DNA from: Brevibacterium senegalense | GTDB lineage: Bacteria > Actinomycetota > Actinomycetes > Actinomycetales > Brevibacteriaceae | Assembly (NCBI GenBank): GCA_020743695.1 | Contig: DYUK01000017.1 | Span: 1 to 34,099 of the forward strand | Length of the DNA: 34,099 nt | Direction: 5' to 3' | Part shown: positions 1 to 34,099 of the stretch, piece by piece | Layout: every line of letters begins with the position of its first letter | Position numbering within the stretch: position 1 is the first letter of the stretch | Translations under genes and position numbers: made by a program | The notes under the pieces: generated by a model | Databases searched by the model: none | Seen by the model: only the letters and a program-made list of their open reading frames with translations | What the model was told of the DNA's origin: nothing

Positions 1-180
1 GGGGATGCGCTGCTGGCCCGGCGCCGGTGACTGCCGGCCCGGCGCAGGTGTTTGCTTGCCCGGCGCAGACGACTGCGGACCCCGCGCAGGCGACTGCGGT
101 CCCGGCGCAGGCGGAGGGGGCCCCGAGGGCCGGGGTGGCGGCTGATGCCGGTGCGGATCGTGCGGGTGCTGCTCGTCCAT
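1..180 (-). CDS. N-terminus of a proline-rich protein (partial, runs off left edge), MDEQHPHDPHRHQPPPRPSGPPPPAPGPQSPARGPQSSAPGKQTPAPGRQSPAPGQQRIP...
   Basis: Not in the ORF track because it is truncated. ATG at 178-180 on the minus strand, 60 open codons to the window edge, same strand as the downstream-to-upstream gene run; Pro-rich N-terminus typical of actinobacterial membrane proteins with a cytosolic proline-rich leader. Confidence 0.55.
   Translation of the reverse strand, partial: MDEQHPHDPHRHQPPPRPSGPPPPAPGPQSPARGPQSSAPGKQTPAPGRQSPAPGQQRIP
4..108 (-). repeat. Five tandem 21-bp units encoding heptapeptides APGPQSP/ARGPQSS/APGKQTP/APGRQSP/APGQQRI
   Basis: Direct reading of the reverse complement of positions 4-108. 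Confidence 0.8.
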
Positions 181-299
181 GTCCCCAACCTAACGCCGCA
201 GCCGCCGTGCACGACCGCCGCACGTGCACCGAAGCCGGAACACGGCCCGCCGGTCGGCATCCGTGCACAGACCGATTCGCCCCTGCAGCACTGCCGGGC

Positions 300-1565
300 T
301 CACCCCTGCCGCGCGGGCAGCGTCTCCCGTCCGCGCAGCCACAGCAGCCACGCGACGATGACGACGAGGCCCGTCACGAGGAACGCCCAGTCGTAGCCGA
401 ACGCATCGACCAGCGCACCGGAGACCACGGGACCGGCGATCGCGCCCACGTCCATCGCCATCTGGAACCGCGACAGGACGGTGCCGCCGCTGCGCTCCCG
501 CCCGATCACGTCGCCCACCGAGGCCTGCACAGCCGGGTTCACCAGGCCGCCGCCCAGCCCGGCCAGGAGGGTGAGACCGAAGAACACCCACACACTGCCC
601 GAGTACCCGACCGCCACGGTCGCCGTCCCCAGCACGAAGAGGCCCACGAGGACGAACGGGCGCCTCCCCCACGTGTCCGTCAGGCGGCCCACGACCGTGA
701 CGGACACGGCCATGCCCAGCGCGAAGACGGTGAGCGCGATGCCGGAGACCCGCTCGTCCGCGCCCAGCACCGCGACGACGAACAGCGGGTACAGCGCGAT
801 CCGCGCGCCCATCGCCGCCCAGCCCACGGCGACCGCGCTGCCCAGCGACGCCCGGTACGCGGAGTCCCGCCACGCGTCGCGGAACCGCATCCGCGGGAGT
901 GCCTCGGACCCCGTCGCCGAGGCCGCGGCCGGTTCCCCGGCCTCGGGAGCAGCCGTCTCCCCGGCCTCGGCGTCCGCGTCCGGCCCGCCCGAGTCCAACT
1001 GCGGCTGGCGCTCGAGGCGGAACCAGACGACGGCGGCGGCCAGCAGCAGGCCCGTCGCGTAGATGACGAACGGGATGCGCATGCCCAGCCCGGCCAGCAG
1101 GCCGCCCACGACCGGACCCAGGATGTTGCCGAAGAGGAAGCTGGAGGCGTAGGCGCTGGAGGCTCGGCCGCGGGAGTCGGACGGGGTCAGGCGGATGATG
1201 AGGGCCATCGCGGACACCGTGAACATCGTCGAGCCGATGCCGCCCAGGCCGCGGAACAGCAGCAGCTGCCAGTACGTCTGGGCGGCGGCGACCGCGTACG
1301 TGGAGGCGGCGACGATGAGGAGGCCCGCGACGTAGACGCGACGCTCCCCCAGCGTGTCGATGAGGCGGCCGCCGGCGGGGGCGAAGACGAGGCGGAAGAA
1401 CGCGAACGAGCTCACGACGATGCTGGCGGCGGTGACGCCCAGGTCGAAGCTCGCGGCGAACTGGGGCAGGATCGGCGCGATGATCCCGTAGCCGATCGCG
1501 ACGATGAACGCCGCGGACACGAGCACCCAGATGTCCGCCGGCAGCGGAGGCCGGCGCGCGCTCAT
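300..1565 (-). CDS. MFS family transporter
   Basis: ORF start MSARRPPLPADIWVLVSAAFIVAIGYGIIAPILPQFAASF; about 12 hydrophobic segments, 'GGRLIDTLGERRVY' and 'VVGRLTDTWGRRPFVLVG' MFS loops. Start trimmed from 1745 to 1565. Confidence 0.9.
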   Translation of the reverse strand: MSARRPPLPADIWVLVSAAFIVAIGYGIIAPILPQFAASFDLGVTAASIVVSSFAFFRLVFAPAGGRLIDTLGERRVYVAGLLIVAASTYAVAAAQTYWQLLLFRGLGGIGSTMFTVSAMALIIRLTPSDSRGRASSAYASSFLFGNILGPVVGGLLAGLGMRIPFVIYATGLLLAAAVVWFRLERQPQLDSGGPDADAEAGETAAPEAGEPAAASATGSEALPRMRFRDAWRDSAYRASLGSAVAVGWAAMGARIALYPLFVVAVLGADERVSGIALTVFALGMAVSVTVVGRLTDTWGRRPFVLVGLFVLGTATVAVGYSGSVWVFFGLTLLAGLGGGLVNPAVQASVGDVIGRERSGGTVLSRFQMAMDVGAIAGPVVSGALVDAFGYDWAFLVTGLVVIVAWLLWLRGRETLPARQG

Positions 1566-2191
1566 CGCGGCATCGGGGAGAGGAAGGTCTGCGGATCCGG
1601 GACCGGGCGGGACGAGGTGGCGGACCGGCGTGCGTAGGCCGGGTCGATGTCGCCCACGTACAGCCAACCCATGAGCAGCTCGTCGTCGGCCAGGCCGTGG
1701 ACGGCGCGGACCTCGGGCGCATTGGCCTGCATGCCCGAGCGCCACATGACGCCCCAGCCGGCCTCCGACAGCGCGAGCGACAGGAGGTGGCCGGCGCCGG
1801 CGGCGGTCGCGGTCTGCTCCCAGTGCGGGACCTTCGGGTGGTCGATCTGGGAGGCGACGATCGCGATGAGCAGCGGGGCGCGCAGCGGCTTGGGGTTGGG
1901 TTCGCCGGGGTCGCGGACGGTGCCGGTCGCGGCGTCCAGGGCCTCGCCCAGGCGCAGGCGGTCGTCGCCGCGCAGGGTGATGAGACGCCAGGGGCGCAGC
2001 GACTTGTGGTCCGCGACGGTCACGACGGAGCGCAGGAGCAGGGACAGCTCGCGGTCGTTCGGTGCACGGTCGCCCACTGCAGACACGGACCGGCGGCGCG
2101 CCATCGCGGCGAGGACGGGTGAGCCGTACGCGGAGACCGAGGGAGAGTTCACGACCGTGCGACGCACGCGGGCCTGCTCATCGGGCGTCAC
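1562..2191 (-). CDS. Nitroreductase family protein
   Basis: MARRRSVSAVGDRAPNDRELSLLLRSVVTVADHKSLRPWRLITLRGD...AGWGVMWRSGMQANAPEVRAVHGLADDELLMGWLYVGD, typical nitroreductase fold motifs. Confidence 0.85.
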   Translation of the reverse strand: MTPDEQARVRRTVVNSPSVSAYGSPVLAAMARRRSVSAVGDRAPNDRELSLLLRSVVTVADHKSLRPWRLITLRGDDRLRLGEALDAATGTVRDPGEPNPKPLRAPLLIAIVASQIDHPKVPHWEQTATAAGAGHLLSLALSEAGWGVMWRSGMQANAPEVRAVHGLADDELLMGWLYVGDIDPAYARRSATSSRPVPDPQTFLSPMPR

Positions 2192-2194
2192 GGA

Positions 2195-2716
2195 TCAGCC
2201 CACCCACTCGTGGAAGTGCGCGCGGGCGGTCGCCAGCTTGGGCTCGACGATGAAGCGGCAGTACCCGTTCGTGGGGAACTGCGTGTAGAAGTCCTGGTGG
2301 ACCGGTTCGGCCTCCCAGAACTCGCCCAGCGGCTCGAGCGTCGTGACGACGGGACGCCCGATCTGGTCCTGCACGGAGGTGAGGATCTGCGCGAAGCGCT
2401 CCCGCTCCTGCTCGTCGCGGTAGAACATCGCGGACCGGTACTGCGTGCCCACGTCGTTGCCCTGCCGGTTGAGGCTCGTGGGGTCGTGGCCGGTGAAGAA
2501 GAGGCCCAGGATGACATCCTCCGGGACGATCTCCGGGTCGAAGGTCACCTGGAGCGCCTCCGCGTGGCCGGTCGTCCCGCTGCACACCTGCTCGTAGGTG
2601 GGGTGCTCGACATCGCCACCGGTGTAGCCGCTGATGACGGAGGAGACTCCGCGCGTGCGCTGGTAGACGGCGTCGAGGCACCAGAAGCATCCGGCACCCA
2701 GGGTGAGAGTCTGCAT
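2195..2716 (-). CDS. msrA: Peptide-methionine (S)-S-oxide reductase MsrA
   Basis: GAGCFWCLDAVYQRTRGVSSVISGYTGG (GCFWC active site). Confidence 0.95.
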   Translation of the reverse strand: MQTLTLGAGCFWCLDAVYQRTRGVSSVISGYTGGDVEHPTYEQVCSGTTGHAEALQVTFDPEIVPEDVILGLFFTGHDPTSLNRQGNDVGTQYRSAMFYRDEQERERFAQILTSVQDQIGRPVVTTLEPLGEFWEAEPVHQDFYTQFPTNGYCRFIVEPKLATARAHFHEWVG

Positions 2717-2816
2717 GTCCCTCCAGACACGTGCGGGGGCGGGTTTATTCCAGTGGGCTCCTGTCGTCCGATCGACGTCTCGGCGGTCGGCTGCGGTGCC
2801 GCAGTCGACGAAACCC

Positions 2817-3590
2817 TCAGAAGACGCTGGTGGCCGGCACCTCGAAGCCCAGGGCGGCCGCCGCCTCCCGGGTGTCCGCCCGTCCCCACCAGCGGGCCAC
2901 GGCGTCGTCCGTCGCGAGCGACCGCATCTGTGCGCTGTCCACGTAGAGGATCCCGTCCAGGTGGTCCGTCTCGTGGGCGACGATGCGCGCCGGCCAGCCC
3001 GTCAGTTCCTCGTCCACCGAGGCCCCGGTCAGGTCCGCTCCCTGCAGCCGGATCGTGAGCGGCCGGTCCACGACCGCCTGGTAGCCGGGGATGGAGAGGC
3101 ACCCCTCGTAGAAGGACGCGGTCCGGTCCGTCGTCGCTTCATACCGCGCGTTCAGCACCGTGCGCGGGCCGAACGGCACGCGGCGTCGCACCTCCCGGCG
3201 GGCCTGGGCGGCTCGGTCCTCCTCCGAGGCTCCCTCGGTGTCCGCGGCACCAGCGGGCTGGGCGGGGACCGGGTCCTCGGCGACGAAGAGGCGCAGCGGC
3301 ACTCCCACCTGGGGTGCGGCCAGGCCCACGCCGGGAGCCGCGCGCATCGTCGTGCGCATCGCGTCCGCGAACTCGGCGAGCGTGGCGTCGTCCAGCTGCC
3401 CGTCGACCGGGGCGGTCTCCATCCGCAGCACGGGGTCGCCGGCCTCGACGATCGGCAGGACTCCCCCGGTGTGCTGCGCCAGGTCCAGCAGGCGCAGGAC
3501 CGTGTCCCGGATCGCTGCGGGCGAGGTGTCGGTCGTGGTGCCGGGGGCCGTCAGCGGACGGGAGGCCGCCACGGGCTGGGGTTCGGTCAT
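2817..3590 (-). CDS. def: Peptide deformylase
   Basis: PGVGLAAPQVG, EGCLSIPGY, HETDHLDGILYVD motifs. Confidence 0.93.
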   Translation of the reverse strand: MTEPQPVAASRPLTAPGTTTDTSPAAIRDTVLRLLDLAQHTGGVLPIVEAGDPVLRMETAPVDGQLDDATLAEFADAMRTTMRAAPGVGLAAPQVGVPLRLFVAEDPVPAQPAGAADTEGASEEDRAAQARREVRRRVPFGPRTVLNARYEATTDRTASFYEGCLSIPGYQAVVDRPLTIRLQGADLTGASVDEELTGWPARIVAHETDHLDGILYVDSAQMRSLATDDAVARWWGRADTREAAAALGFEVPATSVF

Positions 3591-3603
3591 GGGGCGAGGT
3601 CGT

Positions 3604-4461
3604 TCAGGCGTCGCCGGCTGCGGCCGCGCGGGCCTGGATGGCGCGGGCGTGCGCCAGCAGCGGTGCGTCGATCATGGATCCCTGGAAGGAGAACGCGCCC
3701 TTCTGTCCCACCGCGGCCTCGAGGACGTCTTCCGCCCACTGCGTCTGCTCCGCGCTGGGCGCGTACGCGCTGCGGACGACGGGGACGTGCTTGGGGTGGA
3801 TCGAGACCTTCGCGTCGAAGCCGCTCTCCACGGCGTCCAGCGCTTCCTCCGCCAGTCCGTCGACGTCGTCGATCGCAGTCCAGATCGAGTCGAGCGCCCA
3901 CTTCCCGTGCGCCTTCGCCGCCAGCAGGGTCTGTGAGCGCACGTGCATCGCGACGGCGCGGTAGGACCCGTCCTTCCCGCGGGACGAGCCGCCGCCCAGT
4001 GCGGCGATGAGGTCCTCGGATCCCCACATGAGTCCCGCGACGTTGGGCTGGGCCGCGATCTGGGCGGCATTCACCGCGCCCGCGGGCGTCTCGATGAGCG
4101 CGATGAGGCGCACATCCGGCAGGTCCGCCGCCAGTCGGGCCGGGCCGTCCGCGGACTCCGACTTGGGCAGCATGACCATCGTGAACGGCAGGTCCTTCAG
4201 CATCGCCGCATCACCGGCGTAGTGCTCCGTGTCCGTGGCGTTCACGCGGATGACGGTGCGGGCGGGGTCCAGCAGCGGTGCGTCAGTACCGTTCCCGGCG
4301 ACCGCGTCGCGGATCGCCTGGCGGGCGGACTCCTTGTCGGCCGGGGACACCGCGTCCTCCAGGTCGACGATGACGATGTCGGAACGCTGTGCGGCCTTGG
4401 CGAAGCGGTCGGGGCGGTCGCCGGGGACGAACAGCCAGGCGGGACGGATGTCGAAGCTCAT
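3604..4461 (-). CDS. HpcH/HpaI aldolase / CitE-like CoA ester lyase (Rv2498c-like)
   Basis: MSFDIRPAWLFVPGDRPDRFAKAAQRSDIVIVDLEDAVSPADKESAR...LIALIETPAGAVNA; start at ATG 4459-4461 rather than the 4902 ORF start. Confidence 0.88.
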   Translation of the reverse strand: MSFDIRPAWLFVPGDRPDRFAKAAQRSDIVIVDLEDAVSPADKESARQAIRDAVAGNGTDAPLLDPARTVIRVNATDTEHYAGDAAMLKDLPFTMVMLPKSESADGPARLAADLPDVRLIALIETPAGAVNAAQIAAQPNVAGLMWGSEDLIAALGGGSSRGKDGSYRAVAMHVRSQTLLAAKAHGKWALDSIWTAIDDVDGLAEEALDAVESGFDAKVSIHPKHVPVVRSAYAPSAEQTQWAEDVLEAAVGQKGAFSFQGSMIDAPLLAHARAIQARAAAAGDA

Positions 4462-4526
4462 GGTCACCTTCGGGTTGAGGATCTGGAGTGGTCGGGGGTA
4501 GCGGTCGGATCGCCTGTGCGGGCGGC

Positions 4527-5093
4527 TCAGCCCGCGGCGTGGTCCTGGGTGAAGACCATCGTCTTGCGGACGGCCTTCGCGACGATGTCGCCGTGCTGGT
4601 TGCGGCCGATGTGCTCGAGGCTGATGATCCCCTCGCCGGGCCGAGACCGCGAGAGGCGCTTGTCGAGGATCTTCGTCTCCGCGTACAGGGTGTCGCCGTG
4701 GAAGACGGGCTTGGGGAAGGACACCTCGCTGAAGCCCAGGTTGCCCACGATCGTGCCCTGCGTCAGCTGGGCGACGGACAGCCCCACCAGGGTCGACAGC
4801 GTGAACATCGAGTTGACCAGCCGCTGGCCGAAGGGCTCCGACTCCGCGAAGTGTGCGTCCAGGTGCAGCGCCTGCGTGTTCATCGTGGCGGCGGTGAACC
4901 ACGTGTTGTCCGCTTCCGTGATGGTGCGGCCGGGTGCGTGCCGGTAGGTGGCGCCCACGACGAACTCCTCGAACCAGAGTCCCCGCTGCTCGATGACGGG
5001 GCCGTCCGTCGTGTCTGCGGACTGGTCCACAGCCTGATCCGCGGCCTGGCCCGTCGTCTTCGCGTCCTGCTCCGTCACGTCAGCGTCCTCCAT
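4527..5093 (-). CDS. MaoC family dehydratase (Rv2499c-like)
   Basis: GLWFEEFVVGATYRHAPGRTITEADNTWFTAATMNTQALHLDAHFAE...GTIVGNLGFSEVSFPKPVFHGDTLYAETKILDKRLSRSRPGEGIISLEH. Start chosen at MEDADVTEQD; an alternative GTG lies five codons in. Confidence 0.87.
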   Translation of the reverse strand: MEDADVTEQDAKTTGQAADQAVDQSADTTDGPVIEQRGLWFEEFVVGATYRHAPGRTITEADNTWFTAATMNTQALHLDAHFAESEPFGQRLVNSMFTLSTLVGLSVAQLTQGTIVGNLGFSEVSFPKPVFHGDTLYAETKILDKRLSRSRPGEGIISLEHIGRNQHGDIVAKAVRKTMVFTQDHAAG

Positions 5094-5106
5094 CGGTCTG
5101 CGGCTG

Positions 5107-5166
5107 CTCTGCCTGTGATCGTTCCACCGGCATCCGTCCGGCCTGTGGTCACTCCGGCCTGTGGTC
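5107..5166 (-). promoter_or_regulatory. Repeat cluster upstream of maoC: two exact copies of GACCACAGGCCGGA plus one degenerate copy
   Basis: tccggcctgtggtc at 5137-5150 and 5153-5166, ctctgcctgtgatc at 5107-5120. Confidence 0.4.
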
Positions 5167-5203
5167 TGCCGCACACCACCCTATCGCTCACCGCGGGTCC
5201 CCC

Positions 5204-6769
5204 TCACTGCAGGGCGGAGGTGAGCCGCATCGCGGAGTCCAGCCACCGGCGACCCCACGACCGTCCGGCCCACTCCTCCTGCGTCAGCTCGGAGCTGACG
5301 GCGCGGTACTCGTCCATGACGGCGTGGAGGCCCTGCGTGATGTCGCCGCCGTAGGCCAGCATGCTCACCTCGTAGTTGAGCCCGAACGACCGCATGTCCA
5401 TGTTCGACGAACCCATGACGGAGCACAGGTCGTCGACCGTGAAGCACTTCGTGTGGAGGACCCGTGGAGCCGGGTAGCGGAAGATCCGCACGCCCGCCTC
5501 CAGCAGCGCCTCGTAGTACGAGCTCTGGGCGTGGTCGACCATGAACTGGTCCGCCTGTTCGCTCACGTACAGCTCGATGTCCACGCCCCGGCGCCCGGCG
5601 GTCGTGATCGCCGCCAGCAGTGACTCGTCGGGGACGAAGTAGGGGCTCACGATCCGCAGCCGCTCCTGCGCCAGGTAGATGAGCGACACGAAGAGCCGCA
5701 GGCTGGGTTCGGTGCGGAAGCCCGGCCCGGATGGGACGACCTGCACCGCGTTCACATCCGAGTCCGGCAGGACGGAGGTGACCGCGCCGCCGCCCGCGCC
5801 GTGCGTGCCCTGCCCCGTCGTGAGTCGCGCACCGATCGCGGACTCCCGCTCCGCCAGTCGCGCGTCCGCGTCGTAGGCGCGGATCGTGAGGTCCTCGCCC
5901 GTCTCCGTGAACCAATCGGTCACGAAGACCGCCTCGAGCGAGGCGACGACGGGTCCGGTCAGCTCGACCATGATGTCGTGCCAGTGGCGGCCGATCCGAT
6001 CGTTGCGCGGGCTGCCGTAGGAGGGCTCGATCATGTTCATCGATCCCAGGAACGCGCGCTCCCCGTCGATGATGACGTGCTTGCGGTGGTTGCGCAGGTC
6101 GATCCTGCGGACCCGGCCCTGCAGCGGCTTGAAGGGCAGCATGAGCGACCACTCGATCCCCGCGGCGTCCAGTCGGCGCTTGAGCGGCCGGTACCCGCGG
6201 TACTTCCGGGATCCCAGATGGTCGAACAGCACGCGCACGCTCACGCCGCGAGCGGCCGCGCGCTCCAGCGCCGCGAGGAACGGTTCCGTCGACCGGTCCG
6301 CGGTCATGATGTACATGCAGACGTCGACGTAGGTCTCCGCCTCGTCGATCGCGCGCACCATCGCGTCGACGGTGTCGTGGAAGTCCGTGCGGATCCCGTG
6401 GTCGGTGCCCGTGACCATCGGCAGGTGGGTGAGGTTCCGGCTGAGGGTCACGAGCGACCCGAAGTCCCGTGGGACGTCGATCGCGTCCGGCCAGTCCGGG
6501 ATGCCGACCGTGCCCTGGTGCAGGCGAGAGTTCGCCTCCTCCTGGATCGCCTCCCGCCTGCCCGTGATGTAGGGGCTGCCCAGCAGCAGGAACAGCGGGA
6601 TGCCCACGATGGGCAGGAAGAGGATGAGCAGCAGCCACGCGCTGGACGACGACGGGCGCCGGTTCTCCGGCACCACCCCGATCGCGATGATCTTGATCGT
6701 GTAGTCCAGGACGATGAAGGCCGTCGACGCGATCTGCGCCCAGTCCCACTCCCCCAGTGCCAGCTCCAT
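5204..6769 (-). CDS. cls: Cardiolipin synthase (two PLD domains)
   Basis: HRKHVIIDGERAFLGSMNM and HTKCFTVDDLCSVMGSSNMDMRSF HKD motifs; N-terminal TM hairpin with PLDc_N-like sequence. Confidence 0.92.
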   Translation of the reverse strand: MELALGEWDWAQIASTAFIVLDYTIKIIAIGVVPENRRPSSSSAWLLLILFLPIVGIPLFLLLGSPYITGRREAIQEEANSRLHQGTVGIPDWPDAIDVPRDFGSLVTLSRNLTHLPMVTGTDHGIRTDFHDTVDAMVRAIDEAETYVDVCMYIMTADRSTEPFLAALERAAARGVSVRVLFDHLGSRKYRGYRPLKRRLDAAGIEWSLMLPFKPLQGRVRRIDLRNHRKHVIIDGERAFLGSMNMIEPSYGSPRNDRIGRHWHDIMVELTGPVVASLEAVFVTDWFTETGEDLTIRAYDADARLAERESAIGARLTTGQGTHGAGGGAVTSVLPDSDVNAVQVVPSGPGFRTEPSLRLFVSLIYLAQERLRIVSPYFVPDESLLAAITTAGRRGVDIELYVSEQADQFMVDHAQSSYYEALLEAGVRIFRYPAPRVLHTKCFTVDDLCSVMGSSNMDMRSFGLNYEVSMLAYGGDITQGLHAVMDEYRAVSSELTQEEWAGRSWGRRWLDSAMRLTSALQ

Positions 6770-6808
6770 GGAGCCAGCCTACGCAGGCCGCCCACCCCGC
6801 GCACTCCC

Positions 6809-6858
6809 ACACGAACAGTGCTCGCAACTACTCTAAAATTGTTAGAGTAGTTGCGAGC
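6809..6858 (+). repeat. Flanking element, left copy: acacgaacagtGCTCGCAACTACTCTAAaattgTTAGAGTAGTTGCGAGC (arms 6820-6836 / 6842-6858, 5-nt spacer)
   Basis: 17-bp perfect inverted repeat (18 with T6819/A6859); direct-repeat copy at 8381-8430 with 2 mismatches in 50 bp. Confidence 0.95.
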
Positions 6859-6891
6859 ATTGAGACAGTTCCGGCCCACGAGAGGCGACCG

Positions 6892-8346
6892 ATGACGATC
6901 TCCGACGTGAATCACGCTCTGAGTCAGCCCGCGCACCACGTCGCGAGCACACTCGTCGACCTGCCCGAGACGCAGTGGTTCGACCGGAAGTCTGCGAGGA
7001 TCCAGGCGAAGAAGCTGGCGGAGACCCTCGTTGCGATGGGCAATGCGGAGGGAGGCGTCGTCGCCGTCGGGCTGAGCGATGGAGTCATCGAGCACGTGAC
7101 CGACGACCAGGCCAACGCGCTGCGGCAGGCCGCGATCGATTTCACGCAGCCCCCGGTGCGCGTGAGGGCGGAGGAATGCCTCACCCCGCCCCCGGAGGAA
7201 GATGAACAGGACCATCCCCACGACCCGACGCCCCGTCGCACACTCCTCCTCCACGTCACGCCCGGGGAGACGCTCCACGAGATGTCGGACGGGATGTGCT
7301 TCCTCCGCATCGGCGACGAGACGCGCCGACTCACCCATGCGCAGCGGCAGGAGCTCTTCTACGACAGGAGCGACAGCTCGTACGACAGCACGCCGAATCC
7401 ATCGATCACGATCGACGACCTCGATGCTGAGGCGATCGGCGAGTTCCGGACTGCAGTCGGCGCGCAGGCGCCTGTTGAGCACCTGCTCACGTCGCGCGGC
7501 CTTGTCGCGGGCTCCGGAGCCCCCACGGTCGCCGCGACCCTCCTGTTCCACCCTGCACCGCAGGGCCTTCACCCCCACGCGCACGTGCGTGTGCTCCGCT
7601 ACCTGAGCGACGAGCGGGGCAGCGGCGCGGGGCTGAGCCTCGAGGACGACGGAGACGTCCGGATCGACGGCCCGATCCCCGCGGTCATCGACCGCGCGGC
7701 GGAAGAGGTCGCGGCACGCGTCCCTCGCCGCCGGGCCCTGGGAACATCCGGGCGCTTCGATCCCGTGCCGGTGATCCCCCGGGACGCGTGGCTCGAAGCA
7801 CTCGTGAATGCGGTCGTCCACCGCTCCTACAGCATGGCGGGCGACCATATCCGGATCGAGATCTTCCCGACCCGGATCGAGGTCACCAGCCCCGGCCGAT
7901 TCCCGGGGATCGTGGACGTCGACGCACCGCAGTCGATCACCCGATATGCGCGCAATCCTCACATCGCACGCGTCTGCGCCGATCTGCGGATCGGACAGGA
8001 ACTGGGTGAGGGGATCCGCCGCATGATGGACACGATGGCTGCGGCCGGGCTGGCGGGACCCAGCTTCCGACAGACCGCATCCCATGTGGTCGTGACGCTG
8101 TCCGCGCACGGACTCCTCGACGAGGAGACGGTCGCCCGACTTCCGTCCGGAGCGGTGGAGGTGCTGGCGATCCTGCAACGGGCCGACACTCCGCTGGGCA
8201 CCGGCGCCATCGCCGAGGCCGCAGGCATCGCGCGACCCACCACCCTCCGCCGCCTGCGAGCCCTCGAGACAGAGGGCCTGGTCCACTGGGACGCAGAATC
8301 CGCGAAAGATCCGCGCGCTGTCTGGCGCCCCGCACCGGGCCGATGA
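6892..8346 (+). CDS. ATP-binding transcriptional-regulator-like protein: AlbA_2 (Schlafen/AAA_4) domain + HATPase_c_4 + C-terminal winged helix
   Basis: N-term ETQWFDRKSARIQAKKLAETLVAMGNAEGGVVAVGLSDG (AlbA_2); EALVNAVVHRSYSMAGDHIRIEIFPTRIEVTSPGRFPG...RNPHIARVCADLRIGQELGEGIRRM (HATPase_c_4); C-term AVEVLAILQRADTPLGTGAIAEAAGIARPTTLRRLRALETEGLVHW (wHTH). AGAGG-like RBS 6 nt before ATG 6892. Confidence 0.85.
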   Translation: MTISDVNHALSQPAHHVASTLVDLPETQWFDRKSARIQAKKLAETLVAMGNAEGGVVAVGLSDGVIEHVTDDQANALRQAAIDFTQPPVRVRAEECLTPPPEEDEQDHPHDPTPRRTLLLHVTPGETLHEMSDGMCFLRIGDETRRLTHAQRQELFYDRSDSSYDSTPNPSITIDDLDAEAIGEFRTAVGAQAPVEHLLTSRGLVAGSGAPTVAATLLFHPAPQGLHPHAHVRVLRYLSDERGSGAGLSLEDDGDVRIDGPIPAVIDRAAEEVAARVPRRRALGTSGRFDPVPVIPRDAWLEALVNAVVHRSYSMAGDHIRIEIFPTRIEVTSPGRFPGIVDVDAPQSITRYARNPHIARVCADLRIGQELGEGIRRMMDTMAAAGLAGPSFRQTASHVVVTLSAHGLLDEETVARLPSGAVEVLAILQRADTPLGTGAIAEAAGIARPTTLRRLRALETEGLVHWDAESAKDPRAVWRPAPGR

Positions 8347-8380
8347 CCCCGGCGTCAGCCCAGGCATCCCACGCGCCCCT

Positions 8381-8430
8381 ACACGAACAGAGCTCGCAAC
8401 TACTCTAAAATTGTTGGAGTAGTTGCGAGC
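8381..8430 (+). repeat. Flanking element, right copy: acacgaacagaGCTCGCAACTACTCTAAaattgTTGGAGTAGTTGCGAGC
   Basis: Arms 8388-8408 / 8414-8434 (21 bp with one T/G mismatch); same orientation as the left copy, offset 1572 bp. Confidence 0.95.
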
Positions 8431-8458
8431 TCTGCGACCCCGTCCGGCCCGGGCTCGC

Positions 8459-8515
8459 TGATGTGCGACCAGACGCCTCAGAACGGCACGATCTCAGGCG
8501 AGCACTCGCACATCA
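8459..8515. other. Imperfect long inverted repeat / stem-loop in convergent intergenic region: TGATGTGCGA-N5-CGCCT-N17-AGGCG-N5-TCGCACATCA
   Basis: 10-bp perfect outer arms and 5-bp inner arms separated by a symmetric 5x5 internal loop. Possibly a bidirectional terminator, but there is no T tract. Confidence 0.6.
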
Positions 8516-8542
8516 ACGCCGGGGAGGCGCTGCCGCTGCCCC

Positions 8543-9736
8543 TCACAGCCCCAGGGAGCGGGCGATGAGCATCTGCTGCACCTCGGTCGTGCCCTCGCCG
8601 ATCTCCAGGATCTTCGAGTCGCGGTAGTGGCGGGCGACCAGGTACTCGTTCATGAATCCGTAGCCGCCGTGGACCTGGGTCGCGTCGCGCGCGTTGTCCA
8701 TCGCGGCCTCGGACGCGACCATCTTCGCGATCGCCGCCTCCGTCTTGAACGGCAGGCCGGACTCCATCTTCGAGGCCGCCGCGTAGTAGGCGGCGCGCGC
8801 GGTCTGCACGCGGGCCTCCATGCGGGCGATCTTGAAGCTGATGCCCTGGTAGTCGCCGATCGGCTTCCCGAACGTCGTCCGCTCCTTCGCGTACTGCACG
8901 CTCGCGTCGACGCAGCCCTGCGCCGCGCCCACGGACACCGCCGCGATCGCGATGCGGCCCTCGTCCAGGATCCGCAGGAAGTTCGCGTAGCCGCGCCCCC
9001 GCTCACCCAGCAGATTCGCCTCCGGCACCCGGACGTCCTCGAACGTGAGCGGGTGCGTGTCCGACGAGTTCCAGCCCACCTTGTCGTAGGCCGGCTCCGG
9101 CGTGAACCCGGGCGTCCCGTTGGGGATGATGATCGTGGAGATCTCCGGCTTCGTGCTGCCGTCGCTGCCCGTGCGCGTGCCGGTGACGGCGGTCGCGGTC
9201 ACGAACTTCGTGATGTCCGTCCCGGAGTTCGTGATGAACGACTTCGCCCCGTTCACCACCCACTCGCCGTTCTCCAGCACCGCCCGGGTGCGGGTGCCGC
9301 CGGCGTCGGAGCCGGCCTCGGCCTCGGTGAGTCCGAACGCGGCCAGCCCGCGGCCGTCGATGACCTGCGGCAGCAGCTGGGCCTTCTGCTCCTCAGTGCC
9401 GAACCGGTAGATGGGCATCGCACCCAGCGACACGCCCGCCTCGAGCGTCATCGCGAGCGACTGGTTCTCCCGCGCGATCTCCTCCAGTGCCAGGCACAGG
9501 GCGAAGTAGTCCCCGCCCATGCCGCCGTGCTCCTCCGGGAACGGCAGGCCGAACAGGCCCATGTCGCCCATCTTCGCCACCAGCTCGTACGGGAACTCGT
9601 GCTTCGCGTCGAGCTCCGCGCTGACCGGTGCGACCTCCTCGTCCGTGAATTCCGCGACCGTGCGCCGCAGCGATTCGTACTCGTCGTCGAGCATCCCCGG
9701 AACGAACGTCCTCATCGTCCTCGCCTCCTGTGTCAT
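8543..9736 (-). CDS. Acyl-CoA dehydrogenase (FadE19/isovaleryl-CoA dehydrogenase-like)
   Basis: AFGLTEAEAGSDAGGTRT, FGKPIGDYQGISFKIARMEARVQTARAAYY, DATQVHGGYGFMNEYLVARHYRDSKILEIGEGTTEVQQMLIAR. Start may be Met at 9715. Confidence 0.93.
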   Translation of the reverse strand: MTQEARTMRTFVPGMLDDEYESLRRTVAEFTDEEVAPVSAELDAKHEFPYELVAKMGDMGLFGLPFPEEHGGMGGDYFALCLALEEIARENQSLAMTLEAGVSLGAMPIYRFGTEEQKAQLLPQVIDGRGLAAFGLTEAEAGSDAGGTRTRAVLENGEWVVNGAKSFITNSGTDITKFVTATAVTGTRTGSDGSTKPEISTIIIPNGTPGFTPEPAYDKVGWNSSDTHPLTFEDVRVPEANLLGERGRGYANFLRILDEGRIAIAAVSVGAAQGCVDASVQYAKERTTFGKPIGDYQGISFKIARMEARVQTARAAYYAAASKMESGLPFKTEAAIAKMVASEAAMDNARDATQVHGGYGFMNEYLVARHYRDSKILEIGEGTTEVQQMLIARSLGL

Positions 9737-9743
9737 CGCGTCC

Positions 9744-11747
9744 TCATCCCTGTGCGGTCGCGGCGTCCGTCGCCGCGGCCGTCTCCGTCGTATCGTCCGC
9801 CTCCGCCGGCACGACCCGTGCCAGCACCTCGTCGAGTGCGACCTGCGCGCCTGCGACCGTGCTCAGGTGCACGACGCCGTCCGCGGGCGCGGTGAGCACG
9901 TGCTCCATCTTCATCGCCTCGACCGTCACGACGGGCTGGCCCGCCGTCACCTGCTGACCGTCGTCCACCCGCACGTCGATGACGGACCCCGGCATGGGGG
10001 CCAGCACCTCCGCACCCGCGGCCGCCGCACCGATCGCTGTGTCCGCCTGCGGCCGGGTCAGCTGCGCGAGTCCCGCGGGTGTGCGCACCCACAGCGTCCG
10101 CCGGTCCGCCGAGGCCCACACCCGTCCCGTGATCTGCTCGCCGTCCAGCGTGATCCGCAGACCCCCGTCGCCGAGGTCGCGGACCGGTGGGTGCGCATAC
10201 GTCACCTCGTGCCGCTGGCCGCGGTGGACGAGGGCCACCGCAGACCGAGCCGGGGAGGCGCCGCGCCAACCGCTGGCCGCGGCCCATGCGCCGACCGGCT
10301 CGCCCGCGGTGCGGGCGTCGCGACTGCGGGCGGCCTCGGTCCGGGTGATGTGTGCGGCGGCCAGCTGCCAAGCGGCGGGGTCGACGGCCTCGGCGAGGTC
10401 GTCCTCCGTGAGCGCGTCGATGATGCCGGTGTGCAGGCCGCCGGCGACGACCTCGGGCATGTCGATGAGCATCTGCAGGAAGCCGATGTTCGTGCCGATC
10501 CCGGGGACCGCGGACTGGGCGAGCGCGGTGCGCAGCAGGGCGACGGCCTCGGCCCGATCGCGGCCGGTGACGATGAGCTTCGCGATCATGGGGTCGTAGT
10601 CGCTCACGATGCGCTGGCCCGGCTCCAGGCCGGCGTCCACGCGGATGCCCTCGCCCTGCGGGAACGCGACGTCCAGCGCGGTGCCGCCGGTGGGCAGGAA
10701 GCCGCGGGCCGGGTCCTCCGCGTAGATGCGGGCCTCGATCGAGTGGCCGGTCAGCGTGATGTCGTCCTGCGCGAGCGCCAGCTCCTCACCGGCGCCGATC
10801 CGCAGCTGCCACTCGACGAGGTCGACGCCCGTGACCTGCTCCGTGACGGGGTGCTCGACCTGGAGGCGCGTGTTCATCTCCATGAAGAAGAACTCGTCCG
10901 GCGCGTCCGCGGACACGATGAACTCGACGGTGCCGGCGCCGCGGTAGTCGACGGACTTCGCGGTGTCGACGGCGGCCTGCCCGATCCGGGCGCGGGTGTC
11001 CGCGTCCAGCAGCGCGCTGGGGGCCTCCTCGAGGACCTTCTGGTGGCGCCGCTGCAGCGAGCACTCGCGCTCGCCCAGGTGGATGACGTTCCCGTGCTCG
11101 TCGGCCAGCACCTGCACCTCGATGTGGCGCGGGGTGAGCACGAGGCGCTCGAGGAAGAGCGTGTCGTCGCCGAAGCTGGAGGCGGCCTCGCGGCGGGCGG
11201 AGGCGAGCGCCTCCGCCAGGTCCTCCGGTCGGTGGACCTCGCGCATGCCCTTGCCGCCACCGCCGGCGGACGGCTTCACGAGGATCGGGTAGCCCACCTC
11301 GTCCGCGCGGGCGATGAGCTGTTCATCCGTGAGGCCCGGCTCTGCGACGCCGGGGACCAGCGGCACGTTCCGGGCGGCGACGGCCTGCTTCGCGGAGATC
11401 TTGTCGCCCATGACGTCGATCGACTGAGCCGTGGGACCCAGGAACACGATGCCCTCATCTTCGAGGCGGCGGGCGAACGCCGCGTTCTCGGAGAGGAAGC
11501 CGTATCCCGGGTGGACGGCCTGTGCGCCGGTCGCGTGCACGGCCTCGAGGACCCGGTCGATGCTGAGGTAGGACTGGGCGGCCGGGGCCGGGCCCAGGCG
11601 GTGCGCGATGTCCGCGGCCCGCACGTGGGCGGCGTCCGCATCCGCGTCGGAGTAGACGGCGACGGTCTCGATGCCCATCCTCCGGCAGGTCCGGATGACG
11701 CGCAGGGCGATCTCGCCGCGGTTGGCGATGAGGATCCTTCGGAACAT
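9744..11747 (-). CDS. Acyl-CoA carboxylase alpha subunit (biotin carboxylase + BCCP; AccA1/MccA-like)
   Basis: [36 protein letters not shown]; biotinylation motif [11 protein letters not shown] at 11745-11747. Confidence 0.94.
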
Positions 11748-11752
11748 TCGAC

Positions 11753-13363
11753 TCACATCCTGAAGACGCCGTAGCCGGATGCGGCCAGCGGTCGTTCGAG
11801 CGGGGAGAAGCGGGCGGCCTCGAGGGCCAGCGCCAGCACCTGGCGCGTGTCCGCGGGATCGATGATCCCGTCGTCCCACAGCCGGGCGGTCGAGTAGTAG
11901 GGGTTGCCCTGGTCCTCATACTGGCGGCGGATCGGATCCTTGAAGGTCTCCTCAGCGTCCGCGGACCAGTCCTCGCCGCGGGACTCCAGCTGGTCGCGCT
12001 TGACGGTCGCGAGCACGCTGGCGGCCTGCTCGCCGCCCATGACGGAGATGCGGGCGTTGGGCCACATCCAGAGGAAGCGAGGCGAGTACGCGCGGCCGCA
12101 CATCGAGTAGTTGCCGGCGCCGAAGCTGCCGCCGATCACGACGGTGAACTTGGGCACCCGGGCCGTCGCGACGGCGTTGACCATCTTCGCGCCGTGCTTC
12201 GCGATGCCGCCGGCCTCGTAGTCGCGGCCCACCATGAACCCGGAGATGTTCTGGAGGAACACGAGCGGGGTGGAGCGCTGGTCGCACAGCTCGATGAAGT
12301 GGGCGCCCTTCATCGCGGACTCCCCGAAGAGGATGCCGTTGTTCGCGATGATGCCCACGGGGTGACCGTCGATGCGGGCGAACCCGGTGACCAGGCTGGT
12401 GCCGTACTCCGCCTTGAACTCGTGGAACTCCGAGCCGTCGACGATGCGGGCGATGACCTCGCGCACGTCGTAGGGCACGCGGGAGTCCACGGGGACGACG
12501 GAGGTGAGCTCGTCCGGTGCGTGCACGGGCTCGACCGGCTCACTGCGGTCCCAGGTGGGGGCCGGGCGCGGGCCGAAGGTCTGGGCGATGTCGCGCAGGA
12601 TCTCCAGCGCGTGCTCGTCGTTCGCCGCCAGGTGGTCCGTGACCCCGGAGGTGCGGGAGTGCAGCGCGCCGCCGCCCAGCTCCTCCGCCGTCACGACCTC
12701 GCCGGTCGCGGCCTTCACGAGCGGGGGCCCGCCCAGGAAGATCGTGCCCTGCTCGTTCACGATGACGGATTCGTCCGCCATCGCCGGGACGTAGGCGCCG
12801 CCGGCGGTGCAGGAGCCCATGACAGCCGCCAGCTGCGGGATGCCCGCGGCGGACAGGGTCGCCTGGTTGTAGAAGATGCGGCCGAAGTGGTCGCGGTCGG
12901 GGAACACGTCGTCCTGGTTGGGGAGGTTCGCGCCACCCGAGTCCACCAAGTAGAGGCACGGCAGGTGGTTCTGCTGGGCGATCTCCTGCGCGCGCAGGTG
13001 CTTCTTGACGGTCATCGGGTAGTACGTGCCGCCCTTGACGGTCGCGTCGTTCGCGACGATGACGCAGAGGCGGCCGGACACCAGGCCCATGCCGGTGATG
13101 ATGCCCGCTCCCGGCGAGGCGTCCTCGTACATCCCGTTCGCCGCCAGCGGCGAGAACTCGAGGAACGGACTGCCGGGATCCAGCAGCCCTTCCACCCGGT
13201 CGCGCGGCAGCAGCTTGCCGCGGTCCACGTGCCGCTGCCGCGAGGCCTCCGATCCCCCGCGGGCGGTGCTGGCGGTGCGCTCGCGGAGTTCGTCGAGCAG
13301 CGCCGCATGCGCCGGTGCGTGGGGCGAGGTCTGCGGGTCGACCGGCGAGCCGATGGTTCGCAT
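11753..13363 (-). CDS. Acyl-CoA carboxylase carboxyltransferase beta subunit (AccD1/MccB-like)
   Basis: [73 protein letters not shown]-beta signature. Confidence 0.93.
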
Positions 13364-13439
13364 GGGGTCTCCTCCCGGATCCGTCTGCGCCGGTCACCGG
13401 CTCCCGAGGCCGTGGCCTGGTCCCAGCGCAGCGCATTCG

Positions 13440-13455
13440 GTTAACATTGATTAAC
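13440..13455. promoter_or_regulatory. Candidate TetR-family operator GTTAA-CATTGA-TTAAC
   Basis: AT-rich inverted repeat in the divergent intergenic region between accD1-like and tetR. Confidence 0.55.
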
Positions 13456-13485
13456 TGATCTGATGATAGCCCGGAGGGAGGACGT

Positions 13486-14109
13486 GTGACAACCGGCACA
13501 CAGGACGATTCCGCGGCGGCCGTGCCCCCCGCCCCGGGCACACGCGAGGCCGCGAAGGCGGAGCGGCGTCAGCAGTTGCTCGACTCCGCGAAGGGGCTCT
13601 TCGCCCGCAATGGGTTCCGCTCGGTGCGGCTGAGCGACATCGGACAGGGCGCGGGCGTGTCCGGCCCCGCGGTCTACCGTCACTTCGAGTCGAAGGAGGC
13701 GGTGCTGAGCGAGCTGCTCGTGGGGATCTCCGAGTACCTGCACGACGGCGGCACGCGCATCATCGGCGAGGGCGCACCGCCGCGCGAGACCCTGACGGCG
13801 CTCGTCGACTTCCACGCGGACTTCGCGCTGTCCGAGCCGGATCTCATCCGCATCCAGGACCGCGATCTGCACGCGCTGCCGGAGGCGGAGCGGCGCAGCG
13901 TCCGCCGTTTGCAGCGGCAGTACGTGACGGCCTGGGCCCGCGTCGTACGCGACGTCCACCCGGAACTCGACGAGGATGCCGCGACCGTCCGCGTCCACGC
14001 CCTCTTCGGCATGGTGAACTCGACCCCGCACCTCAGCAGACGACTGCCCGCCGAGGTCGTGGAGACCCAGCTGCGCACGGCCGCCAGAGCCGCGCTGGGA
14101 CTGGGGTGA
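13486..14109 (+). CDS. TetR/AcrR family transcriptional regulator
   Basis: AERRQQLLDSAKGLFARNGFRSVRLSDIGQGAGVSGPAVYRHFESKEAVLSELL HTH; GTG or ATG start near 13486. Confidence 0.92.
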   Translation: MTTGTQDDSAAAVPPAPGTREAAKAERRQQLLDSAKGLFARNGFRSVRLSDIGQGAGVSGPAVYRHFESKEAVLSELLVGISEYLHDGGTRIIGEGAPPRETLTALVDFHADFALSEPDLIRIQDRDLHALPEAERRSVRRLQRQYVTAWARVVRDVHPELDEDAATVRVHALFGMVNSTPHLSRRLPAEVVETQLRTAARAALGLG

Positions 14110-14112
14110 GCC

Positions 14113-14772
14113 TCAGCTGCGGTGCGTGTGGGCCGCGGACCGGTGGCGATAGAGCAGGGAGGGGCGGCCTCGGCGGCCGTCCGTGTAGTCCCCGGTGGGT
14201 TCGAGCTGCCGCTTCATGCTGCGGCGGAAGGTGTCGCGCGGCAGTTCCTCGCCGGCGACGGATTCGTGGAGGGACTGCAGGTCGCCCAGGCTGAAGGCCG
14301 CCGGCAGCAGGCCCCACGGATCCGGGTGCTGGGAATGGGCGTCACGGACGCGGCGCAGCGCCTCCGCGAAGACGCGGGGGTGGTCATACGGCAGGCGGAT
14401 GCCGCCGGGCACCTCGACCTCGCCCACCGGCGCCAGGGTGATGCGGCCGCCGGTCAGGCCCTCCGCCACGACGGAGCCGGGCACGACGTCCAGATGCGCG
14501 ACAGTCACGACCCAGCCGCGCGGATCGCGGTCCGGGTCGTCGAAGACCTGCAGCTGCTGCGGTTCGCGCCCGGTGATGCCGGCCTTGGTGCGCAGGCTGC
14601 GCAGGACCGCGGCCTCGAGCCGTTCGCGCTCGTGGACGAAGGTGCCGGGCAGGGCGAGGCCCACGTCCTCGGTCACGAGCACGATCTCCAGCCCGCGGCC
14701 GGTCACCGTGAAGGTCGCGGTGTCGACGGCCAGCGAGGGCCGCGGGTACTCCGTGAGCGGAACGCTGCTCAC
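14113..14772 (-). CDS. NUDIX domain protein with C-terminal winged helix (NrtR-like architecture)
   Basis: VDTATFTVTGRGLEIVLVTEDVGLALPGTFVHERERLEAAVLRSLRTKAGI...; C-term DTFRRSMKRQLEPTGDYTDGRRGRPSLLYRHR. Confidence 0.82.
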   Translation of the reverse strand: MSSVPLTEYPRPSLAVDTATFTVTGRGLEIVLVTEDVGLALPGTFVHERERLEAAVLRSLRTKAGITGREPQQLQVFDDPDRDPRGWVVTVAHLDVVPGSVVAEGLTGGRITLAPVGEVEVPGGIRLPYDHPRVFAEALRRVRDAHSQHPDPWGLLPAAFSLGDLQSLHESVAGEELPRDTFRRSMKRQLEPTGDYTDGRRGRPSLLYRHRSAAHTHRS

Positions 14773-15662
14773 GCCAGGCGCGCCCGCAGGCGCTCGTCAC
14801 GCCGGTAGGGCACCAGGAGGACGCTCGAGGCGGCGTCCGTGAGGACGGCGGAGCTGGTGCGACCCAGCTGCGAGGTCATCCCGGCGAACACGCCGGCGCC
14901 GCGCTTGCCCAGGACGACCAGGTCGGCCGTCTCCGAGGCCGTCAGCAGCAGCTGCGCCGGGTCGCCCGCGAGCTCCTCCAGTTCGATCGTGAGGTCGGGG
15001 AAATCCTCGTGCAACCAGCCGACGGCCGCCTCCGCGCCCGCATGCGTCGCATCCCGACCGCCCAGGGTGTCCGGCGCGACGAGGACATGGAGGGTCCAGC
15101 CGCTGCGCACCGCCAGAGATGCCGCGTCCTGCGCGGCGACGTGCGAGTACTCGGAGGTGTCGAGGCCCACGACGATGCGTCCGCCGTCGCGGGCGGGGTG
15201 GGAGGCCGGGTCGTCGAACTCGCTGCCGGCCGTCACCGTGTGGACCAGGACGGCGCTGAGCGCGTGGCCGGGCAGACCGAAGCTGACGGTCCCGATCCGA
15301 CGGCTGTTGACGCGGCCGGCGCCGTGGCGTCCCAGCACCAGCAGGCCCGCGTCGTCCGCACGCTGGGTCAGCTCCTCGGCCGCATCGCCCACGACGACCT
15401 CGGCGTCGATCCGGGTGCCGGCGGCACCGTCCGGGTGCGCCGCGTCGAGGGCTTCGAGCCGGGTCCGCAGATCCGCGAGCACGGTGGTGCCGGTCTCCCG
15501 CAGGTCCGCCTCGTCGTCGATCTCGAGGTGGGCGGGGGTGACGACGTGGACGAGTCGGAGTCCGCGCTCCGTGCCCCGCAGCTCCTTGAGAGCCCAGGCG
15601 GCGGCCTCTGCGCTCTGATCCGATCCATCGACACCGACGATCACGTCTCCGCTGAGGTGCAC
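14769..15662 (-). CDS. Universal stress protein, two UspA domains
   Basis: VHLSGDVIVGVDGSDQSAEAAAWALKE (GTG start) and second domain IVVGLDTSEYSHVAAQDAAS...LVVLGKRGAGVFAGMTSQLGRTSSAVLTDAASSVLLVP; 4-bp overlap with the NUDIX gene. Confidence 0.88.
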   Translation of the reverse strand: MHLSGDVIVGVDGSDQSAEAAAWALKELRGTERGLRLVHVVTPAHLEIDDEADLRETGTTVLADLRTRLEALDAAHPDGAAGTRIDAEVVVGDAAEELTQRADDAGLLVLGRHGAGRVNSRRIGTVSFGLPGHALSAVLVHTVTAGSEFDDPASHPARDGGRIVVGLDTSEYSHVAAQDAASLAVRSGWTLHVLVAPDTLGGRDATHAGAEAAVGWLHEDFPDLTIELEELAGDPAQLLLTASETADLVVLGKRGAGVFAGMTSQLGRTSSAVLTDAASSVLLVPYRRDERLRARLA

Positions 15663-15761
15663 GGCGCCTCCTCTCCATCCGGGTTCACCTCTGATCGTAG
15701 TGAACTCCGGTGCGTTCCGGCAGGCCCGCCGCGCCGCGCGAGACATCCACGCGCACATGGC

Positions 15762-15794
15762 GGAAGCCCCGTCACCAGCGGTGACGGGGCTTCC
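15762..15794 (-). terminator. Hairpin downstream of tRNA-Thr: GGAAGCCCCGTCACC-agc-GGTGACGGGGCTTCC
   Basis: Perfect 15-bp arms with 3-nt loop, immediately 3' of the minus-strand tRNA; no obvious U tract. Confidence 0.75.
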
Positions 15795-15801
15795 GGGGCT
15801 G

Positions 15802-15874
15802 AGCCTCCTGTCGGAATCGAACCGACGACCTTTTCATTACGAGTGAAACGCTCTGCCGACTGAGCTAAGGAGGC
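15802..15874 (-). tRNA. tRNA-Thr (anticodon CGT)
   Basis: Reverse complement GCCTCCTTAGCTCAGTCGGCAGAGCGTTTCACTCGTAATGAAAAGGTCGTCGGTTCGATTCCGACAGGAGGC folds as a cloverleaf; loop CTCGTAA gives CGT. Confidence 0.95.
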
Positions 15875-15910
15875 AACGCGGAATAGCCTAACCCCACGGG
15901 GACCGCAGCG

Positions 15911-16819
15911 TCAAAACGGGATCAGATGCTCTCGCGCGGCCTCCTCCACGGCCGTGCTCAGACGGTCCAGGGCGGGCAGTTCCATCGCCCAGCGGTGCCA
16001 GTGGAGGTCGACGTCCAGCCGCGGCAGGCCGGGGATCCGGACGAGGTCTCCCACGTCCGGCAGGTCGGCCAGCAGCAGTTCGTGGACGCACCCCCAGCCC
16101 AGTCCGGCGCGCAGGCCGGTGAGGAACCCGTGCTGCTCGCCGATCATGTGGGCGGGAGGATCCGCCTCCACCCCGTTCTCCTCGCACCAGGCGCGCAGGA
16201 CCCGGTGCTGCAGCTCGTCCGCCGCTCCGAAGGTGAGGACCGGACACGTCGTGAGGTCGAGTCCGCCGTCGTCCGTCAGATGGCGAGCGGCCAGGGACTC
16301 GGAGACCACCGGCACGTACCGCATGCGCCCCAGGGGCGTCGCGGTGCAGCCGGTCTGGGCGGTGGGGAGCGAACTCAGTGCCGCGAGCACATCGCCGCGG
16401 GCCAGCGCCTGGTGTCCGATGTCCTGGTCCTCGACCCGGATCCGCATGACGACGTCGTCCCACTGCGCGGATTCCCGGATCACGTCCGTGAGCCACGTGC
16501 CCAGTGCATCGGCACCCACGGCGACGGGGAGCAGGGACCGGGCCGGGGCCTCGGCGGCGGGTGCCAGGGTCGCGACCAGGGCGGTGACCTGGCGGGCAGT
16601 GGCGAGCACGGCCTCGCCGGCGGCGGTGGCCCGCGGCGGCGTGGAGCGCACGATGAGCACGTGGCCCATCGTCGTCTCGAGGCCGCGGATGCGCTGGGAG
16701 ATCGCGGACGTGCTGACCCGCAGCGCATGGGCGGCGGCGTCGAAGCCGCCCTCGTCGATGATGGCGACGAGGGCCTCCAGCTGCGGGATGCTGGGGACGT
16801 CCCTCCGGTCTAAGCTCAT
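15911..16819 (-). CDS. lysG: LysR family transcriptional regulator, ArgP/LysG type
   Basis: PSIPQLEALVAIIDEGGFDAAAHALRVSTSAISQRIRGLETTMGHVLIVR; divergent from lysE, the classic pairing. Confidence 0.87.
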   Translation of the reverse strand: MSLDRRDVPSIPQLEALVAIIDEGGFDAAAHALRVSTSAISQRIRGLETTMGHVLIVRSTPPRATAAGEAVLATARQVTALVATLAPAAEAPARSLLPVAVGADALGTWLTDVIRESAQWDDVVMRIRVEDQDIGHQALARGDVLAALSSLPTAQTGCTATPLGRMRYVPVVSESLAARHLTDDGGLDLTTCPVLTFGAADELQHRVLRAWCEENGVEADPPAHMIGEQHGFLTGLRAGLGWGCVHELLLADLPDVGDLVRIPGLPRLDVDLHWHRWAMELPALDRLSTAVEEAAREHLIPF

Positions 16820-16890
16820 GAAGACCACCTTAACGACCTGAAGGCTGTGCACGTGGACTTCACGCTCGTGCGCGCTCTACGGTCGAGCCC

Positions 16891-17514
16891 ATGACCGTCG
16901 TCTCCGTCCTCCTCATCGGCTTCCTCACCGGCATCGGACTCATCGTCGCGATCGGGCCCCAGAACGCGCTGGTCCTGCGACAGGGGGTGCGCCGCGAGCA
17001 CGTCGCGGTCGTCGTGGCGGTGTGCGCGGTGTCGGACATCATCCTCATCGGGGTGGGCACCGCCGGGATCGGCGTCGTCTTCGAGACGGCCCCGTGGATC
17101 GTCCAGGTCATGCGCTGGGGCGGCGTCGCGTACCTGCTGTGGTTCGCGTTCACGAGCCTGCGGTCCGCGTTCGGACCTGCCACGTCGATGCAGCTGTCGA
17201 CGGCGGGAGGTGCGGCGCCACCGGTGCGGAGTGCGTGGGCCGTCGCGGGTGCGACTGCGGCGCTCACGTGGCTCAACCCACACGTCTACCTCGACACCGT
17301 CGTCATGCTGGGCACCGTCGCGAACCAGCAGGCGCTGCCGTGGGTGTTCGCGGTGGGCGCGATGCTGGGGTCGCTCGTGTGGTTCGCGGCCCTGGGATAC
17401 GGCGCGCACCTGCTGGCACCCGTCCTGCGCAGCCCGCGGGCGTGGCGCGCGATCGATGCAGGCATCGCGGTCGTCATGCTGCTGGTCGCCGCGAAGCTCG
17501 CGTTCGCGTTCTGA
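16891..17514 (+). CDS. lysE: LysE/ArgO family amino-acid exporter
   Basis: FLTGIGLIVAIGPQNALVLRQGVRREHV...WLNPHVYLDTVVMLGTVANQ. Confidence 0.92.
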   Translation: MTVVSVLLIGFLTGIGLIVAIGPQNALVLRQGVRREHVAVVVAVCAVSDIILIGVGTAGIGVVFETAPWIVQVMRWGGVAYLLWFAFTSLRSAFGPATSMQLSTAGGAAPPVRSAWAVAGATAALTWLNPHVYLDTVVMLGTVANQQALPWVFAVGAMLGSLVWFAALGYGAHLLAPVLRSPRAWRAIDAGIAVVMLLVAAKLAFAF

Positions 17515-17696
17515 GGCGCGGGGGGCGTCCGGAGGCTCCCGTCGTCGCGGGCACCTGCCGTCGCGGCTGGGTGTCATCGCGGGCACCTGTAGTCGGCCCG
17601 AGCGCGGCATCGCGTACCCTCAGCACCAGCGACCAGACGGTGCTACGACGCATCAAGCAGTGCAAGGACGACGGAACAGGGGTGTGCGCACAGGTG

Positions 17697-18902
17697 ATGA
17701 GGTTCTCGGAGGAGAAGGTCGGGGAGTTCCTCGAGGATTTCCGCACTCTCGTCGAATGCGAGTCCCCGTCCAGCGACCCGCAGGCGCTGGCCTCCAGCGC
17801 GCGCCTCGTCGCAGAGATCGGTGAGCGCATCACCGGCATCCGCCCCAGCATCAGCACGATCGAGGGGTACCCGCACGTCCTCTTCCACATCGGCACCGGT
17901 CCCCGGCGCGTCCTGCTGGTGGGCCACCACGACACCGTGTGGCCGCGCGGCACGCTCACGACCATGCCGTGGTCCGTCAGCGGTGAGCGCGTGACCGGAC
18001 CCGGCACGGACGACATGAAGGGCGGGATCCTCATCGCCCTCCACGCGGTGGGCGCACTGGTGCGGGAGAGGGACGAGGAGGAGCTGGACGGCATCACGAT
18101 CCTCATCACCGCGGACGAGGAGCTGGGCTCCCCTACCTCGCAGCCGCTCATCGAGCGTCTTTCCCGCGAGGCCGAGGCCGTTCTGGTCTTCGAGTCCGGC
18201 GGCACCGCGGGCCAGGTGAAGATCGCTCGCAAGGGGGTGGCGATCTACAGCCTCGAGGTGGTGGGGCGCGCCGCCCACGCCGGCGTCGAGCCCGAGCGCG
18301 GGGTCAATGCCGCGGTCGAGGCCGCCCACCAGATCCTCGCGATCGAGGCGCTGGGCGACACCGACGGGGCCACGACCGTCGTCCCCGCGGTGACGCGGGC
18401 CGGGACGACGACGAACACGGTGCCGGCGCGGGCGCGCATCGGCATCGACTCGCGCGCGCTCACGTCTGCGGAGCAGCAGCGGGTCGACCAGGCGCTGCGT
18501 GATCTGGTGCCGCGCCACCCCGAGGCGCAGCTGGTGCTGCACGGCGGCATCAACCGCCCGCCACTCGAGGAGGACACGGCCCGCGCTCTCTTCACCCGCG
18601 CGCAGGAGACGGCTGCACAGCTGGGCCACCCGCCGCTCGAGGCCGTGCGTGTAGGCGGAGGGTCGGACGCGAACTTCGCCGCCGGCATGGGCGCACCCAC
18701 ACTGGACGGACTGGGCACGGTGGGCGGCGGCTCCCACGCGGACGACGAGCACGCCCTGCTGTCCTGGATCCCCCGCCGCATCGAACTCACGGCCGCACTG
18801 GTCGCCTCACTGCTCCAGGCCCCGGTCCCACGCCCCGCTGCGGCGCCGCGGCGAGCGTCCGGTCCGCGGTCGGCCCGCACGGACGCCGGCGTGGGGTCGT
18901 GA
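17697..18902 (+). CDS. M20 family metallopeptidase (carboxypeptidase G2-like)
   Basis: MRFSEEKVGEFLEDFRTLVECESPSSD...VLLVGHHDTVWPRGTL...GPGTDDMKGGI...TADEELGSPTS. Start set inside the longer ORF 17022-18902. Confidence 0.88.
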   Translation: MRFSEEKVGEFLEDFRTLVECESPSSDPQALASSARLVAEIGERITGIRPSISTIEGYPHVLFHIGTGPRRVLLVGHHDTVWPRGTLTTMPWSVSGERVTGPGTDDMKGGILIALHAVGALVRERDEEELDGITILITADEELGSPTSQPLIERLSREAEAVLVFESGGTAGQVKIARKGVAIYSLEVVGRAAHAGVEPERGVNAAVEAAHQILAIEALGDTDGATTVVPAVTRAGTTTNTVPARARIGIDSRALTSAEQQRVDQALRDLVPRHPEAQLVLHGGINRPPLEEDTARALFTRAQETAAQLGHPPLEAVRVGGGSDANFAAGMGAPTLDGLGTVGGGSHADDEHALLSWIPRRIELTAALVASLLQAPVPRPAAAPRRASGPRSARTDAGVGS

Positions 18903-18943
18903 GCCGTCGGTTCGTGAGCCGTCGGTTGGTGAGCCGACAGGTC
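18899..18943. repeat. Three tandem 15-bp units GTGAGCCGTCGGTTC/GTGAGCCGTCGGTTG/GTGAGCCGACAGGTC spanning the M20 stop codon
   Basis: Direct reading. Confidence 0.8.
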
Positions 18944-18990
18944 GTGATCGGCCGAGTGTGACGAGTCAGCTCAGGCCGTAACGGTTCGGC

Positions 18991-20136
18991 TCAGGCCGTG
19001 ATCCAAGGGTTCGACAGTCCGATGAAGGCGGACTCGACGATGAGCGCCGGTGCCATGGTGGTGCCCAGCCGCTCCCGCGCCTGACGCAGCACGTCGATGC
19101 GCATGAGGGTCGTGTTCGCGTCGCCCTCCGCCGCGAGCGAGGCGATCCGCTCGTCCTCCTCGACGTTGATCCGCCCGGATTCCGCTCCCAGCTGCTGGGC
19201 GAGGACATCGCGGTAGAGCGAGAGCAGCTCGATGAAGATCGAGTCCAGCTCGTCATTGCGGGCGCGCACGTCGCGGCGCTTCTGCTCCTCCTCGAGACGC
19301 CGGATCTGCGCCCGCGCGCTGGGCGGCACCCGGGTGCCCGCCTCGACGCCCAGGGTCCGCAGCAACTGCTCCTTCTCCTGGGCGTTGCGCTCCTCCGTGC
19401 GCTCCTTCGCCCGTTCCTTCGCCATGTCGACGATGCGGGCGGCCAGCCGCACGGTCGATCCGATCGAGCGCAGCTGCCGGGGGATGTCGAGGACGACGGC
19501 GCGCTCGCTGCGCGCGTTCGGTGCGGTCGCGAGTCTGCGGGCGCGGCCGATGTGGCTCTGCGAGGCGTGTGCCGCCCAGCGCGCCGTGTCCGGGTCGATC
19601 CCCGCGCTGGACTCCAGGAGTGCCGCGACGGCCTGTGGGCTGGGCACGCGCAGGGTGACGCTGCGGCAGCGGGACCGGATCGTCGTGAGGACGTCCTGCG
19701 GGCTGGGGGCGCAGAGGATCCACACGGTCTGCGGCGGGGGCTCCTCGATCGCCTTGAGGAGGACGTTCGAGGTGCGCTCCGCCATGCGGTCCGCGTCCTC
19801 GATGATGACGACGCGCCAGGGCGCATTCGCGGGAGCTTGGTGGGCGGTCGCCACGAGTGAGCGGACCTCGTCGATCGAGATGACGGACTTCTGCGTCGAC
19901 AGGACCGTCATCGATTCGTGGGTGCCGCCCAGCGCACGCCGGACGTCCGGCTCGTCCCGGTCCTGTCCGGGTGCCAGCAGGGCGGCAGCGAAGGCGCGCG
20001 CCGCATTCGACCGTCCCGATCCGGGTGGTCCCGTCAGCAGCCACGCGTGCGTCATCGCGGGTGAGCCCGGTTCCGCCGCGCGCGCCAGGTCTGCGACCGC
20101 CCGCTCCTGTCCCACGAGTTCGTGCCAGACGCTCAT
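18991..20136 (-). CDS. holB: DNA polymerase III subunit delta'
   Basis: MSVWHELVGQERAVADLARAAEP...AWLLTGPPGSGRSNAARAFAAALL...VVIIEDADRMAERTSNVLLKAIEEPPPQTVWILCAPSPQDVLTTIRSRCRSV. Confidence 0.93.
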   Translation of the reverse strand: MSVWHELVGQERAVADLARAAEPGSPAMTHAWLLTGPPGSGRSNAARAFAAALLAPGQDRDEPDVRRALGGTHESMTVLSTQKSVISIDEVRSLVATAHQAPANAPWRVVIIEDADRMAERTSNVLLKAIEEPPPQTVWILCAPSPQDVLTTIRSRCRSVTLRVPSPQAVAALLESSAGIDPDTARWAAHASQSHIGRARRLATAPNARSERAVVLDIPRQLRSIGSTVRLAARIVDMAKERAKERTEERNAQEKEQLLRTLGVEAGTRVPPSARAQIRRLEEEQKRRDVRARNDELDSIFIELLSLYRDVLAQQLGAESGRINVEEDERIASLAAEGDANTTLMRIDVLRQARERLGTTMAPALIVESAFIGLSNPWITA

Positions 20137-22904
20137 CGGGGGCCCGCACCGCCGGGTCCTCGCTGGTCGCCGTCGCGCTGCGACCGGAGCCGCTCACGGG
20201 CCCGGCGCTCGATCTCCGCCTGCGCCCGCAGTCGTTCACGGCTGGACTGGCGCGCCTGCGAGGCCGCCTTGGGCCGCTCGACCGTGGGCGGTTGGACCAC
20301 AGGAGGCTCGACGGGCGGGGCGACCGGCGACTGGCCGACGGCCGGCTGCACCGTCGTGGGCGCCTCCGACGCGTCCACGACCTCATCGTGCGGCGCAGCT
20401 TCCTGACGTTCCTGTTCCTGGCGCGCCGATTCCTGCGGACGGACCTTCGGCACCGCCCGGGTCTCGTCCTCACTGCCGACGGGTGCCGCGGCGGCCTGGG
20501 GCGACGACGCCGGTGGCGACGGCGCGTTCACGACCCGCGTCTCATCCTCACTGCCGACGGCCACCGCAGGCCCCGCGGGCTTCACCGGTTCCGCAAACCC
20601 CGCCGCCTCATCCGCGCGACCAGCGGCACCGTCACCCTCCACCGACGCCGACTCCGCGCGCTCCGCCATCCGCTCGAGGACGACCGCGAGCACCTGCTGG
20701 GCGACCGTGTCGATGTCGCGCCCGGCGTCGACGATCGCGTACCGGTGCGGTGCCGCCTGCGCGAAGTCGAGGAACGCGCGGCGCACCGCGGTGTGGAACG
20801 TCGAATCGAGGGAGTCCAGGTGGTTCTCGTCGCCCCGCTTGCTGGTCCGCTGGCGGGCGACGGCCGGATTCACGTCGAGGACGATCGTGAGGTCTGGCTG
20901 GAGTCCCTCCGTCGCCCAGCGCGACAGCGCGGTGATCTCCTCGTCGCCCAGGTCCCGGCCCGCGGCCTGGTAGGCCCGCGAGGAGTCGATGTACCGGTCC
21001 GTGATGACGATCCCGTTGCGCTCGATGATGGGCCGGATGAGCGAGGCGACGTGGTGCGCGCGGTCCGCTGCGAACACGAGCGCCTCGGCCCGGTGGGTGA
21101 CACCGTCGCCGTCCAGGACGACGGACCGCAGCTTCGTGCCCGCCTCCGTGCCGCCGGGTTCGCGGGTCGTGACGACCTCCCGCGCACCGCGGTCGCGCAG
21201 CGCGTCCGCCAGCAGGTGGATCTGCGTGCTCTTGCCGGTGCCGTCGCCGCCCTCGATCGCGATGAAGAAGCCGCGGTCGACGTCTGCTCCGCCCGAGGCC
21301 GCAGCCCCCTGCGCATCCGTCGCGCCACCCAGCGCGGCCAGGCCGAAGCCGTCGCCTGGATCTCCCTGCTCACCGTCGAGCGTGGGGACAGGTGCGGTCG
21401 CATCCCGATCGTGCTCGGCGGGTCCGTTCTCTGCGGAGTCCTCCTCCGCCACGTCACCCACTGCCGCGACCTGCGCTGCCGGAGCATCCTGCCCCGCTGC
21501 CTGGCTTCCCCACGACTGCTCGGCCGGGTCCTGCTCGTCTGCGGACGGCCGATCCCGGTCCGCGTCCGTCTGCGCGGCGTGTCCGGCAGCGGCCGGCACC
21601 CGGAACGCGTGGACGACGTCGATGCCCAGCCCGCGGATCCCGGTGGGACCGAACGTGAAGAGCGCGATGACACCGCCTGCCAGCGCGACCAGGCCGATGA
21701 GGACGTACGCGAGGTCCGCGGGATGGACCGTCCACGACGCGTGCGCGCTGAGCGGCACCTCCGCCGTGACGCCCAAGGCCGCCACCACGACGGCACCGCC
21801 CATGCCGGCGAGTGCGCCGATCCGGCGGGAGAAGGAGTAGCGCTGGGCGCGCACGCCCAGGCCCACGAGGAACGCGACGCCGCCGGAGAGCACCGCCCGC
21901 CCGGACAGTTCCGTCAGCAGACCAGTCGCGATCGTGAGGACGCCCGCGGCGATGAGCGCGAAGGTCGTGAGGCGGGTGCGGGTCATGCCCGGGGCGAAGT
22001 CCGGGCCGGTCTCGAAGCCCACGGCCCAGCCCAGGAGCACCGCGCAGATGATGAACGACATCCCGCCCTGTCCGAAGCCCAGATCTGCGACGGACGGCTG
22101 GGCCAGCACTCCCACGGCCCCCAGGGTGGCGAACAGCAGGTGGCACGGCCACGCGGATGCGACGGCGGTGGCGGGGCGGGCCAGACCTGCGCGATCGAGG
22201 ACGTGCGCACCCGTGTCCGGCAGCTGGATCGCGTCCCGAGGCTTCGTCCGCATGAGCAGCAGCACACCCACCAGCACGATGAGTGCGCCCAGGAGCGCCA
22301 GCCACGGCATGACGGTGTGGCCGGCGCCCACGCCGCCCAGCAGCTGCGCCGCGTAGCTGGTCACGAGCGTGAGGACGGAGGCGACGCCCGCACTGCGCCA
22401 CGGCTTCACGCGGCTGTTGCGCACGAGGCTCAGCACGGCCGCGAACACGGCGCCCACGGCCAGCCCCATGACGACCGACAGCAGCGCGGAGACCACGAAC
22501 AGCGAGACGACGGCCAGCACCACCAGCGCGCCCGCTGCCGCGAGCGCGACCTTGATCGCAGTGCCGCCGGTCAGGCGCTTGGACGGGACGAACAGGCCCG
22601 CGACCCCCGCCGCTGCGACGGCTGCGTAGAGGAGGACAGCGGCGCGCGAGGAGAAGTCATCGGACTCCGTCAGCATCTGGATGCCGCGCAGTGCCGAGGG
22701 ATCGACGAACGCGGTGACCCCGAACGCGCCCACCGCACCGAAGCCCAGCGCCGCGGCGGCGAGGATGCTGAGCCAGGCGCCCACCTCGATCGTGAAGATC
22801 CTCAGCGCGTCGGGATCCGGTGTCGCCGCACCGGGTGTCCCGGCGGCGGCGCGCGCGTCCGGTGCGGACGGCGAGGAGGGGTTCGGAGTCGCGTCATCAG
22901 TCAC
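20133..22904 (-). CDS. tmk: dTMP kinase with N-terminal ~12-TM membrane domain and C-terminal disordered tail
   Basis: FFIAIEGGDGTGKSTQIHLLADALRDRGAREVVTTREPGGTEAGTKLR...ITDRYIDSSRAYQAAGRDL; ~12 hydrophobic segments upstream in the same frame; GTG start at 22904 (VTDDATPN). Confidence 0.88.
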   Translation of the reverse strand: MTDDATPNPSSPSAPDARAAAGTPGAATPDPDALRIFTIEVGAWLSILAAAALGFGAVGAFGVTAFVDPSALRGIQMLTESDDFSSRAAVLLYAAVAAAGVAGLFVPSKRLTGGTAIKVALAAAGALVVLAVVSLFVVSALLSVVMGLAVGAVFAAVLSLVRNSRVKPWRSAGVASVLTLVTSYAAQLLGGVGAGHTVMPWLALLGALIVLVGVLLLMRTKPRDAIQLPDTGAHVLDRAGLARPATAVASAWPCHLLFATLGAVGVLAQPSVADLGFGQGGMSFIICAVLLGWAVGFETGPDFAPGMTRTRLTTFALIAAGVLTIATGLLTELSGRAVLSGGVAFLVGLGVRAQRYSFSRRIGALAGMGGAVVVAALGVTAEVPLSAHASWTVHPADLAYVLIGLVALAGGVIALFTFGPTGIRGLGIDVVHAFRVPAAAGHAAQTDADRDRPSADEQDPAEQSWGSQAAGQDAPAAQVAAVGDVAEEDSAENGPAEHDRDATAPVPTLDGEQGDPGDGFGLAALGGATDAQGAAASGGADVDRGFFIAIEGGDGTGKSTQIHLLADALRDRGAREVVTTREPGGTEAGTKLRSVVLDGDGVTHRAEALVFAADRAHHVASLIRPIIERNGIVITDRYIDSSRAYQAAGRDLGDEEITALSRWATEGLQPDLTIVLDVNPAVARQRTSKRGDENHLDSLDSTFHTAVRRAFLDFAQAAPHRYAIVDAGRDIDTVAQQVLAVVLERMAERAESASVEGDGAAGRADEAAGFAEPVKPAGPAVAVGSEDETRVVNAPSPPASSPQAAAAPVGSEDETRAVPKVRPQESARQEQERQEAAPHDEVVDASEAPTTVQPAVGQSPVAPPVEPPVVQPPTVERPKAASQARQSSRERLRAQAEIERRARERLRSQRDGDQRGPGGAGPR

Positions 22905-23068
22905 GTCTGCAAGGGTACCCGCGACCCCTGACACGGGAACGGATCGCAGGAACCGGGCGCCCCCACGGCCTCGGGCCCTTCGACCGGCGGGACCGGGGCT
23001 CGGGGGCCACGGACGGGGATCCACGGCCTCGGGATCCACGGCCTCCGGCCGCTCGCTACTCTGGTGCC

Positions 23069-23845
23069 GTGCAGACACCCCCCGATCCGCAGGTCCCCGC
23101 CCGTCCGCAGCTCACCGTCCTGCGACACGGACCCGGCGACGCGATCGCGGACCTGTCACTGGCCCGCGGACTGCTGGATCGGGTGAAGAACGGCGACCGA
23201 GGCCCCCTCCTGCGGATCTACCGGTCCGCCCCCACCGTCGCGTTCGGCGGCCGCGACCGGTTCCTGTCCGGCTTCGCCGAGGCGATCGAGGCCGCCCGCG
23301 CCTACGATTTCACCCCGGCGCTTCGGACCCTGGGCGGCCGGGCCGCCGCGTACCACCCCGGCAGCCTCGTCGTCGATCACATCGAGCCCGCCCCGCGGGT
23401 CCTCTCCCCCACGCAGGACCGGTTCATCCGCTTCGGTGAGATGTATGCGGAGGCGCTGCGCGACATCGGGATCGACGCGCGCATGGGAGAGATCCCCGGC
23501 GAGTACTGCCCGGGCGAGCACAGCGTCAACGTGGGCGGACGGATCAAGGCCATCGGGACCGCGCAGCGCGTGGTGGGCGGCGCGTGGCTGTTCTCCTCGT
23601 CGATCATCGTCGAGGACCCGGATCCCATCCGCGCCGTGCTCACCGACGTGCAGGCCGCGCTGGGACTCGCGTGGGACCCCGCGACCGGCGGGTCGATCTC
23701 AGAACTGCACCCGGGCATCACAGTCGATGCCGTCGAGGACGCGGTGCTGACCCGCTACGCCCGCGAGTACGACCTGGTCCCCGGCGAGCTCACGCCGGAG
23801 GACGCGCAGGCCACGACCGGGCACCTGGACGCGCACCGGCTCTGA
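23069..23845 (+). CDS. Lipoate-protein ligase A / biotin-lipoate ligase family protein
   Basis: PQLTVLRHGPGDAIADLSLARGLLDRVKNGDRGPLLRIYRSAPTVAFGGRD...LRTLGGRAAAYHPGSLVVDHIEP...EYCPGEHSVNVGGRIKAIGTAQRVVGGAWLFSSSI; GTG start. Confidence 0.85.
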   Translation: MQTPPDPQVPARPQLTVLRHGPGDAIADLSLARGLLDRVKNGDRGPLLRIYRSAPTVAFGGRDRFLSGFAEAIEAARAYDFTPALRTLGGRAAAYHPGSLVVDHIEPAPRVLSPTQDRFIRFGEMYAEALRDIGIDARMGEIPGEYCPGEHSVNVGGRIKAIGTAQRVVGGAWLFSSSIIVEDPDPIRAVLTDVQAALGLAWDPATGGSISELHPGITVDAVEDAVLTRYAREYDLVPGELTPEDAQATTGHLDAHRL

Positions 23846-23857
23846 GCCGGGTGCGAC

Positions 23858-26734
23858 TCAGGGCGTCTTGGGCGTCGAGGTCCTCTTCGCCGTCGTCGTC
23901 TTCTTCGCAGTCGTCGTGGACCCGGTGGACTTCGAGCCCGTGGACTTCGAAGCCGTCGTCTTCTTCGCCGCCGTCGACTTTGATGCAGTCGACTTGGACG
24001 CCGTCGTCTTCTTCGCGGCCGTCGTCCTCGAGGTCGTCGTCTTCCGCGTGGTCGTGCGCTTCTTCGCCGGTCCCTTCGCCCGCTTCTCCGCCAGCAGCTC
24101 GAACGCGCGCGTCGCGGTGATGCCGTCGACGGAGTCGTCCTTGCGCAGGGTCGCGTTCGTCGTCCCGTCCGTCACGTAGGGGCCGAAGCGGCCGTCCTTC
24201 ACGACGACCGGCTTCTTCGACTCCGGATCCTCGCCCAGCTCCTTGAGGGGTGGCGCGGCCGTCTGGCCGCGACGCTGCTTGGGCTTCGAGTAGATCTCCA
24301 GCGCCTCGTCCAGCGTGATGTTGAAGATCTGCTCCTCCCGCTCCAGCGAGCGCGAGTCCGTCCCCTTCTTGAGGTACGGGCCGTAGCGGCCGTTCTGCGC
24401 GGTGATGGGCGTGCCCTCCGCGTCCTCGCCCACGGTGCGGGGCAGGGACAGCAGGCGCAGCGCCTGCTCGAGCGTCACGGTCGTGGGCTCCATCGACTTG
24501 AAGAGCGAGGCCGTGCGCGGCTTGGGCTTCTTCGCGCCCCGCTTGGGCTTCTCCTCCGGCTCCGGCAGCACCTCCGTCACGTAGGGGCCGAACCGCCCGG
24601 ACTTCGCGACGATCGTGTGACCGGACTCCGGGTCCACGCCCAGTTCGCGGTCGCCGGTGCCCTGCGTGCGGATGAGCTCGCGGGCGGACTCCTCCGTCAG
24701 CTCGTCCGGTGCCAGGTCGTCCGGCACGGACACGCGGCCCGGGTCGTCGCCCTCCTTCTCCGGCGCGACCTCCAGGTACGGGCCGTAGCGGCCCACGCGC
24801 AGGACGATGCCGTCTGCGATCGTGACGGAGTTGATCTCCCGCGCGTCGATGTCGCCCAAGTCGTCGACGACGGACTTGAGGCCGGGCTTCGCACCCTCGC
24901 CGTCCGAGCCGAAGTAGAAATCGTGCAGCCACTGCGTGCGGTCCTCGCGGCCGCCGGCGATCTGGTCGAGATCGCCCTCCAGATCCGCCGTGAACTGGTA
25001 GTCGACCAGTCCCGCGAAGTGTTCCTCCAGCAGACGCGTCACGGAGAACGCGACCCAGCTGGGCACCAGCGCGTTGCCGCGGTTGGTCACGTAGCCGCGG
25101 TCCTGGATCGTGGAGATCGTCGCCGCGTACGTGGACGGGCGACCGATCCCCAGCTCCTCGAGCCGCTTGACGAGGCTGGCCTCCGTGAAGCGCGGCGGCG
25201 GTGCGGTCGTGTGACCGTCCGGTGCCGCCTGGTCGACGGAGATCGCGTCGCCCTCCTTGACATCCGGCAGGCGCGACTCGCCGGACTCCTTGCCGGAGTC
25301 GTACCGCTCGACGTCGCGGCCCTCCTCGTAGGCGGCCAGGAATCCCTTGAACGTGATGACCGTGCCCGAGGTCGTGAACCCCGCCGCTGCCGGCGCCGCC
25401 TTCCAGCCGCCGCCGGACAGCTCCGCCGAGGCCTGGGCCAGATCCGCGGTGAACCGCATCGTCGCGGTCGATCCCTTGGCATCGGCCATCTGCGAGGCGA
25501 CGGTCCGCTTCCAGATGAGCTCATAGAGACGGAACTCGTCGCCGCCGATCGCGGACGACACCTGTGCGGGCGTGCGGAAGTGGTCGCCCGAGGGTCGGAT
25601 CGCCTCGTGCGCCTCCTGCGCGGCCTTCGCCTTCTTCCCGTACATACGGGGCTGAGCGGGCACGTACTCCGGTCCGTACAGCTCCGCCACCTGGTTGCGC
25701 GCGGCGGCGATCGCCTGGCCGGACAGCTGGGTGGAGTCCGTACGCATGTATGTGATGTAGCCGTTCTCGTACAGCGACTGGGCCACCCGCATCGCCTGGC
25801 GCGAGGACATGCGCAGCTTGCGGCCGGCCTCCTGCTGCAGGGTCGAGGTGGTGAACGGCGCCGCCGGGCGGCGCGTGTACGGCTTCGTCTCCAGGGAGGT
25901 GACGGTCAGGGAGTCCTTCGCGGTGCCGTTGAGCACGCCCGCCAGGGACGTGGCCTGCGGCTCGTCCAGGACGACGGCCTTCGACGCCTTCTTGAGCTGG
26001 CCCCGGTCGTCGAAGTCGCGGCCGGTGGCCACCTTCGACTCGTCCACCGTGTCCAGGCGGGCCTTGAACGGAGTGCCGCCCGCGGCCTCGGCGAGGGTGA
26101 TGTCCAGGTCCCAGTAGTCGGCGGAGACGAACGCCATGCGCTCCCGCTCCCGCTCGACGACCAGGCGGGTCGCGACGGACTGGACGCGGCCGGCGGACAG
26201 GCCGGCGCGCACCTTGCGCCACAGGACCGGCGACACCTCGTAGCCGTAGAGGCGGTCGAGGATGCGGCGGGTCTCCTGCGCGTCGACCAGGTCGACGTCC
26301 AGTTCGCGCGTGTTCTCCAGCGCGCGTTCGATCGCCTCCGGGGTGATCTCGTGGAACACCATCCGCTTGACGGGGATCGTGGGCTTGAGGACCTCCAGCA
26401 GGTGCCACGCGATGGCCTCGCCCTCGCGGTCCTCATCGGTTGCGAGGTAGAGCTCGTCCGCATCCTTGAGGAGCTTCTTGAGCTCCGTGACCTTCTTCTT
26501 CTTGTCCGGATCCACCCGGTAGTAAGGAGTGAAGCCGGAATCGACGTCGACGGCGAACCGGCCGTAGGGCCCCTTCTTCATGTCAGCCGGCAGCTCCGAC
26601 GGCTGCGGCAGGTCACGGATGTGACCCACCGAGGCGGTCACGTCATACCCGTCCCCCAGGTAGCCCACGATGGTGCGGGCCTTGGTGGGCGACTCGACGA
26701 TCACGAGTCTGCGGGGGCTGGTGGTGGCGGCCAT
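23858..26734 (-). CDS. topA: Type I DNA topoisomerase
   Basis: RRLVIVESPTKARTIVGYLGDGYDVTASVGHIRDLP; QEAGRKLRMSSRQAMRVAQSLYENGYITYMRTDST; C-terminal repeats FGPYV; Lys/Thr/Ala tail. Confidence 0.96.
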   Translation of the reverse strand: MAATTSPRRLVIVESPTKARTIVGYLGDGYDVTASVGHIRDLPQPSELPADMKKGPYGRFAVDVDSGFTPYYRVDPDKKKKVTELKKLLKDADELYLATDEDREGEAIAWHLLEVLKPTIPVKRMVFHEITPEAIERALENTRELDVDLVDAQETRRILDRLYGYEVSPVLWRKVRAGLSAGRVQSVATRLVVERERERMAFVSADYWDLDITLAEAAGGTPFKARLDTVDESKVATGRDFDDRGQLKKASKAVVLDEPQATSLAGVLNGTAKDSLTVTSLETKPYTRRPAAPFTTSTLQQEAGRKLRMSSRQAMRVAQSLYENGYITYMRTDSTQLSGQAIAAARNQVAELYGPEYVPAQPRMYGKKAKAAQEAHEAIRPSGDHFRTPAQVSSAIGGDEFRLYELIWKRTVASQMADAKGSTATMRFTADLAQASAELSGGGWKAAPAAAGFTTSGTVITFKGFLAAYEEGRDVERYDSGKESGESRLPDVKEGDAISVDQAAPDGHTTAPPPRFTEASLVKRLEELGIGRPSTYAATISTIQDRGYVTNRGNALVPSWVAFSVTRLLEEHFAGLVDYQFTADLEGDLDQIAGGREDRTQWLHDFYFGSDGEGAKPGLKSVVDDLGDIDAREINSVTIADGIVLRVGRYGPYLEVAPEKEGDDPGRVSVPDDLAPDELTEESARELIRTQGTGDRELGVDPESGHTIVAKSGRFGPYVTEVLPEPEEKPKRGAKKPKPRTASLFKSMEPTTVTLEQALRLLSLPRTVGEDAEGTPITAQNGRYGPYLKKGTDSRSLEREEQIFNITLDEALEIYSKPKQRRGQTAAPPLKELGEDPESKKPVVVKDGRFGPYVTDGTTNATLRKDDSVDGITATRAFELLAEKRAKGPAKKRTTTRKTTTSRTTAAKKTTASKSTASKSTAAKKTTASKSTGSKSTGSTTTAKKTTTAKRTSTPKTP

Positions 26735-26943
26735 GTATTCCTTTCGCCTGATCTCACGAGCACGCTTTCAGGCACAGCTGATCCTGCTGCGGTCGGATGT
26801 GTGCACAATGTAGCACCAGCGACGGACGCGGCATTCCCGCCGTCTCGCTGGGCATTCCGCGGGATGGGACGTGTACGGGGCCATCCCGGCGGCCGTCAGT
26901 CCCCCGCGTGGACGCTGGTGCGGTCGCCCCTGGGGCCGTCGGA

Positions 26944-28839
26944 TCAGTCGCCTGCGGGGACGATGATCGCGGCGGGGACCAGGGTGCGCACCTGGTCGAC
27001 CAATTGGCGGGTGAGGGCGTCCTCCTCGACCCCCAGCAGATGCGCCAGCGCCGCTGAGATCTGCGCGAGCGTCAGCGTCCCGTCGCACACCCCCAGGAAC
27101 CCGGCCAGCGCGGGATCGGCCTGGAAGGTCTGTGCCAGTCCCCCGCCCTGCTCGATCGTGATCATCGTGGGGTCGTCCGCGCCGGGTCGCAGGTGCCGGT
27201 GCTCGGTCACGTCCGCGGCCAGCTGGTAGGCGGTCGCGGCCAGTTCCGCGTCGCTCGCCTGCGCCAGCCACTCGAGCAGCCCCAGGCGGGTCTCCAGGAA
27301 CGTCGCGAGGCCTGCCGGGTTGGAGCCGGGACCGGATTCGATGGTCGCGAGGTCACGGAGGGGTGCGCTGGGCGCCATCTTTTCGCCCGGCCCAGTCTGC
27401 TCCTCCCGGCGCAGCAGGATCCAGCCGAATCCCACCTCGTCGACGCCGCGGTCCTCGAAGTCCTGCAGCCAACGGTCGACGTCCGCGTGCCACCGCGCCG
27501 AGGCCCGCAGCACCCCACCGTCCCGGATCCACGTCCGTGCGTACGCCGCCGGCCGCATGCGCTGCCGTTCGATGACCATCGCCGAGGCCGTGGTCGCCTC
27601 CGTCGTCGTGGTCACCGCTGGGTTCTCGGCCGCTCCTCGGGCCTCGGTCTCTTCCGCATCCGTGTCCAGCCAGGCGGTGGGCGGCGTCCGATCGCCGCCC
27701 CGCTCCCAGTTGCCCAGCATGACGGCCAGGCCGCCGGGCCGCAGGTGAGCGGGTGCGCCGCGGACCATCGACCGCATGATCGCGTCTCCCACCAACCCGC
27801 CGTCGCGGTAGCGGAATGCGCTGGCCTCCTCATGTCCGCCGCCTTCGGAACCATTGGCCACGTCGCTCACGTCGGGTTCTGCCCTGTCGTCCGTCCCCGA
27901 AACAGTGTCCGTGTCCGTGCCCTCAGTGCCCGTGTCCACTGTGTCCGTGCCGCGTGGTGTGATGACGAACGGCGGGTTGGAGACGAGGAGGTCGACGGCC
28001 TCGGGAAGGGGGTCGTAGAGGGATCCGGTGCGGAACTCGACGCGGTCGGTGAGGCCGGCCAGCCCCACGGTCAGTCGTGCGATGTCGAGGGCGCGGGGTG
28101 AGAGGTCGGTCGCGATGACGCGGTGGGCGTGGCGGGCCAGCATGACCGCCTGGATGCCGCACCCGGTGCCGATATCCGCGGCGAGCTCGACGTTCCCACG
28201 CGGCGTGATGTCGAGGAGGGTACGGCCCGCACCGCCATGGCCCAGGACGTACTCGCCGTCCAGGGCGTCCGGACGCGTGAACGTCCCGTGGTCCGCGACG
28301 AGCAGCAGTGTGTCATCGCCGGACCGCTGCCCGCGCGGAACGCCCACGGGTAGGGGGTGGCAGGTGACGGCGAGGACGGACCGGAGCATTCGGGAACCCG
28401 GCAGGGTCCCCGCAGCGGCCTCGGACGAGCCGTTCGGGCCGGTGCTTTGCTGCTGAGTGCTGGCCCCGGCCTCGACGGTGGTCGTGGGCTCATCCACCAG
28501 CAGTCCTCCGGCGAGCAGGGCGGCGACGAGGTCGGTCCCCAGGGCCTCGGCGGCGAGGTCCTCGGAGACAGCCGTGTCCAGCAAGAAGAGGAGGGCGACG
28601 ACCGCCAGGTTCCGGTCACGTGCGGACGAGCCGGTCTCCAGCAGTCGCAGGCAGTGGCGGCGGGCCGGTGCCGGGTCGTTGGCCTCGCGGGCGGCATCGA
28701 CGTCCGTGCCCCACAGCGCTTGCAGCGCGGCCGGCGAGTAGTGCGCCCGATGCAGGGCGGCGGCCAGGTCTGCCAGCACGGAGTCATCCAGGCGGGGCAC
28801 GGGCGGAAGCATGGGAGATGCGGGAGGGGTGGAGCTCAC
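26944..28839 (-). CDS. SAM-dependent methyltransferase (HemK/RlmG-like NPPF motif), actinobacterial multi-domain type
   Basis: VELAADIGTGCGIQAVMLARHAHRVIATDLSPRALDIARLTVGLAGL...VDLLVSNPPFVITPRG; GTG start at 28839 or ATG at 28812. Confidence 0.85.
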   Translation of the reverse strand: MSSTPPASPMLPPVPRLDDSVLADLAAALHRAHYSPAALQALWGTDVDAAREANDPAPARRHCLRLLETGSSARDRNLAVVALLFLLDTAVSEDLAAEALGTDLVAALLAGGLLVDEPTTTVEAGASTQQQSTGPNGSSEAAAGTLPGSRMLRSVLAVTCHPLPVGVPRGQRSGDDTLLLVADHGTFTRPDALDGEYVLGHGGAGRTLLDITPRGNVELAADIGTGCGIQAVMLARHAHRVIATDLSPRALDIARLTVGLAGLTDRVEFRTGSLYDPLPEAVDLLVSNPPFVITPRGTDTVDTGTEGTDTDTVSGTDDRAEPDVSDVANGSEGGGHEEASAFRYRDGGLVGDAIMRSMVRGAPAHLRPGGLAVMLGNWERGGDRTPPTAWLDTDAEETEARGAAENPAVTTTTEATTASAMVIERQRMRPAAYARTWIRDGGVLRASARWHADVDRWLQDFEDRGVDEVGFGWILLRREEQTGPGEKMAPSAPLRDLATIESGPGSNPAGLATFLETRLGLLEWLAQASDAELAATAYQLAADVTEHRHLRPGADDPTMITIEQGGGLAQTFQADPALAGFLGVCDGTLTLAQISAALAHLLGVEEDALTRQLVDQVRTLVPAAIIVPAGD

Positions 28840-28883
28840 CCCGTCATCGTAGGTGCCACCCGCGCTGGAATACGATTGCCCCG

Positions 28884-29672
28884 ATGTCGAGGACTCCTGT
28901 CCCCGCCACCAGTGACGCGCAGGTGGGGGCATCGCACGCGCGACTGGTCCGCGGTGTCGCCGCCGGCGCACTCGCGACCTTCGTCGCGCTGTTCTCGCAC
29001 GTGGCCGCCGGCGGCCACGCCCCGGTGCTGCCGGGTGTCGTGCTGCCCCTCGTGCTGGCGGTGTTCGTGAGCGTCGTGCTGGCGGGGCGGAAGCTGTCAC
29101 TCGTGCGGCTCAGTGCCTCGGTCGCAGTGAGCCAGACGGCTTTCCACTGGATCTTCAGCGCCGCCGCCGCGAGCGCGCCCGGAGCCGGACGAGCCTCCGC
29201 AGCCCGCGCGACGGCCGACGCCGTTGCAGCGGGCGACCCTCACGCGTTCCACCACGGTGCCGGCGTCCCCGCTGACTTCGCCGCGACCGTGGGGGCGGGG
29301 GCTTCCGCGGGGGCGGGGGCTTCCGCGGGCTCGGGTGCAAGTGCCGGCGCAGGCGCCGCAGCGGGTGGGCACGCACTGCACACGGCCGGGCACGACAGCC
29401 CACTCATGCTGGTCGCGCACGTGATCGCCGCCGTCGTGACGATCGCGGCCCTGCACCGCTCCGAGCTGATCCTCCATTCCCTCCTCCGCCTGCTGCGGCT
29501 GGTCCGGTCGCTGCTGGGCCCGCTGCTGCGTGTGCCCGCCCCGGTCGTCACGACCAGCAGGCGTCGTCTCCTGGGAGCCGGCTGTGCCGTCGTCTCCCCC
29601 GCACCGCTGGGTGTGGTCCGCTCGGCGCGCGTGGACCGCGGTCCACCGGTGCGCGTCCCCGCCGTGGCCTGA
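28884..29672 (+). CDS. Integral membrane protein with Gly/Ala/Ser-rich and His-containing linker
   Basis: MSRTPVPATSDAQVGASHARLVRGVAAGALATFVALFSHVAAGGHAPVLPGVVLPLVLAVFVSVVLAG...; start trimmed from 28620. Confidence 0.75.
   Translation: MSRTPVPATSDAQVGASHARLVRGVAAGALATFVALFSHVAAGGHAPVLPGVVLPLVLAVFVSVVLAGRKLSLVRLSASVAVSQTAFHWIFSAAAASAPGAGRASAARATADAVAAGDPHAFHHGAGVPADFAATVGAGASAGAGASAGSGASAGAGAAAGGHALHTAGHDSPLMLVAHVIAAVVTIAALHRSELILHSLLRLLRLVRSLLGPLLRVPAPVVTTSRRRLLGAGCAVVSPAPLGVVRSARVDRGPPVRVPAVA
29291..29326 (+). repeat. Perfect tandem 18-bp duplication GGGGGCGGGGGCTTCCGC x2 (four G5 tracts)
   Basis: Direct reading. Confidence 0.9.
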
Positions 29673-29813
29673 GCCCGCGACCGCACGGTCGCCGGTGCCG
29701 CACGGCAGAGCACCGACCACTTCCTTCACCGGGCTCTCCCCCGCCCCGGCACGCGCTCGACCTTCGCGTCGCGCTTGCCGGGCGGGTGCCCGCATCCGCA
29801 GAAAGGCGCACCC

Positions 29814-30503
29814 ATGCGCACTCGCACCTCTTTCGTCCTGCCCGCACTCACCGCTGCGGTCCTCCTCTCGGTCGCCGCGTGCGGCCAGGACTCCACCGCA
29901 GGATCCGAGACCGATTCCTCCTCCCAGTCGCTCTCGACCGAGGCCGCCCAGGCGACCGCGTCCCTCACCATCGAGGACCCCTGGGTCAAGGCCGCCGAGG
30001 ACGGCATGACCTCCTCATTCGGCCTCCTCACGAACGAAAGGGACGAGGACGTGACGCTCACCGCCGTCGAGTCCTCGATCTCCGATTCCATCGAACTGCA
30101 CGAGACCGCGGACGACGGCTCCGGCACCATGTCGATGAACGAGATCGACGGTGGCTTCCCGATCGCCGCGGGTGAGACGCTCGAGCTGGCTCCGGGCGGC
30201 GACCACATCATGTTCATGGAGTTCGACGGTCCCCTGGTCGCCGGGGACACGGTCGATCTCACCCTCGTCCTGTCCGACGGCTCACGCATCGAGTACGACG
30301 CCGCGGTCCGCGATTTCGCCGGCGCCAACGAGTCCTACAGCGCTGATGAGGAGGGACACGGAGCCGATGATGCCGGCCACGACCACGGCGACATGGACCA
30401 CGGAGGTTCCGACGACCTCGGCGATGGTGACGACGGGGATGCTGACGACCACGGCGACGCGGACGATCACGGTTCGCACACCGACCACGGCGGTGACGCG
30501 TGA
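29814..30503 (+). CDS. PCu(A)C family copper chaperone lipoprotein with His/Asp-rich C-terminal tail
   Basis: Lipobox LLSVAAC; ELHETADDGSGTMSMNEIDGGFPIAAGETLELAPGGDHIMFM matches H...M...HxM copper motif; tail HGADDAGHDHGDMDHGGSDDLGDGDDGDADDHGDADDHGSHTDHGGDA. Confidence 0.9.
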   Translation: MRTRTSFVLPALTAAVLLSVAACGQDSTAGSETDSSSQSLSTEAAQATASLTIEDPWVKAAEDGMTSSFGLLTNERDEDVTLTAVESSISDSIELHETADDGSGTMSMNEIDGGFPIAAGETLELAPGGDHIMFMEFDGPLVAGDTVDLTLVLSDGSRIEYDAAVRDFAGANESYSADEEGHGADDAGHDHGDMDHGGSDDLGDGDDGDADDHGDADDHGSHTDHGGDA

Positions 30504-31735
30504 CCGGCCTGTCCCGGCGGCGGATGCTGCTGGGTGGCGCGGTCGCCGGCGTCGGTGTCGCGGCCCTCACCGCGTGCACGGCGCGCGATGAGGAGACGGC
30601 GGCCGAGGCCGCGCAGGCCGCACGTCTGCGGATCGGCTCCGACACCCTCCCCTTCCACGGCGCCCACCAGACGGGGGTGACCGCGGAACCGCAGGCCCAC
30701 GCAACGCTCGTCGCATTGAACCTGCGGGAATCCGCGGATCGCGACGCCATCCGCCGCCTGCTGCGGGTGCTGACCGATGATGCGGCCCGCCTCACCCAGG
30801 GGCGCGGCGCGCTGGCGGACACGGAGCCGGAGCTGGCGCAGACACCCGCTCGTCTGACCGTCACGTTGGGCTTCGGCCCGGAACTGGTGCGGCGGGTGGC
30901 GGGCGACTCCGCCGTGCCGTCGTGGCTGCGGCCGCTACCGGAGTTCAGCATCGACAGGCTGGAGGACCGGTGGAACGACGGAGACCTGCTGCTGCAGATC
31001 GCCGCCGACGACGCCGTGACCATCGCCCACGCGACCCGCATGCTGCTGAAGTCCGCGCGGTCGACGGCTGTGCCTCGGTGGCGGCAGTCGGGCTTCCGGC
31101 GCTCGCGCGGTGCGGAGAAGCCGGGGACGACGATGCGGAACCTGTTCGGCAACGTCGACGGGACCGTCAACCTGCACCCGCAGGATGACGACTTCGCGCA
31201 GAGCGTGTGGGTGGCGGACGGGTGGCTGGCCGGCGGGACGTCACTGGTGGTCCGGCGCATCCGGATGGACCTGGACGGCTGGGATCGGTTGGACGGGCCC
31301 GGACGCGATCAGGCGATCGGTCGCCGGCAGTCCGACGGATCGCCGCTGACCGGTGAGTCCGAGTTCGACGAGCCGGACTTCGAAGCGATCGGACCCCACG
31401 GCTTCACCGTCATCCCGGACTTCTCGCACATCGCCCGCGCCCGCGGCGATGACACGAGGCCCACGATGCTGCGGCGGAGTTACAACTACGACGATGACCT
31501 CACGGTCGACGGCTTCCCTGACGGCGGGACAGCGGATCCGGACGGGGAGATCTCCGATTCCGGTCTGCTGTTCCTGGCCTACCAGGCGGACGTCGATGAG
31601 GGATTCGTACCGGTGCAGCGCAGACTCGCAGAGCTCGACCTGCTGAATCAGTGGACGACGCCGGTGGGGTCCGCGGTCTTCGCGATCCCGCCCGGCTGCC
31701 GGGAAGGGGGATTCGTGGGCGAGACACTGTTCTGA
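30500..31735 (+). CDS. DyP-type peroxidase, Tat-exported putative lipoprotein
   Basis: Tat motif SRRRMLLGG with LTAC lipobox; NLFGNVDGTVN, FSHIARARGDDTRPTMLRRSYNY; GTG start overlapping the PCu(A)C stop. Confidence 0.92.
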   Translation: MTGLSRRRMLLGGAVAGVGVAALTACTARDEETAAEAAQAARLRIGSDTLPFHGAHQTGVTAEPQAHATLVALNLRESADRDAIRRLLRVLTDDAARLTQGRGALADTEPELAQTPARLTVTLGFGPELVRRVAGDSAVPSWLRPLPEFSIDRLEDRWNDGDLLLQIAADDAVTIAHATRMLLKSARSTAVPRWRQSGFRRSRGAEKPGTTMRNLFGNVDGTVNLHPQDDDFAQSVWVADGWLAGGTSLVVRRIRMDLDGWDRLDGPGRDQAIGRRQSDGSPLTGESEFDEPDFEAIGPHGFTVIPDFSHIARARGDDTRPTMLRRSYNYDDDLTVDGFPDGGTADPDGEISDSGLLFLAYQADVDEGFVPVQRRLAELDLLNQWTTPVGSAVFAIPPGCREGGFVGETLF

Positions 31736-31769
31736 GCAACTCCCCCGCATCAGGGGACCGCTCTCTACG

Positions 31770-34099
31770 ATGGGGGTCATGCCCTCAGAGCTCTTCGACA
31801 TCGTCACCCGGTTCGGCGCCCGTGCCGACCGGGTGACGCACGTCGAGGATCTGCCGGCCCGGCCCGGACGCACGGTCGCGTGGCCCGACTGGCTGCACCC
31901 CGGCGTCCGCGATGCCTTCGTGAGCGCCGGCATCGAGCGCCCCTACGCCCACCAGGTCGAGGCCGCGGACCTGGCCCACAACGGGACGAACGTCATCATC
32001 GCGACGGGGACGGCCTCGGGAAAGTCGCTGGGGTACCTGCTGCCGGTGCTGGACGCGGCGGTCCGCGGCGCGGCCGCCCCGTCCGGTCGCGGATCGACGA
32101 CCCTCTACCTCTCCCCCACGAAGGCGCTGGCGGCGGACCAGCTGCTGTCCCTGCGCGGCCTGGTCCTCCAGGGGCTGCGGCCCACCACGTACGACGGCGA
32201 CACTTCGCGCGAGGACCGCGACTGGGCCCGCCGCCACGCGAACGTCCTGCTCACGAACCCGGACATGCTGCACCGGTCCCTGTTGCCGGGCCACCAGCGG
32301 TTCTCCTCCGTCCTCAAGCGGCTGGACTTCGTGGTCGTGGACGAGGCGCATCGGTACCGCGGCGTCTTCGGCTCCCACGTCTCGCTCATCCTCCGCCGCC
32401 TCCTGCGGCTGGCCCGGTACTACGGCGCCTCGCCCACCGTCATCGGCGCGTCTGCGACGGCCGGTGATCCGGCCCAGGTGTTCTCCCGCCTCATCGGCGC
32501 GCCCGCTCACGCGATCACGGACGACGCCTCCCCGCGCGCCGCCGGTCGGTTCGTACTGTGGGAGCCGCCGCTCCTGCCCGGCTACAGCCCGCACGAGTCC
32601 GCCGATCCCTTCGCCGGGATCGCCGCGCCGCTGGACAACGACGACGCACCCGAGGCCGGGGCCGGCGAGGCCGACGCCCTCACCGCCGCCGCATTCTCCG
32701 ACGCCCGCCGCTCGTCCCTGGCCGAGGCGGCGGACCTGCTCACGGACACCACGTGCGCGGGTCGCCGCGCGATCGGCTTCATCGCGTCGCGCCGCGGCAC
32801 GGAGGCGCTCGCCTCGATGGTGAAGGACCAGGTCGCTCGGGTCGACGACTCGCTCGTGCGCACGATCGCGGCCTATCGCGGCGGGTACCTGCCGGAGGAG
32901 CGCCGCCTGCTCGAATCCGCACTGCGCAGCGGTCGCCTGCTCACGGTCGCATCGACGAATGCGCTGGAGCTGGGCATCGACATCTCCGGACTGGACGCGG
33001 TCATCATCGCCGGCTGGCCGGGCACGCTCGCCTCCCTCTGGCAGCAGGCGGGGCGCGCGGGGCGTGCCGGTCAGGAATGGATCGCGGTGCTGGTCGCCCG
33101 CGATGATCCGCTCGACACGTTCCTGGTCCACCACCCGGACGCGATCTTCGATCGCACGGTCGACGCGGTCGTCATCGATCCGGGGAATCCGTACGTGCTG
33201 GCCGGACATCTGTGCGCGGCCGCCGCCGAGGTCCCGCTCACCCCCGACGACCTCGCCCTGTTCCCGGACACCGCCTCCCACGTCCTCGACCAGCTGACCG
33301 AGGCTCGCATGCTGCGCCGCAGACCCGCCGGCTGGTTCTGGGCGAAGGCGGAGAACCCCGCGGATCTGTCGGACATCCGGTCCAGCGGAGGCGGGACGGT
33401 ACGTCTGGTGGAGGAGTCGACGGGCGCGCTGCTGGGCACTGTCGACGACGCCGGCAGCCACCATCAGAGCCACCCGGGTGCGGTGTATGTCCATCAGGGT
33501 CGGACGTTCGTGGTCCTGGACCTGGACCCGGAAGGACGGGTCGCGCTCGTCGAGGCCAAGCACGTCGACTACACGACCGAGTCCCAGACGGTCACGGAGA
33601 TCTCGATCCTCGCGACGCGGGACTCCTACCCCCTGCCATCCGGGGCGACGGTCAACTGGGGCGATGTCGAGGTGACGACGCAGGTGACGGGCTACCGCAT
33701 GCGTCAGGCCGGTACGGGTCTGGTCCTGGGCGAGTACCCGCTGGAGCTGCCCGCACAAGTCCTCACGACCACCGCCGTCTGGTGGACGGCCCCGGACGCG
33801 CTGGTCGAGGAGGCGGACGTCGACACCGCGGAACTGCCCGGCGCCGTCCACGCGGCCGAACACGCGGCCATCGGCCTGCTGCCTCTGTTCGCCGGGTGCG
33901 ACCGCTGGGACATCGGGGGCGTCTCGACCGCGCGTCACGCGGACACGGGTGTGGCGACGGTCTTCGTCCACGACGGCCAGCCCGGGGGTGCCGGCTTCGC
34001 CGAGCGCGGCTTCGAGGCGTTCTCCACATGGCAGACCGCGACGCGCGAGGCGATCGCTGCCTGCGAGTGCATCAGCGGCTGCCCCTCCTGCGTCCAGTC
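31770..34099 (+). CDS. DEAD/DEAH-box helicase, Hrq1/YprA (MrfA) type, partial at right edge
   Basis: NVIIATGTASGKSLGYLLPVL, VVVDEAHRYRGVFGSHVS, LTVASTNALELGIDISGLDAVIIAGWPGTLASLWQQAGRAGRAGQEW, and C-terminal CECISGCPSCVQ (MZB/DUF1998-type Cys cluster). Confidence 0.9.
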   Translation, partial: MGVMPSELFDIVTRFGARADRVTHVEDLPARPGRTVAWPDWLHPGVRDAFVSAGIERPYAHQVEAADLAHNGTNVIIATGTASGKSLGYLLPVLDAAVRGAAAPSGRGSTTLYLSPTKALAADQLLSLRGLVLQGLRPTTYDGDTSREDRDWARRHANVLLTNPDMLHRSLLPGHQRFSSVLKRLDFVVVDEAHRYRGVFGSHVSLILRRLLRLARYYGASPTVIGASATAGDPAQVFSRLIGAPAHAITDDASPRAAGRFVLWEPPLLPGYSPHESADPFAGIAAPLDNDDAPEAGAGEADALTAAAFSDARRSSLAEAADLLTDTTCAGRRAIGFIASRRGTEALASMVKDQVARVDDSLVRTIAAYRGGYLPEERRLLESALRSGRLLTVASTNALELGIDISGLDAVIIAGWPGTLASLWQQAGRAGRAGQEWIAVLVARDDPLDTFLVHHPDAIFDRTVDAVVIDPGNPYVLAGHLCAAAAEVPLTPDDLALFPDTASHVLDQLTEARMLRRRPAGWFWAKAENPADLSDIRSSGGGTVRLVEESTGALLGTVDDAGSHHQSHPGAVYVHQGRTFVVLDLDPEGRVALVEAKHVDYTTESQTVTEISILATRDSYPLPSGATVNWGDVEVTTQVTGYRMRQAGTGLVLGEYPLELPAQVLTTTAVWWTAPDALVEEADVDTAELPGAVHAAEHAAIGLLPLFAGCDRWDIGGVSTARHADTGVATVFVHDGQPGGAGFAERGFEAFSTWQTATREAIAACECISGCPSCVQ

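What the first reader, a model, noticed from the sequence alone, without database searches (positions are those of the whole stretch)
6796..8450. AlbA_2/HATPase regulator gene bracketed by two near-identical 50-bp palindromic elements
Positions 6809-6858 and 8381-8430 share 48/50 bases and the same orientation. Each contains a 17-bp-arm palindrome (GCTCGCAACTACTCTAA-aattg-TTRGAGTAGTTGCGAGC). They enclose exactly one gene, an AlbA_2 + HATPase_c_4 + winged-helix protein. Weaker similarity continues on both sides (upstream CCC..CGC.C.CC, downstream TCCGGCCC), so the duplicated unit may be ~75-80 bp. No transposase or integrase is visible. Inference: either a self-contained mobile cassette whose ends are these palindromes (mobilised in trans), or a regulator with operators at both ends of its own gene acting by looping or insulation. 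AlbA_2 proteins are widespread but mostly uncharacterised.
Basis: partly seen in the sequence, partly recalled or inferred. Interest (0 to 1): 0.82.

Follow-up and report, generated by a model that had tools for sequence, protein, structure and literature searches.

The report
Mobile Schlafen gene between matching palindromes
A lone bacterial Schlafen-type gene, probably an anti-phage RNase that represses itself, sits between two near-identical DNA palindromes that its own protein apparently reads, and it is gained and lost as a small cassette across Actinomycetota; the protein type is known, but I found no description of this two-ended layout.

Summary
In detail: two palindromes (48/50 identical, arms of about 20 bp) bracket one gene, and they are the only copies in the genome. 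The gene (SLFN_AlbA_2, GHKL-type ATPase and winged-helix domains) has orthologues scattered over many Actinomycetota orders and in two temperate phage groups. In 77 of 88 loci a TACTNNAA-N5-TTNNAGTA palindrome covers the promoter. In 32 of 88 the half-site recurs at least twice just after the stop codon (0 of 957 control windows). Direct repeats flank 34 of 88 genes (6 of 277 shifted controls). One recognition-helix residue tracks one half-site base, upstream (p=7e-11) and downstream (p=6e-7), so the encoded protein most likely binds both ends. The cassette lies in unrelated surroundings with homology ending near the palindromes. Relatives show an empty site, a clean 54-bp duplication around an insertion, and lone palindromes where the gene is gone. 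Best reading: an autorepressed, horizontally moving, defence-type Schlafen cassette gained and lost as a unit; how it moves is open. The protein architecture is already described as a BREX-associated effector; the bracketing is the new part.

The parts
6784..6866 (+). upstream copy of the flanking direct repeat (R), 83 nt
   Evidence: D4, 83% identity to 8356-8438
6816..6862 (.). upstream palindrome; core TACTCTAA-AATTG-TTAGAGTA at 6829-6849; probable promoter-operator
   Evidence: conserved in 77/88 relatives
6843..6848 (+). TAGAGT, -10-like hexamer inside the right arm (inferred promoter)
   Evidence: TA(G/C/A/T)AGT hexamer at this place in 72 of 77 relatives; not found by the sigma-70 consensus scan
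6892..8346 (+). gene for the 484-aa Schlafen (SLFN_AlbA_2) / HATPase_c_4 / winged-helix protein
6967..7332 (+). SLFN_AlbA_2 domain (residues 26-147), E26 and D/E31 conserved
   Evidence: SLFN11/13/14 fold match
7840..8100 (+). HATPase_c_4 (GHKL-type) domain, residues 317-403; invariant E302/N306 just upstream
8152..8292 (+). winged helix (residues 421-467); residue 452 tracks the half-site base
8356..8438 (+). downstream copy of the flanking direct repeat (R)
8388..8434 (.). downstream palindrome, core TACTCTAA-AATTG-TTGGAGTA at 8401-8421
5204..6769 (-). conserved upstream neighbour, PLD-type cardiolipin synthase-like gene; used to find empty and solo sites
8543..9736 (-). downstream neighbour, acyl-CoA dehydrogenase gene; adjoins the cls gene without the cassette in G037 and G054

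Best explanation
This is a one-gene accessory cassette. Its product is a Schlafen-type protein (probable RNase domain, GHKL ATPase module, winged helix) that binds CTACTNNAA half-site palindromes. One palindrome covers the promoter and gives autorepression. A matching one lies just after the stop codon, inside a duplicated flanking segment. The cassette spreads horizontally, also inside temperate phages and islands, enters new sites with duplication of a stretch of target, and can be lost by recombination between the flanking repeats, leaving a single palindrome. Its job is most likely phage defence by RNA cleavage. Shown by sequence: the bracketing, the covariation of binding residue and site, the changes of context, the empty and solo sites and one clean target duplication. 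Inferred: repression, nuclease activity, defence, the route of movement and the role of the downstream copy.
For: Bracketing: half-sites within 100 bp of start (1.74 per locus) and stop (1.0 per locus) against about 0.01 per 100 bp elsewhere; two or more downstream in 32/88 loci against 0/957 windows. Same reader at both ends: the half-site base agrees up- and downstream in 30/36 loci, and residue 452 small (G/A/S/T) goes with base G, large with C: 13/0 against 3/46 upstream, p=6.7e-11; 12/0 against 2/17 downstream, p=6.4e-7. Autoregulation: palindrome at the promoter in 77/88, gap of 5 in 75, start codon 5 nt after it in 44. Not a regulon: in 20 carrier genomes 14 of 15 palindromes lie beside this gene. 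Unit: gene pairs 77-92% alike in unrelated contexts share sequence only to about the outer edge of the palindromes (L122/L128, L127/L139, L090/L092). Gain: Demequina sp. SYSU T00192 (L143) has a 2.8-kb insertion holding the gene between two exact 54-bp copies of a sequence that is single in a gene-free relative. Loss: the cls locus in seven Brevibacterium species shows gene with two copies, lone palindrome twice, and empty; the tree fits repeated loss. Direct repeats flank 34/88 genes against 6/277 shifted controls and 3/39 Fic genes. Phages: Gordonia Nymphadora group and Mycobacterium Squirty carry it near the integrase. Fold: after the uncharacterised DIP2311, Schlafen N-domains are the best matches.
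Against: 50 of 88 loci have no downstream half-site and 54 have no flanking direct repeat. Some repeats are host-gene ends without the motif, so flank repeats may have more than one origin. Carrier genomes almost always have one copy, unlike an active transposon. The L143 insertion also carries another gene, so the cassette alone did not make that event. The third Schlafen catalytic acid is not strictly conserved (D63 in 23/40, E/D67 in 38/40). The window's immediate neighbours are housekeeping-type genes, not defence genes. Relatedness among loci inflates the p values.
Confidence: 0.7

Rival explanations
1. Regulator only: the two palindromes are paired operators of a non-mobile autoregulated gene that loops or insulates its own transcription unit; flank repeats and context changes are ordinary genome turnover.
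For: Covariation of residue 452 with both ends; operator over the promoter in 77/88; palindromes only beside this gene.
Against: Does not explain repeats of up to 208 bp around 34/88 genes, an exact 54-bp target duplication, or lone palindromes where no such gene remains in the genome.
Confidence: 0.2
2. Self-mobilising element: the encoded protein synapses its two palindromic ends and cuts DNA through the AlbA_2 domain, making this a new kind of mobile element.
For: Protein apparently reads sites at both ends; unit boundaries near the palindromes; catalytic-type E26 and D/E31 kept in 40/40.
Against: No known recombinase fold; nearest tested relatives cleave RNA (PMC5862951); nearly single copy; many members lack the downstream end; duplications vary from 24 to 208 bp, unlike a transposase.
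Confidence: 0.13
3. Passive target duplication: host recombination or phage and island integration carries the gene in, and the repeats are att-like or homologous segments unrelated to the protein. This concerns only the route of movement and is compatible with the rest of the best explanation.
For: Repeats in L025, L103, L107/L111, L108 and L143 look like ends of host or integrase genes (my reading of their sequence); the L091 repeat reads as a tRNA 3' end; phage copies lie by integrases.
Against: Does not by itself explain why the downstream copies contain the protein's own binding motif, with matching specificity.
Confidence: 0.3
4. The palindromes are bidirectional terminators or a dispersed REP/MITE repeat that happens to flank the gene.
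For: Long hairpin potential.
Against: No T-tract and not called as a terminator; only two copies in the genome; motif specific to this gene family.
Confidence: 0.04

Closest known systems
[quoted passage not shown]
   Same: Same domain order: Schlafen/AlbA_2, GHKL ATPase, winged helix.
   Different: Here it stands alone between a cls and an acyl-CoA dehydrogenase gene; neither flanking palindromes nor repeats turned up in the papers searched. The preprint itself could not be read.
Mammalian Schlafens (SLFN11, SLFN13, SLFN14)
   Same: N-terminal fold match; two acids five residues apart as in SLFN13 E205/E210 are conserved.
   Different: Third catalytic acid not strictly kept; has GHKL and wHTH parts; no nuclease activity tested.
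DIP2311 of Corynebacterium diphtheriae (PDB 3lmm)
   Same: Best full-length structural match and sequence match.
   Different: About 20% identical, function unknown; its locus was not examined.
REP sequences with RAYT transposases
   Same: A single gene bracketed by palindromes read by its product.
   Different: REPs are dispersed in many copies and RAYT is a Y1 transposase; here two copies and no such domain.
Solo-LTR formation
   Same: Loss by recombination between flanking direct repeats leaves one repeat, as inferred for G054 and G001.
   Different: No retroelement; the analogy is to the outcome only.

Membership tests
Bacterial Schlafen-HATPase-wHTH effectors | SLFN_AlbA_2 N-terminal domain | tested here: met
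   Pfam 42.6 bits over cut-off 25.3; fold match
Bacterial Schlafen-HATPase-wHTH effectors | GHKL-type ATPase module followed by winged helix | tested here: met
   HATPase_c_4 73 bits, HTH_IclR 37 bits
Bacterial Schlafen-HATPase-wHTH effectors | conserved Schlafen catalytic acids | tested here: inconclusive
   E26 40/40, D/E31 40/40; third position D63 23/40 or E/D67 38/40
Bacterial Schlafen-HATPase-wHTH effectors | anti-phage activity by RNA cleavage | not testable with these tools
   needs phage challenge and nuclease assay
Bacterial Schlafen-HATPase-wHTH effectors | linkage to BREX or other defence genes (common, not strictly defining) | tested here: not met
   immediate neighbours are cls and acyl-CoA dehydrogenase; the wider window was not scanned for defence genes
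REP/RAYT elements | palindromes dispersed in many genomic copies | tested here: not met
   two copies, both beside the gene
REP/RAYT or IS200/IS605 elements | Y1 (HUH) transposase in the unit | tested here: not met
   only SLFN, HATPase and HTH domains found
Classical DNA transposon / IS | short target duplication of fixed length | tested here: not met
   duplications range from 24 to 208 bp
Classical DNA transposon / IS | multiple copies in some genomes | tested here: inconclusive
   single copy in nearly all; G190 has two, sisters on the tree but each on a long branch
Integron cassette | attC site and integron integrase | not tested
   no dedicated search was made

The most novel reading that the evidence does not exclude
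The Schlafen/AlbA_2 protein itself moves its gene by bringing together the two end palindromes it binds: a new class of single-gene mobile element, with long variable target duplications and solo-palindrome scars, whose enzyme doubles as repressor and defence nuclease.
Probability: 0.13. Interest if true: 0.93.

Novelty: new variant of a known kind. Interest (0 to 1): 0.68.

Why it matters
Schlafens link animal antiviral defence with bacterial immunity, but how the bacterial versions are controlled and spread is little known. This gives a binding-site code (residue 452 against one half-site base) that predicts the operator of many uncharacterised members, and a cassette layout that makes gain and loss of a candidate defence gene directly visible in genomes. 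The lone palindromes could serve as markers of past defence genes. If the protein also drives movement, it would be an unprecedented kind of mobile element.

Tried and rejected
Rfam search gave only chance matches. Dispersed repeat rejected. Terminator reading rejected for lack of a T-tract. Exact-core scan of GTDB contigs found nothing, because the arms drift and only the half-site is conserved. Plasmid search found only one distant hit. A sigma-70 consensus promoter was not found, so the -10 is inferred from conservation only. The wider PF13749 family shows direct repeats in 11/60 genes, not significantly above the Fic control (3/39, p=0.24), so I do not claim the layout for the whole superfamily, although a few distant members show it with other motifs. 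A first parse of recognition helices misread some rows and was redone. Foldseek against viral structures was not run.

Full report
OBSERVATION. The two elements are real and as described. 6809-6858 and 8381-8430 share 48 of 50 bases; the palindromes span 6816-6862 and 8388-8434 and lie in an 83-nt direct repeat. They are unique in the host genome. Between them lies one 484-aa gene with SLFN_AlbA_2, HATPase_c_4 and winged-helix domains. The host is a Brevibacterium, inferred because the same-genus genome G034 and the named Brevibacterium contig L085 share contig length and gene position.

RELATIVES. Only one other of 60 family genomes carries a true orthologue (69% identity, G034/L004). In it the gene is again flanked by a direct repeat, 208 bp at 95%, with related palindromes but otherwise different sequence. 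Orthologues occur in 25 of 396 genomes of the order, over 19 genera, and in 80 named loci across Actinomycetota. The gene tree interleaves host orders: 26 label changes against a minimum of 12, shuffled mean 40.6. This fits horizontal transfer but does not prove it.

BRACKETING. Over 88 de-duplicated loci, TACTNNAA half-sites are concentrated within 100 bp of the start codon and of the stop codon, about 100-fold above the surroundings; 32 loci have two or more within 250 bp downstream, against none of 957 control windows. At the promoter 77 of 88 have the palindrome with a 5-nt centre in 75; a TANAGT-like hexamer sits in the right arm in 72, and the first start codon follows 5 nt later in 44, which suggests a leaderless promoter overlapping the operator (the leaderless reading is from general knowledge of Actinobacteria). 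In the window the start codon lies further away, 42 nt after the right arm. In 20 carrier genomes, 14 of 15 strong palindromes lie beside the gene, so there is no sign of a wider regulon.

WHO READS THE SITES. The fifth base of the half-site is C in most loci and G in others, and agrees upstream and downstream in 30 of 36. Residue 452 in the recognition helix is small (G/A/S/T) in 13 loci, all with G; with other residues the base is C in 46 and G in 3 (p=6.7e-11). Against the downstream sites the counts are 12/0 and 2/17 (p=6.4e-7). Relatedness inflates these values, but both states occur in several parts of the tree, for example L097 against L090/L092 and L062 against L113. This is the strongest sign that the encoded protein itself binds both ends.

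MOVEMENT. Gene pairs in unrelated surroundings share sequence only from about the upstream palindrome to the end of the downstream palindrome: L127/L139 -33 to +49, L122/L128 -83 to +50, L090/L092 to +53. Direct repeats flank 34 of 88 genes, against 6 of 277 shifted intervals (p=4e-18) and 3 of 39 Fic genes (p=3e-4). In Demequina an insertion holding the gene lies between two exact 54-bp copies of a sequence that is single in gene-free relatives; that insertion also holds an 85% copy of the neighbouring gene's 3' end and a further reading frame. At the cls locus of Brevibacterium, G000 and G034 have gene and two copies, G054 and G001 a lone palindrome and no such gene, G037, G015 and G055 neither. 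On the cls tree these states are scattered, which fits an ancestral cassette with repeated loss, although several key branches have only 86-94% support. The outer arms of the G054 palindrome differ from the window's in a mostly paired way, which fits maintained symmetry.

FUNCTION. The AlphaFold model (mean pLDDT 91) matches Schlafen N-domains, GHKL kinases and ArsR/MarR winged helices; its best match is the uncharacterised DIP2311. Two Schlafen acids are kept in all 40 sequences aligned, the third only loosely (SLFN13 residues from PMC5862951). A 2026 paper describes the same domain order as an RNase effector widely linked to BREX and cites a preprint on anti-phage bacterial Schlafens (PMC12839542). 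Orthologues in temperate phages lie near the integrase; in Squirty beside a RelA/SpoT-like gene, in a region shared with cluster-N-type phages, where prophage-expressed defence genes are known (my knowledge). Defence is therefore the likeliest role, untested.

WHAT IS OPEN. Whether movement is driven by the protein, by phage or island integrases, or by host recombination is not settled. Half the family lacks the downstream copy. The wider AlbA_2-HATPase family shows the layout in a few members with other motifs (L006, L297, L268), but not significantly overall.

Noticed in passing
L143 3933-6696: 2.8-kb insertion in Demequina sp. SYSU T00192 bounded by an exact 54-bp duplication of a terminator-like sequence; besides the Schlafen gene it holds an 85% copy of the upstream gene's 3' end and a second reading frame.
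   Followed up: partly
L188 4001-5437 and L189 4001-5431: Phage orthologues (Squirty gene 31, Nymphadora gene 38) are annotated 'DNA helicase' or RecG-like, as is PHROG 12156; they are Schlafen-HATPase-wHTH proteins.
   Followed up: yes
L297 (G061:C1:2217900-2224100): Distant relative (26% identity) bracketed by 148-bp repeats (97%) built of a different motif, AACAACTTTGAAACAACTT, at both ends.
   Followed up: partly
L006/L251 and L268: Other distant relatives whose own upstream motifs (CTTCCCACTTAA; AGAGTGTAA) recur after the stop codon, suggesting subfamily-specific brackets.
   Followed up: partly
L025 and L108/L124: Flank repeats that look like duplicated 5' ends of neighbouring genes (uvrA-like in L025), as if insertion kept the gene start intact.
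   Followed up: no
L107/L109/L111: Near-identical cassettes downstream of tyrosine-recombinase gene ends, with what reads as a tRNA-Pro gene downstream in L111, inside larger differing islands.
   Followed up: partly
window 15761-15795: A further near-perfect palindrome (16-bp arms, GC-rich), unrelated to the bracket motif; possibly a terminator.
   Followed up: no
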